NCBI RefSeq assembly: GCF_029714405.1
Contig: NZ_CP121650.1
Span: 4,283,001-4,347,000, forward strand
Source of the DNA: Bradyrhizobium sp. CB82
Lineage (GTDB): Bacteria > Pseudomonadota > Alphaproteobacteria > Rhizobiales > Xanthobacteraceae
DNA length: 64,000 nt
Direction: 5' to 3'
Shown here: piece by piece, positions 1 through 64,000 of the stretch
Numbering within the stretch: the stretch's first letter is position 1
Layout of the letters: each line of letters opens with the position of its first letter
Made by a program: the position numbers and the translations under genes
The notes under the pieces: generated by a model
The model's database searches: none
The model's input: only the letters and a program-made list of their open reading frames with translations
What the model was told of the DNA's origin: nothing

Positions 1-1
1 C

Positions 2-814
2 GCCTCGGGCGCCTCGAAGTTCGGCGACCTTACGCAGTTTCCCCTGGCGCTGATGGGCGTGATGGCACCGTTCCGCAACGAGGCCCGCATGTATGCGCGC
101 TATGCCCTGCAGAAGAAACCCGAGGCGACCTTCGCGGTGCTGGCGCAGAACGACGATTTCGGCCGCGATTACCTTTCCGGGCTCAAGGATGTGCTCGGCG
201 ATCGGTTCGACACGGCAGTCACGGCGGCGACCTACGAGCCGACCGAGCCGACGATCGACTCCCAGATCGTGAAGCTCAAATCGACCGGCGCGGATGCGCT
301 CGTGATCGCCGCGACGCCGAAATTCGCTGCGCAGGCGATCCGCAAGACTTACGAGATCAACTGGCGTCCGATGACGTTCCTGACCAATGTGTCGGTATGG
401 ATGTCCTCGGTGATGGAGCCCGCCGGGCTCGACGCCGGCACCGGCATCATTTCGAGTGCCTATGTCAAAGATCCGCTCGATCCGGCCTGGGCGGACGACC
501 CCGGCGTGAAGGGGTGGCGCGACTACATGGCCAAATACGTACCTGATGGCGATGTCCGCGACTCCAACTACGTCAACAGTTACAACAACGGCATGGGGCT
601 GGAGCACGTGCTTAAGGCGGCCGGCGACGACCTCAGTCGCGAGAACATTCTGCGGCAGGCGCTGTCGATCAAAGACCTGGAATTGCCGATGCTACTGCCC
701 GGCATCAAGGTCAATACCGGCGAGAGTGACCATCTGCCGGTCGAGCAGCTGCAGTTCATGCGCTTCACCGGCAAGCGGTGGGAGCGGTTCGGTGAGGTGC
801 TCTCGACCAAGTAG
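2..814 (+). CDS. Liv-type ABC transporter substrate-binding protein (5' end outside window)
   Basis: The open frame enters from the left edge and stops at 812-814, giving about 270 residues of a periplasmic type I binding protein of the branched-chain amino acid (Peripla_BP_6) family. The visible part covers the second lobe: an LAQNDDFGRDY segment typical of the hinge region, then the repeated alpha/beta units and a C-terminal VEQLQFMRFTGKRWERFGEV stretch near the end. The signal peptide and first lobe lie upstream. The substrate cannot be told from sequence. Because an AraC regulator and a second binding protein follow, this gene may belong to an upstream importer or be an extra receptor for the aromatic-compound importer below. 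Confidence 0.88.
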   Translation, partial: ASGASKFGDLTQFPLALMGVMAPFRNEARMYARYALQKKPEATFAVLAQNDDFGRDYLSGLKDVLGDRFDTAVTAATYEPTEPTIDSQIVKLKSTGADALVIAATPKFAAQAIRKTYEINWRPMTFLTNVSVWMSSVMEPAGLDAGTGIISSAYVKDPLDPAWADDPGVKGWRDYMAKYVPDGDVRDSNYVNSYNNGMGLEHVLKAAGDDLSRENILRQALSIKDLELPMLLPGIKVNTGESDHLPVEQLQFMRFTGKRWERFGEVLSTK

Positions 815-949
815 CGTCGACATCGGGAGATTTTCGTCGGTGATCGATCGCCATTGCGCTGCAGCAACGATGGGAGCGATTGTATTGAAAATTGAGGGCC
901 ATTGGGTTTTACTCCGCGGCACCGAAGCCTCGAGCCCTTGGTCTGTCGG

Positions 950-1837
950 ATGCAGGCGACGTCGAATTTTGGGGTGCAGGAGACGCACGGGATCCTGAAC
1001 CGCTTCCAGGCCGAATTCCGCGGCTCGAGCGAAGGGCTCGGCTGGTCGTCCGCATTTGCCTCGGTTCAGCGCGAACGACCGTTTGAGGGGCACTTCCACG
1101 CACTATCCGACAATCTGATGGTGTTACATCGGGGCGGCCCGGTCGACATCACGTATGTGATGGAGGGCAAGTCGGTCGCCCGGCACATCCCGCGCGGTGG
1201 CGTTTTCTTCCTGCCGGCGGGCCATGCATGCAACGTGCTCCTGCGCGAACCGCTGGAATCCACCCATATCTATCTGCGCTCCGACCTTTTCGCCGGCCCT
1301 GACGGGTCACCCGGCGTGATCAGCGGCCTCGCGCCGATGCTCGGCGATCAGGACGCTGTGCTGGAGCATCTTGCCTCGGCGATCGGTGATACCATCACCG
1401 GTGGTCTGCCGGCCTCGTCGCTCTTCATCGATCCGATCGCGCAAGCGATCGCCAACCGTTTCGTGGCGATCAACTTCCACAAGCCGAGCACGGAAGCCGG
1501 CAAGCATCCGAACCTGCTCAGTGGCAGGCAGATGGCACGCATTCGCGAATTCGTTGATGCCAATATCGATAGCGATATCCGCCTCGACCAGCTGGCGGAG
1601 CTGTGTGGCCGCAGCACCGAGTATTTCGTGCGGCTTTTCAAGGCGACCAGCGGCGTCTCGCCTTATCAATACGTGCTCAATTTGCGCATAGAGCGCGCCA
1701 GGGCGCTGCTTGCCGACGAGACCCTGAGTCTGGCCGAGATCGCGCTGGCTTGCGGCTTCTCCCATCAAGAGCATTTCACGCGGATGTTCCGCCGCTTTAC
1801 TGGCATAACACCCGGACGATACCGACACAGCCACTAG
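950..1837 (+). CDS. AraC family transcriptional regulator
   Basis: The protein has about 295 residues from the ATG at 950. An in-frame TTG at 902 would add 16 residues, but the ATG gives the usual family length. The first two thirds form a cupin-like sensor region and the last 100 residues carry two helix-turn-helix units, ending with the AraC signature around IALACGFSHQEHFTRMFRRF. It lies on the same strand just before the maleylacetate reductase gene, and two direct repeats 21 bp apart sit between them (1894-1928), which suits AraC-type activation of the hydroxyquinol operon. The inducer is presumably an aromatic substrate or intermediate; that is inference. Confidence 0.9.
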   Translation: MQATSNFGVQETHGILNRFQAEFRGSSEGLGWSSAFASVQRERPFEGHFHALSDNLMVLHRGGPVDITYVMEGKSVARHIPRGGVFFLPAGHACNVLLREPLESTHIYLRSDLFAGPDGSPGVISGLAPMLGDQDAVLEHLASAIGDTITGGLPASSLFIDPIAQAIANRFVAINFHKPSTEAGKHPNLLSGRQMARIREFVDANIDSDIRLDQLAELCGRSTEYFVRLFKATSGVSPYQYVLNLRIERARALLADETLSLAEIALACGFSHQEHFTRMFRRFTGITPGRYRHSH

Positions 1838-1893
1838 GTTCCGCTGATCGCGGCCGGGGCGGTCGAAGGCCCGATTCGGCCCTGCATTATTTT

Positions 1894-1928
1894 TCCGGTT
1901 TTGTGCAAATTTTCTTCGGTTTCGTGCA
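1894..1928 (+). promoter_or_regulatory. Tandem direct repeat, probable AraC-type operator
   Basis: Two 14-base direct repeats (tccggttttgtgca at 1894-1907 and ttcggtttcgtgca at 1915-1928) match at 12 of 14 positions and start exactly 21 bp apart, about two helical turns. They lie between the AraC gene and the first catabolic gene, in a locally T-rich stretch. Tandem half-sites on one face of the helix are the usual binding pattern of AraC/XylS regulators. Confidence 0.6.
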
Positions 1929-2005
1929 GGCCCGCCGCGCCAGCCTGCCCCTAGCTTCCTCCCAACGACATGAGATCGCCGGTCCGCCGGCTTGGGAGGA
2001 TTACC

Positions 2006-3130
2006 ATGAGCATCGCGCTGGTCGATGCCGGAGGCGCGTCCGTTGCGACGGCCGGTGATGCCGGCAAGGGCGCGTTTGCCTATTGCTCGCAGCAATATCG
2101 CGTCCTGTTCGGTGCCGGCACCTCGGCGCGACTCGGCGAGGAGGCAGAGCGCCTCGGCATCAAGCGGGCGCTGGTGCTGACCACAAGTGAGCAGCACGAC
2201 CTCGGGCGACGGCTCGGCACAGGCCTCGGTGACAGGCTCGCCGGACTGTTTACCGGCGCACGCATGCATACGCCGGTTGAAGTCACCAACGAAGCGCTTC
2301 GGATTGTGGAGTCCCGCGACATCGACGGGCTGGTCGCGATCGGCGGCGGCTCGACGGTCGGACTCGGCAAGGCGCTCTCGCTGCGCTCGGGATTGCCGCA
2401 TATCGCGATGCCGACCACCTATGCCGGCTCCGAGATGACGCCGATTCTTGGCGAGACCCGCAACGGCATCAAGACCACGCAGCAATCCCAGGATCTGGTG
2501 CCGGATACCGTCATCTACGACGTCGATCTCACCATCAGCCTGCCGCCGCACATCTCCGCCGCCAGCGGCCTGAACGCGATCGCCCACGCCGTCGAGGCGC
2601 TTTATGCGCCCGACGCCAATCCTCTGACCTCGCTGATGGCGGAGGATGGCATCGCCGCGCTCGCCCGCGCGCTGCCGCGCATCGTGGTGGCGCCCGCCGA
2701 TCCCGGCGCCCGTCGCGATGCGCTCTATGGCGCCTGGCTGTGCGGCGTCTGCCTCGGCGCGGTCGGCATGTCGCTGCACCACAAGCTCTGCCACGTGCTG
2801 GGCGGCATGTTCAACCTGCCGCATGCCGAAACTCACGCGATCGTGCTGCCGCACGCCACCGCCTACAACGCCGCCGCCGCGTCTGAGGCCATGACTCGCG
2901 TCGCGCGGGCGCTGCACAGCGCCAACGCTCCGCAGGGCCTGTTTGACCTTGCCCGGCAGCTCGCGCTGCCGCGCGCGCTCGCCGACATCGGAATGCCCGA
3001 GGACGGCATCGCACGCGCCGCGGAGATGGCGGTGCGCAACCCATATGCCAACCCCAGACCGATTGATCGCGCCCCGATCGAGCAATTGATCGCGGCAGCC
3101 TGGCGCGGCGATGCGCCCGCGCAGGACTGA
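2006..3130 (+). CDS. Maleylacetate reductase (iron-containing alcohol dehydrogenase fold)
   Basis: The protein has 374 residues from the ATG at 2006, which is preceded by a GGGAGGA ribosome site; the upstream ATG at 1970 has none. It shows the nucleotide-binding GGGSTVGLGKA region, the PTTYAGSEMTPILGET stretch characteristic of maleylacetate reductases, and the HKLCHVLGG and HAETHAIVLPH segments that carry the family's active-site histidines. The enzyme reduces maleylacetate to 3-oxoadipate with NAD(P)H, the last step before the beta-ketoadipate pathway. The hydroxyquinol dioxygenase that would make its substrate follows 25 bp downstream. Confidence 0.93.
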   Translation: MSIALVDAGGASVATAGDAGKGAFAYCSQQYRVLFGAGTSARLGEEAERLGIKRALVLTTSEQHDLGRRLGTGLGDRLAGLFTGARMHTPVEVTNEALRIVESRDIDGLVAIGGGSTVGLGKALSLRSGLPHIAMPTTYAGSEMTPILGETRNGIKTTQQSQDLVPDTVIYDVDLTISLPPHISAASGLNAIAHAVEALYAPDANPLTSLMAEDGIAALARALPRIVVAPADPGARRDALYGAWLCGVCLGAVGMSLHHKLCHVLGGMFNLPHAETHAIVLPHATAYNAAAASEAMTRVARALHSANAPQGLFDLARQLALPRALADIGMPEDGIARAAEMAVRNPYANPRPIDRAPIEQLIAAAWRGDAPAQD

Positions 3131-3155
3131 ACCTCAGGGATCCAAGGACAACACC

Positions 3156-4058
3156 ATGGCCAATTTCAACGAGCATAACCTCACTGACGAGGTGGTTCGC
3201 AGCTTCGCCAACACGCCGAACAAGCGGCTGAAGTTCCTCATCGAGGAGACGGTGAAATCGCTGCACGATCTGGTGCGCCGCACCGAACTCACCTTCGAGG
3301 AATGGAATCAGGCGATCGAGTTCCTGACCCGCACCGGCCAGACCTGCACGCCGCTGCGCCAGGAGTTCATCCTGCTCTCCGACGTGCTCGGCGTCTCGAT
3401 GCTGGTCGACGCGGTCAATCACCGCGAGCGCGAGGGCGCGACCGAGACCACGGTGCTCGGCCCGTTCTATGTCGGCGAGCACCGCGTTACGCCGCACGGT
3501 GCCAATATCTCCGAGGGCATCGACGGTGAAGTGATGTTCGTGCAGGGCCGCGTCACCGACCTCGCCGGCAAGCCGCTCGCCGGTGCCGAGATCGACGTCT
3601 GGCATGCCGACGACGACGGCTTCTACGATTCGCAGAAGGCCGATTACGCGACCCACGGTCCGTCGCTGCGCGCGCGCTTCGTCGCCGATGCCGACGGCCG
3701 CTTCTCGTTCCGCACTATCTTGCCGTGCAGCTATCCGATCCCGACCGACGGCCCGGTCGGCGATCTCATCACCGCCACGCAGCGTCATCCGATGCGCCCC
3801 GCGCATGTGCACTTCCTGGTCAAGGCCGAAGGCTACGAGCCGCTGATCACCCACGTCTTCCTCGACGGCGACCAATATCTGCGCAGCGACGTGGTGTTCG
3901 GCGTCAAGGACGAGCTCATCGCGCGCGTCGAGCCGCGCAACGAAGCAGCGCTGCCGAACGGCGAGCAGGTCTCCGGCCCGTGGCACCTGATGACTTACGA
4001 CTTCCAGATGAAACCGGGCGCAGGGCTGGTGCCCCGGCCGATGATGGCGGCGGAATGA
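3156..4058 (+). CDS. Hydroxyquinol 1,2-dioxygenase (intradiol ring cleavage)
   Basis: The protein has 300 residues. An N-terminal helical dimerisation domain (about 1-100) precedes the intradiol beta-sandwich. The non-haem Fe(III) ligands are visible as Tyr164, Tyr193 and the His217-x-His219 pair (RPAHVHF), close in number to the ligands of characterised hydroxyquinol dioxygenases. It would cleave 1,2,4-trihydroxybenzene to 3-hydroxy-cis,cis-muconate (maleylacetate). The start at 3156 lies in the gap after the reductase stop; the stop overlaps the first possible start of the next gene. Catechol or chlorocatechol dioxygenase activity is the alternative, but pairing with maleylacetate reductase favours hydroxyquinol. 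Confidence 0.93.
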   Translation: MANFNEHNLTDEVVRSFANTPNKRLKFLIEETVKSLHDLVRRTELTFEEWNQAIEFLTRTGQTCTPLRQEFILLSDVLGVSMLVDAVNHREREGATETTVLGPFYVGEHRVTPHGANISEGIDGEVMFVQGRVTDLAGKPLAGAEIDVWHADDDGFYDSQKADYATHGPSLRARFVADADGRFSFRTILPCSYPIPTDGPVGDLITATQRHPMRPAHVHFLVKAEGYEPLITHVFLDGDQYLRSDVVFGVKDELIARVEPRNEAALPNGEQVSGPWHLMTYDFQMKPGAGLVPRPMMAAE

Positions 4059-4090
4059 CGATCGCAACCAACAACACGACCAAGGAGAGG

Positions 4091-5884
4091 ATGATGACCA
4101 GCAAACCGATCGAGACCGACGTGCTTGTCGTCGGCAGCGGCCCGGCCGGCGCGACGGCGGCAGCGCTGCTCGGCATGTACGGCGTCAAGCACATCTTGGT
4201 GACGAAATATGGCTGGCTGGCTGACACGCCGCGCGCCCACATCACCAACCAGCGTGCGATGGAGGTGCTGCGCGATCTCGGCCTCGAGGACAAGGCGGTG
4301 GCGCAGGCGGTGCCGCAGCATCTGATGGCCAACAACGTGTTCTGCGAAAGCCTCGCCGGCGAGGAGTTCGGCCGGCTCTATTCCTGGGGCAATCATCCCT
4401 CGCGCAAGGCGGATTACGATCTCTCCAGTCCGACCCGGATCTGCGACCTGCCGCAGAATTTGCTCGAGCCGATCCTGATCGAGGCCGCCGGCCAGCGCGG
4501 CACTTCGCTGTGCTTCAACACCGAGTTCGTCGACCTGGTGCAGGATGCCGACGGCGTCACGGCAACGGTGAAGGATCGGCTATCCGGCGAGACCTACCAG
4601 ATCCGCGCGAAGTATCTGATCGGCGCCGATGGCGGCCGCAGCCGGGTTGCCGAGGTGATCGGGCTGCCGATGGAGGGGCAGATGGGCCGCGCCGGCAGCA
4701 TGAACATCATCGTGCAGGCGGACTTAAGCAAATACGTCGCGCACAGGCCGAGTGTACTCTATTGGGTGCTGCAGCCTGGCGCTGAGATCGGCGGCATCGG
4801 CGCCGGCCTGATCCGAATGGTGCGGCCCTGGAACGAATGGCTGATCATCTGGGGCTACGACATCGAGCAGGGCGAGCGCAAGCTCTCTAATGACGAGGCG
4901 ATCTCGATCGTGCGCAATCTCGTCGGCGACGAGACGTTGGAGGTCAAGGTTCGCTCGACCTCGACCTGGACCGTGAACGAGATGTATGCCGGCCACTACG
5001 CCTCCGGCCGCGTGTTCTGCGTCGGCGATGCCGTGCACCGCCATCCGCCGACCAACGGCCTCGGCTCCAACACCTCGATCCAGGACTCCTATAATTTGTG
5101 CTGGAAGCTGAAGCTGGTGCTCGAGGGCCATGCGGCGCCGTCGCTGCTCGAGACCTATTCGGCTGAGCGCCAGCCGGTCGGCAAGCAGATCGTGACCCGC
5201 GCCAACAAGAGCATCGGCGACTTCCCGCCGATCTTCGAGGCGGTGGGACTTGTCGCCTCGACCGATCCGATTGAGGCGCGCAAGGCGATCGCCGCGCGCA
5301 AGGCGCCGACCGCCGAGGGCAAGGCGCGCCGCAAGAAGCTCTATGAGGCCATCGCCAACAAGAGCTACGAGTTCAACTGCCACGGCGTCGAGATGAACCA
5401 GCGCTATGGCTCGACCGCCGTGGTGTCCGACGGAACGCCGATGCCGGCCTTCAGCCGCGATCACGAACTTTATTATCAGGCCACCACCTGGCCCGGCGCG
5501 CACTTGCCGCATGTCTGGGTCGAGCATCAGGGCAAGCGCAAATCGACGCTCGATCTTGTCGGCAAGGGCCGTTTCACGCTGCTCACCGGGATCGGGGGCG
5601 ATGGCTGGAAGGCGGCGGCTGCCGCGATCGAGAAGGCCTACGGCCTGCCGGTCGATGTCGTCACCATCGGCCCGCAAGGCTGCGATGCGCTCGACATTTA
5701 TGCCGACTGGTATCGCCAGAGCGAAGTCGACGAGGACGGCTGCGTGCTGGTGCGTCCCGACATGTATGTCGCCTGGCGCGCCAGAGAGGCGGCAGTGAAT
5801 GCCCCCGACGTGCTGCTCGACGTGTTCGGCCAGATCCTCGGCCGTAGCGCGAAGGCGCAGGCGAAGTCCGTCGCCGCCGCGTGA
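4091..5884 (+). CDS. FAD-dependent phenol/resorcinol-type hydroxylase (TfdB/GraA-like)
   Basis: The protein has 597 residues. The start at 4091 (or 4094) follows an AAGGAGAG ribosome site; an in-frame ATG at 4055 overlaps the dioxygenase stop. Group A flavoprotein monooxygenase motifs are present: the dinucleotide-binding VVGSGPAGATAA near the N-terminus, the GADGGRSRV (DG) motif near residue 180 and the GDAVHRHPPTNGLGSNTS (GD) motif near 315, with a C-terminal thioredoxin-like domain. Length and layout match 2,4-dichlorophenol 6-monooxygenase and resorcinol hydroxylase large components. In this operon the likely product is hydroxyquinol, from resorcinol or a related phenol. No resorcylate decarboxylase or separate flavin reductase gene is visible nearby. 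Confidence 0.88.
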   Translation: MMTSKPIETDVLVVGSGPAGATAAALLGMYGVKHILVTKYGWLADTPRAHITNQRAMEVLRDLGLEDKAVAQAVPQHLMANNVFCESLAGEEFGRLYSWGNHPSRKADYDLSSPTRICDLPQNLLEPILIEAAGQRGTSLCFNTEFVDLVQDADGVTATVKDRLSGETYQIRAKYLIGADGGRSRVAEVIGLPMEGQMGRAGSMNIIVQADLSKYVAHRPSVLYWVLQPGAEIGGIGAGLIRMVRPWNEWLIIWGYDIEQGERKLSNDEAISIVRNLVGDETLEVKVRSTSTWTVNEMYAGHYASGRVFCVGDAVHRHPPTNGLGSNTSIQDSYNLCWKLKLVLEGHAAPSLLETYSAERQPVGKQIVTRANKSIGDFPPIFEAVGLVASTDPIEARKAIAARKAPTAEGKARRKKLYEAIANKSYEFNCHGVEMNQRYGSTAVVSDGTPMPAFSRDHELYYQATTWPGAHLPHVWVEHQGKRKSTLDLVGKGRFTLLTGIGGDGWKAAAAAIEKAYGLPVDVVTIGPQGCDALDIYADWYRQSEVDEDGCVLVRPDMYVAWRAREAAVNAPDVLLDVFGQILGRSAKAQAKSVAAA

Positions 5885-5965
5885 TGCGACGCTGCGCGGA
5901 TAATTTTCCAGAACGGAATGAACGGCAGCCGGCTTGAAGACCGGCTTGCCTCAAGGGAGGGGAAG

Positions 5966-7291
5966 ATGACCAAGGACCTACTGAACATAAAGTCTTTCGA
6001 TCGCCGCCGTGTGCTGCAGGGCATCGCCGGTGGTTTCGCCGCCGCAGGCTCGACGACTTTGTTCGCGCCGGCGGTGCGGGCGGCCAACAAGCCGATCAAG
6101 ATCGGCTATGTCTCTCCGAAGAGCGGTCCGCTGGCGGCCTTTGCCGAAGCTGACGATTTCGTGCTCGGCGAGTTCAGAAAGTTCATCAAGGATGGCGTCA
6201 AGGTCGGATCACAGACCTACTCGGTCGAGGTGGTGACAAAAGACAGTCAGTCAAATCCGAACCGCGCCGCCGAGGTCGCCAAGGAGCTGATCACCCGTGA
6301 CAATGTCGGGCTGATCGTGGTCGGCGCCACGCCCGAAACCAACAATCCGGTGGCGACGCAGTGCGAGCTCGAGCAGGTGCCGTGCATCTCTTCCGTCGCG
6401 CCGTGGCAGACCAACTTCATCGGTCGGCAGGCCAATCCGGGCGATCCCAAGAGCTGGAAGCCGTTCGAATACACCTTCCACTATTTCTGGGGGCTGGAGG
6501 ACGTGATCGGCGTCTTCACCAGCATGTGGAGCCAGGTCGCGACCAACAAGTCGGTCGGCGCGCTGTTCCCCAACGATGCCGACGGCAACGCCTGGGGCGA
6601 CACCACCATCGGCTTCCCGCCCGTGTTGGCCAAGCAGGGTTTCAAGCTCACCGATCCCGGCCGCTTCCAGAACCTCAACGACGATTTCAGCTCGCAGATC
6701 GCGGCGTTTCGTGGTGCCGATGCCGAAATCGTCACCGGCGTGATCATCCCGCCCGACTTCACCACGTTCTGGAACCAGGCGCGGCAGAAGGGGCTGAAGC
6801 CGAAAGTCGTGTCGGTCGCCAAGGCGCTGCTGTTCCCGGCGTCGGTGCAGGCGCTCGGCAAGGGCGGCAACAACATCTCGACCGAGGTGTGGTGGACGCC
6901 GACGCATCCCTACAAATCGAGCCTCAGCGGCGTCAGCGCCGCCGATCTGGCCAAGGGATATGAGCAGGCCTCCGGCAAGCAATGGACCCAGCCGATCGGC
7001 TTCGTGCATTCGTTGTTCGAGGTCGCGATCGACGCCATCAAACGCTCCGGCGACCCAGCGGATGGCGCGGCGCTCGCGAAGGCGATCGGCGGCACCAAGC
7101 TCGATACGATCGTCGGCCAGATCGAGTTCGGCTCCAGCGCCGTGCCGCCGTTCGCCGCGAAGAACATCGCCAAGACGCCGCTGGTCGGCGGCCAGTGGCG
7201 GCTCAGCGGCGACAAGTACAACATGGTGATCACGGACAACAAGCTGGCGCCGCAGATTCCGCTCGGCGGAGACATGCAGGCGCTGAGCTAG
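5966..7291 (+). CDS. Liv-type ABC substrate-binding protein with Tat-like leader
   Basis: The protein has 441 residues from the ATG at 5966, behind GGGAGGGG. The leader contains FDRRRVLQG followed by an Ala/Gly-rich hydrophobic stretch and an AVRAAN cleavage region, so export as a folded protein by the Tat route is likely. The mature part begins KPIKIGYVSPKSGPLAAF, the standard start of Peripla_BP_6 proteins. It sits between the hydroxylase and the transporter genes, so its ligand is probably the aromatic compound degraded by the operon (inference from position). Confidence 0.9.
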   Translation: MTKDLLNIKSFDRRRVLQGIAGGFAAAGSTTLFAPAVRAANKPIKIGYVSPKSGPLAAFAEADDFVLGEFRKFIKDGVKVGSQTYSVEVVTKDSQSNPNRAAEVAKELITRDNVGLIVVGATPETNNPVATQCELEQVPCISSVAPWQTNFIGRQANPGDPKSWKPFEYTFHYFWGLEDVIGVFTSMWSQVATNKSVGALFPNDADGNAWGDTTIGFPPVLAKQGFKLTDPGRFQNLNDDFSSQIAAFRGADAEIVTGVIIPPDFTTFWNQARQKGLKPKVVSVAKALLFPASVQALGKGGNNISTEVWWTPTHPYKSSLSGVSAADLAKGYEQASGKQWTQPIGFVHSLFEVAIDAIKRSGDPADGAALAKAIGGTKLDTIVGQIEFGSSAVPPFAAKNIAKTPLVGGQWRLSGDKYNMVITDNKLAPQIPLGGDMQALS

Positions 7292-7317
7292 CGCAAGCCA
7301 GCTGCTTCATCGAAGGA

Positions 7318-7350
7318 AGAGGATGCGTGGCGTTGCTGCGCATCTCCTCT
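7318..7350 (+). other. Imperfect stem-loop between binding-protein and ATPase genes
   Basis: The arm agaggatgcg (7318-7327) can pair with cgcatctcctct (7339-7350) with a two-base bulge around an 11-base loop. It lies 27 bp after the binding-protein stop and 14 bp before the first ATPase start. Such stem-loops after binding-protein genes commonly protect upstream mRNA or partly terminate transcription, so that more binding protein than transporter is made. Confidence 0.45.
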
Positions 7351-7363
7351 CCGCCGAAACCAG

Positions 7364-8089
7364 ATGTGGGCGACCATGCTCGAACTCCATGCCATCTCGA
7401 AACGGTTCGGCGCCATCGTCGTTGCCGACGCGATCGACCTGACGCTGTCCTCCGGCGAGGCGCTGGGCGTGATCGGGCCGAACGGCGCCGGCAAATCGAC
7501 GCTGTTCAACCTGATCACCGGGCTGCTGCGGCCCGATGCCGGCCGCATCGTTCTCGATGGCGCCGACATCACGGGTCTCTCGCCCGAGGCACGCTGTCGC
7601 GCCGGCATCGGGCGCTCGTTCCAGATCCCGCAACCGTTCGACCATCTCTCGGTGTTCGAGAACCTTGCGGTCGCCGCGCTGTTCGGCGGCGGCCTGTCGG
7701 AGGCGGATGCGATCCAGCATTGCGGCCGCATGCTCGATCTGACCGGCCTCGAAGCCAAGGCCAATCGGCTCGCGGGCAGCCTGCCGCTGCTCGATCGCAA
7801 GCGGCTCGAACTGGCGCGGGCGCTCGCCACCCGGCCGCGCACGCTGTTGCTCGACGAGATCGCGGGCGGCCTCACCGATGCCGAATGCCACGAACTGGTC
7901 GAGACCATTCGCACCATACATGCCGAAGGCATCGGCATCATCTGGATCGAGCACGTGGTGCATGCGCTGCTCGCGGTGGTGCAGCGGCTGGTCGTCTTGA
8001 ACTTTGGCAAGGTCGTCGCCCAGGGCGCACCAGTCGAGGTGATGCGCTCGCGCGAGGTCGAGACCATCTATATGGGCGTGCCGGCATGA
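7364..8089 (+). CDS. Liv-type ABC transporter ATP-binding protein (LivG-like)
   Basis: The protein has 241 residues (237 if the in-frame ATG at 7376, giving MLELHAISKRFG, is used; neither start has a clear ribosome site). It has Walker A GPNGAGKST, a Q-loop GIGRSFQIPQPF and Walker B TLLLDEIAGGL. The ABC signature is weakly kept: where LSGGQ is usual it reads LAGSLPLLDRKRLELAR, as in many LivG proteins. It is the first of a tight cluster of four transporter genes whose stops and starts overlap. Confidence 0.9.
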   Translation: MWATMLELHAISKRFGAIVVADAIDLTLSSGEALGVIGPNGAGKSTLFNLITGLLRPDAGRIVLDGADITGLSPEARCRAGIGRSFQIPQPFDHLSVFENLAVAALFGGGLSEADAIQHCGRMLDLTGLEAKANRLAGSLPLLDRKRLELARALATRPRTLLLDEIAGGLTDAECHELVETIRTIHAEGIGIIWIEHVVHALLAVVQRLVVLNFGKVVAQGAPVEVMRSREVETIYMGVPA

Positions 8090-8790
8090 CCGCGCTGCTC
8101 AATGTCACGGCGCTCGATGCGTTCTACGGCGACTTCCAGGCGCTGTTCGGCATCGACTTCGAGCTGAACGAGGGCGAGGCGGTCGCAGTGATCGGCGCCA
8201 ACGGCGCCGGCAAGTCGACCATGCTGAAATCGCTGGCGGGGCTGATGAAGAACCGTCCCGATGCGATCCGCCTCGAGGGACGGGCGATCGGCGATGCGTC
8301 CGCCGCCAGCATCGTCCGGCTCGGCCTCGCGCTGGTGCCGGAGGGCCGCCAGCTGTTTCCCTCGCTCAGCGTCGAGGAGAACCTCTTGATCGGCGCATAT
8401 GGCGGCAAACGCAGCGCGCCGTGGGATCTCGCCGCGGTCTACCGCATGTTCCCGGTGCTGAAGGAGCGGCGGCGCGGCGCCGTCACCGCGCTGTCGGGCG
8501 GGCAGCAGCAGATGGTGGCGATCGGCCGCGCGCTGATGTCCAACCCGTCGGTCCTGCTGTGCGACGAGATCAGCCTCGGCCTCGCGCCGATCGTGGTGGA
8601 GGACATCTACCGCATGCTGCCGCAGATCCGCTCAGGCGGTACCGCCGTCGTGCTGGTCGAGCAGGACATCGCCCGCGCGTTGCGGGCTTCGGATCGCTTC
8701 TACTGTTTGCAGGAGGGACGGGTGACGCTGAGCGGACGGCCAAGGGATGTCGATCAGGACACGATCCGCGCGGCCTATTTCGGAGCATGA
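8086..8790 (+). CDS. Liv-type ABC transporter ATP-binding protein (LivF-like)
   Basis: The protein has 234 residues. The start overlaps the stop of the preceding ATPase by four bases (ATGA). Walker A is GANGAGKST, the signature is TALSGGQQQMVAIGRAL and Walker B is LLCDEISLGLAP. The short length and SLGLAP motif are typical of LivF. With the other ATPase it would form the heterodimeric motor of the importer. Confidence 0.92.
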   Translation: MTALLNVTALDAFYGDFQALFGIDFELNEGEAVAVIGANGAGKSTMLKSLAGLMKNRPDAIRLEGRAIGDASAASIVRLGLALVPEGRQLFPSLSVEENLLIGAYGGKRSAPWDLAAVYRMFPVLKERRRGAVTALSGGQQQMVAIGRALMSNPSVLLCDEISLGLAPIVVEDIYRMLPQIRSGGTAVVLVEQDIARALRASDRFYCLQEGRVTLSGRPRDVDQDTIRAAYFGA

Positions 8791-8797
8791 GGGGGCG

Positions 8798-9664
8798 ATG
8801 AGCGGGTTCGACACCATCATCGAAGGCGTGCTGCTCGGCGGCGTCTATGCGCTATTCGCGCTCGGCCTGTCGCTGATCTTCGGCATCATGCGCCTGGTCA
8901 ATCTGGCGCATGGCGACCTGATCCTGCTTGCAGCCTATCTGGTGCTCAGCGCCACCACCGCGCTCGGTCTGCCGCTTGCGGCCGCATCCCTGCTGGTCGT
9001 CATCACGATGTTCGTGCTCGGCTTCGTGTTGCAGCGGCTGGTGCTGGAGCGGGCGCTCGGCGACGACATCCTGCCGCCCCTGCTCGTCACCTTCGGCCTG
9101 TCGATCGTGATCCAGAACGGACTGCTGCTCGGCTACGGCGCCGACAGCCGCCGGCTGCAGGCAGGCGCCTTCGAATCCTCGTCGGTGGCGCTCGCCCCCG
9201 GCCTGAGCGTCGGGCTCGCGCCGCTGACCGCGCTGGTGACGGCGGTTGCCGCCGTCGCGCTGCTCCAGCTCATCTTCTATCGCACCTCGCTCGGCCGCGC
9301 CTTCCGCGCCACTGCGGATAATCCCGCGATCGCGCAGTTGATGGGCATCAACGAGCGCAATGTCTACGCCATCGCGGTCGGACTGTCGCTCGCAGTGTCG
9401 GTGATCGCCGCTGTTGTGCTCGGTATCCGCGCCAGCTTCGATCCGTCGATCGGACCGGCGCGGCTGCTCTACGCATTCGAGGCGGTGATCATCGGCGGGC
9501 TCGGCAGCCTGTGGGGGACGCTGGCGGGCGGCATCGTGCTCGGGCTGGCGCAGGCGATCGGAGGGCGGATCAATCCGGAATGGCAGATCCTGGCCGGCCA
9601 TCTCGCCTTCCTTGTCGTGCTGATGGTGCGGCCGCGCGGCCTGTTCCCGGCGAGGCGGACATGA
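8798..9664 (+). CDS. Liv-type ABC transporter permease (LivH-like)
   Basis: The protein has 288 residues from the ATG at 8798, seven bases after the previous stop with GGGGGCG in front. It is a hydrophobic protein of about eight membrane segments with the LivH pattern GGVYALFALGLSLIFGIMR near the start and the cytoplasmic EAVIIGGLGSLWGTLAGG loop that contacts the ATPases. Confidence 0.92.
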   Translation: MSGFDTIIEGVLLGGVYALFALGLSLIFGIMRLVNLAHGDLILLAAYLVLSATTALGLPLAAASLLVVITMFVLGFVLQRLVLERALGDDILPPLLVTFGLSIVIQNGLLLGYGADSRRLQAGAFESSSVALAPGLSVGLAPLTALVTAVAAVALLQLIFYRTSLGRAFRATADNPAIAQLMGINERNVYAIAVGLSLAVSVIAAVVLGIRASFDPSIGPARLLYAFEAVIIGGLGSLWGTLAGGIVLGLAQAIGGRINPEWQILAGHLAFLVVLMVRPRGLFPARRT

Positions 9665-10773
9665 GCGTCGAAAGCATCCATATCGCGGCAAGCCGCGAGC
9701 AGGGCCCGGTGGACGCGCCGGTGTGGCAGGTTCGGGTCGGCACGCGGCTGTCGCGCGTCGCGGCCGTGGCCGGCATCGCGCTGATCGTGGCGCTGGCCGC
9801 GCTGCCCGCGATCGCCTCGCGCAACCTGATCCAGGATCTGATCTTCGTCTTCACCATGCTGACCTTGGCACAGCTCTGGAACGTGCTGGCCGGATGGGGC
9901 GGGCTGGTATCGGTCGGGCAGCAGGCGTTTGTCGGGCTCGGCGCCTATGCGCTGTTTGCCGGCATCGTGATGGCCGGGCTCGATCCGGTTGCGGCGATCC
10001 CGCTGGCCGGACTGTTCGCGGCGCTGGTCGCGGCGGTGCTCGGGCCGCTGCTGTTCCGGCTGGAAGGGCCATATTTCGCGATCGGCAGCTGGGTCGCCGC
10101 CGAAGCGCTGCGGCTGATCTGCGCCCAGTTCAAGTCGCTCGGCGGCGGCACCGGGATGTCGATCTCGCCGGGCGAACTGTCGCAGATGGTCGGGTTGAAG
10201 GCGGTGCAGGCGCTGCTTGGCCTGCGCCCGGCGGCCGCGCGTGACGTGCTGGTTTACTGGCTGGCGTTGCTGCTCGCCGTGCTGGTAACGCTCGGCATCT
10301 ACGCCTTCATGCGCTCGCACCACGGCCTTGCGCTGGCCGCAAGCCGTGACAACGCAGCGGCGGCGCGCAGCGTCGGCGTCCGCACCGCGCGGACTCGCCA
10401 CGTGCTGTGGATCGCGGTCGCGTTCGCCACCGGCATGGTCGGCGCCGTGGTTTATTTGCAGAAGGCGCGTATTTCCCCTGATGCGGCCTTCAGCGTCACC
10501 GACTGGACCGCCTATGTCATCTTCATCGTCGTGATCGGCGGGGTGCGCACCATCGAAGGTCCGATGGTCGGCGTGTTGCTGCTCTGGGGGCTCGTCACCT
10601 ATCTCGCCCAGTATGGCAGTCTCTATCTGGTCGTGCTCGGCACGCTCGCCATCCTGATCATGCTGTTCATGCCCAACGGCGTCTGGGGCGCGGCAGCTCG
10701 ACGCTGGCAATTGCAGCCGTTCCCGACCCAGCGCTGGCTCGGCCGCAGCGAGTCCAGTCCAATGCCATTTTGA
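9661..10773 (+). CDS. Liv-type ABC transporter permease (LivM-like)
   Basis: The protein has 370 residues. Its ATG overlaps the previous stop. It has a long N-terminal cytoplasmic extension of about 35 residues, then roughly ten membrane segments, the WNVLAGWGGLVSVGQQAFVG motif of LivM and a C-terminal VIGGVRTIEGPMVG loop. It closes the aromatic-compound operon that starts at 2006. Confidence 0.92.
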   Translation: MSVESIHIAASREQGPVDAPVWQVRVGTRLSRVAAVAGIALIVALAALPAIASRNLIQDLIFVFTMLTLAQLWNVLAGWGGLVSVGQQAFVGLGAYALFAGIVMAGLDPVAAIPLAGLFAALVAAVLGPLLFRLEGPYFAIGSWVAAEALRLICAQFKSLGGGTGMSISPGELSQMVGLKAVQALLGLRPAAARDVLVYWLALLLAVLVTLGIYAFMRSHHGLALAASRDNAAAARSVGVRTARTRHVLWIAVAFATGMVGAVVYLQKARISPDAAFSVTDWTAYVIFIVVIGGVRTIEGPMVGVLLLWGLVTYLAQYGSLYLVVLGTLAILIMLFMPNGVWGAAARRWQLQPFPTQRWLGRSESSPMPF

Positions 10774-11280
10774 CCAACCTTGTGCCGGGTATCCTCGTCC
10801 ATTCAGAAGCGCCCCCAGTCCATCTTTGCGCAGGACGCGCTCGGGCGTCCAAGAGGTTTAATTGCTCAAGCCGCTACCGTTTGGACGTGATGGAGCCGCG
10901 AGGCGATTCCGCTCCTTGCTTTGAAGAACCCTGTCGAGCGCAAACTGAAAGCTCGATTCGTCGATTTGCGGTTCCCGCCGCTCTTAAGACGTCAGATTGC
11001 CTTGGTCCGAAAGGCGGTAGCGCTCCGGTGACTCGAACCCCGATATTTCGAATATGTCGATCTGCCAACCACGACGAACTTTGCAGTTGGATTTCTCATT
11101 GTAAGCCATTGATCTCTAATGATCGGATTTTGGCTCAGTTGGAAAAAATCTCTTGAATTTGCGAGATAGTCGCGCGTTCGCCCGGCGGAAATTTGGTCCT
11201 GCGCCGATGCATTCATCGGGTAAAGCCAGAGGAGGCCGCGTCGCAAGTCTGCATGTCATGGCCTTGGGGAGGAGCCTACC
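10774..11280 (+). other. Intergenic stretch without a convincing gene
   Basis: There are 507 bases between the LivM stop and the end of the exonuclease-like ORF. Codon use in all frames is poor. A T-arm-like segment (antisense of GGTTCGAGTC, near 11030) is present but no cloverleaf can be folded around it. The stretch marks the switch from the well-packed operon to the debris-rich region. Confidence 0.6.
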
Positions 11281-12303
11281 CTAGGCCGCCTCTGCACCCT
11301 GCGCCACTTCCTCGTGGCGTTTCCGGTTGATCAGGTTCAGCAGGTGAACGGAAGCGCGCGCGTCGCAGAGCGCCAGATGATGATTGTCCAGCTCTATCCC
11401 GTAGACCTCGCACAGTTTCCCGAGCCCGTAGGATTTATGACCGGGATAGCGCCGCCGCATTCCCGCGCAGGTACAGAGCTTGGGAAACCGGAAGCGGCGC
11501 TCTAGCCGTTCGTACTCATACGCGATGAATCCATAGTCGAAGTTGACGTTATGGGCGACGAAGACGCCGTCACCCATGAATTCCATGAAGCTCTCTGCCA
11601 CCTCAGCGAACACAGGCGCGTCCCGCAGAAGGAGTTCGGTGTAGAGTCCCGTGCGCCGTCCCCCGAACTTGCGAGCATAGAAGTCCGTGGCAAACAGGTG
11701 CTCGCGATCGCTCGCGGGATCATCGATCATGCGCTGCAGCAGTTCCTCGGCTTCGACCCGTTCGCCCTCGCTGTAGAGCAGGCGCACCAGGCGTTCGTTG
11801 CAGTCGGGCGAAGAGCCAGCACGATAGAGCTGACGGGCGAGGGCACTCTCGTCACTCTTCTCGAAATACAGGCCCGTCTGATGTGCCGCACGGCTGCGGA
11901 TATCAGCGGCGTAGTCCGTCCCGCAAGCGGGGCCTCCAAGGACGTCGATGGCAGCCTGGCGACAGACAGCTTCAGATTTGACATCGAGACGATCGAGGAT
12001 CTGACTGTAGTAGAAAGATGCCACTGCCTCATCGCCGTCAGTGAAACGTGCGTTGAAAGACGTTTCCTGATTGGTACGGAGAATGCCGAGATCGCGCAGC
12101 GCAAAGTTCTTGAGGTCGACCTCGGTCTTGCTGAAGTAGAGGTAGAGAAGGAACTCGATGGGGCGCGTTCCGTCGAGCGAGATGAATTTGTGTCCGCCGC
12201 AGTGCTGCGCAGCGACGGAAAAGGGAATTTGAGCGAGATAGTAATCGACGAATCTGGGCTTCGACCACGATTTGCGGACGTCGCCGCGTCCGGCCGCTTG
12301 CGC
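11281..12303 (-). pseudogene. Chimeric remnant: FAN1-like (VRR-NUC protein) middle part joined to 3'-5' exonuclease C-terminal part
   Basis: Read on the minus strand, the first part (about 12230-11660) resembles the middle of bacterial FAN1/VRR-NUC proteins: a FLLYLYFSKTEVDLKNFALR helix region and a TPR-like part with LARQLYRAGSSPDCNERLVR. After GGRRTG it changes to the C-terminal two thirds of a DnaQ-like DEDDh exonuclease: VFVAHNVNFDYGF, the CTCAGMRRRYPGHKSYGLG segment and the DNHHLALCDARAS motif. The exonuclease lacks its first motif (DxE) and the FAN1 part lacks its nuclease domain, so neither activity should survive. The frame is open through the joint. The 5' limit is uncertain because the open frame runs on into unrelated sequence. 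Confidence 0.6.
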
Positions 12304-12449
12304 TCCTGTCACAAGGACCTCCCTGGGAAGGCAGGCTACGAACGCCGGGTAGTCGGATTCCACGAGCGCACGAGCGCGGCCGGCAATGGCGTTCCGACCA
12401 GAAGGAAAGCCTGGGTGCGCGGTGACGAGGCAGCCTCCCACAGCGTCAG

Positions 12450-12665
12450 TTGGTAGGTACAGTGATGTCCAACTCGCCGGTGATATGGCCATTTCCGAAT
12501 TCGCCGCCGTCCCATGCTGATCTCCGTGATGCGGTCCATCATCAGCATGGGCGGTGCCGGCAGCTGCGCATTGCCTGGGCCGAAATAGCTCCCTTCGCTC
12601 GATTTGAGCAGATCTTCCTTTGTGTAGGACGATTGCGGAGCGTGACAATCGTGTGGGTTGGGCAA
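12450..12665 (-). pseudogene. fabA-like fragment (3-hydroxyacyl-ACP dehydratase), frameshifted
   Basis: The minus-strand frame from a TTG at 12665 reads [20 protein letters not shown] then [18 protein letters not shown], unmistakably the start of FabA. After that the match moves to another frame ([16 protein letters not shown]), which then meets a stop. Only about the first 65 of the expected 170 residues can be traced, and the catalytic histidine region is gone. It lies downstream of a two-gene unit of small proteins and upstream of the FAN1/exonuclease chimera. Confidence 0.7.
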
Positions 12666-12737
12666 GACAACAAGGCCTTTGGAGATGGGACGCGGTGGCG
12701 CAGTTGAACGTCAGGCGAGGCGATCTTGGTGCGGTCG

Positions 12738-13064
12738 CTAGGCCGTCGGTGCTTCTTGCTGAGGGCTGCTGGCGTTCGGGAGTGTTCGCGTTCGGCCTTC
12801 CGGCAGCATCATCGTCTGCGTCGCCAGCAGCCACGGCATCCACATCAACTGCGCGGCTTTGAGCCACAGCGCGAGCGGGTCGGCTGCCTCGAACGAGCGC
12901 CCGACTGCTTCGAAGGACGGCATGGCGCGTATGTTTATTGAAATCTGCTCCCAATCGCCGCCTGGCGATTGTCGGTGAATGACGTCGATGTCGAGTCCGG
13001 GCAGACGAGCGCTTGCTTTAGTGGCATCGATCTCGTTCTCTCGACTATATGTCCGTTCGGGCAT
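12738..13064 (-). CDS. Conserved hypothetical protein, 108 residues
   Basis: The protein starts MPERTYSRENEIDATKASAR and has a polar first half and a hydrophobic, Trp/Met-rich segment (LWLKAAQLMWMPWLLATQTM) in the second half. I recognise no domain. The pattern resembles small proteins I associate with rhizobial fatty-acid or polyhydroxyalkanoate-related loci, which would suit the neighbouring fabA fragment, but this is a weak recollection. Its start lies four bases after the stop of a 52-residue basic ORF. Confidence 0.55.
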   Translation of the reverse strand: MPERTYSRENEIDATKASARLPGLDIDVIHRQSPGGDWEQISINIRAMPSFEAVGRSFEAADPLALWLKAAQLMWMPWLLATQTMMLPEGRTRTLPNASSPQQEAPTA

Positions 13065-13068
13065 CGGT

Positions 13069-13227
13069 CTATCGTCTCCGCACTTGATATTTGCTTGCGT
13101 AGTGCTTGCGCAGAATCTTGCGGGTTTGCTGTGCCAGGCGCCTGTTACCGCTCGCCGGCGGCTTGCCGCGGCGCGCTTGCTGCTTCAGCCGATCAAGGCC
13201 AGTGCGCTGTCTCGTTACCTTGCCCAT
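13069..13227 (-). CDS. Small basic protein, 52 residues (hypothetical)
   Basis: A short frame reads MGKVTRQRTGLDRLKQQARR at the start and ends KHYASKYQVRRR, so it is strongly Arg/Lys rich with no acidic cluster. Its stop is four bases before the start of the 108-residue gene, suggesting translational coupling. A 6-bp inverted repeat (tcacag/ctgtga around ttcgaac, 13227-13245) overlaps its start. No family is recognised, and it could be a chance frame. Confidence 0.4.
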   Translation of the reverse strand: MGKVTRQRTGLDRLKQQARRGKPPASGNRRLAQQTRKILRKHYASKYQVRRR

Positions 13228-13261
13228 CACAGTTCGAACCTGTGATCGAACCTCGCTTTAT

Positions 13262-13999
13262 TCAAGAGACGATCTCGACCGAAATGCCGATCGAAAGACC
13301 GAGCTCGCGGTCCGCGCGCCCCTGATTGACGGCGATTTCGGCAAGCCCGTTCGAATTCTCATACCAGAAGGCAGAACCGGGCGGCAGATCGCTGAAAGTC
13401 CTGGCGCGCTGCAACACCCGACCGGCCACGGCGAGCCTGGCGTCGGATGGCAACACAGCCGCCCTCACGCCGGTCATGGCATTGCCGAAATGATCGACGT
13501 ACGCGATCTCGCAGAGGTCGTCCGGCCAATCCGCGCGGCGATGGGCGTCATCCTGGCAGGGCCGGCCGGGGGGCGGCTCCCCGCGTGCCAGCATGGCCGC
13601 GACCGGTGCAAAGAGGTCGCGCCCGTGAAAACTGGCCGAAAGGCTTGCAGGCTTCCAGTCGATGTGCCAGCTGTGCGCCTCGCTGGCGCGGCGCTGGACC
13701 AGTTCGAACAAGCCGTTGCCCGGGCCGACATACCAGCGGCCGTCGGCCTCGAGAATGACGGGCGGGCGCGCCCCGCCGACGCCGGGATCGACGACACCAA
13801 GAAACACGGTCCCCACCGGAAACCATGCGGCATAGACCGCCAACAGGTAGGCGGATGCCTTGGGGTTGCCAACCGGCGCATCGGCGAACAGGTCGACAAC
13901 GGGTGTCCCCGGCACCATCTGGTGCAGCACGGCCTTCATTTGGCCCGTGTACGGGCCGTGAAACCCAAAGTCCGTGAACAACACGATCAAGGCGCCCAC
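13262..13999 (-). CDS. SAM hydrolase (SAM hydroxide adenosyltransferase, DUF62 family)
   Basis: The protein has 245 residues from a GTG at 13999 (GGAGG lies close in front; a TTG at 13990 has better spacing). Family motifs are clear: VLFTDFGFHGPYTGQMKAV at the start, LGVVDPGVGGARPPV, the GPGNGLFELV loop and SFHGRDLFAPVAA. These proteins split S-adenosylmethionine into adenosine and methionine using water. The gene is the last of a three-gene minus-strand series with a PEBP protein and a CapA-like phosphatase. The role in the cell is not obvious; control of SAM level is inference. Confidence 0.82.
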   Translation of the reverse strand: MGALIVLFTDFGFHGPYTGQMKAVLHQMVPGTPVVDLFADAPVGNPKASAYLLAVYAAWFPVGTVFLGVVDPGVGGARPPVILEADGRWYVGPGNGLFELVQRRASEAHSWHIDWKPASLSASFHGRDLFAPVAAMLARGEPPPGRPCQDDAHRRADWPDDLCEIAYVDHFGNAMTGVRAAVLPSDARLAVAGRVLQRARTFSDLPPGSAFWYENSNGLAEIAVNQGRADRELGLSIGISVEIVS

Positions 14000-14132
14000 T
14001 TGCCTCCGTTGTGGCCCGCGCAGGCATGCTCCTGCGCCCCGACGGTAGTTTGGCGCCGACCGGATCAGCAAACAACCCGGCCGTTGTGGCGGCGCCCCCT
14101 GGCCGAGCTGCCATTGCCGCGGAAATTTGGTG

Positions 14133-15248
14133 CTAGGCAGCCTCGCCGACATTCGGCCAAGACAGTGCAAGCCTACCCTCTGGGGCAATTCCGACGCGCG
14201 TTCCAAATGGCCGGCTTTCCCGATCCAGCGTTTGTTGCAGCCATTTGATGTCCTCGCCCGCGATCCGCTTGAGCTGGAATCGCGTGATCTGCAGCGGCAC
14301 CAGCTCGAGCGCAACAAGATCGGAACTCAAGGGATCGATGTCGGCGAAGTACATCAACGACAAGTCTGGCCGGAACTGCTCGTAGCCGCCGATGCCTTCA
14401 TAGTCATTCAGGAAGTCACCGCAGCCATACAGGATGAGCCTGTTGTGGTGCACCTCAATGGCTTTGGCGTGATGTGAAGAGTGGCCGTGAACGATGGCAA
14501 CGCGGGCCCTGTCGATCAGCCGATGGGCGAACCGCCTTTGCTCTTCCGGAATGCCGTACCCCCAGTTCGGCCCCCAATGGATGGAAATCACGACGATATC
14601 GTCCGGCCGTCCGAATTGAATCACCCGATCCGCGATCGCAGCGCTGGTTGCCTCAGACATGTCCCGCAGCAGGTTTACTCCGGCCGTATCTTCCGTTGCG
14701 GCCCAATCGCGAGGGGTGCCGCTTCCAGCCGCGGCAAACGAAAATACGAGGATGCGCGGCTCGTCTGCGATGTCCAGAATGGCCGGTGCCATCGCCTGAG
14801 CGGCATCACGGCCTGCCCCTGCCGTCCTGATCTGAAAACGCTCAAGGGTCGCGAGCGTGTCGAGCAGTCCGGCGTGCCCCCAATCCAGCACGTGGTTGTT
14901 GCCGAGCACACAGCAGTCCACGCCGGCGGCGGCCAGGCAGCCGGTATTCTCCGGGCTCATTCGGTAGTTGATTCCCTTGGGGACATAGGCGTCGCTGCGC
15001 GTGATGCTGGTTTCGAGGTTGACGATGCGGGCATCCGGCCGCGCGCGGTCGAATTCGTCCAGAGCCGCGCCCCAGATGTAGGGGAAGTCGACGGGTGCAG
15101 GAATTGGTCCGTTCGCCTGCTCCGCCAGCCGGACATAGTCGGTCGCCGACGTCACGTACCGCTCGTGGAGGCGGGGGGCGCAGGGATAGGGAAGCACCTG
15201 GTCAAGGCCCCGCCCCGTCATCACGTCGCCGCATAGAAAGATCTTCAT
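14133..15248 (-). CDS. CapA family protein (calcineurin-like metallophosphatase fold)
   Basis: The protein has 371 residues from the ATG at 15248. The N-terminal MKIFLCGDVMTGRGLDQ, the IVNLETSIT block, VLGNNHVLDWGHAGL and the VISIHWGPNWGYGIP and VHGHSSHHAKAIE motifs hold the metal-binding Asp/Asn/His residues of CapA/PgsA proteins. No signal peptide is present, unlike PgsA, so a cytoplasmic phosphatase or hydrolase is more likely than polyglutamate export. It starts 21 bp after the PEBP gene. Confidence 0.88.
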   Translation of the reverse strand: MKIFLCGDVMTGRGLDQVLPYPCAPRLHERYVTSATDYVRLAEQANGPIPAPVDFPYIWGAALDEFDRARPDARIVNLETSITRSDAYVPKGINYRMSPENTGCLAAAGVDCCVLGNNHVLDWGHAGLLDTLATLERFQIRTAGAGRDAAQAMAPAILDIADEPRILVFSFAAAGSGTPRDWAATEDTAGVNLLRDMSEATSAAIADRVIQFGRPDDIVVISIHWGPNWGYGIPEEQRRFAHRLIDRARVAIVHGHSSHHAKAIEVHHNRLILYGCGDFLNDYEGIGGYEQFRPDLSLMYFADIDPLSSDLVALELVPLQITRFQLKRIAGEDIKWLQQTLDRESRPFGTRVGIAPEGRLALSWPNVGEAA

Positions 15249-15269
15249 GGCCTGGATCAACTGGCGCCA

Positions 15270-15728
15270 CTATCGGTGATACACGCCGGTCAGGGTTGCC
15301 TCGGCAAGCAGATGCCTGCGGGCCTCGCGCTCGACATCGCGGCATGACGGATCCTTGCGCAGCGGGAGGTGGGCGGTTGAGAGTGCAAGCAGCCGGAAGT
15401 GGTAGTGGTGAGGGCCATGACCGCGAGGCGGGCAGGGACCGCCATAACCCGGTCGGCGAAAGTCGTTGACTGCCTGCTTGAAGCCTTGCGTGTCGGCATG
15501 TTGGGCAGCGCCTTCCGCAAGCCCCGCACGATCGGTCGCAATGTCAAAGGCCGCCCAATGATGCCAGGTGCCCACCGGCGCGTCGGGATCATCACAAAGC
15601 AGAGCCAGGCTTTGGGCCTCAGTCGGTATGCCGGACCAGTCGAGGGGTGGGGAAAGATCCTCGCCATCGCAAGTGAAGCGTTGCGGGATCGCCGCGCCGT
15701 CCCCAAAGGCACTTGAGCTCAGTCGCAT
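15270..15728 (-). CDS. PEBP family protein (YbhB/YbcL type)
   Basis: The protein has 152 residues and starts MRLSSSAFGDGAAIPQRFTC. The ligand-site motifs DDPDAPVGTWHHW and the PPRGHGPHHYHFRLLAL stretch are the two family signatures. Bacterial PEBP proteins bind small anionic ligands and their roles are poorly known. It is the first gene of the minus-strand group PEBP-CapA-SAM hydrolase. Confidence 0.9.
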   Translation of the reverse strand: MRLSSSAFGDGAAIPQRFTCDGEDLSPPLDWSGIPTEAQSLALLCDDPDAPVGTWHHWAAFDIATDRAGLAEGAAQHADTQGFKQAVNDFRRPGYGGPCPPRGHGPHHYHFRLLALSTAHLPLRKDPSCRDVEREARRHLLAEATLTGVYHR

Positions 15729-16359
15729 GGATCGCCTCCATCACGCCGTCCGGTGGAATCAGAATTCCTCAGCGCTGATGCCGGCTCTGGCTCGGGATTC
15801 TTGCCACCACCTCCGGCCGAGTTTTCTCGAGGCAGGCCAGAGCCTCAGGCCCGTCGACCGCGCACTCGAACCGCACTCATTCGTCCTAGATCTCTTGACA
15901 CGTGGACCACTTCGTCCCCAACAGCAGCACAAAAGCGGACATGTGGCTAGGTCAGAGAGAAATGAAAATGCTGACAGCGCGAGGAAAGGAGCAGCGACGG
16001 CGCGGTCGCTGCCCGCTCCGCCACGAAGACTTCGGCATTTCCCAGTTCAAGGGCAGCTGGCAAAATTGTACAATCTCTCCCGTCCGTTTGATGGCGTCTC
16101 GTTGTCCTCAATGGGCATGCGCTGTCTTTAGGCGTGATGTCTTCAGCGCATGATGGGCGACGGAGTTTCACTTGAGGAACCTCGTCCGCGCCGCCTGCGG
16201 GAGCGGTCATGGCAAGTGGGCAGTTGTTGCAATAGCTGCACCAGGTGTACGTGGGTGCACGGCCGATTTCGCTCATGCACATTGCCGATGTGATCCGCGG
16301 CAAGTGGCCGGAACATCAGGAGACAAACTTTGCGATCGTGTTGCTTGTGAGAGTTGCCA
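15729..16359 (+). other. Intergenic stretch without a convincing gene
   Basis: There are 631 bases between divergently placed genes (PEBP on minus, methyltransferase on plus). Short frames on both strands show no family motif. A minus-strand frame with WCSYCNNCP (near 16240) caught the eye but its codon use is poor. The stretch should hold the promoters of both neighbours. Confidence 0.5.
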
Positions 16360-17040
16360 ATGCGAGCAGAAGACCTTGAAGCCCTGCGCGAAGAAATGCT
16401 CGCGGTCATCACCGCCGGCGCGATTGTGCTGCGTGACACAATTGGCAAGAATGCCTTTGACGAACGGGTCATGACGGCTATGGGCAAGGTGCCGCGGCAT
16501 GAGTTTGTGCCACTCGAACTTCAGCCCTATGCGTATGAAAATATTCCGCTTCCAATCGGCTTCGGAAAGACGATCTCGCAGCCATTTATCGTCGCCTTGA
16601 TGACCGATTTGCTCGACATCAAGCCCGACGACAGTGTTCTCGAAATCGGCACCGGTCTTGGCTATCAAGCCGCTGTCATCGCGCAGCTCGCCCGCAAGGT
16701 ATATTCCGTTGAAATCATCGAAGAGCTTGGTCAAGCGGCGAAACAACGACTCCGACAGCAGCGCTGCAGCAATGTCGAACTCAAGAGTGCCAATGGTTAC
16801 TATGGTTGGTCAGAGCACGCCCCCTTTGACAAGGTGATCGTGACGGCCGCTCCCGATCTCATTCCTCCTCCGCTGATCTACCAATTGAAAGCAGGTGGGA
16901 AAATGGTGATACCGGCCGGTCTGCCCAATGTGCAACGGCTCATTCTGGTCGAGAAACGTGCCAACGGCAGAATAACCACGAAAGAGATTCTGACTGTCCG
17001 GTTCTCTCAACTCGAGGGAGCGGGATCCGGCTTACAATAA
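16360..17040 (+). CDS. pcm: Protein-L-isoaspartate O-methyltransferase family protein
   Basis: The protein has 226 residues from the ATG at 16360 (GAGAG in front). The RHEFVPLELQPYAYENIPLP and GKTISQPFIVALM segments are the PCM hallmarks, and the SAM-binding VLEIGTGLGYQAAVIAQL is motif I. It would transfer methyl groups to isoaspartyl residues for protein repair in the cytoplasm. Codon use is less G+C biased than in the neighbouring operons. It stands alone, without the surE or lipoprotein neighbours seen in gammaproteobacteria, so it is probably an accessory copy. Confidence 0.88.
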   Translation: MRAEDLEALREEMLAVITAGAIVLRDTIGKNAFDERVMTAMGKVPRHEFVPLELQPYAYENIPLPIGFGKTISQPFIVALMTDLLDIKPDDSVLEIGTGLGYQAAVIAQLARKVYSVEIIEELGQAAKQRLRQQRCSNVELKSANGYYGWSEHAPFDKVIVTAAPDLIPPPLIYQLKAGGKMVIPAGLPNVQRLILVEKRANGRITTKEILTVRFSQLEGAGSGLQ

Positions 17041-17472
17041 GCCCGGTGGCGCATCCAAGCAGACGATTACGGAGCCACGCCGTACTTCGCATTAGAGCCA
17101 AAGAGCGACGTCACGGCTTTGCAAAGGTCACCACGGCAGCGCGCCGCGCTCGTTCCGGCAACCGCTACCAGGCGCAGATGGGGCACGTTGGGACAGTGCG
17201 ATTGTCGGATAACATCGCTTGCGCCACCAGAAGTCTGAGCCTTGAATTCAACGAAGACGCGCCACTACCGTAAGTAGTTTTTCCGAAGTGTGACTGTTCT
17301 CTCGCAGGATGAAGCGATGGTGAGACTCGCCTGGCGTGAGGCGAGTGTGATGGGCTTGGTGCGTAGCTGAGCAGGAGAGCATGCGTCCACCTAACTGATC
17401 GGGAGTGGCCAACGCGCAACCTCATGCGCGCACCGACCAGCACTGTCGATGGCCCAAAGAGGGAGGAGAACA
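17041..17472 (+). other. Intergenic stretch without a convincing gene
   Basis: I see no coding pattern on either strand in these 432 bases. A GGGAGGAGAA ribosome site at its right end serves the broken amidohydrolase gene. Confidence 0.5.
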
Positions 17473-18000
17473 ATGAGCGCCTGGCTTAGTGAGACAGAGC
17501 AGCGTCTCGTCGCGGGCGCGGAAGCGGCATCGGCGGCAACGCCGATTCCCACTCAGATTGTTTCCAACGGCGAGTATCTGCCACCCCCGCAGAGCGCTAC
17601 GCAAAAGAAGGTCGAGGCACGGATCAACGAGCTCGCCGATCAAGCACCTCGGCCTGAGCCGCAGGCAGTTCCTGCACACGAGCTGCGGCATGGCGGCGGC
17701 AATTCCTCGCCATGAACGACATCTACGGCAATGTTTTCCAGGTCGCGCCTGTGGAGGCTCGGGAGCCCGAATTGATGCTGGCGCGCGCAAGGCCTCGCCG
17801 GCCAGTTCATCTTTGACGTTCAGACCCATTTCGTGCGCGACCGACTTCGACCACAAGGAGCTCCTTGGGCTGGCGGACTTTGCGAGCCAGCACTGGAACC
17901 CGAAGATGAAGGAGGAGGGCATCTCCTCGCTCGCCCGCTACGCGCGAGAATTCGTCGGTGTGGGCCACGAACGGACGTTAGCACCTCCAATGCCCCGGCG
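17473..18000 (+). pseudogene. Frameshifted and truncated amidohydrolase with Tat leader
   Basis: The gene starts well (ribosome site, MSAWLSETEQRLVAGAEAAS) but then needs at least four frame changes to follow one protein: LGLSRRQFLHTSCGMAAA (a Tat leader), FLAMNDIYGNVFQVAPVEAR, GLAGQFIFDVQTHFVRD and DFDHKELLGLADFASQHWN. The last traceable piece is MKEEGISSLARY. The order of the pieces and the FDVQTHFV metal-site segment fit TIM-barrel amidohydrolases of about 500 residues, so two thirds of the gene is missing. It is a decaying pseudogene. Confidence 0.7.
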
Positions 18001-18073
18001 CGTGGGCGGCGACGATGATAAACTGCTGTCTAAAGTTTGTTCGTCCGGCGGCTCTGAATGATTGTCTCGACAC

Positions 18074-18916
18074 TCACCGCCGGGCGCGCTCCTGCGATTT
18101 TTTTTCGCCGATCAGACAGGGCACCCGGGGCTCTTTCTCGGCGGTTGGGACGATCCCGCTCTCCGGCGTGAGGCCCGCAACTTCGCGAACAAGCTTGGTC
18201 CGGATCGCTTCCTGGAATTTTTCGCGATCCTTGATCGTCATGATGAAGGCGCCCGGCCCTCCGATCACGCAGTCCTCGTAATAGAGATCGAGATTCTCGA
18301 TATCGGTCGTCGAGAGGGATGGCTCCTTCACCATGATCGGGAGGCCGTTGATGATGATGCCTTTCTCCAGGGCAGCGTCACGCGCGCCGGTTACGGGGGC
18401 TCCGTCGTTGTTCGGCCCATCGCCGGAAATATCGATGACGCGCCGCAACCCGCGATAGGGGTTCTCTTCGAACAGCTGCACCGCGAAATTGATCGCGCCG
18501 GAAATCGAGGTACTCGAACCTCGACGAACCGACGTTTTCATGATCTCGGCAGCCACGGCATCCGCCGATTCCGGGCTGTCGATCACGCGCCAGGGAATGA
18601 TGATTTTCTCGTCGCCCGACATCGACCACTCGAAATAGGTCACGGCCACCTTGCTGCCCGGAACGGCCCTCAGCGCCTGCAGGAAGTCTTTGGAGACGAT
18701 GGCCTGTGCATAGCCCTCGCGCTGAATGGCAAGTTCGTCCATATCCATCGAATAGGAGACGTCGACGGCGATAACGAGCTCGACATTGACGGGCTGTACA
18801 CTGTGGTTGGTGTCGGCGAATCGAGAGTTCGGGGTCGGCGCGGCAATGCCAGCAACGTCACCTCCGACTATCGCCCCCGCAACAAGCAGCGCCCCGACCG
18901 AGACACACCAGCGCAT
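18074..18916 (-). CDS. DUF1194 protein with von Willebrand A-like fold
   Basis: The protein has 280 residues with an N-terminal hydrophobic leader ending near GIAAPTP, so it is probably exported. VELVIAVDVSYSMDMDE holds the MIDAS metal motif DxSxS, and IDISGDGPNNDG holds a second MIDAS-type loop. The YYEDCVIGGPGAFI segment is typical of DUF1194. The function of the family is unknown; extracytoplasmic metal-dependent binding is suggested by the fold. It stands alone on the minus strand after the amidohydrolase remnant. Confidence 0.85.
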   Translation of the reverse strand: MRWCVSVGALLVAGAIVGGDVAGIAAPTPNSRFADTNHSVQPVNVELVIAVDVSYSMDMDELAIQREGYAQAIVSKDFLQALRAVPGSKVAVTYFEWSMSGDEKIIIPWRVIDSPESADAVAAEIMKTSVRRGSSTSISGAINFAVQLFEENPYRGLRRVIDISGDGPNNDGAPVTGARDAALEKGIIINGLPIMVKEPSLSTTDIENLDLYYEDCVIGGPGAFIMTIKDREKFQEAIRTKLVREVAGLTPESGIVPTAEKEPRVPCLIGEKKSQERARR

Positions 18917-19409
18917 GGCGGCCCTCCCGTCCTTTCACGAGCATGGTGACACCCAAAACGCGCCCCGAAAAGCGGAAACATGCAATTTGTCGCTCACGTT
19001 CGCAGCGATCGAGGCTTGCTCTGGACGACGGGTAGAAGCTGAAGCGCCGCTCTTCCGCAAGGAAGCCATATCTCATTTCTCCTAGAGACCGCTTACGATT
19101 GACGGTATCGGACGGAGAGGGGAGGCCGACATTAGCCGTCGCTCCTAAGCACACGCGCTCATTCTCTATCGATTCACTTCGATAGTTGGCGAAACAGCCT
19201 TCTCTCACAGCCACGCAAATTTTACTGTGAATTCAAGACCGGAAAGTGTGGGCGGATATACCGTCGGAACTTATCCGTCAGCCTTGACGGTTTGTGGCTG
19301 CAAATCAACGACGAAACGTCGTCCTAAATGATTGAGTGGGAGTGGGGGGTGAGTTGATCCAACTCGACCAAGCCGCCAAATTGCTTCGCGAAACGGGGAC
19401 GACTTCTCC
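18917..19409 (+). other. Intergenic stretch without a convincing gene
   Basis: These 493 bases separate the DUF1194 gene (minus) from rpiB (plus) and should hold both promoters. Two small perfect hairpins are visible, ccgtca/tgacgg at 19275-19290 and acgacg/cgtcgt at 19308-19322, but neither is followed by a T run. No coding pattern was seen. Confidence 0.5.
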
Positions 19410-19859
19410 ATGGCAGCGAGCAACCGCATCGTCCTCTCCAGCGACCACGCTGCCATTCAGCTCCGACAGGCCATTGCCGCTCATGTCGCGGCACATGGCT
19501 GGGCAGTGGTCGACATCGGACCGATGACGCCGGAGAGCACACACTATCCTAAGCACGGCGAAGCGGCGGCGCGGCTCGTCGCCTCCGGCGATTGCCGGTT
19601 TGGCATCATCCTATGCGGCACCGCCCAGGGCATCATGATGGCGGCGAACAAGGTCAAGGGCATCCGCTGCGGCGTCTGCGCCGATACATTCTCGGCCCGC
19701 ATGATCCGCCGGCACAACGATGCCAATATGCTGTCGATTGGCGCGCGCGTGGTGGGTGAAGGGCTGGCGCTCGATATCGTGGATGCGTTCCTGACCGCCC
19801 AGTTCGAGGGCGGCCGGCATGCGACGCGGGTCGAGATGATCGGGGCGCTCGAGGGGTAG
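19410..19859 (+). CDS. rpiB: RpiB/LacAB family sugar-phosphate isomerase
   Basis: The protein has 149 residues. The phosphate-binding SSDHAA is at 10-15, the active-site Cys69 lies in FGIILCGTAQG, and RRHNDANMLSIGARVVG near 100-116 carries the conserved His and Asn. The family interconverts ribose 5-phosphate and ribulose 5-phosphate; related rhizobial and Brucella enzymes act on tetrose phosphates. The CGTAQG loop differs from the common CGTGIG, which may shift specificity (inference). No sugar-kinase or transporter genes are adjacent. Confidence 0.88.
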   Translation: MAASNRIVLSSDHAAIQLRQAIAAHVAAHGWAVVDIGPMTPESTHYPKHGEAAARLVASGDCRFGIILCGTAQGIMMAANKVKGIRCGVCADTFSARMIRRHNDANMLSIGARVVGEGLALDIVDAFLTAQFEGGRHATRVEMIGALEG

Positions 19860-19913
19860 CGCCGTAACCATCGCGACTTAAAACGCTTCCGGCCATATTG
19901 CGCCGGGCATCGG

Positions 19914-20837
19914 CTACTTCGAACCTGCATTCGAGACTTCGCTCGGAAGACCATTCTCGATGACGGATCGTTCAAGAAACCGCACGAACGTATCCAGCAC
20001 CGCTGAGCGATTGCCGCGGCTCCAAACCGCCGAAATTGGCAGCCGTGTGGAAAGGTCGCTGAGCTTGCGCACGGCAACGCCGTGCCTGGGAAGGTTGCCT
20101 ATGCAACTCGAATAGATGGCGACGCCGGCACCCGCGATCACCAGGCCGAAGATGCCATCGCTGTTTGTCGCTTCCAGGGAGATATCGGGAAAGTATCCTT
20201 TCGCCCTGCATTCCGCGAAGACCTGATTGCGAAAAACGACCCAGCTGTCGCCCGTGCCGAAAACGAATTTCTGATCCTTCAGCTCTGATAGCGCCAAACT
20301 CTCCTTGCTCGCGAGCGGGTGGCCCGACGGCAGGACGACGACATACTCGTTCTCGTCGAAGGTCAGGCTTTTCGTGGCCTGATGCTGAAATTCCCCATAC
20401 AGAAATCCGATATCGATTGTCTGCTGGAGGATCGCGACATGCTGGTGGATTGTCGGCATGAAAACGAGATCGAGGGAGATGTCTGGGTGCGCCAGGTTGA
20501 AGTCGCGCAGAAACTCCGGGAGGCGGCCGTTGATGGCGAAATCCGTGTAGGCGACGCGCAACTCTCCTTGCAGCCCTCGCGCGGCCTTCCGTGCCCGTGC
20601 GACAGCTTGTTCGATCTGCGTGGGAATACCCGATATTTCGGTGAGGAATGCCTTGCCCGCTTCCGTCAACTCGACCCGGCGCGTTGAGCGGGTAAGCAAC
20701 GGAGTGCCGACTTCGGCCTCGATTTGCTGAATGGTTTTGGTCAACGCGGGTTGGGCGATGCGCAGTGAATCGGCGGCTCTGCCGAAGTGCAGTTCTTTGC
20801 CAATGGCCGCGAAGGCCCGCAGATGTCTCAGTTCCAA
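19914..20837 (-). CDS. LysR family transcriptional regulator
   Basis: The protein has 307 residues. The N-terminal winged helix reads MELRHLRAFAAIGKELHFGR, followed by the linker helix and a periplasmic-binding-like effector domain. It is divergent from the MHS transporter gene, with a TTGAT-N11-ATCAA box in between, the classic arrangement for control of the neighbour and itself. Confidence 0.92.
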   Translation of the reverse strand: MELRHLRAFAAIGKELHFGRAADSLRIAQPALTKTIQQIEAEVGTPLLTRSTRRVELTEAGKAFLTEISGIPTQIEQAVARARKAARGLQGELRVAYTDFAINGRLPEFLRDFNLAHPDISLDLVFMPTIHQHVAILQQTIDIGFLYGEFQHQATKSLTFDENEYVVVLPSGHPLASKESLALSELKDQKFVFGTGDSWVVFRNQVFAECRAKGYFPDISLEATNSDGIFGLVIAGAGVAIYSSCIGNLPRHGVAVRKLSDLSTRLPISAVWSRGNRSAVLDTFVRFLERSVIENGLPSEVSNAGSK

Positions 20838-20854
20838 CGCTATCGCACCGCCAA

Positions 20855-20875
20855 TTGATATCTGAATGGCATCAA
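20855..20875. promoter_or_regulatory. Probable LysR-type operator (T-N11-A box)
   Basis: The inverted repeat ttgat (20855-20859), 11 bases, atcaa (20871-20875) lies 18 bp upstream of the LysR start and in front of the divergent transporter gene. A further TTGAT half-site occurs at 20887-20891. The pattern is the standard recognition-box form of LysR regulators. Confidence 0.5.
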
Positions 20876-21045
20876 TAAGCGCGAAATTGATATTTTACAA
20901 GCTCGTCTGACATTCACACTCTGGTGCTCGCTGCCCAGGTTGCTGGCGCCTCGAGAGATGAACGAGATCCGAGAGAGGTGCGGCCCAAGGCACGCCGAAA
21001 CAAAACTTGCTGGATTTAGGGACCTTACAAACCATCAAGAGGGGA

Positions 21046-22413
21046 ATGACAGTCGTGCTGACTTATCAAGACAATCGAGTTCCAGCGAGCACGCTCCGCA
21101 AGGTCGTCAGCGCCGCTGCCATCGGTAACTTCGTTGAGTGGTTCGATTTCGCCGTATACGGCTTCCTTGCAACCGTTATCGCCAGCCAGTTTTTTCCGAG
21201 CTCGGACGTAAGCCTGGGGCTGTTGAAGACATTCGGCGTGTTCGCGGTCGCCTTTGGTATGCGTCCGCTCGGGGGCGTATTCTTCGGAATTCTTGGCGAC
21301 AAGCTCGGGCGAAAGAGCATTCTTTCGTTGACCATCCTGCTTATGGCCGGCGCCACCACATTTATCGGGCTCCTGCCGTCCCACGCCGCCATTGGCGTCA
21401 TGGCGCCGGTGCTCTTGACTGTTCTGCGCTGTGTCCAAGGCTTTTCGGCCGGTGGGGAATATGCCGGTTCCGTAGCCTACGTCATGGAGCATGCGCCGCG
21501 CGACCAACGGGGCTGGTATGGCAGCTTCGTTCCAGTTTCAACCTTCACGGCCTTCGCAAGCGCTGCGCTGCTGGTGTTCGTCCTTGAAAGCAGCCTGACG
21601 GCCGAAGCCATGTCCGGTTGGGGCTGGCGCGTACCATTCCTTGTGGCTGCGCCTCTCGGCCTGATCGGGCTCTACCTGCGGTGGCGACTGGAAGAAACAC
21701 CCGCGTTCCAAGCCATGTCGTCGGAGAAGAAATCGGAAGGTCACTCCAAGCTTGCCGATACGCTGCGTGATCAGGGATCATCCATTCTTCGCCTTGGCGC
21801 ATTCATCTCCCTGACCGCGCTCTCATTCTATACGTTCACGACCTACTTCGCGACCTATCTTCAAGTTGTCGGGAATCTCACGCGACCGCAGGCCCTTCTG
21901 GTGTCGACGGTTGCACTTCTTTTTGCCGCTGCTTGTTGCCCCGCTGCCGGAGCGTTCACGGACCGAGTGGGGCGGCGCAAAACCGTAGCAGCCATTGGCG
22001 GATGGGTGGTGCTTACCGTCCTTCCTGCTTTCTGGCTCGCCACCTCGGGTTCACTCCCACTTGCAATCTTAGGAGTGCTCCTTCTGGCCGTAGGCGCTCT
22101 CGCCAGCGGCGTCGTAACGGCGGCTCTGTTGTCGGAAACCTTTCCGACACGCACGCGGTACACCGCCTCTGCCCTGACCTACAACGTTTCCTATACGATC
22201 TTCGGCGGCACGGCTCCCTTGATGGCCACCTGGCTGATCGGGACGACCGGCAACAATCTGGCGCCTGCTTTCTATCTCATGGCAATCGCAGTGCTCGCTT
22301 TGATCGGTGGATTGGCCCTGCCCGAGACCTACCGCATCTCCTTGATGCAGGACGACGGCAGGCGTGATGGCGATACAAGTTTGCGCATCGCCACCAGGAA
22401 CTCTGCGGCCTAG
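21046..22413 (+). CDS. MFS transporter, metabolite:H+ symporter (MHS) family
   Basis: The protein has 455 residues from the ATG at 21046 behind GAGGGG. It has twelve membrane segments. SAAAIGNFVEWFDFAVYGF near the start, GDKLGRKSIL in the first cytoplasmic loop and the LRCVQGFSAGGEYAGSVAYV segment mark the ProP/ShiA (MHS) group, which imports betaines, proline, shikimate or dicarboxylates. Its neighbours (DUF5943 protein and M19-like protein) also accompany dimethylglycine-type catabolism in pseudomonads, so a betaine-like substrate is a reasonable guess. Confidence 0.9.
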   Translation: MTVVLTYQDNRVPASTLRKVVSAAAIGNFVEWFDFAVYGFLATVIASQFFPSSDVSLGLLKTFGVFAVAFGMRPLGGVFFGILGDKLGRKSILSLTILLMAGATTFIGLLPSHAAIGVMAPVLLTVLRCVQGFSAGGEYAGSVAYVMEHAPRDQRGWYGSFVPVSTFTAFASAALLVFVLESSLTAEAMSGWGWRVPFLVAAPLGLIGLYLRWRLEETPAFQAMSSEKKSEGHSKLADTLRDQGSSILRLGAFISLTALSFYTFTTYFATYLQVVGNLTRPQALLVSTVALLFAAACCPAAGAFTDRVGRRKTVAAIGGWVVLTVLPAFWLATSGSLPLAILGVLLLAVGALASGVVTAALLSETFPTRTRYTASALTYNVSYTIFGGTAPLMATWLIGTTGNNLAPAFYLMAIAVLALIGGLALPETYRISLMQDDGRRDGDTSLRIATRNSAA

Positions 22414-22587
22414 GCGCCGAGTCTCGATATTTCGCAGAAATGGACAGTGACGATTTGATTGAAGTTTCGCTTCGCTTGGCGGGTGCTTTCGAAATCCATG
22501 ATTGGCGACTTGCCGAGCGGTCGCCGATTTCAGAGGGCTGCGGCCAAGCGACATACGCGCTCTTGCCTCAATGATTGGGAGATCATC

Positions 22588-23112
22588 TTGCGGCCAACGA
22601 TCGATATCGACGTCAACGAGGAAACTGGCGTTTGGGAAACCGACGGACTTCCGATGCTTTACGTTCCCCGGCACTTCATGGCGAACGTCCACAACGCCGT
22701 TGAAAGCGAACTGGGCCTTGCCGCGTACAAAAGGGTGCTGGATGCTGCCGGATCCAAGTCAGCATATTACTGGTGCAAAAGGCAGGACGAGATTGGTCAA
22801 TTCGACGGGGCTCAAGTCTTCGAGCGCTACTTCCAACGATTGACGGCACGAGGCTGGGGGCAGTTCAGGATCGAGACTCTCGACGCTCGGGCTGGATCGG
22901 CAATCGTCACCCTGAAGAACTCGATCTATGTTCTGCAAAATGACGGCAAAGCGGATCATCCTGTTTGCTATATGTTCGAAGGTTTCCTGAGCGGGAGCTT
23001 TCGGTATGTCGCGGAACGCCAAGGACATTCGGTAGGCGCGATAGAATGTCGCGAAGTGCAGTGCGAGGCCATGGGCTTCGATAATTGCAGGTTCGAGCTC
23101 GGAGCAAAATAA
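22588..23112 (+). CDS. DUF5943 / V4R-domain protein
   Basis: The protein has 174 residues from a TTG at 22588, behind GGGAG at good spacing; homologs begin at about this point. It reads RPTIDIDVNEETGVWETDGL at the start, and its second half is a V4R-type small-molecule binding domain with the conserved Cys pair region CREVQCEAMGFDNCRFEL. Its function is unknown. A homolog lies beside an M19-like gene and dgcAB in the Pseudomonas dimethylglycine locus (from memory), matching its position here before the M19-like gene. Confidence 0.8.
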   Translation: MRPTIDIDVNEETGVWETDGLPMLYVPRHFMANVHNAVESELGLAAYKRVLDAAGSKSAYYWCKRQDEIGQFDGAQVFERYFQRLTARGWGQFRIETLDARAGSAIVTLKNSIYVLQNDGKADHPVCYMFEGFLSGSFRYVAERQGHSVGAIECREVQCEAMGFDNCRFELGAK

Positions 23113-23329
23113 AGCAACTCCAGCAAAAGTGCGAAGCGGTTTCGCACCTGGATCTGCGCCGCAAGCAAGAAATAAAAGCAAATCTGGCGAGCCGGATTTC
23201 GCCCAACAGAGCAAACATCTTCACTTTGGCGTCCCGCATGCCGGGAACGCGACCATTCACCCGGAGCGGGCAAGACACCCGTCAAAGCCGACCGACGGCT
23301 ATCCGCAAATCAACTGAAGCGAGGAACCC

Positions 23330-24322
23330 ATGGAGCAATCCGCGAAAACGATTCACGAAAGATCCATTGTCATCGACGGATTGATCATTTCAAATTGGGG
23401 AGAGGATGTTTTCAAGGCAATGCATGCGGCGGGTTTGACCGCGGCGAACTGTACGTGCAGCGTCTGGGAAGATTTCCAAGGTACTGTCGATAATCTGGTG
23501 AGGTGGAACGGCTGGTTTCGCGACTTCTCAGGCTACATCCTCAAGGCGGAAAGCGTCGCCGACATCCGCCGCGCGAAGGACCAAGGCAAGACCGCCATCA
23601 TATTGGGAATGCAGAATACGTCTGCGTTCGAAGACCAGATCGGCTATGTGGAAGTTCTGCGGACGCTTGGTGTCCGGATCGCCCAAATGACCTACAACAC
23701 GCAGAACTGGGTCGGCAGCGGGTGCTATGAATCCACCGATGGCGGGCTTTCCGATTTCGGGCGAGATGTCGTCGCCGAGATGAATCGGGTCGGCATGCTC
23801 TGCGATCTCAGCCATGTCGGTCCCAAAACATCCCGCGATGTTATCGACGCATCCAGCCGGCCGGTCGCCTATTCGCACTGCCTTCCCGCTGCGCTGAAGA
23901 GCCACCCTCGGAACAAGTCTGATGAAGAATTGCGTTACATCGTGGACAAGGGCGGCTTCGTGGGGGTTACAATGTTCCCACCCTTCCTCGAAAAAGGCAT
24001 CAATTCGAACGTGGACGATTACATCTCTGCTATCGATTACGTCATCAATCTCGTCGGAGAGGGATCTGTCGGCATTGGCACGGATTTCACCGAAGGATAT
24101 GGGACCGACTTCTTCAATTGGATCACCCATGACAAGGGCTTTGGGCGACAGCTGACCAAGTTCGGGGAGATCGTAAACCCCGAAGGTATCCGTGAGATTC
24201 GTGATTTTCCCAATCTGGCGGTGGCAATGGAGCGGGCGGGCTGGAATGCGAAGAAGATCGAAAACGTCCTTGGGTTGAACTGGTTGGCGCTGCTTGAAAC
24301 TGTTTGGTCCTCCAGGATGTGA
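23330..24322 (+). CDS. M19 (renal dipeptidase)-like protein lacking several metal ligands
   Basis: The protein has 330 residues, with GAGG ahead of the ATG. The fold signatures of membrane dipeptidases are present: CDLSHVGPKT with its His, RPVAYSHCLPAAL with its His, and VGIGTDF with its Asp. The N-terminal metal motif HxD is absent (SIVIDGLIISNWGED reads Leu and Ile there) and the bridging Glu is replaced in ILGMQNTSAFEDQ. I believe this variation is shared by the subfamily found beside DUF5943 genes. It is therefore unlikely to be an ordinary dinuclear dipeptidase; a mononuclear hydrolase is possible. Confidence 0.85.
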   Translation: MEQSAKTIHERSIVIDGLIISNWGEDVFKAMHAAGLTAANCTCSVWEDFQGTVDNLVRWNGWFRDFSGYILKAESVADIRRAKDQGKTAIILGMQNTSAFEDQIGYVEVLRTLGVRIAQMTYNTQNWVGSGCYESTDGGLSDFGRDVVAEMNRVGMLCDLSHVGPKTSRDVIDASSRPVAYSHCLPAALKSHPRNKSDEELRYIVDKGGFVGVTMFPPFLEKGINSNVDDYISAIDYVINLVGEGSVGIGTDFTEGYGTDFFNWITHDKGFGRQLTKFGEIVNPEGIREIRDFPNLAVAMERAGWNAKKIENVLGLNWLALLETVWSSRM

Positions 24323-24446
24323 GTGTCCGACCAAACGGTTCGGCTTCGTTCTGGCGCGTGACTCCACGCCCAGGTCACGTTGCGTTGCGCGCCGTCGACG
24401 AAGGTGTTGAAGCCGGCGACAACGGTAGCGCCCTCGGGAGGACCTT

Positions 24447-24944
24447 TCACCCCCGCGACATCTTTTCAAACCGCTTGATCAACCTTTCCCTCTTCAGTCG
24501 CGACAACCGCTGGATCCAGAACATCCCGTCGAGCTGATCGATCTCGTGCTGGTGGCAGACGGCGCGCAAGCCGTCCGACTCCTCGGTCTGCATGTTGCCG
24601 TCCACATCCCGATAGCTGATCCGGACGCGGGCATGGCGCGTGACCTCGTCGTTGACGCCGGGCATCGAGACGCTGCCTTCGCGATGCAGGATCATCTCGG
24701 GTGAAGCCCACGTGATCTCCGGATTGACGTAGGTCCGCGCGCCGTCCTTGGCGTCGAGTTCGAGCACCACGACGCGCACGGGGATGCCGATATGCGGCGC
24801 TGTGATCCCGATGCCGGGGGCGGCGCGCATCGTCTCGAGCAGATCCCTTGCAAGCTCTTGCAACGCGTCGTCGAACACGGTCACGGGCCGTGCCGGGATC
24901 GCGAGCCGGCGGTCGGGATAGCGGACGATCGGGCGGATGGTCAT
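24447..24944 (-). CDS. Peptide-deformylase-like protein with altered active site
   Basis: The protein has 165 residues from the ATG at 24944. Overall it is a clear deformylase (RPIVRYPDRRLAIPARPV, the long helix, RMISYRDVDG-like strand). Motif 1, normally GxGxAAPQ, is GIGITAPH (His51 for Gln). Motif 2, normally EGCxS, is EGSVS (Ser91 for the metal-ligand Cys). Motif 3, normally HExxH, is HEIDQ (Gln137 for the second His). With two of three metal ligands changed it should not be a housekeeping deformylase. It is the last gene of an importer/C45/RpiR operon. Confidence 0.85.
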   Translation of the reverse strand: MTIRPIVRYPDRRLAIPARPVTVFDDALQELARDLLETMRAAPGIGITAPHIGIPVRVVVLELDAKDGARTYVNPEITWASPEMILHREGSVSMPGVNDEVTRHARVRISYRDVDGNMQTEESDGLRAVCHQHEIDQLDGMFWIQRLSRLKRERLIKRFEKMSRG

Positions 24945-25023
24945 GATCTGGTGTTCGACGGTGACGGAGTCCAAAGCAGCGTAGCGCAGGTGGCGTTGCT
25001 GCCATGAGCAGACCGCCGGGCGG

Positions 25024-25941
25024 TCAGCCAACCTCTATGTTCATCTCCGCAATCAGCCGCTCGCGACCCGCCAGGGAGTTTAGCGCCTTGTCTCCCAGTT
25101 CCCTCGCGACAAGGTTGAGCAGCGCTTCACAGAAGACGACATAGGCGCCCATGCTGTTCGAATAGAAGCTGCTAGCGTGGGGGATGAAGAAAGCGTGCTC
25201 TGCGGGAGGAACGAGCGGTGACGACCGGGAATCCGTAATCGCGACAACCGTCTGGCCGTTCGAAGCCGCGACCCGGGCCACCTCCGCGACGCTGCGCGTA
25301 TAGGGCGCGCAGCTGGCGACGATGACGACGTCGCCCCGCTCGAGCTGTGACAATGCCTCGGCGACGCCAAGGCGCGGCGCATCCAGAAGCGCGACGTCCG
25401 AGCGCACCATTCCCAGGCAATAAGTGAGGAAGCTCGCCAGCGAGTGGAATTGGCGAACACCATGGACACGAACACGGCGGGCGTTTGCCAGGAGCCTTGT
25501 AGCCCCTTGCAGAGCGGCTCCGTCCAGCTGTCCGAGGAATCCGTCGACATTCGCTGCCGTTTCCCGCGCCAGCTGCACGAACGTCTCGACTTCGGCATTG
25601 CCGACGGACGGTGCGGCCATGAGCCGACCGGCCTGGCGGCTATAGAAATATTGCTGGTCGTCAGCGATGGCCTTGCGGAAGACCGCCTGGAAATCGCTGA
25701 AGCCCTCGAAGCCGAGTCGTTTCGCCAGTCTGGTCAGCGTCGACGGATTGATGCCGAACTGATCGGCAAGCTCCGAGATCGAGCGAACCGCCGACTGTTC
25801 CGGCGCTTCCACCAGCTTTGCGAATACATCATGGGCTTTGGCGCCGAGCGAAAATCCTGCCTCGTCGCGGCCGATCGAGAGCGCGAGTGCCCTGAGATCC
25901 TCGATGGTGCGCGGCGGCTCCGCGACGGCTTGCCCTGGCAT
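25024..25941 (-). CDS. MurR/RpiR family transcriptional regulator
   Basis: The protein has 305 residues from the ATG at 25941. The N-terminal helix-turn-helix reads ELADQFGINPSTLTRLAKRL and the C-terminal SIS domain starts near RRVRVHGVRQFHSLASFL, with GDVVIVASCAPYTRSV as the sugar-phosphate-binding loop region. It lies between the C45 gene (14 bp gap) and the deformylase-like gene in one minus-strand series, so it probably controls this operon. Its effector may be a phosphorylated sugar or a related acid; that is not shown by sequence. Confidence 0.9.
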   Translation of the reverse strand: MPGQAVAEPPRTIEDLRALALSIGRDEAGFSLGAKAHDVFAKLVEAPEQSAVRSISELADQFGINPSTLTRLAKRLGFEGFSDFQAVFRKAIADDQQYFYSRQAGRLMAAPSVGNAEVETFVQLARETAANVDGFLGQLDGAALQGATRLLANARRVRVHGVRQFHSLASFLTYCLGMVRSDVALLDAPRLGVAEALSQLERGDVVIVASCAPYTRSVAEVARVAASNGQTVVAITDSRSSPLVPPAEHAFFIPHASSFYSNSMGAYVVFCEALLNLVARELGDKALNSLAGRERLIAEMNIEVG

Positions 25942-25955
25942 CGGCCTGATCCTGT

Positions 25956-27014
25956 TCACGCCGCGAAGGGCACCAGCCCATCCCGCATATCGAAGCGAGC
26001 TGCTTCGTGCGATCGATCGTAGACAGACCACTCGACCTTGTCAGCCCCGACCCGGAAGACGGCGCTCGCGAGCGTGTTCTCGACGTCGCTATCGGCCGGG
26101 TCCGTGCGGTAGATCGGCAGTTCCGCGTCGGCTGCGTCCCACAGGATGCCGAGCGCGCGTCCCTGCGGTTCGGATTGGAGCGTTTGGCCGACCAACTCCT
26201 CGCCGCGCCGTTGTCGCACGCCGGACGAACCGGTGACGATCTGCGACATGCGCCCGGTGTCGGCATGGATCAGATGGTTCGAATGGACACGCGGCGCCTG
26301 GACCCGATCGACCGAGAGTGCCCGGGCGGTGAACTCGACGCTGAGAAGCCGCTCGTCCCCGGCTTGCGCCAATGTCAGGTGGAATGCGCCGGCGCGCGGG
26401 GCGGATTTGAGCACGGTGAGAGCCGCGTCGAGGTCCGGTGCGTCGAGGATCGCGCGGGCGAGCACCATGCGCGGCGTGCCGGCGCCGCCGGCCAGCGGCC
26501 TGATGTTGTTGACGGTCTGGACCATTCCCTTCGATGTCGCCGCAAATGTGTGTCCCGGCAGCGAGCCTGGGTACACAAAGGCTGTGAACGGTGTGCCTCC
26601 TTCGGATGCAACATGGGCAAGGGCGCAGTGGCCGGCAAAGTCGGGGGCGCCATCCTCGTTGTGGCCGATCACATGCGCGGAGCCGGGTAATTGCACGGTC
26701 GTGCAGCCATCCGGCGCCATCGCCCAGATATCGCCGCGACAGTTCCACAGGAAAACGTCGTCGAATGGCATGGCGAGCCCGACGGCGAGGCCCTGCAGCT
26801 CGGCCCAGTATCTTGGAAACCGTTCCCGGACGATGTCCGCCATCACGCCGATCAAGGGATCGCTGCGGCGTGTGTTGAGTTCGCGCCACGCAGCGGAGGT
26901 ACGGAAATGGTCCTGCAGGGCCGCTCGGCCGAAGCGCCCAAGCGCAGCTCCGACATCAAACGGCGAACCTGCGACATCGACGAAGGAAAGCCGGCGGCCG
27001 TCGTCATACGACAT
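25956..27014 (-). CDS. C45 family autoproteolytic acyltransferase/hydrolase
   Basis: The protein has 352 residues. DVFLWNCRGDIWAMAPDGCT holds the self-cleavage site; Cys104 after Asp-Gly would become the N-terminal nucleophile, as in acyl-CoA:isopenicillin N acyltransferase. VIGHNEDGAPDF and GMVQTVNNIRP are further family blocks. No signal peptide is seen, so it acts in the cytoplasm. The start overlaps the upstream ATPase gene by 11 bases. In this operon it would hydrolyse or transfer an acyl group of an imported N-acyl amino acid or amide (inference). Confidence 0.85.
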   Translation of the reverse strand: MSYDDGRRLSFVDVAGSPFDVGAALGRFGRAALQDHFRTSAAWRELNTRRSDPLIGVMADIVRERFPRYWAELQGLAVGLAMPFDDVFLWNCRGDIWAMAPDGCTTVQLPGSAHVIGHNEDGAPDFAGHCALAHVASEGGTPFTAFVYPGSLPGHTFAATSKGMVQTVNNIRPLAGGAGTPRMVLARAILDAPDLDAALTVLKSAPRAGAFHLTLAQAGDERLLSVEFTARALSVDRVQAPRVHSNHLIHADTGRMSQIVTGSSGVRQRRGEELVGQTLQSEPQGRALGILWDAADAELPIYRTDPADSDVENTLASAVFRVGADKVEWSVYDRSHEAARFDMRDGLVPFAA

Positions 27015-27732
27015 GTTGCAGAAACTCTTTCAAGCGAGGGTTTTGCGGATTTGCCAGCAGCTCCCGCGGCTCGCCGTCGACTGCGATCTTGCCACCTTCC
27101 ATGAAAATCAGCCTGGTGCCGACCTTGCGGGCGAAGGCCATCTCGTGGGTGACCACGATCATGGTCATGCCTTCCTCGGCCAGCGCCTGCATGACGCGCA
27201 GCACTTCATGCCTCAGTTCTGGATCGAGTGCGGACGTGGGCTCGTCGAACAGCATCAGCTTCGGCTTGACGGCAAGCGCGCGTGCGATCGCGACGCGTTG
27301 CTGCTGGCCGCCGGAGAGCTCGCTCGGATAGTGGTGAGCGCGGCCGGCGAGGCCGACCTTGGCGAGCATTTCCAGCGCCTGCTTTCGCGCATCCTGATGC
27401 GACTCGCCGCGCACGCGGCGCGGGCCGAAGGCGACGTTCTCGAGCGCCGTCATTTGCGGAAACAGATTGAACTGCTGGAAGACCATGCCGGCTTCCTGGC
27501 GGATCATGCGGACCATGCGGCCGCCGGCCTTGACGCTGATGCCATCGACGACGAGATCACCGCCATTGATCTCCTCCAGCGCGTTGATGCAGCGGAGCAG
27601 CGTCGACTTGCCGGAACCGGAGGGGCCGATCAGCACGACCTTCTCGCCAGGCTCTATCGAAAGGTCGACCTGGTCGAGGATCGTGACCTGGCCGAACCGC
27701 TTGGTGACCTTCTTGAACTCCACGATGCTCAC
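27004..27732 (-). CDS. Polar amino-acid ABC transporter ATP-binding protein (GlnQ-like)
   Basis: The protein has 242 residues from the GTG at 27732, which overlaps the permease stop (GTGA). It has Walker [17 protein letters not shown], the Q-loop [13 protein letters not shown], the signature [16 protein letters not shown], Walker [15 protein letters not shown] and an H-loop VVTHEMAFA. This pattern is diagnostic of GlnQ/HisP-type importers for polar amino acids. Confidence 0.95.
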
Positions 27733-28385
27733 AGGATGCGCATCCTCTTTTCGGTCATCCTGAGGATAAGCGTGAGCGCGCCGGTCATGATCAGGTAGAA
27801 CATCGCCACGGCGGACCAGATTTCGACGGCGCGAAAGTTGGCCGCCATGATTTCCTGGCCTTGCCGCGTGAGTTCGCCGACACCGATGACGATGAAGAGC
27901 GACGTATCCTTCAGGCTGACGATGAACTGGTTGCCCAGCGCCGGAATCATGCGGCGGAAGGCGAGCGGGCCGATGATGTAGAGAAGCACCTTCCAAAGTG
28001 GTAGGCCGAGCGCCAGACCGGCTTCCCGCAATCCGCGATGGACGGAGAGAAACGAGCCGCGCACGATCTCGGCGATATAGGCTCCGGCGTTGACGATGAT
28101 GGCCATGATCGCCGCTGCGAGCGGGTAGATGCGGACATTCGCGAGGATCGGCAACGCGAAATAGATGAACATCACCTGCACGATGATCGGCGTGCCGCGA
28201 ATGAGCTCGACATAGGCGAAGGCAATGCCGTTGAGGACGGCGTTGCCGTAGGCGCGTGCCAGGCCGGCGGCGAAGCCGATCAGCAGTCCGCCGGCGAGCC
28301 CGGCCAGCGCGATCAGCACGGTGAGGCGGGCGCCCTTCAAGAGCTCAGGCAGGGCCTGCCAGATAACCGACCACTCGAAATCCAT
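27729..28385 (-). CDS. Polar amino-acid ABC transporter permease
   Basis: The protein has 218 residues. It has five or so membrane segments; the EAA loop reads [20 protein letters not shown] and the [19 protein letters not shown] block is typical of HisM/GlnP permeases. Only one permease gene is present, so the channel would be a homodimer. It follows the binding-protein gene after a strong intergenic stem-loop. Confidence 0.95.
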
Positions 28386-28406
28386 GAGAGCTTTCCTTCA
28401 GGGAAG

Positions 28407-28429
28407 GCGCGCCGGCCAGGCCGGCGCGC
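28407..28429 (-). other. Perfect 11-bp stem-loop between binding-protein and permease genes
   Basis: The arms gcgcgccggcc (28407-28417) and ggccggcgcgc (28419-28429) are perfect inverted repeats around a single base. The element lies in the gap between the binding-protein stop (28445) and the permease start (28385). There is no T run after it, so partial termination or mRNA 3'-end protection is more likely than a full terminator. Confidence 0.6.
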
Positions 28430-28444
28430 GCCACGGAACGTGGA

Positions 28445-29197
28445 TCAGCTCTTCGGCGGCTCGGCGCCGAACCACTTCTTGTAGATGGCGGTGTAGGTGC
28501 CGTCGCCCTTCAGCTTGACCAGCGAGGCGTTGACCTTGGCGATGAGCTCGCTGCCCTTCGGGAAGGCCATGCCATATTGCTGGGCCATCATCTGCGGGCC
28601 GACGGACTTCACTTTCCCCTGGCCGTTGGTCTTGATGTAGTAGAGGACGTTGGGGGTGTCGTGCATTGCGGCGTCCGCGCGTCCGGTCGCGACTTCGAGA
28701 TAGGCGTTGTCGCTGTTGGGGAAGAGGCGGAGCTCCGTCCCCTTGAAGTGCTCCTTGGCGTAGTCGGTTGCCGACGTGCCGGTCTTCACGGCGAGCGTCT
28801 TGCCGCCAAGGTCTTCCGGCCCCTTGATCGTGCTGTTGGTTGGCACCATCAGAAGGAATCCGCTGTCGTAATAGCCGTCCGAAAAGTCGATGACCTTCTT
28901 GCGCTCGTCCTTGATGGTAATGCCGGCCAGCCCGACGTCGACCTGCTTGGTCTGGAGCGCCGGGATGATGCCGTTGAAGTCCATCGGCTGCAGCGTGTAC
29001 GTCACGCCGATATCCTTGGCGATGGCGGCCCACAGGTCGATGTCGAAGCCGACATACTTGTCGCCCTCCTTGAACTCGAACGGAACAAAGGCGGTGTCTG
29101 TTGCGACGATCAGGTCGGCGGCACGAGCAGGTTGGCCGAGGGTGAGGGTTGCGGCGACGGCCGCGGCGGCGGTCAGGCTTGCGAGCGCGAATTTCAT
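28445..29197 (-). CDS. Polar amino-acid ABC transporter substrate-binding protein (GlnH-like)
   Basis: The protein has 250 residues from the ATG at 29197. The Sec signal peptide ends at PARAADLIV. The mature protein begins [20 protein letters not shown] and continues [17 protein letters not shown], the standard SBP_bac_3 opening, with [19 protein letters not shown] as the hinge block. It is the first gene of the minus-strand operon. The ligand is unknown; proteins of this family bind glutamine, glutamate, arginine, opines and similar compounds. Confidence 0.95.
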
Positions 29198-29258
29198 TTC
29201 AGGGTTCCCCTTTTGCTGGGAGTGCCACGGAGCGCTGACAGCATCGCACAAATCTTGA

Positions 29259-29285
29259 AAATTAAAAGTGCATTTTGTTGTGCAA
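29259..29285 (-). promoter_or_regulatory. Possible promoter of the GlnH-like operon
   Basis: On the minus strand TTGCAC (29285-29280) and TAATTT (29264-29259) are 15 bp apart in a locally A+T-rich stretch. A TGCA-N8-TGCA dyad (29269-29284 on the plus strand) overlaps the -35 region and could be an operator for the RpiR regulator. Spacing is short, so this is tentative. Confidence 0.3.
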
Positions 29286-29440
29286 TGCATTGTAAATTTG
29301 CGCATTCCGGCGGCACCCAGCCCCCGCAGGGGTCTTCGCCGCATCGGCGACGGCCAGTCCGCAGGCTTGAATGGCCTGCCCCGTCCCGGCGACGAGAGCA
29401 CCCGGCTCCTTTGCATGGGGTTGTTTTCGAGTTTTTGGTG

Positions 29441-30415
29441 TCAGCGGCTGTTTGCACGGTTGCGCTTGCGCGATCCCCGGCCGTTCGTTGCGCTTCGCGC
29501 TGGATCTGCGCTGCGGTATTTGACGTGCTCGATGAAGGCGCGCAGTTTTGGCAGGACCTGACGTTGTCCCGGATAGTACAGAAAGACGCCCGGTCCGGTG
29601 ACGGCGAAGGGCGTGAGCACCGCCTGCAATCGGCCGTCGGCGATCGGCGCTCTGGCGAGCGGGGCGGGCACCTGTGCAAGTCCGAGACCTCTAATCGCCG
29701 CACCGAGCAGCGTGGCATAGTCGTGCGCGATCAGTGGCCCTGAGACGATGGCCTCGACTGACTTGTTGCCGTCGACGAAAGGCCAGGGCGCGATCGACCC
29801 GTTCGCGCGACGCAGGCGCAGGCATGCGTGCTGCCGAAGATCGTCGATGCGCTGTGGCCGCTTCCGCCCGCGCATATAGTCGGGGCTGCCGACGACCATG
29901 AACGGGAACGGTTGCGTCAGCCGCACGGCGATCATATCCGGCGCAATCAGCTGGCCAAGTCGAATGCCGGCATCGAAGCCGCCGGCGGCAAGATCGACCA
30001 TCTCCTCGCTTGCGGCGATCTCCACCTCGATCTCGGGATAGGCCTGGCAGAAGGCGGCGATCACCGGCTCGAGGATCAGCGGAACGACCGAGCGGGGAAC
30101 GGCGAGGCGCAACAACCCGGCCGGTCGCTGTCCGAGATCACGCGCGGCCTCGCTGGCCGCGACGAGCTCCTCGAAGGCGGGTTTTGCGCGCGACAGGAAT
30201 CGTTCGCCGGCTTCGGTCAGTCCGACACTTCGCGTTGTGCGGGCGAACAGCGCGGCTCCAATGCGCGCCTCGAGCGTACGCACGGCCTGGCTGATTGCCG
30301 ACGGGGTCACCCCGAGCTCGGCGGCCGCGCGACGAAAATTGCGGTGCTGGGCAACGGCGAGGAATGCCTCCACACCGTCGAGCGCGCTCTGTCTGACTGT
30401 GAAGTTCTGCTTCAT
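29441..30415 (-). CDS. LysR family transcriptional regulator
   Basis: The protein has 324 residues. The winged helix reads GVEAFLAVAQHRNFRRAAAE and SAISQAVRTLEARIGAALF; the effector domain follows. The C-terminal 25 residues are Arg/Ser rich and probably disordered. It is divergent from a methyltransferase gene, with a small perfect dyad actatc/gatagt (30427-30441) in the 86-bp gap that could be its operator. Confidence 0.92.
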   Translation of the reverse strand: MKQNFTVRQSALDGVEAFLAVAQHRNFRRAAAELGVTPSAISQAVRTLEARIGAALFARTTRSVGLTEAGERFLSRAKPAFEELVAASEAARDLGQRPAGLLRLAVPRSVVPLILEPVIAAFCQAYPEIEVEIAASEEMVDLAAGGFDAGIRLGQLIAPDMIAVRLTQPFPFMVVGSPDYMRGRKRPQRIDDLRQHACLRLRRANGSIAPWPFVDGNKSVEAIVSGPLIAHDYATLLGAAIRGLGLAQVPAPLARAPIADGRLQAVLTPFAVTGPGVFLYYPGQRQVLPKLRAFIEHVKYRSADPARSATNGRGSRKRNRANSR

Positions 30416-30501
30416 AGCCCGTTGACACTATCGCGGATAGTCGTTCGCCGGAAGCGGTCGTATGTCTGCGGAGAGATCGGATAGCTCAAAGGAGTCTGGC
30501 A

Positions 30502-31332
30502 GTGACCAATATCCTTGACGGCGTACGCGACCACTATCGCGCGACCGGCCTGACGGAGCGTTTGAAGACGGCGCTCTCGGTGCTGGGGCCGGAAGAACGG
30601 CGGCTCGACCCCCAACAACTGGCGGCCCTCGATCAGTTCCACACCCGCGGGTTCGCGGCGACGGCCGAACTCGCCAAGCTGGCTGAAATCGCCGCTGACA
30701 TGTCGGTTCTCGATGTCGGCTCGGGCGTCGGCGGGCCCGCGCGCTTTCTCGCGGCGACGTATGGCTGCCGGGTGATCGGCGTCGATCTCAGCGAGCCGTT
30801 CGTCGATGCCGCGCGCTATCTGACCGAGCGCACGGGGCTGACCGGGCAGGTGTCGTTCGAGACCGCGAGCGTGGTGGAGCTTCCGTTTGACGATGGCCGT
30901 TTCGAGGTGGCGTTGCTCCAGCATGTGGCTATGAACATTCCGGACCGGGCAGGGCTCTATCGCGAGATCCGGCGCGTGCTGAAGACGGGCGGCAGGTTTG
31001 CGACTTTCGACGTCGTGTCGCACAGCGGCGAGCCGCACTATCCGGTTCCGTGGGCGCGGACACCGGCGACGAGTTTTCTGCTCTCAGCCGCCGCGACGCG
31101 CGAGGCCATCGAAGCGGCCGGTTTCCGCACGCTCGTCTGGCAAGACGATACCGAAGCCGCCAAGGCCTGGGTCGCACAGCTGCGCGCATCAGGCCCGCCG
31201 CCATCGCTCAATCTCGGCGTGGTGATGGGGCCGGCCTTCGCCGAGCTTTCCGCGAACCTCGGGCGAAATCTTTTGGAAGGCCGGCTCGGCGTCCTGACTG
31301 CGGTGTTCGAGGCCGCGCCTATCAGCGTGTGA
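30502..31332 (+). CDS. Class I SAM-dependent methyltransferase
   Basis: The protein has 276 residues from a GTG at 30502 behind AAAGGAG. Motif I is VLDVGSGVGGPARFLAA, the acidic post-I residue is in VIGVDLSEPF, and VALLQHVAMNIPDR follows. It resembles methyltransferases acting on small molecules, such as the UbiE/sarcosine-glycine type. The substrate is unknown. It probably forms a unit with the downstream membrane protein and is controlled by the divergent LysR. Confidence 0.88.
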   Translation: MTNILDGVRDHYRATGLTERLKTALSVLGPEERRLDPQQLAALDQFHTRGFAATAELAKLAEIAADMSVLDVGSGVGGPARFLAATYGCRVIGVDLSEPFVDAARYLTERTGLTGQVSFETASVVELPFDDGRFEVALLQHVAMNIPDRAGLYREIRRVLKTGGRFATFDVVSHSGEPHYPVPWARTPATSFLLSAAATREAIEAAGFRTLVWQDDTEAAKAWVAQLRASGPPPSLNLGVVMGPAFAELSANLGRNLLEGRLGVLTAVFEAAPISV

Positions 31333-31343
31333 AAGGAATCCAG

Positions 31344-31859
31344 ATGTCACCGGCAACCGTCTTCCAGATCCATCTCGTTCTTGGCTACGTCCCGTGGCTG
31401 CTCTGGCTCCGTACCTATGGGTGGCCCTGGCTCAAGTCGATGGACCAGGTCGAGGCGCAACGCGCCATCGCCACCTTGCACAGCTTCCGCTTCTTCGGCC
31501 TCGTTTTTCTCGTTCCCGGCGTGGTCGGGCCCCAGCTGCCGACCGGCTTCGCGACCTTCGCGGCCTACGGCGACTTCGCAACCGGATTGCTGGCCATGCT
31601 GGCGCTTCTCACGGTGCGGGTCCGTCCGCTCTTCTGGCTGTTCGTCACTGCCTTCAATCTCTTGGGGGCAGGTGACATCATCATCGACTACTACCACGGC
31701 AATCAACTTGGCCTAGCGCCGCTGGCAGGGGAGTTGGGTGCCACCTACGCGATCCCGATCGTCTACGTGCCGTTGCTCATGATCACGCATGTGGCTGCGT
31801 TTTATTTGATGGTGCGCTCTGGCGAAGGGCAAACCGCGATGCAGGTCGATGTCGCATAG
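31344..31859 (+). CDS. Conserved hypothetical membrane protein
   Basis: The protein has 171 residues, starting 11 bases after the methyltransferase stop behind AAAGGAA. It has about four or five hydrophobic segments (MSPATVFQIHLVLGYVPWLL, FGLVFLVPGVVGPQLPTG, GLLAMLALLTVRVRPLFWLF, IPIVYVPLLMITHVAAFYLM). I recognise no family name. Co-transcription with the methyltransferase is likely from spacing. Confidence 0.75.
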   Translation: MSPATVFQIHLVLGYVPWLLWLRTYGWPWLKSMDQVEAQRAIATLHSFRFFGLVFLVPGVVGPQLPTGFATFAAYGDFATGLLAMLALLTVRVRPLFWLFVTAFNLLGAGDIIIDYYHGNQLGLAPLAGELGATYAIPIVYVPLLMITHVAAFYLMVRSGEGQTAMQVDVA

Positions 31860-32046
31860 GGGCGTTGAAATGTCGCTAGGTGCGTCATGGTATGGCTGCA
31901 TGGCAGCAGGCGGCAGCAGAGGCGTCGCACCAGCGCGGGGCGGTTCCAGCTCAGCAAGAAATTTCGCTAGGATGGATGGTGGTCCTGTCGGATCGAGCTC
32001 GGCCTGTTCGTCTTCATCCAGAGGCATCTGTATGGGAGACCAGAAA

Positions 32047-33267
32047 ATGAATCCTTCCAACTATCGCTGGGTGATCGTCGCGGCCGGCGGCCTGCTCGGC
32101 TGCGTCGCGATCGGCGGCATGTTTTCGTTGCCGGTCTTCTTGCAGCCGATCGCGAAGGACACCGGATGGTCGGTGACTGGTGTATCCAGCGCGATGACGA
32201 TCGGCTTTCTGGCGATGGCCTTCACCAGCATGGCCTGGGGCACACTGACCGACCGGTTCGGACCGCTGCCGGTGGTGCTGACCGGATCGATCGCGCTGAC
32301 GCTGAGCCTGACGTTCGCGAGCCACGCGACCTCGCTGATCGCCTTCCAGTTCATCTTCGGGCTATTGGTCGGCGCGTCCTGCGCGGCGATTTTCGCGCCG
32401 ATGATGGCGACCGTCACCGGCTGGTTCGACACCCATCGCAGCCTTGCGGTCTCGCTGGTCTCGGCCGGCATGGGCATGGCGCCGATGACAATGTCGCCGC
32501 TCGCGGCCTGGCTCGTCTCCAGCCACGACTGGCGCACCTCGATGCAACTCGTGGCGCTGGTGGTCGGCGCCATCATGATCCCCGTCTCGCTCCTGGTGCG
32601 CCGCCCCCCGGCACTTGCGAATCCGCAGGCCGCAGCGCCTGAAGTCGGTGCGCTGCAGTCGGAGATGTCGCTCGGCGAAGCGCTGCGCTCGCCGCAATTC
32701 CTCGTCCTGATCGTCACCAACTTCTTCTGCTGCGCGACGCATTCGGGTCCGATCATCCACACCGTCAGCTATGCCGTGAGTTGCGGCATCCCGCTGATCT
32801 CGGCGGTGACGATCTACAGCGTCGAGGGGTTTGCCGGCATGGGCGGCCGGATCGCCTTCGGTCTCATGGGAGATCGCTTCGGCGCCAAGCGCGTGCTGGT
32901 CTCGGGCCTGCTTGCGCAAGCCTTCGGTGCGCTCGCTTACGTCTTCGCGCACCAGCTGGCGACCTTCTACGCGGTCGCCGCCGTGTTCGGCTTCATCTAT
33001 GCCGGCACCATGCCGCTCTACGCCTCGCTGGCGCGCGACAACTTCCCGCTGCGCATGATGGGCACAGTCATCGGCGGCACGGCGATGGCCGGCAGCCTCG
33101 GCATGGCGACGGGTCCGCTCGCCGGTGGCCTGATCTACGACGCGTTCTCGAGCTATGCCTGGCTCTATATCGGCTCCTGGCTGCTCGGCCTCTGCGCATT
33201 CCTGATGGCGATGACGTTCAGGCCGTTTGCGAGGCCGCAAGGTGAGGTCGCGCCCGCGACGGCGTGA
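32047..33267 (+). CDS. MFS transporter (monocarboxylate/oxalate-formate type)
   Basis: The protein has 406 residues from the ATG at 32047 (an ATG at 32032 would add five). It has twelve membrane segments. The opening YRWVIVAAGGLLGCVAIGGM and GWSVTGVSSAMTIGF, plus GTLTDRFGPLPVVL in loop 2-3, place it with OFA/MCT-like facilitators. The substrate is not known. Confidence 0.88.
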   Translation: MNPSNYRWVIVAAGGLLGCVAIGGMFSLPVFLQPIAKDTGWSVTGVSSAMTIGFLAMAFTSMAWGTLTDRFGPLPVVLTGSIALTLSLTFASHATSLIAFQFIFGLLVGASCAAIFAPMMATVTGWFDTHRSLAVSLVSAGMGMAPMTMSPLAAWLVSSHDWRTSMQLVALVVGAIMIPVSLLVRRPPALANPQAAAPEVGALQSEMSLGEALRSPQFLVLIVTNFFCCATHSGPIIHTVSYAVSCGIPLISAVTIYSVEGFAGMGGRIAFGLMGDRFGAKRVLVSGLLAQAFGALAYVFAHQLATFYAVAAVFGFIYAGTMPLYASLARDNFPLRMMGTVIGGTAMAGSLGMATGPLAGGLIYDAFSSYAWLYIGSWLLGLCAFLMAMTFRPFARPQGEVAPATA

Positions 33268-33289
33268 GAGCCGTGGAGGAGGTGCGCTG

Positions 33290-33311
33290 CCTCTCCCGCT
33301 TGCGGGAGAGG
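33290..33311. repeat. Perfect 10-bp hairpin between convergent genes
   Basis: The arms cctctcccgc and gcgggagagg flank tt. It lies 23 bp after the MFS stop and 16 bp before the end of the SnoaL gene on the other strand. Hairpins of the type CTCTCCC-GGGAGAG recur in rhizobial intergenic DNA, so it may be a repeat serving as a two-way terminator. Confidence 0.5.
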
Positions 33312-33326
33312 CGAAGTGAGACCGGG

Positions 33327-33713
33327 CTACAACTGCGCCTCGATCGCGGCCTTGTCGATCACCGACCACACCTGCCAGATCTTGCCGTTGTGGAATTCGT
33401 AGAACACGTTCTCGCAGAACGAAACGCGCCTGCCGTTTACGTCGAGCCCGAGGAATCTCCCGACAGGCGTACAGTCGAATGTCAGCCGGCTCGCGATATG
33501 CGGCGGATCCGAGATCAGCAGCTCGACCTTGAAACGGAGGTCCGGAATCTCACGAAAATCCTTCGCCAGCATCGCGCGATAACCGGTAAGCCCGATCGGC
33601 TTCGCGTTGTGGGACACATCCTCGTGCACGAACTGTCCGAGCGCCTGCCAATCCTGCCGGTTAAGGCAGGCGATGTAGCTGCGGTAGACGTCGGCGAGGT
33701 CGGTCCTGGTCAT
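33327..33713 (-). CDS. SnoaL-like polyketide cyclase / ester cyclase family protein
   Basis: The protein has 128 residues of the NTF2-like cone fold. YRSYIACLNRQDWQALGQFV with a following HEDVSHN is the typical opening, DLRFKVELLISDPPHIASRL the central sheet, and NGKIWQVWSVIDKAAIEAQL the end. Family members bind or isomerise small hydrophobic molecules; the substrate is unknown. It ends close to the MarR-GNAT gene on the same strand. Confidence 0.85.
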   Translation of the reverse strand: MTRTDLADVYRSYIACLNRQDWQALGQFVHEDVSHNAKPIGLTGYRAMLAKDFREIPDLRFKVELLISDPPHIASRLTFDCTPVGRFLGLDVNGRRVSFCENVFYEFHNGKIWQVWSVIDKAAIEAQL

Positions 33714-33770
33714 GGCGATGCTCCTGCGGTCCTTACGATAACGCCGCAGGAGCCGAATTCGGCGTGGCGC

Positions 33771-34643
33771 TCAGAGGTGCTTTTCGAAGAACAGGTCGGG
33801 ATAGGGATCGTCGTTGTAGCGCTCGATCGCGCTCCAGCCGGTCCTGCGGTAGAGCTGACCGGCTTCGGTCAGCGCGCTGTTGGTATCGAGCCGCAACACG
33901 GTGACGCCAAGCTCGCGCGCGGCGTTTTCGCTCGCATCCATCAGGCGCCGGCCGAGCCCCAGCCCGCGCGCGGAAGGCGCGACCCACAGCCGTTTGATTT
34001 CTGCGTAGCCATGGTCCGTTCCCTTCAGCCCGACGCAGCCGATCGGAAGCGTGTCCGACATCGCCACGATGAACGTGCCGCGCGGGCGGACCATGTCCTT
34101 GGCGTCAGGGTCGCGCGACCGCTTGACGTCGAACCCCTGTTTGAAACGGCGCGCGAGCTCGGCATAGTACTCGCCGAGGCAATAGCGCGCCTCGTCGCTG
34201 CGCGGGTTCATGTCAACAAGCTCGATGCGGCTCCGTCCAAGCGCGGAGCCGATCAAGTCCATGGCGGCGAGCAGCGCGTCGCGTTGCGAATGCTGCGCGA
34301 GGAGAGCTTCGGCTTGCGCGTTGGACAGCGCCTCATAGGCACTGAACTCGCGCCGTCCTGCGCGCGTCAGCCGGGCGACGCGGCGGCGCGCGTCGTCCTC
34401 ATGCGGGCTCGTCTCGATCATCCCTTCGTCCTCGAGACTGCGGAGCAGGCGGCTCATCAGACCGGAATCGAGGCCGAGATAGTCGCGGATCTCGGCGACG
34501 TCCTCGCGCCCATGCCCGATCGCATTGAGCACACGCGCGGCGCCCAAGGGCCGGCCGCGCCCGAGGAAGGAGGTATCGAGCGCGCCGACTGCGGACGTGA
34601 CGGCACGATTGAAACGGCGGATACGGGAAATGGGGTCGAGCAT
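33771..34643 (-). CDS. MarR-type regulator fused to GNAT acetyltransferase
   Basis: The protein has 290 residues from the ATG at 34643. Residues about 1-140 form a MarR winged helix (IRDYLGLDSGLMSRLLRSLE, HEDDARRRVARLTRAGRREF) and 150-290 a GNAT domain with the acetyl-CoA loop VAPSARGLGLGRRLMDASE. The fusion is a known combination. A perfect 9-bp inverted repeat ends two bases before the start codon, so autoregulation is very likely. The acetylated target is unknown. Confidence 0.9.
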   Translation of the reverse strand: MLDPISRIRRFNRAVTSAVGALDTSFLGRGRPLGAARVLNAIGHGREDVAEIRDYLGLDSGLMSRLLRSLEDEGMIETSPHEDDARRRVARLTRAGRREFSAYEALSNAQAEALLAQHSQRDALLAAMDLIGSALGRSRIELVDMNPRSDEARYCLGEYYAELARRFKQGFDVKRSRDPDAKDMVRPRGTFIVAMSDTLPIGCVGLKGTDHGYAEIKRLWVAPSARGLGLGRRLMDASENAARELGVTVLRLDTNSALTEAGQLYRRTGWSAIERYNDDPYPDLFFEKHL

Positions 34644-34644
34644 A

Positions 34645-34664
34645 TATCTGACTTTAGTCAGATA
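34645..34664. promoter_or_regulatory. Perfect palindromic operator in front of the MarR-GNAT gene
   Basis: The sequence tatctgact-tt-agtcagata is a perfect inverted repeat with 9-bp arms, one base from the start codon (34643-34641). Its size and position suit a MarR dimer site. The closeness to the start implies that the promoter -10 or the transcription start lies within it and that the leader is very short. Confidence 0.75.
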
Positions 34665-34688
34665 ACATGTTTCAGTCAATAGAGCGCT

Positions 34689-35105
34689 TCACTTCACCAG
34701 CGTCAGCAGCGGCTTGTCTTTCTCGACGATATAGGTTGCAAGCTCGCTCGCGGTGACGCTGCCGACGTTCTTCGCAGCATGGACGGTGCCGGCCGGGATG
34801 AAGAGCACGTCGCCCGCCTTCAGCATCACCGGCCCTTTGCCCGCGACATCATATTCGATCGCGCCCGCGAGCACGTAGATGATCTCTTCGCCGGGATGGG
34901 TGTGGTTTCCGAACGCCACGCCAGGCGCAAGATCGACGCGAACCTGGACGGCCTCGCGTCCGGGAACGCCGAGGTCGTGACGCTGCAAATCGGTTCGCGT
35001 GACGCCGGCTCCACCCTGCGCCGCTGCCGGCAGGGTGAGAAGGTTTCCGGCGAGCACGGCAGCGCTCGCCAGAACACGTACGGTTCTCAGGAGATGGTTG
35101 CTCAT
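34689..35105 (-). CDS. Exported cupin-domain protein
   Basis: The protein has 138 residues from the ATG at 35105. A signal peptide ends near LPAAAQGG. A single cupin follows with metal-binding His residues in FGNHTHPGEEIIYVLAG and the second motif GDVLFIPAGTVHAAKNVG. Such small periplasmic cupins often accompany stress regulators; the substrate is unknown. It lies between the MarR-GNAT gene and the ohr remnant. Confidence 0.87.
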   Translation of the reverse strand: MSNHLLRTVRVLASAAVLAGNLLTLPAAAQGGAGVTRTDLQRHDLGVPGREAVQVRVDLAPGVAFGNHTHPGEEIIYVLAGAIEYDVAGKGPVMLKAGDVLFIPAGTVHAAKNVGSVTASELATYIVEKDKPLLTLVK

Positions 35106-35188
35106 GGTTTGGCTCCTTTGTCGGCTTGACCGCACCGCGCGGACCCAGCCGATGCTGGTCCGCGTCGGAAGCGTGCGGTTCGATCCGT

Positions 35189-35371
35189 TCAGATGAGGGT
35201 GGTGGTTACGTCGATGTTGCCGTGGACTGCCTTGGAGTAGGGGCAGATGCCGTGCGCGGCCTCGATCAGTCCCTGCGCAACCGCGCGGTCGACGCCGGGC
35301 ACGTTCACGTTCAACCGTGCGCGCAGGAAGAATGCGCTGCCGGCCTGGTTGAGATCGATCTCGGCGTCGAC
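35189..35371 (-). pseudogene. C-terminal half of an Ohr/OsmC-family peroxidase gene
   Basis: The minus-strand frame keeps the C-terminal Ohr pattern: VDAEIDLNQAGSAFFLRARL, then PGVDRAVAQGLIEAAHGICP, with the resolving/peroxidatic Cys of CPYSKAVHGNIDVT. The N-terminal half with the first catalytic Cys and Arg is missing. At about 35370 the sequence changes to the C-terminal part of a MarR/OhrR gene on the opposite strand, so the 5' halves of a divergent pair were lost. Confidence 0.7.
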
Positions 35372-35557
35372 CTCGGGCTCGATCCCGCGGACGAACGGCA
35401 GGTGAGGGTGAGCCTCACGCCCGCGGGGCGAAAGCTGCTCGACAGGGATCTCGGCGAGTCCCTGGTTGCGGCCAGCGGTCTCGGCGACCAATTCCCGGTC
35501 GTGCAGAAGACGGTGAGCAGACTGCGCGACAATCTCCTGCGCAACACGCGAGGGTGA
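35369..35557 (+). pseudogene. C-terminal part of a MarR/OhrR-family regulator gene
   Basis: On the plus strand the frame reads LDPADERQVRVSLTPAGRKL, the wing and following helix of OhrR-type regulators, then a helical C-terminus to the stop at 35557. The DNA-recognition helices and sensor Cys at the N-terminus are missing. The remnant abuts the ohr remnant tail to tail in reverse, as expected if an ohr-ohrR divergent pair lost its middle. Confidence 0.65.
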
Positions 35558-35591
35558 GGCTGGCAAGCCGTGAGCTGCACCGGACGGTGCG

Positions 35592-36275
35592 TCAAGTTGG
35601 CAGCGGCTGGCCTGCTTGCTCCTTGACGATGTAGTCGGCGTACCAGTCCGGCCAATTTTCATCGTGCTTGCCGCCGGTTCGCTTCTCGTGCTCGCCATGG
35701 GCTGTGGCTGCGCGCCGCAGCGCGCTCGAGAGTTCGGCTGTCGAATTGAAAGTGGTGTCGGCCTCGACGCGGCCCGGCAATCGCGTTGTGATCTCCTGGA
35801 GCAGCCAGCCATTGCCGTCGGGATCGCGGAACGAGGCGAACGAGCGATAGCTGCCGCGTGCGGGATCCGGGCCGCTGACGCGGCGCGAACCGGAGATGTA
35901 GGGCTCGTCCGGGCCGCTATGCGTATCGCCGCTGCCGTGAAAGACCTCGCCCACCTCGATGCCGCGGGCAACGAGCGCGTCGCGGGCGGCCTCGATGTCG
36001 GAGACGATCAGGTACAGGCCCTGTGCGGAGCCGGGCTTGGCCGGGGTGACGTTTCTGCCGAAGATGACCGAGGCGTTCGAGCCCGGCGGGGTGAACTGGA
36101 TCACGCGCCAGTCGTTGCCGGAGGTGAAGTCGGCATCGAGCCGCCAGCCGAGTTTTGCGTAAAACGCCTTGGCGCGATCGACGTCGGATACCGGCACGAC
36201 GACGATCTCGAGTCTGAAATCGACGCTGCGCAGTTTCGGGGTGCCGGCAGCCTTGCTGTTCTCCGCGGTGGCCAT
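35592..36275 (-). CDS. VOC (glyoxalase-like) family protein
   Basis: The protein has 227 residues from the ATG at 36275 behind GGAGG. One glyoxalase/bleomycin-resistance module is visible: VSDVDRAKAFYAKLGWRLDA, IQFTPPGSNASVIFG and FRDPDGNGWLLQEI. A C-terminal tail of about 55 polar residues with DENWPDWYADYIVKEQAGQP follows. The metal-binding pattern suggests lyase, isomerase or dioxygenase chemistry but the substrate is unknown. It is divergent from the PadR gene. Confidence 0.87.
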   Translation of the reverse strand: MATAENSKAAGTPKLRSVDFRLEIVVVPVSDVDRAKAFYAKLGWRLDADFTSGNDWRVIQFTPPGSNASVIFGRNVTPAKPGSAQGLYLIVSDIEAARDALVARGIEVGEVFHGSGDTHSGPDEPYISGSRRVSGPDPARGSYRSFASFRDPDGNGWLLQEITTRLPGRVEADTTFNSTAELSSALRRAATAHGEHEKRTGGKHDENWPDWYADYIVKEQAGQPLPT

Positions 36276-36429
36276 GGTTTCCTCCCTCGATGTCCGTAGA
36301 GCGGCGCCCGGATCGTGCGCGCCAAATGTGACGGTTTCCGCGATCCGGCGGCCTGACCCTGTCCGCCTTCTCACAATATGAATCGCCGCATTGATGAGCG
36401 CTCACGAATTCGTGCGTTGCAGTTTCACT

Positions 36430-36484
36430 CTCAAAACATATCTTACGATATATCTAAAATAGGAGACGTAAGATATGTTTCGAG
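36430..36484. promoter_or_regulatory. 18-bp inverted repeat at the padR-type gene start
   Basis: The arms at 36430-36447 (ctcaaaacatatcttacg) and 36467-36484 (cgtaagatatgtttcgag) are inverted repeats with a single mismatch. The 19-base centre contains the ribosome site aggag, and the right arm covers the ATG at 36475. It fits a PadR operator; folded as RNA it would hold the ribosome site in the loop and the start codon in the stem. Confidence 0.7.
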
Positions 36485-37101
36485 ACAATCGACACGACAG
36501 AGACGACCGGGAATTTCGCTTCGCATTCGCCATGGGCCGCCATGGCGGGCGGCATCGCTTCGGCCGCGGCGGCCATGGCTTCTTCGGCCGTGGCGGTGGC
36601 GCCGACTTTCCAGGCGCGCGGCGGCTTTCGTCGCAGGACCTCCAGCTCGTCATCCTCGCGTTGCTCGCCGACCAGCCGGCGCACGGCTACGAGCTGATCA
36701 AGACCATCGAGGAGCGCTCGGACGGCTTCTACAGCCCGAGCCCCGGCGTGATCTATCCGGCGCTGACCTATCTTGAAGAGGTCGGGCACGCCAGCGTCGA
36801 GCAGGATGCCGGCCGCAAGCGCTACAGCGTCACCGCGCAGGGCCAGGCCCATCTCGCCGAGCATCGCGCCACCGCGGATGCGATCCTTCAGGCGCTATCG
36901 CGGATCGGGCGCCGCATGGACGAGGTGCGCGAGGCCTTTGCCGGCGTCAGCGATCTCGATGGCGATGCCGCCGACGAGATGCAGCGCGCCCGCCATGGCC
37001 TGAAGCGCGCGCTGCGCGCCAAGCACGGCTGTGACGCCGATGAGGCGCGGCGCATCGCCAAAATCCTCGACCGCGCGGCGGCCGAGATTCTGCGGAGCTG
37101 A
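36475..37101 (+). CDS. PadR family transcriptional regulator with His/Gly/Arg-rich N-terminus
   Basis: The protein has 208 residues. The first 45 residues are rich in Arg, His, Gly and Phe (for example GRHGGRHRFGRGGHGFFGRG) and look disordered or metal-binding. The PadR winged helix follows (DLQLVILALLADQPAHGYEL, SPGVIYPALTYLEEVGH), then a helical dimerisation region. It is co-directional with a methyltransferase 13 bp downstream and divergent from the VOC gene; the large inverted repeat at its start suggests autoregulation. Confidence 0.9.
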   Translation: MFRDNRHDRDDREFRFAFAMGRHGGRHRFGRGGHGFFGRGGGADFPGARRLSSQDLQLVILALLADQPAHGYELIKTIEERSDGFYSPSPGVIYPALTYLEEVGHASVEQDAGRKRYSVTAQGQAHLAEHRATADAILQALSRIGRRMDEVREAFAGVSDLDGDAADEMQRARHGLKRALRAKHGCDADEARRIAKILDRAAAEILRS

Positions 37102-37114
37102 AGGGAATACGATC

Positions 37115-37762
37115 ATGTCGCAAGAGCAACCGCACAGCCCGATCCAGGATGCGCGTGTCAACGCCGTGATCGAGCGAATGCAGGCCGCGCGGCGCCGTCC
37201 GCCGGGCGGCGGACCGCGCGGCGGATTCAGCAGCCGCGATCCGCATGCCTATGCCGAGCAGGGCTTTTCCATTCATCCCGAGCAGGGCGAGCTGATTTAC
37301 ATGTTGTGCCGAAGCCTGCGCGCGACGCGCGTTGCCGAGTTCGCAACCTCGGTCGGCATGTCGACGCTCTATTTCGCGGCCGCGATGCGCGACAATGGCG
37401 GCGGCACCGTGATCGGCTCGGAGATCGTGCCGGCCAAGGTCGAGACCGCCCGACGCAATCTCGACGACGCTGGACTTGCCGCCTACGCCGAGATCCGCGA
37501 AGGCGACGCGCGCAAGACGCTGCGCGATCTCGGCGGTCCCGTCGATTTCATCCTGATCGACGGCTGGCCGGGCGGGGAGGGGCCTTCACTGGCGCGCCAG
37601 GTGATCGAGATCGTCGCGCCGCAACTGCGCGTCGGCGGCTACGTCATGAACGACAATGCCGAGCCAGATTTCCTGGACTTCGTGCGCGATCCCAAAAGCG
37701 GCTTCGTCTCGATGACACTGCCGCTCAAGGGCGGGACGGAGCTCAGCCTGAAGGTCGCGTGA
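37115..37762 (+). CDS. O-methyltransferase-like SAM-dependent methyltransferase
   Basis: The protein has 215 residues from the ATG at 37115, 13 bases after the PadR stop with AAGGGAA in front. It has a disordered RRRPPGGGPRGG segment near residue 30, then VAEFATSVGMSTLYFAAAM (SAM-binding motif I), GSEIVPAKVETARRNLDDAG and DFILIDGWPGGEGPS. The pattern resembles COG4122-type O-methyltransferases. The substrate is unknown. It probably forms an operon with padR. Confidence 0.85.
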   Translation: MSQEQPHSPIQDARVNAVIERMQAARRRPPGGGPRGGFSSRDPHAYAEQGFSIHPEQGELIYMLCRSLRATRVAEFATSVGMSTLYFAAAMRDNGGGTVIGSEIVPAKVETARRNLDDAGLAAYAEIREGDARKTLRDLGGPVDFILIDGWPGGEGPSLARQVIEIVAPQLRVGGYVMNDNAEPDFLDFVRDPKSGFVSMTLPLKGGTELSLKVA

Positions 37763-37812
37763 CGCTGCGAGACCAAGCCCGTCCAGCAGGGTGGGTTGGC
37801 TAACTAACTTGC

Positions 37813-38172
37813 CTACGGTCCCAGCCGCAATTCCTTGCGTGCCTTGCGCGTCAGCTTTGCAACCACGAGCGCATGCGCCTGGTCGAGATAGGCGGCGAGC
37901 TCGGAGTCTGGCAGGGCTTCGTTGTCGACGAGCTGCACCCATTTGGCCCGCGCGAGATAGGGCGCAGGCCGCGCAACGCCATGCTCGATCAGCATCGCGT
38001 AAGCCATGTTCGACGTCTTGAACATGAAGCCGCCGCCGGAGCGCTCGACGAAGCCGCGCGCGAGCGCAAACATCTTGCCGCCGACCTTGAACACGGAGGT
38101 GCCTTCCCACTGCACCACCTTGGTTGCGGCGGGCAGTCGCAGGCAATGGGCTTCGAAGCGTTTGGGGGTCAT
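37813..38172 (-). CDS. MmcQ/YjbR family protein
   Basis: The protein has 119 residues from the ATG at 38172. The pattern ATKVVQWEGTSVFKVGGKMF and PYLARAKWVQLVDNEALPDS is that of the small YjbR (CyaY-like fold) proteins, sometimes described as DNA-binding. It converges with the methyltransferase gene and is divergent from the MFS gene. Confidence 0.87.
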   Translation of the reverse strand: MTPKRFEAHCLRLPAATKVVQWEGTSVFKVGGKMFALARGFVERSGGGFMFKTSNMAYAMLIEHGVARPAPYLARAKWVQLVDNEALPDSELAAYLDQAHALVVAKLTRKARKELRLGP

Positions 38173-38322
38173 GTCAGGGCAAAAGCGAAAGGGATGGGGC
38201 AAGATCATTGGCCGAGTGCGCGAAGCCCGACAAGCCGAAACTTCCGTGCGTCTTCACAGTTTTGCCCGAGGCGCACATTACCTGCGGCTTCTCACGAATC
38301 CTGAGTGCCTCGCGGAGTTCCC

Positions 38323-39486
38323 ATGCACACGCTGTCAGCCGACCGGCCGGCCACCCGGCTCGCGACACGCCTGTCCTTTCTCGTCGCGGGGTTTGGCATC
38401 GCCTGCTGGGCGCCGCTGGTGCCGTTCGCCAAGGAGCGGCTTGCAGTCGACGACGGCATTCTCGGCCTGCTGCTGCTCTGCCTCGGCATCGGCTCGGTTG
38501 CCGCGATGCTGCTGACGGGTGCCTTGAGCGCGCGCTACGGCAGCAAGCCGATCATTCTCGTCGGCGGCTTTGGCCTCGCCGCGATCCTGCCGTGGCTCGT
38601 CGTCGCAAGCACGCCGGCCGCACTCGGCCTGGTCCTGTTCGGCTTCGGCGCCGCGCTCGGCTCGATCGACGTCGCCATGAATATTCATGCGGTTGAGGTG
38701 GAGCGCGCCGCAACGCGTCCGCTGATGTCCGGCTTCCACGCCTTGTTCAGCATCGGCGGATTTGCCGGATCGAGCCTGATGACGCTGCTGCTGTCGGTTC
38801 ACCTCGGCCCGCTCGCAAGCACGCTGATCGCCTCGGCTCTGATGCTGGCCGCGATGATCATGGCCTGGCCGCTCCTGCTGCGTAGCGCACAGGCGCAGAA
38901 TGGACCGCTGTTCGTCCTGCCACACGGCATCGTGCTCCTGCTTGCGGCGCTGGCCGCCATCACCTTCCTCGTCGAAGGCGCCATGCTCGATTGGGGCGCG
39001 CTGCTCATCGTCGGCGCCGGGCTCGCGCCGGAGACGCAAGGCGGGCTCGGCTACATGCTGTTCTCGATCGCGATGACCGCAGGCCGGCTCGGCGGCGATG
39101 CCGTGGTGGCGCGGGTCGGAGATCGAGCCACGTTGATCGTCGGCAGCCTGCTGGCGATTGCCGGCTTCGTTGTTCTGCTGGTCGCGCCACTCGCCATTGT
39201 CGCCATGGCCGGGTTCGTTCTCATCGGCCTTGGCGCTTCGAACCTGGTGCCGGTGCTGTTTCGTCGCGCGGGCTCGCAACAAGCCATGCCCACAGGCCTT
39301 GCCGTCGCTGCAATCACCACCGCGGGTTATGCCGGCGTTCTGGTTGGCCCTGCCGGCGTCGGTTTCGTGGCCCGGATCGCGAGCCTGCCGCTGGCGTTTG
39401 CCATGCTCGGAGCGCTCTTGTGCCTCGTCACGCTATCGGCGGGTATCGTGACGTCGGGCGACCGCTCTAGCGGACACGCCGCCTAA
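38323..39486 (+). CDS. MFS transporter
   Basis: The protein has 387 residues from the ATG at 38323 behind CGGAG. It has about twelve membrane segments. The opening FLVAGFGIACWAPLVPFAKE, the loop GALSARYGSKPIILVGG and FHALFSIGGFAGSSLMTLLL place it with the FucP/YbjJ-like exporters of unknown substrate. It is followed by an acetolactate synthase gene, but a shared pathway is not implied. Confidence 0.88.
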   Translation: MHTLSADRPATRLATRLSFLVAGFGIACWAPLVPFAKERLAVDDGILGLLLLCLGIGSVAAMLLTGALSARYGSKPIILVGGFGLAAILPWLVVASTPAALGLVLFGFGAALGSIDVAMNIHAVEVERAATRPLMSGFHALFSIGGFAGSSLMTLLLSVHLGPLASTLIASALMLAAMIMAWPLLLRSAQAQNGPLFVLPHGIVLLLAALAAITFLVEGAMLDWGALLIVGAGLAPETQGGLGYMLFSIAMTAGRLGGDAVVARVGDRATLIVGSLLAIAGFVVLLVAPLAIVAMAGFVLIGLGASNLVPVLFRRAGSQQAMPTGLAVAAITTAGYAGVLVGPAGVGFVARIASLPLAFAMLGALLCLVTLSAGIVTSGDRSSGHAA

Positions 39487-39587
39487 GCTGGCGCGCCGCA
39501 TTGTGAGTTGAGTTGTCATCACGGGCGGCTACCATGCCGTTCAAGTTTTCCGGCGGAATGCCGGAGACCACGTTGAGGGGAGGCGAC

Positions 39588-41258
39588 ATGAGCGGCCAGG
39601 CACGGGCGGTGAAGGGATCGGATCTGTTTGTCACGGCGCTTGAGAATGAAGGCGTTGACCGCATCTTCGGCGTCCCCGGCGAGGAAAATCTCGACCTGGT
39701 CGAGTCCCTGCGCAACTCCAAGATCGAGTTGATCCTGACGCGCCACGAACAGGCCGCTGCCTTCATGGCCGCAACCCATGGCCGGCTGACGGGCAAGCCC
39801 GGCGTCTGTCTCTCCACGCTCGGGCCGGGCGCGCTCAACCTGTCGACGGGCGCCGCCTATGCGCATCTCGGCGCGATGCCGATGATCATGATCACCGGCC
39901 AGAAGGCGATCATGAGCAGCCGGCAGGCGCGCTTTCAGATCGTCGATGTCGTTGCGAGCATGAAGCCGCTCACGAAACTGGCGCGGCAGATCGTCAGTGC
40001 GTCCAGCATTCCAACCGTGGTCCGCGATGCCTTCCGCGTCGCGATGGAGGAGCGTCCGGGGCCGGTGCATCTCGAATTGCCCGAGGACGTCGCGGGCGAG
40101 GAGGTCGCGTCCGTGCCGGTGGTCCCGGTGCATCCGATCGAGATTCCCGTCGCCCATCGCGCCGCGCTCGACCGCGCCGCAGAGATGATCCTGGCGGCGA
40201 AACACCCGCTTGTCATGATGGGCGCGGCGACCAGCCGGCCGCGGTCGACCCACGGCATTGCGAACTTCGTGCGCAGGACGCAGGTTCCGTTCTTCACCAC
40301 GCAGATGGGCAAGGGCACCGTTCCCGGCGGCACCAATCTCTATATGGGCACGGCAGCATTGTCCGAGCGTGACTATGTCCACGAAGCCATCGACGCCGCT
40401 GACCTGATCATCGCAATCGGCCACGACGCGATCGAGAAGCCGCCCTTCATCATGGGGCCGTCGGGACCGAAGGTGATCCACGTCAGCTACACGCCGGCGA
40501 GCGTCGAGCAGGTCTATTTCCCCGATGCGGAGGTCGTCGGCGACGTCGGGCCGAGTCTCGAATTGCTGGCCGACCGCCTGGAAGGCCGGCTGCCGGATGC
40601 CGGCGCGCTGCTGCCCTTGCGCGAGCAGATTCTTGAGCATATCGCCGATCGCGCGACTGAATCGCGCTGGCCGCCGACGCCGCAGAGAATCGTGCACGAC
40701 ATCCGGCAGGTGATGCCGGAGAACGGCATCGTCGCGCTCGACAACGGCATGTACAAGATCTGGTTCGCACGCAACTACCGCACCAGGGTCGCCAACACGC
40801 TGCTGCTCGACAATGCGCTGGCGACGATGGGCGCCGGCCTGCCGTCGGCGATGATGGCCGCGATGCTGTATCCCGAGCGCCGCGTGCTGGCAGTCGCCGG
40901 CGACGGCGGCTTCATGATGAACAGCCAGGAGATGGAGACCGCCGTCCGGCTCAAGCTCAACCTCGTCGTGCTGATCCTTCAGGACAACGCCTACGGCATG
41001 ATCCGGTGGAAGCAGGCGGTCGATCACTTTGCCGATTTTGGCCTGACGTTCGGCAATCCCGACTTCGCCCTGTACGCGAAATCCTATGGCGCCAAGGGCC
41101 ATCGTATCGAGACGATCGACGGTTTCGTGCCGACGCTCGATGCGGCCTTCAGGGAGGGCGGCGTGCACCTGATCTCGATCCCGATCGACTATTCGGAGAA
41201 CGTGCGAGTGCTGGTCGATGAGCTCAGGGCCCGCGACAAGCACGGCGGTAAGCCGTAG
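39588..41258 (+). CDS. Acetolactate synthase large-subunit-type ThDP enzyme
   Basis: The protein has 556 residues from the ATG at 39588 behind GGGGAGGCG. The three ThDP-enzyme domains are complete: the N-terminal Pyr domain with catalytic Glu54 in TRHEQAAAFMAATHG, a central Rossmann-like domain and the C-terminal PP domain with AVAGDGGFMMN and LQDNAYGMI as the cofactor-binding motif. It converts two pyruvates to acetolactate in the AlsS-type (FAD-independent) group. No small regulatory subunit or decarboxylase gene is adjacent, so it is probably catabolic or acts on related 2-keto acids. Confidence 0.88.
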   Translation: MSGQARAVKGSDLFVTALENEGVDRIFGVPGEENLDLVESLRNSKIELILTRHEQAAAFMAATHGRLTGKPGVCLSTLGPGALNLSTGAAYAHLGAMPMIMITGQKAIMSSRQARFQIVDVVASMKPLTKLARQIVSASSIPTVVRDAFRVAMEERPGPVHLELPEDVAGEEVASVPVVPVHPIEIPVAHRAALDRAAEMILAAKHPLVMMGAATSRPRSTHGIANFVRRTQVPFFTTQMGKGTVPGGTNLYMGTAALSERDYVHEAIDAADLIIAIGHDAIEKPPFIMGPSGPKVIHVSYTPASVEQVYFPDAEVVGDVGPSLELLADRLEGRLPDAGALLPLREQILEHIADRATESRWPPTPQRIVHDIRQVMPENGIVALDNGMYKIWFARNYRTRVANTLLLDNALATMGAGLPSAMMAAMLYPERRVLAVAGDGGFMMNSQEMETAVRLKLNLVVLILQDNAYGMIRWKQAVDHFADFGLTFGNPDFALYAKSYGAKGHRIETIDGFVPTLDAAFREGGVHLISIPIDYSENVRVLVDELRARDKHGGKP

Positions 41259-41395
41259 TTTTCACGAGGGGTCCGGCGGGTGCTCCCTTACGGCACCGTG
41301 ACCGTCAATGCAGTCAAAGGTGGCCTGGAAATTCCGGCCGAGCAGGGCAGTCGCCAATGCGGCCGTGATCTAAGTCTCGATAAGGAATAGAGCCC

Positions 41396-42085
41396 GTGTC
41401 CGATTCCGATTTGGCGCTGCTGGACCGGCCGATCTGGAGCGCACTGACGATACGACAGCGAGATCTGGCACAAGGCGGTGCGCGGGCGCTGCGTTATCCC
41501 TCGGCGATCGGGCCCTTCGCCGACATGGTCGATCTGTCGCCAGCAAGCTATGCGGAGCTCGGCGAGTTGATGTCGCCGTCCGAATATGTCGTGCTGTTCA
41601 CGCATGACGCGGTGGCCGCGCCGGCGGGATTCAAGGCGCTGCTCGCCGAGACGGGCGAGCAGATGATCGGCACACCCACCGTGAGCCCGCTCCATGATGC
41701 CGAGATCGTGACGCTCGGCGTCGATGACGTTCCGGCGATGGTGGCGTTGACGGCGTTGACCAAGCCGGGTCCGTTCAGCAAACGGACCCACGAGCTCGGA
41801 ACCTTTCTCGGCATTCGCGTCGGTGGCGAGCTGGTCGCGATGGCCGGCGAACGGATGAAGCCCGGCAATTTCACGGAGATGACGGCGATCTGCGTGCATC
41901 CCGATCACCGCGGACACGGCTATGCCCAGGCGCTGCTTGGAGCGATAGGGCGCCACATTGTTGCGCGCGGCGAAACTCCCTTCCTGCACGTGTTTTCGAA
42001 CAACGCGTCTGCGATCGCACTCTACCAGCGACAGGGGATGAGCATCCGCCGCCGCCTGCATGTCACCGTGCTCCAGAAGGAGTGA
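41396..42085 (+). CDS. GNAT family N-acetyltransferase
   Basis: The protein has 229 residues from a GTG at 41396; AAGGAA lies ahead. The acetyl-CoA site is EMTAICVHPDHRGHGYAQAL in the C-terminal half and FLHVFSNNASAIALYQRQG completes the fold, in the FR47/RimI-like style. The N-terminal 90 residues form a degenerate second unit. The acetylated substrate is unknown. Confidence 0.87.
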   Translation: MSDSDLALLDRPIWSALTIRQRDLAQGGARALRYPSAIGPFADMVDLSPASYAELGELMSPSEYVVLFTHDAVAAPAGFKALLAETGEQMIGTPTVSPLHDAEIVTLGVDDVPAMVALTALTKPGPFSKRTHELGTFLGIRVGGELVAMAGERMKPGNFTEMTAICVHPDHRGHGYAQALLGAIGRHIVARGETPFLHVFSNNASAIALYQRQGMSIRRRLHVTVLQKE

Positions 42086-42133
42086 TGAGGCCGGTGGCGC
42101 CTGCGACCGGGCCCTTGCCTCCTTGCCTTGCGC

Positions 42134-42400
42134 TCAGGTCTTGTAGTCGACGAGCAGCGAGCTCGACCCGGACGAGGACGAGGCGCCGCCACAGGAGCTG
42201 TAGGAGGTCGACTGGCTGGTGGCATTCTGCAGCAGCGCGATCAGCTCCTTGCCGGGACGTTTGCAGCGCTCTTCGTTGTATTGCTCGATCGTGGGTGAAC
42301 ACGCCGCGAAACAAAAAAGGCGCCGCGGTCGGCGCGGCCGTGACCTCGCGCGGGCGGGACTTCCCCGCGGCCGATTTGTCGTTATATCGGTGTCGACCAA
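42134..42400 (-). CDS. Small Ser/Cys-containing protein (hypothetical)
   Basis: The frame has up to 88 residues. The C-terminal 55 residues look protein-like (IEQYNEERCKRPGKELIALL then a Ser/Gly run ending LLVDYKT), while the Arg/Pro-rich first part may be upstream of the real start. Two Cys residues could form a disulfide. No family is recognised. It lies between the acetyltransferase and the beta-lactamase-family gene on the opposite strand. Confidence 0.4.
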   Translation of the reverse strand: MVDTDITTNRPRGSPARARSRPRRPRRLFCFAACSPTIEQYNEERCKRPGKELIALLQNATSQSTSYSSCGGASSSSGSSSLLVDYKT

Positions 42401-42419
42401 TTCAGGGAGGCACGAGCTT

Positions 42420-43607
42420 ATGGACGCCAGGACGCGTGATTTTTCCGCCGCACGGACTGCGATGCAGCGTTACGTCGACCAGGAGATCGTCGCCGGAGTG
42501 TCCTGGGCGGTGCTGCGCGGGCGGGAGGTCGTCGACCAGCAATGCGTAGGGTTGGCCGATCGTGAGACGAATGTCGCGCTCAGGCCCGACCACATCTTCC
42601 GCGCGTTTTCCAACACCAAGATCGTCGTCACCTGCGCGATCATGCTTTTGGTCGAGGATGGTCGCATCGGTCTTGACGACGCAATCGAGAAATTCCTGCC
42701 GCAGCTGAGCAATCGCAAGGTGCTGAAGCAGGGCGCGACGAGCCTTGCCGATGTCGAGCCGGCGCAGGGCCCGATCACGATCCGTCAATTGCTCACGCAC
42801 ACCTCCGGTCTCAGCTACGGCATCTTCGATCCCGGTACCGTGCTGTTCAAGGCTTACAATGAAGCGAAGGTGCTCAATCCGCTCACGACGCTCGCCGATA
42901 TGATCGACAAGCTCGCCGATCTGCCGCTGTCCTATCACCCCGGCACGAGCTGGGAATATTCGGTTGCGACCGACGTGCTCGGCCGCGTCGTGGAGGTCGC
43001 GTCCGGCAAGGCGCTCGATGTTTTCATCAAGACGCGCATCTTCGATCCGCTCGGCATGGTCGACACCGGCTTTTCCGTACCGGCAGCCGAGCAGGGCAGG
43101 CTGGTCGCTTACTATCGTGGCGCCGACGTGCTCGATCCAATGAAGCCGGGCCTGTGGCGGATCGACGATCAGCCCTATCCGCAAGCCTATCGGCGGCCAT
43201 TCCCGCGGCTGTCGGGCGGCGGCGGCCTGGTCTCGACCCTGACGGACATGCTCGCCTTGGTGCGGGCGCTGTTGCCGGGATCGGGCGAGCTCTTGAAGCC
43301 CGAGACGCTGCGGCAGATGATGACGAACCAGCTTGGCAGCGGCCAGACCATCCGTTTTGCAACCCTCGGGGCCATTCCTGGCAAGGGATTTGGGCTCGGC
43401 GGCGCCGTTACCTTTGCGCCGACGTCTTTTGACCCCCCAAACTCGACCGGCGAATTCCAATGGGGCGGCGTCGCCGGCACGCATTGGTGGATATGCCCCG
43501 CCGCCAACACGGCCGGTGTGCTGATGGCGCAGCGGGCGATGGGGTTCTGGAATCCGTTCTTCTTCGAATTCAAGCGGCTCGCCTACGCAGCGTTGGGGAC
43601 AGGCTGA
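42420..43607 (+). CDS. Serine beta-lactamase/esterase family hydrolase
   Basis: The protein has 395 residues from the ATG at 42420 behind GGAGG. The catalytic SxxK tetrad is Ser64-Asn-Thr-Lys67 in FRAFSNTKIVV; the Tyr motif appears as WEYSVATDVLG. QLLTHTSGLSYG and FPRLSGGGGLVSTLTDM are family blocks, and GVAGTHWWICP stands where the HxG/KTG motif is expected. No signal peptide is visible, so a cytoplasmic esterase (EstB type) is more likely than a drug-inactivating lactamase. Confidence 0.9.
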   Translation: MDARTRDFSAARTAMQRYVDQEIVAGVSWAVLRGREVVDQQCVGLADRETNVALRPDHIFRAFSNTKIVVTCAIMLLVEDGRIGLDDAIEKFLPQLSNRKVLKQGATSLADVEPAQGPITIRQLLTHTSGLSYGIFDPGTVLFKAYNEAKVLNPLTTLADMIDKLADLPLSYHPGTSWEYSVATDVLGRVVEVASGKALDVFIKTRIFDPLGMVDTGFSVPAAEQGRLVAYYRGADVLDPMKPGLWRIDDQPYPQAYRRPFPRLSGGGGLVSTLTDMLALVRALLPGSGELLKPETLRQMMTNQLGSGQTIRFATLGAIPGKGFGLGGAVTFAPTSFDPPNSTGEFQWGGVAGTHWWICPAANTAGVLMAQRAMGFWNPFFFEFKRLAYAALGTG

Positions 43608-43676
43608 CGCGCTCCGCGAAGATCGCTGGAAGCGAATAACGAAGTGGGAGGCAATGCCTCCCACTTGCCGTTGACA

Positions 43677-45017
43677 TCAGTCCTTCCAAGGATCGAACTC
43701 GCCTTCGCCGGCCATGGCGACGGCGAAGGGCCGCAGCGTGTGCAGCACCTTGACGGTGCCGGCATGCTGCGCGAGCACCTCGGGCAGGCGCCGATAGGCC
43801 ATCGGGCTTTCGTCGAGGTCGGCACCGATCAGGATGACGCCGCGCTCGTTCAGCCAGCGGTCCATCTCGACGCGAGTGAAGCGCCGCTTCGCCTCCTTGC
43901 GTCCGAACAGGCGGCCGGCGCCGTGCACGGTCGAATAGAGCGAAGCCTTCGCCTCGGGACTGTCGACGCCTTCGAGGATCACGGCGTCGTCGCCCATGGA
44001 GCCGCCGACGAATCCCTTCTGGCCGGGGAAAGCCGGCGTCGCGCCCTTGCGCACCACCCACAAATCCCGGCCGCCATGCGTCTCGCGCCAGGCATAGTTG
44101 TGGTGGTTGTGGATGCGCTCGGTGACGCTGCCGCCGATGATCTGGCGGATGCGCTCCACGACCCACTCGCGGCCCGCATTGGCGTAACGCCCGGCGAGCT
44201 GCATCGCCGCAATGTAGCGGCGGCAGAGTTCGGAGTCCTCGTCGACGACGGCGGGCGGGACGTTCATCCCGTCCTTGCCGCCGGCGGCCTTCAGGTAACG
44301 CGTCGCCGAGGTATGTCCGAGACCGCGGCTGCCGAAATGGACGCCGATCCAGACAAAACCGTCCTCGTCGCGCATCAGATCGACATAGTGGTTGCCGGAT
44401 CCGACGGTTCCGAGTTGGGCGACCGCCTTCTGCCGATAAGCTTCCATGTCGCTCTCGCGCCACGCATCGCCGTCGTCGAACAGCTCGTGCTCGGCGCGCT
44501 CGGCGTTGGCCCGGCCGACCCCGAAGGAGATCGTTCTCGTGAGATCGCGGATGATCGTGGGTACGATCGCCGAGATGTCGTCGAAGCGCGTATCGAGACG
44601 CACGGCCATGTTGCCGCAGCCGATGTCGAAGCCGACGCCGGAGATGCTGATCTGTTTCTCATAGGCGATGACCCCGCCGACCGGCTGGGCGTAGCCGAGA
44701 TGGCCGTCCGCGCAGATTGCGCCGGACACGACGTTGCCGACCGCCATGCAGTTGCGCATCTGCGCGACGATCGCCGCATCGTGGTCGCCGATGATCTTCA
44801 GCGGCGCATTCTTGAAGCACTCATCTTGCGGGCGGAGATTCGCGATCTCGCGTGCGAGCTCACTGGTCGCGCGGGCCAGTTGTTCTTTCCGCGCCGCATC
44901 TCGATAGAGACACCAGGCAGGCTGGCCGCGTCCCTCGCCGACGCGCGAATCCGGGTCGACGCCGGCGGCGAGGCAAAGTTCGCGGGCACGTTCCTGGTAG
45001 GGATCGGGTCGTCGCAT
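43677..45017 (-). CDS. rtcB: RtcB-family RNA ligase
   Basis: The protein has 446 residues. The metal and guanylate sites are in place: Asp131 and Cys134 in GVGFDIGCGN, His210 in LGTVGSGNHYV, His227 in VHFGSRGLGH, the HNHHNYAWRE block and the guanylylated His365 in STVHGAGRLFGR. RtcB joins 3'-phosphate or 2',3'-cyclic phosphate RNA ends to 5'-OH ends with GTP. Neither rtcA, rtcR nor an archease gene is adjacent, so it stands alone here. Confidence 0.92.
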   Translation of the reverse strand: MRRPDPYQERARELCLAAGVDPDSRVGEGRGQPAWCLYRDAARKEQLARATSELAREIANLRPQDECFKNAPLKIIGDHDAAIVAQMRNCMAVGNVVSGAICADGHLGYAQPVGGVIAYEKQISISGVGFDIGCGNMAVRLDTRFDDISAIVPTIIRDLTRTISFGVGRANAERAEHELFDDGDAWRESDMEAYRQKAVAQLGTVGSGNHYVDLMRDEDGFVWIGVHFGSRGLGHTSATRYLKAAGGKDGMNVPPAVVDEDSELCRRYIAAMQLAGRYANAGREWVVERIRQIIGGSVTERIHNHHNYAWRETHGGRDLWVVRKGATPAFPGQKGFVGGSMGDDAVILEGVDSPEAKASLYSTVHGAGRLFGRKEAKRRFTRVEMDRWLNERGVILIGADLDESPMAYRRLPEVLAQHAGTVKVLHTLRPFAVAMAGEGEFDPWKD

Positions 45018-45114
45018 GATCTTGCTCCTACTTCATTCCGCGCGTGCCGTATCTGGCTCCCGCAGGCTAGCTCGAGTTGTTCGGAGCCGCCGGAACTCCG
45101 CCAAAAATAAATTA

Positions 45115-45169
45115 AACCGATCGGTTGACAATTGATCCCAGGGTTCTATGTTTAACCACATGGTTGAAC
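45115..45169 (+). promoter_or_regulatory. Promoter with two AACC/GGTT palindromes in front of the ArsR-type gene
   Basis: The perfect 12-bp palindrome aaccgatcggtt (45115-45126) overlaps a consensus -35 TTGACA (45125-45130). After 16 bases follows TATGTT (45147-45152) as -10. A second inverted repeat, gtttaacca/tggttgaac (45150-45169, one mismatch), covers the -10 and start region. Both repeats share AACC/GGTT, suggesting two sites for the ArsR-type repressor. Confidence 0.6.
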
Positions 45170-45507
45170 AATTCGCGCATCTCGACGCCGTTTTCCACGC
45201 CCTCGCGGATCCAACGCGGCGGGCAATGCTTGGCCATCTGGCGGAACGGGAGCTGACGATCGGGGAGCTTGCGACACCGTTCAGCATGAGTTTCGCGGGC
45301 GCCTCGAAGCACGTTCGTGTGCTGGAGAATGCCGGCCTCGTCACACGCACGATCCGCGGCCGTACCCATCTGTGTCGGCTGCAAGCCGCACGGCTCGCGG
45401 AAGCCGATGCATGGCTGCGACGCTACGAACGCTTCTGGAATGACAGGCTCGACTCGTTGGAGGCCTTGCTGCGCGCCGAAGACGAGGCAAAGGCAAAAAA
45501 GAAGTGA
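45160..45507 (+). CDS. ArsR-family (SmtB fold) transcriptional regulator
   Basis: The protein has 115 residues if it starts at the ATG at 45160 (MVEQFAHLDAVFHALADPTR); an ATG at 45148 would add four. The later start fits the predicted transcription start within a base or two, implying a leaderless mRNA. The winged helix reads LTIGELATPFSMSFAGASKH and VRVLENAGLVTRTIRGRTHL. No metal-binding Cys pair is present. It belongs to the group that precedes SRPBCC genes, which follow 11 bases downstream. Confidence 0.88.
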   Translation: MVEQFAHLDAVFHALADPTRRAMLGHLAERELTIGELATPFSMSFAGASKHVRVLENAGLVTRTIRGRTHLCRLQAARLAEADAWLRRYERFWNDRLDSLEALLRAEDEAKAKKK

Positions 45508-45518
45508 GGAGAAGAACG

Positions 45519-46052
45519 ATGGATGCAAAGACCAAGCCCGATGCCTATGGTGAACTGATCGAACCGACGACGCTGAAGCTTCAGCGCCTGCTGCCCGGAC
45601 CGATCGAGCGTGTCTGGGCGTACCTCACCGACAGCGACCTTCGCCGCAAATGGCTGGCGGCGGGCGTGATGGAGACCAGCGTCGGTGCACCCTTCGAGTT
45701 CGTCTGGCGCAACGATGAACTCAACGATCCCCCGAGCAGGCGCCCGGCCGGCTTTCCCGAAGAGCATCGGATGCAGAGCCGGATCACCGAGTGCGATCCG
45801 CCACGAAAGCTATCGATTGCCTGGAGCAACAGCGGCGACGTGACCTTCGAACTGGAGCCGAAGGGAAAGGGCGTGGTGCTCACCGTGATCCATCGTCGTC
45901 TGCCCGACCGCTCGACCATGCTCAAGGTCGGCGCCGGCTGGCACATGCATCTCGACATTCTGGTCGCGCGCATCTCTGGCGAGGAGCCGGCGCCGTTCTG
46001 GGATGGCTGGGCTCGGCTTCAGCAGGACTACGACCGGCGGCTGCCGGCCTGA
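45519..46052 (+). CDS. SRPBCC (AHSA1-like) family protein
   Basis: The protein has 177 residues from the ATG at 45519 behind GAGGAGAAG. LQRLLPGPIERVWAYLTDSD and LRRKWLAAGVMET form the START-like opening, and GWHMHLDILVARISGEEPAP the C-terminal helix. Such proteins bind hydrophobic ligands or act as Hsp90-activator-like folds; the function is unknown. It forms an operon with the ArsR regulator and probably the DUF899 gene. Confidence 0.88.
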   Translation: MDAKTKPDAYGELIEPTTLKLQRLLPGPIERVWAYLTDSDLRRKWLAAGVMETSVGAPFEFVWRNDELNDPPSRRPAGFPEEHRMQSRITECDPPRKLSIAWSNSGDVTFELEPKGKGVVLTVIHRRLPDRSTMLKVGAGWHMHLDILVARISGEEPAPFWDGWARLQQDYDRRLPA

Positions 46053-46085
46053 CGTAACGCACCCACAACCAACAGGAGGTTAGCC

Positions 46086-46832
46086 ATGCAGATTCATGTC
46101 GTTTCGGCGCAGGAGTGGGAAGCTGCGCGTCAGCAGTTGCTCGTCAAGGAGAAGGCGTCAACCCGAGCCCGTGACGCACTGGCCGCTGAGCGGCGACGGA
46201 TGCCATGGCTCGCGGTGGAGAAGAGTTACGCGTTCGATGGGCCCGAGGGCAAAGCGAGCTTGTTCGACTTGTTCGCGGGCCGCCGTCAGCTCATCGTTTA
46301 CCGCGCGTTTTTCGAGCCGGGCGTGTTTGGCTGGCCCGACCACGCCTGCCGCGGCTGCTCCATGGTGGCCGACCAGGTTGCCCATCTCGCTCATCTGAAC
46401 GCGCGTGATACCACGCTCGTGCTTGTCTCGCGTGCGCCGCAGGCGGACATCGCACGCCTCAAGGCACGGATGGGATGGGAGATGCCCTGGTACACGATCA
46501 CGGATAGCTTCGACGCCGACTTCGGCGTGGGGGAATGGCACGGCACCAACGTGTTCTTCCGCGACGGCAGCAAACTCTACCGTACCTATTTCATCAACAA
46601 CCGTGGCGACGAGCAGATGGGGGGTACCTGGAACTACCTCGACATCACACCGCTCGGCCGGCAGGAGGTGTGGGAAGACTCGCCCGAGGGCTATCCCCAG
46701 ACGCCGACCTACAAGTGGTGGAACTGGCATGACAACTACGAGGCAGGTGCGGCGCCCGACAAGAGATGGGTCGAGGTGTCGGACGCCGGAGAAGCGGCGT
46801 TCCGGAAACAGCAGGCGAGCGCAAAGTCGTGA
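46086..46832 (+). CDS. DUF899 family thioredoxin-like protein
   Basis: The protein has 248 residues from the ATG at 46086 behind AGGAGGT. RRQLIVYRAFFEPGVFGWPD and HACRGCSMVADQVAHLAHLN mark DUF899; the CRGC pair sits where a thioredoxin active site would be. FFRDGSKLYRTYFINNRGDE and the W-rich TYKWWNWHDNYE follow. Redox activity is inferred from the fold; no substrate is known. It overlaps the next gene by four bases. Confidence 0.9.
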   Translation: MQIHVVSAQEWEAARQQLLVKEKASTRARDALAAERRRMPWLAVEKSYAFDGPEGKASLFDLFAGRRQLIVYRAFFEPGVFGWPDHACRGCSMVADQVAHLAHLNARDTTLVLVSRAPQADIARLKARMGWEMPWYTITDSFDADFGVGEWHGTNVFFRDGSKLYRTYFINNRGDEQMGGTWNYLDITPLGRQEVWEDSPEGYPQTPTYKWWNWHDNYEAGAAPDKRWVEVSDAGEAAFRKQQASAKS

Positions 46833-47068
46833 GCCAGACCGCGGCGATCGGCGCGGCCAACCGGCTGCGCCTCGCAGCCGCGCCGACGTTCGCGATCATG
46901 GCGCTGCTGACGGCCATTCTTGGCGGCGGATCTCCGGATGCGTTGTGTTCGACCGCGGGGGCGTCGCCGTTCGGCGGAATGGTCACAATGTACCTACTGA
47001 TGAGCGCCTTCCATTTGGCGCCTTGGCTGAAGTTGATCGGGAGCCGCCGGGCTGTCTCGCGTGGGTGA
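46829..47068 (+). CDS. Small membrane protein
   Basis: The protein has 79 residues from a GTG at 46829 that overlaps the DUF899 stop (GTGA). It has two hydrophobic segments, TFAIMALLTAILGG and MVTMYLLMSAFHLAPWLKLI, with a Cys-containing loop between them (DALCSTAG). I associate this type of protein with DUF899 genes in rhizobia. Its function is unknown. Confidence 0.75.
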   Translation: MSQTAAIGAANRLRLAAAPTFAIMALLTAILGGGSPDALCSTAGASPFGGMVTMYLLMSAFHLAPWLKLIGSRRAVSRG

Positions 47069-47137
47069 AGGCCCGGAGCAAGACCGTAAGACCGAGTGAC
47101 CCGGGCGCGGGAGGCCATGCAGCAGACGGAATAGGGG

Positions 47138-47797
47138 ATGCCAAGCTATCTCGGCCTCGACGGCTTTCGGTCTGGCTGGGTTGCGGCCTGGATCGATTGG
47201 CGCGGCGATCATGGGTTTGACTATGCACCGGGCCTCGCGCGCTTGCTCGCGATGCCGCATAAGCGCGCGATGGTCGACATGCCCATCGGATTGAAGATGA
47301 CGGGCTATCGGGTCTGCGATCTTCGTGCCCGCGAGCTGGTCGGCGCTACCGTCTTCCTCGGCGCGCGTCGCGATCTCTGGACGTTTGCGGACATGGCCGC
47401 CGCGAACCGGCACTACTGGCAGCAGGGCGACAAAGGCGTGTCGTGCCAGCTCTGGAACATCAGGGACAAGATCAGAGAGCTCGACGTTGTCATGACACCG
47501 GATCGCCAGAAGACGATCGGCGAAGCGCATCCGGAATTGATCTTCTGGAATCTCGCCGGCAGCCGAAAGCTGGACCGAAAGGCGTCGGCGACCGGGCGCG
47601 AACAGCGCATCCGGCTGCTGGAGAGGTGCGGCTTTGTCAAGCTCCGGAAATGGCTCACGCAGCGCCACGGCACCGGCATCGGTCGCGACGACCTGATCGA
47701 CGCCTGTGCCTGCGCGATCGCTGCGCGCGACAGCATCAGATGCCTCGATGGCGAAGATCCTGATCCGCGCGGGTTGCGGATGGAGATCAACTATTGA
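47138..47797 (+). CDS. DUF429 family protein (RNase H-like fold)
   Basis: The protein has 219 residues from the ATG at 47138 behind AGGGG. YLGLDGFRSGWVAAWIDW is the opening with the conserved Asp, MVDMPIGL carries the second acidic residue, GATVFLGARRDLW follows, and the end includes DDLIDACACAIAAR. These residues suggest a nuclease-like RNase H fold, but no activity is established for the family. Confidence 0.85.
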   Translation: MPSYLGLDGFRSGWVAAWIDWRGDHGFDYAPGLARLLAMPHKRAMVDMPIGLKMTGYRVCDLRARELVGATVFLGARRDLWTFADMAAANRHYWQQGDKGVSCQLWNIRDKIRELDVVMTPDRQKTIGEAHPELIFWNLAGSRKLDRKASATGREQRIRLLERCGFVKLRKWLTQRHGTGIGRDDLIDACACAIAARDSIRCLDGEDPDPRGLRMEINY

Positions 47798-48030
47798 GAG
47801 CGATCAGCTGCCCCGATCGCTTCCGCCTGTGCGGTGCGGCCTCGTTGCGCACGGCGCTGCTTGAGATGCTGGCGAAGTTGATCTTCCTGATGTTCTAACC
47901 TCGCCGCTCTGGCTTCATACTCGTCGGCCATCGTCCGCAGCCGTCGCGAGGCTTCGTTATGGGCAAGGTCTTCCGCGACCCGGCGACAACGCTCGGCGTG
48001 ATCGAGCAAGGCGCGCTTCTCGATGTTCAT
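47791..48030 (-). CDS. Small coiled-coil protein (hypothetical)
   Basis: The protein has 79 residues from the ATG at 48030. The sequence is almost wholly helical and charged (LLDHAERCRRVAEDLAHNEA, MADEYEARAARLEHQEDQLR). Short proteins with this DHAERCRR pattern recur in Bradyrhizobium genomes (from memory). Its 3' end overlaps the end of the DUF429 gene. Confidence 0.6.
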   Translation of the reverse strand: MNIEKRALLDHAERCRRVAEDLAHNEASRRLRTMADEYEARAARLEHQEDQLRQHLKQRRAQRGRTAQAEAIGAADRSQ

Positions 48031-48194
48031 CTCCTGACAACGCGGGCGTGGCTCAATGGTCCCTCGCCCTGGTTTTGAAAGAGCGCCCGTGTGGCGTTCC
48101 GAGTGGGAAAGAGTGGCATTGTTTTCGCGGGAGCAAGGAACCCGGCTAACGAGCCGACGTTGAGAGATCAAGTTTTGCTGAGGGGACGAATGCA

Positions 48195-48341
48195 ATGAAC
48201 GATGTCAGCCAATTGGCGACCGCGATGCTGGCGATCGCCTTTACGGCGATGTTGCTGGTCACGGGCCAATGGTTCATGGAGTATCGGTTGCAACATGAAC
48301 CGATGGCGCCGATCGCGGCGATGATGACATTGCCGCCATAA
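48195..48341 (+). CDS. 48-residue single-span membrane protein
   Basis: A short frame follows AGGGGACGA and reads MNDVSQLATAMLAIAFTAML then LVTGQWFMEYRL, with one hydrophobic segment of about 20 residues and a Met/Pro-rich tail. It is a plausible small membrane protein. No family is recognised. Confidence 0.45.
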   Translation: MNDVSQLATAMLAIAFTAMLLVTGQWFMEYRLQHEPMAPIAAMMTLPP

Positions 48342-48470
48342 TGCGTCGGGCCGTCCCCCACCGAACCTTGTCGTCGTGACCGGAACGTGCAGGCGGCACG
48401 GCCTGTGATCTTGCGTTGTTCCGCTCCTCGCCTAGATTAGATGCGCCCACCACATGCATCTAAGGTCCTG

Positions 48471-49175
48471 ATGTCCGATCTCTCAGCTTTCGCCATCACC
48501 AAGCGCTGGCCCGCCAAAAATCCCGAGCTCCTTCAACTCTACTCCCTGCCGACGCCGAACGGCGTCAAGGTCTCGATCATGCTGGAGGAGATCGGCCTGC
48601 CTTACGAGGTCCATCTCGTCGACTTCGGCAAGGATGACCAGAAGACGGTGGAATTCCTGTCGCTCAATCCGAACGGCAAGATTCCCGCGATCCTCGATCC
48701 CAACGGCCCCGGTGGCAGGCCGCTGCCGCTGTTCGAATCCGGCGCGATCCTGCAATACCTCGCCGAGAAGACCGGCAAGCTCCTGTCGCACGACGCGGCA
48801 CGCCGCTATCAGACCATCCAGTGGGTGCACTTCCAGATGGGCGGAATCGGGCCGATGTTCGGCCAGGTCGGCTTCTTCCACAAGTTCGCCGGTAAGGAAT
48901 TCGAGGACAAGCGGCCGCTCGAGCGCTACGTGGACGAGTCCAAGCGCCTGCTCGGCGTCATGGAGACGCATCTTGCCGGCCGACAATGGGTGATGGAGGA
49001 CGAGTACACCATTGCCGACATCTCCATGCTCGGCTGGGTCCGCAATCTCATCGGATTCTATGGCGCGCGCGATCTGGTCGAGTTCAACAAGTTCAAGGCG
49101 GTCGGCGCCTGGCTTGAGCGTGGCCTGGCGCGACCGGCAGTGCAGCGCGGACTGAATATTCCGAAACGGCCGTGA
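48471..49175 (+). CDS. Glutathione S-transferase family protein (YfcG/YghU-like)
   Basis: The protein has 234 residues from the ATG at 48471. The thioredoxin-like N-terminal domain includes LYSLPTPNGVKVSIMLEEIG, NPNGKIPAILDP and LPLFESGAILQYLAEKTG; the helical C-terminal domain includes QMGGIGPMFGQVGFFHKFAG. The TPNG motif in place of a catalytic Cys or Tyr is typical of nu-class YfcG-type enzymes with disulfide-bond reductase activity. Confidence 0.92.
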   Translation: MSDLSAFAITKRWPAKNPELLQLYSLPTPNGVKVSIMLEEIGLPYEVHLVDFGKDDQKTVEFLSLNPNGKIPAILDPNGPGGRPLPLFESGAILQYLAEKTGKLLSHDAARRYQTIQWVHFQMGGIGPMFGQVGFFHKFAGKEFEDKRPLERYVDESKRLLGVMETHLAGRQWVMEDEYTIADISMLGWVRNLIGFYGARDLVEFNKFKAVGAWLERGLARPAVQRGLNIPKRP

Positions 49176-49190
49176 GGCGGAAGGGTGGTG

Positions 49191-49562
49191 CTAGAACAGC
49201 CGGCCGCCGTTCGGCGCGGGTTTGCCCGGCTGCACTAGCACGACCTTGCCCTCGGCGTCGGGGAAACCGAGCGTCAACACCTCGGAAACGACCGGCCCGA
49301 TCTGGCGCGGGGGGAAATTGACGACGGCCGCGACCTGCTGTCCTACCAGCGTTTCCAGCGGATGGTTTTCGGTGATCTGCGCCGAGCTCTTGCGCACGCC
49401 GATCACGGGGCCGAAGTCGATCCACAACCGCCACGCCGGCTTGCGCGCTTCGGGGAACGGCTTTGCGTCGATGATGGTGCCGACGCGGATGTCGACCTTC
49501 AGAAACGTGTCGAAGTCGATGGTCGGTGCCGCGGCGGCAGTGGAATCGTGGTTGACGTGCAT
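49191..49562 (-). CDS. csaA: tRNA-binding protein CsaA
   Basis: The protein has 123 residues. It has the OB-fold of CsaA: FDTFLKVDIRVGTIIDAKPF, RLWIDFGPVIGVRKSSAQIT, and VVNFPPRQIGPVVSEVLTLG. CsaA proteins bind tRNA and have chaperone-like effects linked to export in Bacillus. The gene stands alone and diverges from the ArsC-like gene. Confidence 0.92.
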   Translation of the reverse strand: MHVNHDSTAAAAPTIDFDTFLKVDIRVGTIIDAKPFPEARKPAWRLWIDFGPVIGVRKSSAQITENHPLETLVGQQVAAVVNFPPRQIGPVVSEVLTLGFPDAEGKVVLVQPGKPAPNGGRLF

Positions 49563-49666
49563 GGTGCAATCCGTGTGGTGAACTCAGGTAGCGAATATTG
49601 TGGGGCGCGCGGTAGTTTCGTACAACGCCGGCCATCGTCACGACGACCCATGCACGAGGAACGGCC

Positions 49667-50026
49667 TTGCCCATCATCATCTATGGCATCAAGAACTGCG
49701 ACACCATGAAGAAGGCGCGCGCCTGGCTCGATGCCAACGGTGTGGCCTATGATTTCCACGACTACAAGGCCGCGGGCGTCGAGAAGGAAAAGCTCAAGGC
49801 GTGGAGTGACAAGGTCGGCTGGGAGACGCTGCTCAACCGTGCCGGCACCACGTTCAAGAAGCTTCCCGAGGCCGACAGGGAGGGCCTCAACGAGAAGAAG
49901 GCGCTCGCCTTGATGCTGGCGCAACCCTCGATGATCAAGCGGCCCGTGCTCGAGATGGGCAGCAAGCTCCTGGTCGGATTCAAGCCGGAAATCTACGCCA
50001 AGGACGTCGGCGCCAGAAAGCGCTGA
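49667..50026 (+). CDS. ArsC/Spx-family reductase-like protein (YffB type)
   Basis: The protein has 119 residues from a TTG at 49667 behind GAGGA; no other start fits the family length. IIIYGIKNCDTMKKARAWLD is the thioredoxin-like opening with the single Cys and the CDTMKKA motif of YffB, LLNRAGTTFKKLP the middle and MIKRPVLEMGSKLLVGFKPE the end. Probably a glutathione-dependent thiol reductase; arsenate reductase activity is not implied. Confidence 0.87.
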   Translation: MPIIIYGIKNCDTMKKARAWLDANGVAYDFHDYKAAGVEKEKLKAWSDKVGWETLLNRAGTTFKKLPEADREGLNEKKALALMLAQPSMIKRPVLEMGSKLLVGFKPEIYAKDVGARKR

Positions 50027-50181
50027 AGGCTGGCCAAGGCTAGTTCAGGCTCGATGATCTCGGCGGTCACGCCGAGTGCGGCCGGGTCGGCGAACTTAAT
50101 CATCTCGGTGGCTATAATGCGGCCGGGCGCGCGATGAACGAGATCGCGGTCGATCACCGCGCGCATTTTCGGGCGCGGCAT
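49993..50181 (-). CDS. 62-residue ORF downstream of the PAS remnant (doubtful)
   Basis: The frame starts MPRPKMRAVIDRDLVHRAPG, four bases after the stop of the PAS remnant, and overlaps the 3' end of the ArsC-like gene. Its composition is protein-like but no family is recognised. It may be a remnant or a chance frame. Confidence 0.25.
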   Translation of the reverse strand: MPRPKMRAVIDRDLVHRAPGRIIATEMIKFADPAALGVTAEIIEPELALASLQRFLAPTSLA

Positions 50182-50185
50182 CGCG

Positions 50186-50429
50186 TCATTTCCCGCGCTT
50201 CAGATTCTTGATCTCGAAGCCGCCGTCCTCGCTGATCGTCTTCACGGACGCAATGACATGGGTGATTTTGTCGTCGATCGCGAACGGCAGCAGCAGGCGC
50301 TCGTAAGCGACGGCGCGGCAGCCACGTGTTCAGGAGATCACGTTGCGTGATCGACTTGACGCCCGACGGAGTGGCGCTTTCGAAATCCAAAACAATATTC
50401 CGGCGAAATACACACCGCGGATGATCCAC
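50186..50429 (-). pseudogene. PAS-domain protein remnant, frameshifted
   Basis: On the minus strand one frame reads IVLDFESATPSGVKSITQRD then LLNTW, and a second frame continues RAVAYERLLLPFAIDDKITH, VIASVKTISEDGGFEIKNL and a stop at 50186. The YERLLLPF block followed by an I-A-S segment is typical of the PAS_5 domain common in rhizobia. At least one frameshift separates the pieces and the start is missing. Confidence 0.5.
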
Positions 50430-50739
50430 CGCGCGGGAAAATCTTCCATGAAGGGCTGGCCGAGCCTACGAAAGATCGTTAACGACGGCTTGATGAGCGA
50501 TGGTTTGCGCGCGAGGTCATCGGGCAGTGCGACATCAATGCCTTCGACTAAGGGAGCATCTGTCCCCTGGTCGGCGGCTCCGTCTGCTCAGCTTTCCGCC
50601 TTGCCTAACCCCCGTCACCTCCGGCATATTCCGCCACCGGAGGCGGCATTCCAGGAAGGCTCCAAGGCTTCCGGAAAGCCGATAGCAATAAGCAAAGCTA
50701 CGCGCGGCCAGCGCGTCGCGCGGGGAGGGGGAAATCTGT
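50430..50739 (+). other. Intergenic stretch upstream of the second Liv operon
   Basis: I see no coding pattern on either strand in these 310 bases. It should contain the promoter of the transporter operon; GGGGAGGGGG just before 50740 is its ribosome site. Confidence 0.5.
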
Positions 50740-51495
50740 TTGGCCGATGAGTTCATTCTCGAAACGGAAGGGCTGACCAAGGAGTTCGCGGGATTCTTCG
50801 CCGTCCGCGATGTCGCCCTCAAGGTCCGCCGTGGGAGCATTCACGCGTTGATCGGTCCGAACGGGGCCGGGAAGACGACGTGCTTCAATCTCCTGACCAA
50901 GTTTCTCAAACCGTCTACCGGAAAAATCTTCTACAAGGGACAGGACATCACGGCCATGGCGCCGGCCGACGTCGCGCGCATGGGATTGGTGCGGTCATTT
51001 CAGATCTCGGCAGTGTTTCCGCATCTGACCGCGCTGGAGAACGTGCGGGTCGCGTTGCAGCGTCAGCACGGCAGCTCGTTCGACTTCTGGCGCTCCAAGT
51101 CGGTGCTCAATCGCTTCAACAATCGCGCACTGGAACTTCTGGACGATGTGGGCCTCAGCGAGTTCGCCAATACGCCAGCGGTCGAGATGCCCTATGGGCG
51201 CAAACGTGCACTCGAGATTGCAACGACGCTCGCGCTCGACCCGGAAATGATGCTCCTGGACGAGCCGATGGCCGGAATGGGCCACGAGGACATCGACAAG
51301 ATCGCGGCCCTGATCAAGCGCATCTCGGCAAACTATACCATCCTGATGGTCGAGCATAATTTGAGCGTGGTCGCCAATCTCTCCGACATCATCACCGTCC
51401 TGACGCGCGGGCAGGTGCTGGCGCAAGGCCATTACACCGATCTCGCCAAGGACGAGCGTGTCAAGGAAGCCTATCTGGGAGCCGGTCATGCCTGA
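50740..51495 (+). CDS. Liv-type ABC transporter ATP-binding protein (LivG-like)
   Basis: The protein has 251 residues from a TTG at 50740 behind GGGGAGGGGG. Walker A is GPNGAGKTTCFN, the Q-loop GLVRSFQISAVFP, and Walker B MMLLDEPMAGMGHED. The signature region reads VEMPYGRKRALEIATTLAL, a common LivG variant. It opens the second importer operon, in which the order is ATPase, ATPase, binding protein, permease, permease. Confidence 0.92.
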   Translation: MADEFILETEGLTKEFAGFFAVRDVALKVRRGSIHALIGPNGAGKTTCFNLLTKFLKPSTGKIFYKGQDITAMAPADVARMGLVRSFQISAVFPHLTALENVRVALQRQHGSSFDFWRSKSVLNRFNNRALELLDDVGLSEFANTPAVEMPYGRKRALEIATTLALDPEMMLLDEPMAGMGHEDIDKIAALIKRISANYTILMVEHNLSVVANLSDIITVLTRGQVLAQGHYTDLAKDERVKEAYLGAGHA

Positions 51496-52237
51496 CACCG
51501 CGATCGCCGAGGCACCGGCCAGGGCTGCAACGACGGGCGGCAACATCCTCCAGGTCCGCAACTTGGAGGCCTGGTACGGCGAGTCCCACATCCTGCATGG
51601 GATCAATTTCGACGTGAATGCGGGCGAGGTCGTCACCCTGCTCGGACGCAACGGCGCCGGCAAGACGACCACGCTGAAGTCGATCATGGGCATCATCGGC
51701 AGGCGTGCCGGCTCGATTCGTTTCAACAACCAGGAGATCATCCGCGCGACCTCTGACAGGATCGCGCGCATGGGGATTGCCTTCTGCCCCGAGGAGCGCG
51801 GTATCTTCGCAAGCCTGGACGTGCGGGAAAACCTGCTGCTGCCGCCGATCGTGCGGGCGGGGGGCCTCTCGCTCGACCAGATATTCGAGTTGTTTCCGAA
51901 CCTGAAGGAACGCCTGAGCAGCCAGGGGACAAAACTCTCCGGCGGCGAGCAGCAGATGCTGGCGATTGCGCGCATCCTGCGCACCGGCGCGAGCTTCCTG
52001 ATGCTGGACGAGCCGACGGAGGGTCTTGCACCGGTCATCATCCAGCAGATCGGCCACACCATCGCGCGGCTGAAGAAGGAGGGGTTTACCATCCTGCTGG
52101 TCGAGCAGAACTTCCGCTTCGCCTCGACCGTCGCCGATCGCTATTATGTCGTCGAGCACGGCAAGATCATTGACGGATTCTCCAATGCGGAGCTTGCCGC
52201 CAATATGGACAAGCTCCACGCCTATCTCGGCGTCTAG
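51488..52237 (+). CDS. Liv-type ABC transporter ATP-binding protein (LivF-like)
   Basis: The protein has 249 residues from the ATG at 51488, overlapping the preceding gene by eight bases. A 20-residue polar N-terminal tail precedes LQVRNLEAWYGESHILHG. It has Walker A GRNGAGKTT, signature TKLSGGEQQMLAIARIL and Walker B MLDEPTEGLAP, as usual for LivF. Confidence 0.92.
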   Translation: MPDTAIAEAPARAATTGGNILQVRNLEAWYGESHILHGINFDVNAGEVVTLLGRNGAGKTTTLKSIMGIIGRRAGSIRFNNQEIIRATSDRIARMGIAFCPEERGIFASLDVRENLLLPPIVRAGGLSLDQIFELFPNLKERLSSQGTKLSGGEQQMLAIARILRTGASFLMLDEPTEGLAPVIIQQIGHTIARLKKEGFTILLVEQNFRFASTVADRYYVVEHGKIIDGFSNAELAANMDKLHAYLGV

Positions 52238-52273
52238 AACGACCAACGAGAAACTTCAAAAAAGGAAAGTTGC

Positions 52274-53497
52274 ATGAAGACCAAGTCGATTGCGTCATTT
52301 CTGCTCGGCACCGCGCTGTCGCTCACCGCAGTGGGCGTGGCTTGCGCACAGGACAAGACCGTCAAGATCGGCGCGCTGTCCGATCAGTCCGGTCTCTACG
52401 CCGATCTCGGTGGCCCCGGCTCCACGCTGGCGGCGCAGATGGCGGTCGAAGATTCCGGCCTCGCCGCGAAAGGCTGGAAGATCGACATCATATCCGGCGA
52501 TCACCAGAACAAGCCCGACATCGGCACCGCGATCGCGCGGCAATGGTTCGACGTCGACAAGGTCGACGTCATCGTCGACGTGCCGAATTCCGGCGTGGCG
52601 CTTGCCGTCAACAACGTCATCAAGGAGAAGAACGGCGTCTACATCAATTCGGGCGCCGCGACCTCCGATCTCACCAACGCGCAGTGCTCGCCCAACACCG
52701 TGCACTGGACCTACGACACCTACATGCTCGCCCACACCACTGGCCAAGCGCTGGTGAAGGCGGGCGGCGACACCTGGTTCTTCCTGACCGCCGACTACGC
52801 CTTCGGCGGGGCGCTCGAGCGCGACACCACGGCGGTGGTGCTGGCCAATGGCGGCAAGGTGGTTGGTGGGGTCAAGCATCCGCTCAACACGCCGGACTTC
52901 TCCTCCTTCCTGCTCCAGGCCCAGGCCTCCAGGGCCAAGGTCATCGGCCTTGCCAATGCTGGCGGCGACACGACCAACGCAATCAAGCAGGCGGCCGAGT
53001 TCGGAATCGCCAAGGGCAATCAGAAGCTCGCGGCGCTGCTTCTGTTCCTCACCGACGTCAAGGCGCTCGGACTCGAGACCGCGCAGGGCCTCAATTTCAC
53101 CGAGACCTTCTACTGGGACATGAACGACCAGACCCGCGCATTCTCGAAGCGCTTTGCCGCGAAGATGAAGAACGGCGCGCCGCCGACCATGGTGCAGGCG
53201 GGCGTCTATGCGGGCCTGCGTCATTACTTCAAGGCGCTGGAAGCGCTCGGCGGCAATCCGCATGACGGCGTCAAGGTCGTCGAGAAGATGAAGTCGATGC
53301 CGACCGAGGACGATCTGTTCGGCAAGGGCGAGATCCAGCCGAATGGCCGCACCATCCACAACGCCTATCTGTTCGAGGTGAAGAAGCCCTCCGAATCCAA
53401 GGCGCCGTGGGACTTCTACAAGCTGGTCGGAACGGTGTCGGGCGATCAGGCCTTCACGCCGCTGGCCGAAAGCAAGTGTGCGCTGTTGAAGAAGTAG
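52274..53497 (+). CDS. Liv-type ABC transporter substrate-binding protein
   Basis: The protein has 407 residues behind AAAGGAAAG. The Sec signal peptide ends VACAQDKT. The mature part begins VKIGALSDQSGLYADLGGPG and contains GVYINSGAATSDLTNAQCSP in the first lobe and FFLTADYAFGGALERDTTAV in the hinge. The ligand is unknown. This subgroup is frequent in Bradyrhizobium and is often annotated for aromatic or carboxylic acids rather than branched-chain amino acids. Confidence 0.92.
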   Translation: MKTKSIASFLLGTALSLTAVGVACAQDKTVKIGALSDQSGLYADLGGPGSTLAAQMAVEDSGLAAKGWKIDIISGDHQNKPDIGTAIARQWFDVDKVDVIVDVPNSGVALAVNNVIKEKNGVYINSGAATSDLTNAQCSPNTVHWTYDTYMLAHTTGQALVKAGGDTWFFLTADYAFGGALERDTTAVVLANGGKVVGGVKHPLNTPDFSSFLLQAQASRAKVIGLANAGGDTTNAIKQAAEFGIAKGNQKLAALLLFLTDVKALGLETAQGLNFTETFYWDMNDQTRAFSKRFAAKMKNGAPPTMVQAGVYAGLRHYFKALEALGGNPHDGVKVVEKMKSMPTEDDLFGKGEIQPNGRTIHNAYLFEVKKPSESKAPWDFYKLVGTVSGDQAFTPLAESKCALLKK

Positions 53498-53508
53498 GAA
53501 GCAATAGC

Positions 53509-53534
53509 GGTTCGCCGGCCAACGCCGGCGAACC
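53509..53534 (+). other. Perfect 11-bp stem-loop after the binding-protein gene
   Basis: The arms ggttcgccggc (53509-53519) and gccggcgaacc (53524-53534) are perfect inverted repeats around caac. It starts 12 bases after the binding-protein stop and ends 36 bases before the LivH start. No T run follows. It resembles the element at 28407-28429 in position and strength. Confidence 0.6.
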
Positions 53535-53570
53535 ACGTGAGCAACGCCGAAGGGACTGGGTGCGGGATCG

Positions 53571-54440
53571 ATGCAGGCTCTCTATGCACAGCTACTGGTG
53601 GGACTGATCAACGGCTCGTTCTACGCGCTGCTCAGTCTGGGGCTTGCCGTGATCTTCGGCATGCTGAACATCATCAATTTCGCCCACGGCGCGCTCTACA
53701 TGATGGGCGCGTTTGTCGCGTATTTCCTGCTCAACAACGATTACCTCAGCATCGGCTACTGGCCGGCGTTGATCATCGCGCCGATCGTGGTCGGCATCTT
53801 CGGCATGATCCTGGAGCGGACCATGCTGCAATGGCTGACTGGGCTCGATCATCTCTATGGCCTGTTGTTGACATTCGGTTTGGCCCTGATCATCCAGGGC
53901 GTGTTCCAGAATTATTTCGGCTCGTCCGGTCTGCCCTATGCCATTCCCGACCAGCTCAAGGGCGGCATGAATCTCGGCTTCATGTTCCTGCCCGTCTACC
54001 GCGGCTGGGTCGTCGTCTTCTCGCTGGTGGTGTGCCTTGCGACCTGGTTCCTGATCGAGAAGACCCAGCTCGGCGCCTACTTGCGCGCCGCGACCGAAAA
54101 CCCGACGCTGGTGCGCGCGTTCGGCATCAACGTGCCGCGCATGATCACGCTGACCTACGGTCTCGGTGTCGGCCTTGCAGCACTCGCCGGCGTGCTCTCC
54201 GCGCCGATCAACCAGGTGCGGCCGCTGATGGGCGCCGACCTCATCATCGTGGTGTTCGCGGTGGTGGTGATCGGAGGCATGGGATCGATCATGGGTTCGA
54301 TCATCACCGGCTTCGCGCTCGGGGTGATCGAAGGCCTGACCAAGTATTTTTACCCCGAGGCCTCCAACACCGTCGTGTTCGTGCTGATGGTGCTGGTGCT
54401 GCTCGTGAAGCCCACGGGTCTGACGGGAAGGGCGGCCTGA
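53571..54440 (+). CDS. Liv-type ABC transporter permease (LivH-like)
   Basis: The protein has 289 residues. The opening QLLVGLINGSFYALLSLGLA and IFGMLNIINFAHGALYMMGA is diagnostic of LivH, and the VVIGGMGSIMGSIITGFALG loop near the end contacts the ATPases. It overlaps nothing; the next permease starts one base after its stop. Confidence 0.93.
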   Translation: MQALYAQLLVGLINGSFYALLSLGLAVIFGMLNIINFAHGALYMMGAFVAYFLLNNDYLSIGYWPALIIAPIVVGIFGMILERTMLQWLTGLDHLYGLLLTFGLALIIQGVFQNYFGSSGLPYAIPDQLKGGMNLGFMFLPVYRGWVVVFSLVVCLATWFLIEKTQLGAYLRAATENPTLVRAFGINVPRMITLTYGLGVGLAALAGVLSAPINQVRPLMGADLIIVVFAVVVIGGMGSIMGSIITGFALGVIEGLTKYFYPEASNTVVFVLMVLVLLVKPTGLTGRAA

Positions 54441-54441
54441 T

Positions 54442-55410
54442 ATGACAGCCTTGACAGACGATACCCTGCCCGTGACCGCGCGCGCGATGCGCGACGAGAT
54501 GATCGTGTTCGTGTTCATGGCGCTGGCCCTGGCCGCCGTGCCATTTACCGGAATCTATCCGTTCTTCGTGATGCAGGCGCTGTGCTTCGCGCTGCTCGCC
54601 TGCGCCTTCAACCTGCTGATCGGCTATGGCGGTCTGTTGTCGTTCGGCCATGCGATGTTCCTCGGCACCGCCGGCTATTGCAGCGCGCATGCGCTGAAGG
54701 TGTGGGCACTGCCGCCGGAACTCGGTATCCTCGCCGGCGTTGCAGCGGCCGTCGTGCTTTCGATCGTGACCGGCTACATCTCGATCCGCCGCCAGGGCAT
54801 CTACTTCTCGATGATCACGCTGGCGCTGTCGCAACTCCTTTATTTCATTTACTTGCAGGCGCCGTTCACGCATGGCGAAGACGGCATTCAGGGCATTCCG
54901 CAGGGCCATCTGTTCGGGATCGTCGATCTCTCCAAATCGACGGTGCTTTATTACGTCGTGCTGGTCGGTTTCCTCGCCGGCTTCCTCCTGATCTATCGCA
55001 TCATCAACTCGCCATTCGGCGAGGTCTTGAAATCGATCCGCGAGAACGAGCAGCGCGCGATCTCGCTCGGCTATCGCACCGATCAGTACAAGCTGCTGGC
55101 CTTCATCCTCTCGGGCACGCTGGCGGGCTTTGCGGGCTCTCTGAAGGTGTTCGTGGCGCAGAACGCCTCGCTCACGGACGTGCACTGGTCGATGTCCGGT
55201 GAGGTCGTGCTGATGACGCTGGTCGGCGGTCTCGGCACCATTTTCGGGCCCGTGGTGGGCGCCTTCGTGATCATCGCCATGCAGCAGTACCTGGCGAGTT
55301 ACGGCCAGTGGGTGACGGTGATTCAGGGCGCGATCTTCGTGATCTGCGTGCTCACCTTCCGCCGCGGCGTCGTCGGCGAAATCGCGCATTACCTTCGGAG
55401 ATCTTTGTAA
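54442..55410 (+). CDS. Liv-type ABC transporter permease (LivM-like)
   Basis: The protein has 322 residues. A 20-residue cytoplasmic start precedes about nine membrane segments, with the FNLLIGYGGLLSFGHAMFLG motif of LivM and the VLMTLVGGLGTIFGPVVGA coupling loop. It closes the second importer operon. Confidence 0.93.
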   Translation: MTALTDDTLPVTARAMRDEMIVFVFMALALAAVPFTGIYPFFVMQALCFALLACAFNLLIGYGGLLSFGHAMFLGTAGYCSAHALKVWALPPELGILAGVAAAVVLSIVTGYISIRRQGIYFSMITLALSQLLYFIYLQAPFTHGEDGIQGIPQGHLFGIVDLSKSTVLYYVVLVGFLAGFLLIYRIINSPFGEVLKSIRENEQRAISLGYRTDQYKLLAFILSGTLAGFAGSLKVFVAQNASLTDVHWSMSGEVVLMTLVGGLGTIFGPVVGAFVIIAMQQYLASYGQWVTVIQGAIFVICVLTFRRGVVGEIAHYLRRSL

Positions 55411-55507
55411 GCCTCTGATATATAAGTAATTTCCAAGATTCTTGAAAGCGGTGGATGAACTGCTTCGGGCGGCGTGAGGTGGCACGCGCGCGGCCTGAAA
55501 ATGGTCT

Positions 55508-55525
55508 ATGACAGTTGGGTGACAG
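55508..55525 (-). promoter_or_regulatory. PHO box upstream of the DUF47-pit genes
   Basis: The plus strand reads atgacag-ttgg-gtgacag, which on the minus strand is CTGTCAC-CCAA-CTGTCAT. This is the PhoB recognition pattern of two 7-bp direct repeats spaced by 4 bp, with one deviation. It lies 41 bp upstream of the DUF47 start. In Sinorhizobium the equivalent orfA-pit operon is repressed by PhoB under phosphate limitation. Confidence 0.7.
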
Positions 55526-55565
55526 TCCTCCCGGACCGGCCAATCTCAACCCGGCAGTTAATCCC

Positions 55566-56210
55566 ATGATTCGTTGGTTTCGTGCCTTTCTCCCCAAGGA
55601 GGAACGGTTCTTCGATCTGTTCGACCGCCACGCCCAGACCGTGATCCAGGGCTCGATTGCGCTCCAGGGCATGCTGAACGGCGGCGAGGAGACGCCGGTC
55701 TATTGCCAACGCGTCAATCAGTTCGAGAACGACGCCGACAACATCACGCGCGAGGTGCTGACTGCGGTGCGCCGCACCTTCATCACCCCGTTCGACCGCG
55801 GCGACATCAAGAACCTGATCACCTCGATGGACGACGCCATCGATCAGATGCAGCAGACCGCCAAGGCAGTGATGCTATTCGAAGTCCGCGCCTTCGAGCC
55901 GCCGATGCGCGAGATCGGCGGGCTTCTGATCGAGTGCGCCAACCTTGTGGGCCGCGCGCTGCCGCTGCTTCAGCAGATCGGCAAGAACGTCGCCATGCTG
56001 ACCGCGATCACCGAAGAGCTGACCAAACTGGAGGGGCGTGTCGACGATCTTCATGACATCGGGCTGAAGGAGTTGTTCCTGAAGCACCGCGATGGCAACG
56101 CGATGGATTTCATCGTGGGCGTCGAGATCTACGACCATCTCGAGAAAGTCGCGGACCGCTTCGACGACGTCGCGAACGAGATCAACAGCATCGTCATCGA
56201 GCAGGTCTAG
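55566..56210 (+). CDS. DUF47 (PhoU-like) phosphate transport regulator
   Basis: The protein has 214 residues, all helical. FRAFLPKEERFFDLFDRHAQ at the start, FENDADNITREVLTAVRRTF with its metal-binding E/D pattern and ITPFDRGDIKNLITSMDDAI are DUF47 hallmarks; a second ExxxD cluster is in VEIYDHLEKVADRFDDVANE. It partners the PiT transporter encoded 96 bp downstream, as in other rhizobia. Confidence 0.92.
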   Translation: MIRWFRAFLPKEERFFDLFDRHAQTVIQGSIALQGMLNGGEETPVYCQRVNQFENDADNITREVLTAVRRTFITPFDRGDIKNLITSMDDAIDQMQQTAKAVMLFEVRAFEPPMREIGGLLIECANLVGRALPLLQQIGKNVAMLTAITEELTKLEGRVDDLHDIGLKELFLKHRDGNAMDFIVGVEIYDHLEKVADRFDDVANEINSIVIEQV

Positions 56211-56211
56211 C

Positions 56212-56286
56212 GCATGATCCGGAAGAGCGTGCAGCGGTTTTCCCCGACAAACGCGGAACGCGTTTGCGCGCAGATCATGCGCAAAC
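56212..56286 (+). repeat. Palindromic intergenic repeat, copy A
   Basis: This 75-bp element begins gcatgatccggaaga and ends cagatcatgcgcaaac, with an internal dyad acgcggaacgcgt. An inverted copy lies at 60432-60508 and aligns over nearly the whole length with a few substitutions and a small indel. It resembles the RIME class of rhizobial mosaic repeats. It lies between the DUF47 and pit genes, which would be co-transcribed through it. Confidence 0.75.
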
Positions 56287-56306
56287 TTTAAAGCAGGGGG
56301 CGCGTC

Positions 56307-57311
56307 GTGGATGCCGTGTTGGGTCTTCCCGTCCTGGTCGGACTGATCGCGGTCGCGCTGCTGTTCGATTTCCTGAACGGCCTGCACGATGCCGCCAATT
56401 CGATCGCAACCATCGTCTCGACCCGCGTGCTGCGGCCGCAATTCGCGGTGTTCTGGGCCGCGTTCTTCAATTTCATCGCCTTCATGGTGTTCGGCCTGCA
56501 TGTCGCGCAGACCATCGGCACTGGAATCATCGATCCCACGATCGTCGACGCCCAGGTGATTTTTGCCGCCCTGGTCGGCGCCATCGTCTGGAACATCGTC
56601 ACTTGGGCCCTTGGCATTCCCTCCTCATCGTCGCACGCGCTGATCGGCGGTCTCGTCGGCGGCGGCATGGCCAAGGCCGGGATCACGGCGGCGGTTTGGA
56701 GTGGCTTGTCGAAGACCGTCCTGGCGATCGTGCTCTCGCCACTGGTCGGCTTCCTGCTCGCAATGATGCTGGTTGCAGTCGTCTCCTGGGCCTCCGTGCG
56801 GTCGACGCCATTCGCCGTCGACCGCGCCTTCCGCATCCTGCAATTCGCCTCCGCCTCGCTCTATTCGCTCGGGCATGGCGGCAATGACGCCCAGAAGACC
56901 ATGGGCATCATCGCCGTGTTGCTCTTTTCGCAGGGCCAACTCGGCGGGGAATTTTACGTGCCGTTCTGGGTGGTCTTGTCCTGCCAGGCAGCCATGGCGA
57001 TGGGAACACTGATGGGCGGCTGGCGGATCGTCCGCACCATGGGCCTGCGCATCACCAAGCTGACGCCGATGCAGGGTTTTTGCGCCGAGACCGGCGGTGC
57101 CGCGACCCTGTTCATGGCGACCTTCCTCGGCGTTCCCGTCTCGACCACCCACACCATCACCGGCGCGATCGTCGGTGTCGGCGCCGCTCGCCGCGTGTCG
57201 GCGGTGCGCTGGAACGTGGCGAGTTCGATCGTCTACGCCTGGGTGATCACGATCCCGGCTTCCGCGCTGGTCGCCGCGCTCAGCTATTGGGCAGTGCAGC
57301 TTGTGCGCTGA
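56307..57311 (+). CDS. pit: PiT family inorganic phosphate transporter
   Basis: The protein has 334 residues from a GTG at 56307 behind GCAGGGGG. It is a ten-segment membrane protein with the two PiT signatures DFLNGLHDAANSIATIVSTR near the N-terminus and SLGHGGNDAQKTMGIIAVLL in the second half. It would import phosphate with a cation. DUF47 precedes it and a PHO box controls the pair. Confidence 0.95.
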   Translation: MDAVLGLPVLVGLIAVALLFDFLNGLHDAANSIATIVSTRVLRPQFAVFWAAFFNFIAFMVFGLHVAQTIGTGIIDPTIVDAQVIFAALVGAIVWNIVTWALGIPSSSSHALIGGLVGGGMAKAGITAAVWSGLSKTVLAIVLSPLVGFLLAMMLVAVVSWASVRSTPFAVDRAFRILQFASASLYSLGHGGNDAQKTMGIIAVLLFSQGQLGGEFYVPFWVVLSCQAAMAMGTLMGGWRIVRTMGLRITKLTPMQGFCAETGGAATLFMATFLGVPVSTTHTITGAIVGVGAARRVSAVRWNVASSIVYAWVITIPASALVAALSYWAVQLVR

Positions 57312-57411
57312 CCCCAGACATTACGGGGTGGAGTTTCGCCTCGGAACCCCCCATATCGGGGGCGCCATTGTCCCTTGATCCCCACGGTTTTCCCTGCCAA
57401 ACGCTCCCGCC

Positions 57412-59031
<1,620 letters not shown>

Positions 59032-59166
59032 GGTGCGGTCGTGGTTCTCGGCTGTCATGCCGGGCGACGACGCCGATATTTAAACGCGCGCATGTGAACG
59101 GATGCGGGCTTGACCCGTGCGCGGCCAATGCCACGTTTGCCGACGTAACATTCCGGTTCCGTGGTC

Positions 59167-59724
59167 ATGTGGCGCTGCATCCTCGTTCTGCTCCTGATGG
59201 CGGCACTGCCGGTCTCTGCCGACGCGCGGCGCTGGCACTTCGAGCCGATCCCGTTCTCGTACGAACCGTGCGGCGGGCCATTTCAGGGGCCCTGCATCAC
59301 CGAGATACCCTTTCCGTTCGGGGAGACGCTCCAGGTCACGGTCGAGACTGTTCCATCTCAAGCCGACAGTGCGAAGTACCAAAAGCCGGATCACGATCTC
59401 GACACGATCGGTGACCTCTTCGCCGAGTTGCGCTCGTGCTGGTCGCCTCCCTCAACAGACGGTGCGCGGGAGGGCATGCAGATGTCGGTGCGTTTCAGCC
59501 TCAACAGGTCGGGCAACCTGATCGGCCCGCCGCGCCTGACCTTTGCGACGGCGGGCGCGTCGGCGGACACGCGAACCACTTACCTCGATGCCATCAACGC
59601 GTCGCTGAATGCCTGCCTGCCGCTGAGGCTGACCGACGGCTTTGCCGGGGCGCTGGCCGGACGGCCGATCGCGATCCGCTATGTCGACAATCGCGAGCTG
59701 AAGAAGCCCGGGGTGCAGCAGTGA
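59167..59724 (+). CDS. Exported protein with TonB/TolA C-terminal-like fold
   Basis: The protein has 185 residues from the ATG at 59167 (a GTG at 59161 is possible). A signal peptide ends ALPVSADARR. The C-terminal 90 residues (MQMSVRFSLNRSGNLIGPPR, YLDAINASLNACLPLRLT) look like the TonB_C/TolA-C fold, without an N-terminal membrane anchor that stays after cleavage. A Cys-containing segment SYEPCGGPFQGPCITEIP lies near the mature start. Function is unknown. Confidence 0.75.
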   Translation: MWRCILVLLLMAALPVSADARRWHFEPIPFSYEPCGGPFQGPCITEIPFPFGETLQVTVETVPSQADSAKYQKPDHDLDTIGDLFAELRSCWSPPSTDGAREGMQMSVRFSLNRSGNLIGPPRLTFATAGASADTRTTYLDAINASLNACLPLRLTDGFAGALAGRPIAIRYVDNRELKKPGVQQ

Positions 59725-59801
59725 TCCGGGAATGACGCATTGCGGGCGGCAGGCTGGAAGTGATACCCGCTAGAGGGGGCGAAAATTCAGGGGAGGATGC
59801 C

Positions 59802-60380
59802 GTGGGCTTTTTGGTGATGATCCTGGGGCTCGCGTTGTTTTTCGCGGCCCACACCTTCACGACGAAACGCGAGGCGCGTGCGCAGGCGATCGCGCGGCTG
59901 GGCGAGGGCACCTACAAGATCCTCTATGCGCTGGTCTCGCTGGCCGGCCTTGCCCTGATCGTCTGGGGCTTTGGCCAGTACCGCGCGACCGGCTGGATCG
60001 ACGTCTGGTATCCACCGAAGGCGATGAAGCACATCGCGGTCGCGCTGATGCCGCCGGCGGTGATTCTGGTGGTGGCGTCCTACATCCGCGGCCGCATCTA
60101 TGCGACGCTGAAGCATCCGATGCTGGCCGGCATCAAGCTGTGGGCAGCGGCGCATCTTTTGGCCAATGGCGATCTCGGCTCCATCATCCTGTTCGGCTCG
60201 TTCCTGGGATGGGCGGTGTATGACCGGATCTCGCTGAAGCATCGCAAGGATGCCGGTGGCCCGCCGATTCCGGTTGGCGGCGTCACCAACGATCTGATCG
60301 CCGTCGCTATCGGCGTCGTCGCCTATTTGGCGCTCGCCTTTGCCTTCCATCCCGTCGTGATCGGCGTTCCCGTGATGTGA
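59802..60380 (+). CDS. NnrU family membrane protein
   Basis: The protein has 192 residues from a GTG at 59802 behind GGGGAGG. It has about six membrane segments. FFAAHTFTTKREARAQAIAR, RLGEGTYKILYALVSLAGLA and HPMLAGIKLWAAAHLLANGD are NnrU hallmarks. NnrU was linked to nitrate/nitrite/NO metabolism in Rhodobacter; no denitrification genes are near, so the role here is open. Confidence 0.9.
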   Translation: MGFLVMILGLALFFAAHTFTTKREARAQAIARLGEGTYKILYALVSLAGLALIVWGFGQYRATGWIDVWYPPKAMKHIAVALMPPAVILVVASYIRGRIYATLKHPMLAGIKLWAAAHLLANGDLGSIILFGSFLGWAVYDRISLKHRKDAGGPPIPVGGVTNDLIAVAIGVVAYLALAFAFHPVVIGVPVM

Positions 60381-60384
60381 GGCG

Positions 60385-60423
60385 AAAGCGCGATGAGATT
60401 AGGATGAATCGTCATCGCGCTTT
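60385..60423. repeat. 12-bp perfect hairpin, part of an intergenic mosaic
   Basis: The arms aaagcgcgatga (60385-60396) and tcatcgcgcttt (60412-60423) pair perfectly around 15 bases. It starts four bases after the NnrU stop and adjoins repeat copy B, so it may act as terminator and as one module of the mosaic. A related palindromic piece continues to about 60560. Confidence 0.65.
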
Positions 60424-60431
60424 AGGTTGTT

Positions 60432-60508
60432 GTTTGCGCATGATCTCCGCGCAAACCGTTCCGCGTTTGTCGCGAGGGAAAACCGCATCCCACTTTTCCG
60501 GATCATGC
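60432..60508 (-). repeat. Palindromic intergenic repeat, copy B (inverted)
   Basis: The reverse complement begins gcatgatccggaaaagtggg and ends gagatcatgcgcaaac, matching copy A (56212-56286) along its length. The two copies face each other around pit, prfC, the TonB-C-like gene and the NnrU gene, about 4.1 kb apart. The class resembles rhizobial RIME elements. Confidence 0.75.
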
Positions 60509-60637
60509 TTTAGAGCATGATCGCGATGACGGTTGATCTCAATCGCATCGTGCTTTAGGGCCTAGCCGATCAACGCAAGACAGGACGGGCCGTCCGTGCA
60601 GGGAAGGTGACAAGAACAACAAGCCGGGAGCATCCCG

Positions 60638-62233
60638 ATGGACTGGTCGCAACCTCAGCTTCCCCCGATGCGGCTCGAGGCGCGCTTCGGAGATCGCCTG
60701 GTGAGCGCATTTTGCGAGCGGCCGGCAAGCCTCTGGGCGATGATCGCGGAAGCAGCCGATCGCAATCCCGACGGTGACGCGCTGATTTGCGGCAACGCCA
60801 GGCTGACCTGGCGGCAGACCGTCGCGCAGTCGGTGCGGATCGCCGCCTGGCTTCGCAGGCTCGGCCTGCAGCGCGGCGATCGCGCCGCGCTCCTGCTCGG
60901 CAACCGCATCGAGTTTCCGTTGATGCTGTTTGCCGCTGCGCACGAAGGCCTCGTGACCGTGCTGCTGAGCACGCGCCAGCAGAAGCCCGAGATCGCTTAC
61001 GTGCTCGCCGATTGCGGCGCCAAGGTCCTGGTCCACGAGGCGGCGCTTGCCGACCGCCTCCCGGAGCCGCGCGATGTCCCCGATGTCGTGCATCGCATCG
61101 CCATCGACGATGATCCGCGTTTATCCCGCTTTTCCGAGCTCAGGGATCACGCGCCCGCGGATGCGCCGGCCGATGTCGGCGAAGAGGATACCGCGATGAT
61201 CCTCTACACCTCCGGTACCACGGGCAAGCCGAAGGGCGCGATGCTCGCCCATTGCAACATCATCCATTCCTCGATGGTCTTCGCGACTTGCCTCACGCTC
61301 ACGGCGGCGGATCGGTCGATCGCGGCGGTGCCGCTCGGCCACGTCACCGGCATCGTTGCCAACGTCACGACGATGGTGCGCTGCGCCGGCGCGCTGATTA
61401 TCATGCCCGAGTTCAGGGCGTCCGACTATCTCAAGCTCGCTGCGCGCGAGCGCGTCACCTACACGGTGATGGTGCCAGCGATGTATAATCTGTGTCTGCT
61501 CCAGCCGGACTTCGATAGCTATGATCTTTCGAGCTGGCGCATCGGCGGTTTTGGCGGCGCGCCGATGCCGATTGCGACCATCGAGAAGCTGGACGAAAAA
61601 ATTCCCGGCCTCAAGCTGATGAACTGCTATGGCGCGACCGAGACGACCTCGCCGTCGACGATCATGCCGGGCGAGCTCACCGCGCGCCACATCGACAGCG
61701 TCGGCTTGCCCTGTCCCGGTGCGCGGATCGTCGCAGTTGACGCGAATGGGCGTGAGCTGCCGCGTGGCGAGATCGGCGAGCTCTGGATCGCAAGCGCGTC
61801 CGTGATCAAGGGCTACTGGAACAATCCGAAGGCGACCGCCGAGAGCTTTACCGGCGGCTTCTGGCACTCCGGCGATCTCGGCTCGGTCGATGCCGACGGC
61901 TTCGTCCGCGTGTTCGACCGCCAGAAGGACATGATCAACCGCGGCGGCCTGAAGATCTATTCCGCCGAGGTGGAATCCGTGCTGGCCGGACATCCGGCCG
62001 TGGTCGAGAGCGCAATCATCGCAAAACCGTGTCCGGTGCTCGGCGAGCGCGTCCATGCGGTCGTCGTCACGCGCGAGGTGGTCGCGGTCGAGGCGCTGCA
62101 GGCCTGGTGCGCCGAGCGGCTGTCCGACTACAAGGTGCCGGAGACGATTGTCCGCACCGCCGAGCCGCTGCCGCGCAACGCCAATGGCAAGGTGCTCAAG
62201 CGGCAGTTGCGGGAGACACTGGCCGGGTCTTGA
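60638..62233 (+). CDS. Acyl-CoA synthetase (class I adenylate-forming enzyme)
   Basis: The protein has 531 residues. The AMP-binding P-loop is ILYTSGTTGKPKGAMLAH, the A5 motif MNCYGATETTSPST, the A7/A8 region FWHSGDLGSVDADGFVRV and RQKDMINRGGLKIYSAEVES, and the catalytic C-terminal Lys is in PRNANGKVLKRQL. It would activate a carboxylic acid to acyl-CoA via acyl-AMP. The chain length or aromatic nature of the substrate cannot be read by eye. Confidence 0.92.
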   Translation: MDWSQPQLPPMRLEARFGDRLVSAFCERPASLWAMIAEAADRNPDGDALICGNARLTWRQTVAQSVRIAAWLRRLGLQRGDRAALLLGNRIEFPLMLFAAAHEGLVTVLLSTRQQKPEIAYVLADCGAKVLVHEAALADRLPEPRDVPDVVHRIAIDDDPRLSRFSELRDHAPADAPADVGEEDTAMILYTSGTTGKPKGAMLAHCNIIHSSMVFATCLTLTAADRSIAAVPLGHVTGIVANVTTMVRCAGALIIMPEFRASDYLKLAARERVTYTVMVPAMYNLCLLQPDFDSYDLSSWRIGGFGGAPMPIATIEKLDEKIPGLKLMNCYGATETTSPSTIMPGELTARHIDSVGLPCPGARIVAVDANGRELPRGEIGELWIASASVIKGYWNNPKATAESFTGGFWHSGDLGSVDADGFVRVFDRQKDMINRGGLKIYSAEVESVLAGHPAVVESAIIAKPCPVLGERVHAVVVTREVVAVEALQAWCAERLSDYKVPETIVRTAEPLPRNANGKVLKRQLRETLAGS

Positions 62234-62404
62234 GGGCGGCCGGAACCGACGGCGCCGCGGCGGGGTGGAAGGTTAACGCCTTGATCCGGCTCACTTTGCC
62301 TTGCCACCGCCATATCGATAGCGTATCGCAGCCGCGACGCGGGGACGGATTTTCGACGCGAATGATCTGGCGCGCGCTCCCGGCCGGGCATGGGATTAAC
62401 ATAA

Positions 62405-63058
62405 GTGTCTGAATTATTTGATGAAGTTGACGAGGAAGTACGCCGCGAGCAGCTCAAGAAGCTGTGGGACAAGTATTCGATCTACTTCATCGCCCTGATG
62501 GTGCTGATCGTGGCCGCGGTCGGCGGCTGGCGCGGCTATCAGTATCTGGAGGCCAAGAAGGCCGCCGAGGCCGGCGCCGCCTTCGAAAAGGCCGTGGAGC
62601 TGTCCGAGCAGAACAAGCACGCCGAGGCCGAGGCGGCCTTCACCGAGCTCGCGGCCAGGGCGCCGCGGGGCTATCGCACGCTGGCGCGCCTGCGCGCCGC
62701 GGCCGAGGCCGCTGCACGCGATCCCAAGGCGGCCGTGAAGATGTATGACGATATCGCGGCCGACAGCAGCGCTGGTGCCGAGCAGCAGGCGCTCGCAAAA
62801 CTCCGCGCTGCAGGGCTTCTGATCGACACGGCGTCCTATGCCGACATCCTGCAGCGGCTGGAGCCATCCGCCGCGGCCGGCTCGACCTTCCGCCATAGCG
62901 CGCGTGAAATGCTCGCCCTGTCGGCCTGGCGCAATGGCGACGCGGCCGCCGCGCGCAAATGGCTGGATGCAATTGCCGAGGATGGTGAAACCCCGCCGGG
63001 CCTGCGCTCGCGCGCCGAGGCCTTGCAGGCTTTGCTGCCGCCGGTCGCCAAGAGCTGA
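62405..63058 (+). CDS. YfgM-like membrane-anchored TPR protein
   Basis: The protein has 217 residues from a GTG at 62405. A short cytoplasmic start (SELFDEVDEEVRREQLKKLW) precedes one membrane helix (YFIALMVLIVAAVGGWRGYQ) and a periplasmic alpha-helical TPR region rich in Ala and Glu. This matches YfgM/TPR_21 proteins, which are encoded before bamB and der in many proteobacteria and assist the Sec translocon or envelope chaperones. Here a lipoprotein gene and der follow. Confidence 0.88.
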   Translation: MSELFDEVDEEVRREQLKKLWDKYSIYFIALMVLIVAAVGGWRGYQYLEAKKAAEAGAAFEKAVELSEQNKHAEAEAAFTELAARAPRGYRTLARLRAAAEAAARDPKAAVKMYDDIAADSSAGAEQQALAKLRAAGLLIDTASYADILQRLEPSAAAGSTFRHSAREMLALSAWRNGDAAAARKWLDAIAEDGETPPGLRSRAEALQALLPPVAKS

Positions 63059-63088
63059 CGGCCCGAGAACAGTTGGACGAGACTTGAG

Positions 63089-63649
63089 ATGCGCCGTACG
63101 CAACGTTTGATCGCAGCCGCCGTTCTGATCGCCTTCTCGGGCCTCCTTGGCGGCTGCTCGAGCGGCGGGTTCGATCCGAGCGATCTCATGGACTGGCTCG
63201 ACACCAAGAAGAAGCTGCCGGGTGATCGCAAGCCGGTCTTCCCCGAGGGCGTGCCGGGCCTGGAGCAGGGCGTGCCGAGGGACCTCTACAAGGGCGCACA
63301 GCAGCAACAGGACCAGCAGAATGCGGACGCCGCTGCTGCCTCAGCACCACAGCCCGAGCCGCCGAAATCCGCCAAGGCCGCAAAGTCGAAGAAGACCAGG
63401 CAGCCTGCGGCAGCCACCGCTGCGCCGGCCGAGGCACCTGCTGGCGAAGTCGATGGCGAGACCCAGCCCGAAGCGGCGCCGCCCACTGCGGCGCCGCCGC
63501 CGAAGCGGAAGATCGTCCGCAAGCGCACCACCGCGCCGCAGCCGGATCAGGATCAGACCACCCAGCCCGCGCAATCGACCCAGACCACGCAGCAGCAGTC
63601 GCAGGGAGCTTTCCCGGCGCCGATGCCGAGCGGCAGCTTCACACGCTGA
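63089..63649 (+). CDS. Proline/glutamine-rich lipoprotein in the bamB position
   Basis: The protein has 186 residues. The lipobox FSGLLGGC puts the lipid-bearing Cys at residue 23. A conserved-looking block LMDWLDTKKKLPGDRKPVFP then PEGVPGLEQGVP follows, and the rest is low-complexity Ala/Pro/Gln/Lys. It contains no beta-propeller, although BamB is encoded at this place in many proteobacteria. It may be a rhizobial replacement or an inserted lipoprotein; function unknown. Confidence 0.8.
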   Translation: MRRTQRLIAAAVLIAFSGLLGGCSSGGFDPSDLMDWLDTKKKLPGDRKPVFPEGVPGLEQGVPRDLYKGAQQQQDQQNADAAAASAPQPEPPKSAKAAKSKKTRQPAAATAAPAEAPAGEVDGETQPEAAPPTAAPPPKRKIVRKRTTAPQPDQDQTTQPAQSTQTTQQQSQGAFPAPMPSGSFTR

Positions 63650-63699
63650 CATTTTTCACTGCATTGACAGGCGCAGCCCCGGCAGCGCACGAATGACCA

Positions 63700-64000
63700 A
63701 TGTCCTTTACGATCGCCATCATCGGCCGGCCCAATGTCGGAAAGTCGACGCTGTTCAACCGCCTGGTGGGACAGAAGCTCGCGCTCGTCGATGACCTGCC
63801 CGGGGTGACCCGCGACCGCCGCGAGGGCGATGCGAAGCTCGGCGATCTTGCATTCACCATCATCGACACGGCCGGTCTCGACGAAGGCGCCAGGGGTTCG
63901 CTGACCGCGCGGATGCAGGAGCAGACTGAGACCGCGATCGCGCAAGCCGACGCGCTGTTCTTCGTCATCGACGCGCGCGTCGGCCTCACGCCGACCGATC
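63700..64000 (+). CDS. der: GTPase Der (EngA), 3' end outside window
   Basis: The first 100 residues are visible from the ATG at 63700. The first GTPase domain shows G1 [18 protein letters not shown], the effector segment [15 protein letters not shown], and G3 [15 protein letters not shown], all typical of Der, which has two such domains and is essential for 50S ribosome assembly. The gene runs past the right edge. Confidence 0.95.

Follow-up and report, generated by a model that had tools for sequence, protein, structure and literature searches.

We found that the genes glnH-glnP-glnQ-C45-rpiR of Bradyrhizobium sp. CB82 form a real, conserved unit that is scattered among soil bacteria. The reading that we favour, at somewhat better than even, is that these five genes are a self-regulated uptake-and-hydrolysis cassette for a compound that resembles glutamine and carries an amide in its side chain. 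All positions below refer to the window, which is the whole stretch of 64,000 nucleotides that was analysed.

Six genes are present on the minus strand at 24447-29197, and Pfam and NCBIfam searches back the family names of all six. They encode a GlnH-type periplasmic binding protein (28445..29197; Pfam, and NCBIfam NF007029 at 398.3 bits, cut-off 303), a GlnP-type permease (27729..28385; NF007028, 364.8 bits, cut-off 303), a GlnQ-type ATPase (27004..27738; NF007027, 435.1 bits, cut-off 379), a C45 autoproteolytic acyltransferase/hydrolase (25956..27014; NF040521, 240.7 bits, cut-off 85; PF03417, 103 bits, cut-off 23.2), an RpiR/MurR-type regulator with the HTH_6 plus SIS domains by which the RpiR family is recognised (about 25024..25941; HTH_6, 34.5 bits, cut-off 28.3; SIS, 43.8 bits, cut-off 25) and a peptide deformylase-like protein (24447..24944; PF01327 and NF009484, above cut-off). 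GlnP and GlnQ overlap by 10 bp and GlnQ and C45 by 11 bp. Between glnH and glnP lie 59 bp, between rpiR and the deformylase-like gene 79 bp and between C45 and rpiR 14 bp, the last holding for the chosen RpiR start, as an earlier GTG would make the two genes overlap. The coordinates and both database searches agree with the original prediction of six same-direction genes of these families, with overlaps or short gaps. As a system, the importer, C45 and RpiR part of that prediction stands as a conserved unit, but the deformylase-like gene is not a member.

The H, P and Q proteins all exceed the NCBIfam cut-offs for glutamine equivalogs, and like E. coli GlnHPQ the importer has one binding protein, one permease and one ATPase. 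The ligand contacts of E. coli GlnBP, Gly119 included, come from simulations (PMC7400645). We compared the pocket in binding proteins of at least 50% identity only, lower ones being dropped. The contact residues D10, A67, G68, T70, R75 and D157 are kept in 30/30 of these proteins among the matches listed. In the same 30/30, again among the matches listed, the Gly of position 119 gives way to Ser or Ala, and the Ser of position 116 to Thr; these are the only differences from E. coli GlnBP at the 16 pocket positions examined. The binding protein keeps the E. coli glutamine pocket and, because this pocket is conserved, is unlikely to take up an alpha-N-acyl amino acid; the earlier suggestion that an N-acyl amino acid is taken up fits poorly. 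Besides positions 116 and 119, the difference from E. coli GlnHPQ lies in the placement within one operon with C45 and RpiR and in a 45-bp dyad of its own.

The expected nucleophile of the C45 protein is Cys104, in DG|CTT. The GCTT motif occurs in 34/34 C45 loci, and G103 and C104 are invariant in 28 aligned C45 proteins, in both cases among the matches listed. A Gly-Cys cleavage site is described for IAT and Tan (PMC10194958), and the window C45 shares both family and cleavage site with isopenicillin N acyltransferase (2x1d) and Tan. The predicted structure model has a mean pLDDT of 90.4, and no signal peptide is apparent by eye. As far as found in the literature, few bacterial C45 family substrates have been tested. 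Among those that have been characterised, AzsT acts on an N-succinyl amide, removing the succinyl group by hydrolysis (PMC10445470), and a similar succinyl-removing role has been proposed for DobA (PMC12154687). The likeness to the window C45 is one of family membership and published description; AzsT and DobA serve the biosynthesis of diazo or hydrazone compounds, whereas the window C45 sits in an import operon. The proposal that C45 acts on N-acyl amides has a precedent in AzsT, but its coupling to a joint role with the deformylase is not supported.

The five-gene order also occurs in Mesorhizobium, Nitratireductor, Rhizobium, Agrobacterium and Paraburkholderia, a recurrence across genera that is more than chance. 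Gene presence was taken from a tblastn table of 32 C45 loci (L101-L132), a sample among the matches listed that leaves out L133 (27% identity); the annotation of neighbours covered selected ORFs, and counts over the loci are not independent, as the loci are related to one another. Among these listed matches, the importer genes lie beside C45 in 28/32 loci, in four of them in divergent orientation (L127, L128, L129 and L131), and RpiR lies downstream in 23/32. In the four listed loci without the importer (L119, L123, L125 and L132), C45 adjoins an aminotransferase. Paracoccus pPAN2 carries HPQ-C45-RpiR, and plasmids of Shinella, R. leguminosarum and Pantoea dispersa carry HPQ-C45. Within Bradyrhizobium, a C45 ortholog was found in 2/60 genomes, own genome included; despite this rarity, identity to Mesorhizobium is 83-88% for C45 and 93-97% for GlnQ. 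The stretches matched in relatives (24980-29306 in L134, at 94.4%; 24983-29301 in L104; 25011-29218 in L103; 25023-29301 in L106) place the extent common to other operon-bearing genomes, that is the five-gene cassette on the minus strand, at 24980..29306.

The 45-bp dyad lies before glnH at 29257..29301, with no strand assigned, and has the form GCAAAT-N5-ATGCAT-N11-ATGCAT-N5-ATTTGC, with 2 mismatches here. It is present as a single copy in the own genome and in 20/22 other genomes, and had 0 occurrences in 100 shuffles of the window. Among the matches listed, the dyad was found with the same spacing in 21/32 related C45 loci. These are 21/23 of the loci with a downstream RpiR versus 0/9 of those without, again related loci among the matches listed. 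It was not found in L121 and L122, which both have RpiR, nor at the Paracoccus plasmid locus L172, though RpiR is present there. The dyad is probably the operator of the RpiR regulator, which we infer would bind it. RpiR regulators often sense sugar phosphates, so the type of regulator gives no pointer to an amino acid. An operator common to the aminotransferase and BKACE genes that neighbour C45 elsewhere was rejected, as 17 sequences held no second site of at least 16/24 except in L113, against a background of up to 15 of 24 in 30 base-shuffled versions of one locus.

A class III aminotransferase and BKACE are the recurrent neighbours at C45 loci, which suggests catabolism; the Bradyrhizobium operon is without both. 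The C45-linked aminotransferase has its nearest own-genome homolog (62%) at 6146450, where the 19 kb covered contain no C45 match; this homolog lies next to an SBP_bac_3 protein and a different regulator of the RpiR type, and it was rejected as a counterpart. The best BKACE match in the own genome is 26%, with no clear ortholog. The opposite-strand M19 dipeptidase-DUF5943/V4R-MFS genes were likewise rejected as part of the system: at thresholds of E up to 1e-10 and 40% query length, the 32 C45 loci gave, among the matches listed, none to M19 or V4R and a single one, of 37%, to MFS.

In the favoured cassette, RpiR would leave the dyad before glnH when ligand is present. GlnHPQ would then import a glutamine-like amino acid whose alpha-amino and carboxyl groups are free and whose side chain bears an amide, candidates being gamma-glutamyl conjugates and omega-N-acyl diamino acids. 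The self-cleaving C45, predicted to be cytoplasmic, would hydrolyse the side-chain amide of the imported compound. The substrate class, too, is inferred. A more specific version, to which we give little credence, places GlnHPQ-C45 at the start of an undescribed pathway that would process gamma-glutamyl conjugates of beta-amino acids from plants. Here, C45 would free glutamate and the beta-amino acid, the class III aminotransferase would yield the beta-keto acid, and BKACE would use acetyl-CoA to cleave this, giving acetoacetate plus an acyl-CoA; Bradyrhizobium would hold the entry step only. Beta-alanine would give malonate semialdehyde as the BKACE substrate, and for some BKACE enzymes this compound is an accepted, though non-native, substrate (PMC11961710).

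Two other readings keep the five genes and assign C45 a different role. The GlnBP-like pocket may simply bind L-glutamine, in which case the link to C45 is indirect: a plain L-glutamine importer would stand under its own RpiR, C45 would act on an unrelated internal amide or peptide, and co-transcription would reflect shared induction. The glutamine equivalog scores and the two differences among 16 pocket positions speak for this. However, importer and C45 stay together in several genera, even when divergently oriented, which suggests a shared substrate, and C45 keeps an aminotransferase beside it where the importer is missing; we therefore regard the plain importer as rather unlikely. Alternatively, C45 could be an N-acyltransferase that makes N-acylglutamine with imported glutamine as acceptor, as isopenicillin N acyltransferase does with an amine. 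The Pfam family takes its name from an acyltransferase, and 2x1d and 2x1c are the sole PDB relatives of C45 by sequence with E below 0.001. Bile salt hydrolase is a related Ntn enzyme. It can also conjugate amines (PMC10881385). No conserved acyl donor gene was seen beside C45 among the selected ORFs annotated, where the neighbours are instead the aminotransferase and BKACE, plus, in two of the loci tested, a gene of the FGase family, and we consider this reading improbable.

In the original six-gene reading, an N-acyl amino acid or opine would be imported and then lose its acyl or formyl group through the action of both C45 and the deformylase-like protein. This reading has on its side the position of the deformylase-like gene directly downstream on the same strand, a junction also present in L101 and L102. 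The linkage of the two genes did not survive the neighbourhood check. The deformylase-like gene adjoins the operon in 3/32 C45 loci outside the window, all Bradyrhizobium (among the matches listed), and in one of these, L105, it carries a disrupting frameshift and flanks the operon at its opposite end. Conversely, it is intact in 31/35 other Bradyrhizobium genomes, of which only one (G017) has a C45 ortholog. It adjoins RpiR or C45 in 0/32 other Bradyrhizobium loci carrying it, one of which has the operon block about 7 kb away and one of which, L072, ends at a contig end beside the gene and shows one side. In G027 the matched stretches from the deformylase-like gene to LysR are 26 bp apart versus 4,483 bp in the window, and this site is also empty in G015. 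The gene also lies outside the stretch common to the window and Mesorhizobium. Catalytic peptide deformylases hold their metal ligands in the motifs EGC(L/V)S and HExxH. The window protein, although it matches the models of what UniRef names peptide deformylase-like proteins, has GIGITAPHIG / EGSVS / HEIDQ, with the motif Cys and second motif His replaced, and so was rightly called altered. The intact Bradyrhizobium orthologs that were read have the same variant motifs, whereas the genome's other deformylase (9143264) has the standard EGCLS and HEIDH. Because it is near genus-wide without the operon, because the site is empty in a relative and because its metal site is altered, the deformylase-like gene is a bystander outside the five-gene unit, and a six-gene system is very improbable. 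The case illustrates that adjacency in one genome can arise from insertion.

No publication on the function of a glnH-glnP-glnQ-C45-rpiR operon was found in the portions of the open-licence PMC literature covered. The nearest described relative is the gln locus of Klebsiella michiganensis, where glnH-glnP-glnQ is accompanied, next to glnQ, by a gene for a C45 family peptidase, and a related segment has a partial gene called aspC (PMC12670165). There, the kanamycin resistance gene aphA1 comes next, and the passages on this locus treat the genes as resistance-gene context without giving an operon function. This gln-C45 locus of similar make-up is the published source of the aphA1 kanamycin resistance transposons. 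For the C45 family, a bacterial enzyme now comes with a defined importer, with pathway genes that recur beside it and with a candidate operator present in single copy, and its substrate can therefore be sought directly.

The original prediction of six genes in one direction at 24447..29197 of the window was confirmed: all lie on the minus strand of the 10.1-Mb Bradyrhizobium genome holding it (G000), and the family names of all six were upheld by Pfam and NCBIfam. In transcription order the first three encode the binding protein GlnH (29197-28445), the permease GlnP (28385-27729) and the ATPase GlnQ (27738-27004). They are followed by genes for a C45 family proenzyme (27014-25956), for an RpiR regulator (about 25941-25024) and, last, for a peptide deformylase-like protein (24944-24447). 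NCBI annotation already gives names to these parts. The five-gene unit glnH-glnP-glnQ-C45-rpiR is real. The deformylase-like gene, which had been counted as its sixth member, does not belong to it.

Several results argue against the sixth member. RpiR or C45 directly adjoined the deformylase-like gene in none of the 32 fetched Bradyrhizobium loci carrying that gene (L033-L048, L052-L066 and L072); in one of these (L033, genome G017) RpiR and C45 lie about 7 kb away. The cassette boundary is sharp, with the window match in other operon-bearing genomes starting at 24980-25023 and ending at 29218-29306. In genome G027, the matched stretches with the deformylase-like gene and LysR are separated by 26 bp, compared to 4,483 bp in the window. 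The gene is intact in 31 of 35 other Bradyrhizobium genomes, present as pieces in G016 and G032 and missing from G006 and G020. Among the matches listed, it neighbours the C45 operon in three of five Bradyrhizobium loci (L101, L102 and L105), which we read as one insertion region that was rearranged later; in L105 it lies upstream of glnH rather than downstream of rpiR, and this copy (5015-5508) is broken by a frameshift near the last motif. The motif Cys and second His of deformylases are metal ligands. In the deformylase-like protein EGSVS replaces EGCLS and HEIDQ replaces HExxH; among the 36 Bradyrhizobium copies compared, EGSVS was found in all 35 readable at the second motif and HEIDQ in 33, the remaining three (L066, L105, L072) being broken or partial there. 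A standard-motif deformylase is encoded elsewhere in G000.

C45 orthologs were found in two of 60 Bradyrhizobium genomes, G000 and G017, and Bradyrhizobium and Mesorhizobium share 83-88% identity in C45 and 93-97% in GlnQ. This patchy presence and high identity suggest that the cassette may have spread by horizontal transfer. On plasmids elsewhere a larger cluster is annotated: BKACE, RpiR, aminotransferase, glnHPQ and C45 (Shinella pShin-01); BKACE, aminotransferase, glnHPQ, C45 and RpiR (Paracoccus pPAN2); RpiR, aminotransferase, a carboxymuconolactone decarboxylase family protein, glnHPQ and C45 (a Pantoea dispersa plasmid); and BKACE, glnHPQ and C45 (R. leguminosarum pRL1, whose gene table has gaps). 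Among the matches listed, glnHPQ and C45 are divergent in Advenella and an Alcaligenaceae bin (L127-L129, L131), and glnHPQ is missing in L119, L123, L125 and L132, where aminotransferase and C45 stay together. In Pusillimonas (L119, 9035-9892) and Gluconacetobacter (L125, 9060-9866), C45 has a gene of the N-formylglutamate amidohydrolase family as a neighbour.

On the plus strand at 21007-24322 of the window, an MFS transporter, a DUF5943/V4R protein and an M19 dipeptidase stand in a row, with a G+C of 0.55-0.59 compared to 0.63 for the window. The dipeptidase is very close to the solved structure 2i5g, and close homologs (63-64%, one with an in-frame stop) occur in two of 59 other Bradyrhizobium genomes. 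This is perhaps another acquired block.

Comparison of upstream regions revealed a 45-bp dyad, GCAAAT-N5-ATGCAT-N11-ATGCAT-N5-ATTTGC, before glnH. Among the matches listed, which are related loci, it occurs with exact spacing in 21 of 23 loci having a downstream RpiR (L121 and L122 have RpiR and no dyad) and in none of nine without a downstream RpiR. Four plasmid loci were scanned: L171 matches at 21/24 positions, and no dyad was found in L172 (RpiR present), L173 or L174. At ≤3 mismatches, the whole of G000 holds one site and 20 of 22 other genomes a single site; G109 (Nitratireductor) has two, and G116 none, its site at L126 having four. The reversed control pattern gave no match in any of these 22 genomes, nor did the dyad match in any of 100 shuffles of the window. 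The second Nitratireductor dyad (L113, 4514-4558), in the sole two-site genome among the 22, lies upstream of a 330-aa ORF (4674-5663). We infer that RpiR binds this putative operator and would mainly control its own operon.

The C45 motif GCTT is present in 34/34 sequences among the matches listed, the expected nucleophile being the Cys after Gly. The predicted C45 model is of high confidence (pLDDT 90.4, pTM 0.91), and the only PDB relatives by sequence at E <0.001 are 2x1d and 2x1c. Amide hydrolysis is the likely chemistry, because AzsT, a bacterial member of the C45 family, cleaves off an N-succinyl group (PMC10445470) and the same activity has been proposed for DobA (PMC12154687). In simulations of E. 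coli GlnBP, the alpha group of the ligand touches G68, T70 and R75 and its side chain touches D10 and A67; D157 and G119 are additional contacts (PMC7400645). All except G119 are conserved in 30/30 binding proteins among the matches listed, those below 50% identity being left out; position 119 is Ser or Ala and position 116 is Thr. Uptake of an N-acyl amino acid had been predicted, but this pocket would probably not accommodate an alpha-N-acylated form. An amide in the side chain would fit the pocket logic, so our preferred candidate substrate is either a gamma-glutamyl conjugate or an omega-N-acyl diamino acid, which would be imported by GlnHPQ and cut in the cytoplasm.

Against this reading, the pocket would suit a plain glutamine importer equally well. 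The aminotransferase and BKACE beside the operon elsewhere weakly suggest that the freed amine could be a beta-amino acid. The Bradyrhizobium operon lacks both downstream enzymes, which also counts against the favoured reading. In G000, an RpiR-type regulator and class III aminotransferase pair, followed by an SBP_bac_3 gene, lies at C1 6145559-6147784 (L146, 8560-10785); this aminotransferase is 62% identical to the C45-linked one, and the pair also occurs in G027 and G008. No clear BKACE ortholog was found in G000.

The glnHPQ-C45 arrangement has already been drawn in print as a resistance-gene context: a glnH-glnP-glnQ-C45 locus of Klebsiella michiganensis is described as the place on the chromosome from which aphA1 came (PMC12670165). 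The locus is also a published source of enterobacterial plasmid segments with C45. Relatives of C45 occur in 149 records of plasmids from Escherichia, Salmonella, Shigella and Klebsiella, with an identity of 46.2-46.5% across residues 48-341 among the matches listed. One such record was inspected (L175, an E. coli IncX1 plasmid), and there the relative adjoins aph(3')-Ia. No paper on the function of the glnHPQ-C45-rpiR operon was found in the open-licence PMC literature. The combination and regulation look undescribed, and together the five genes look like an import-and-hydrolysis operon of ordinary parts.
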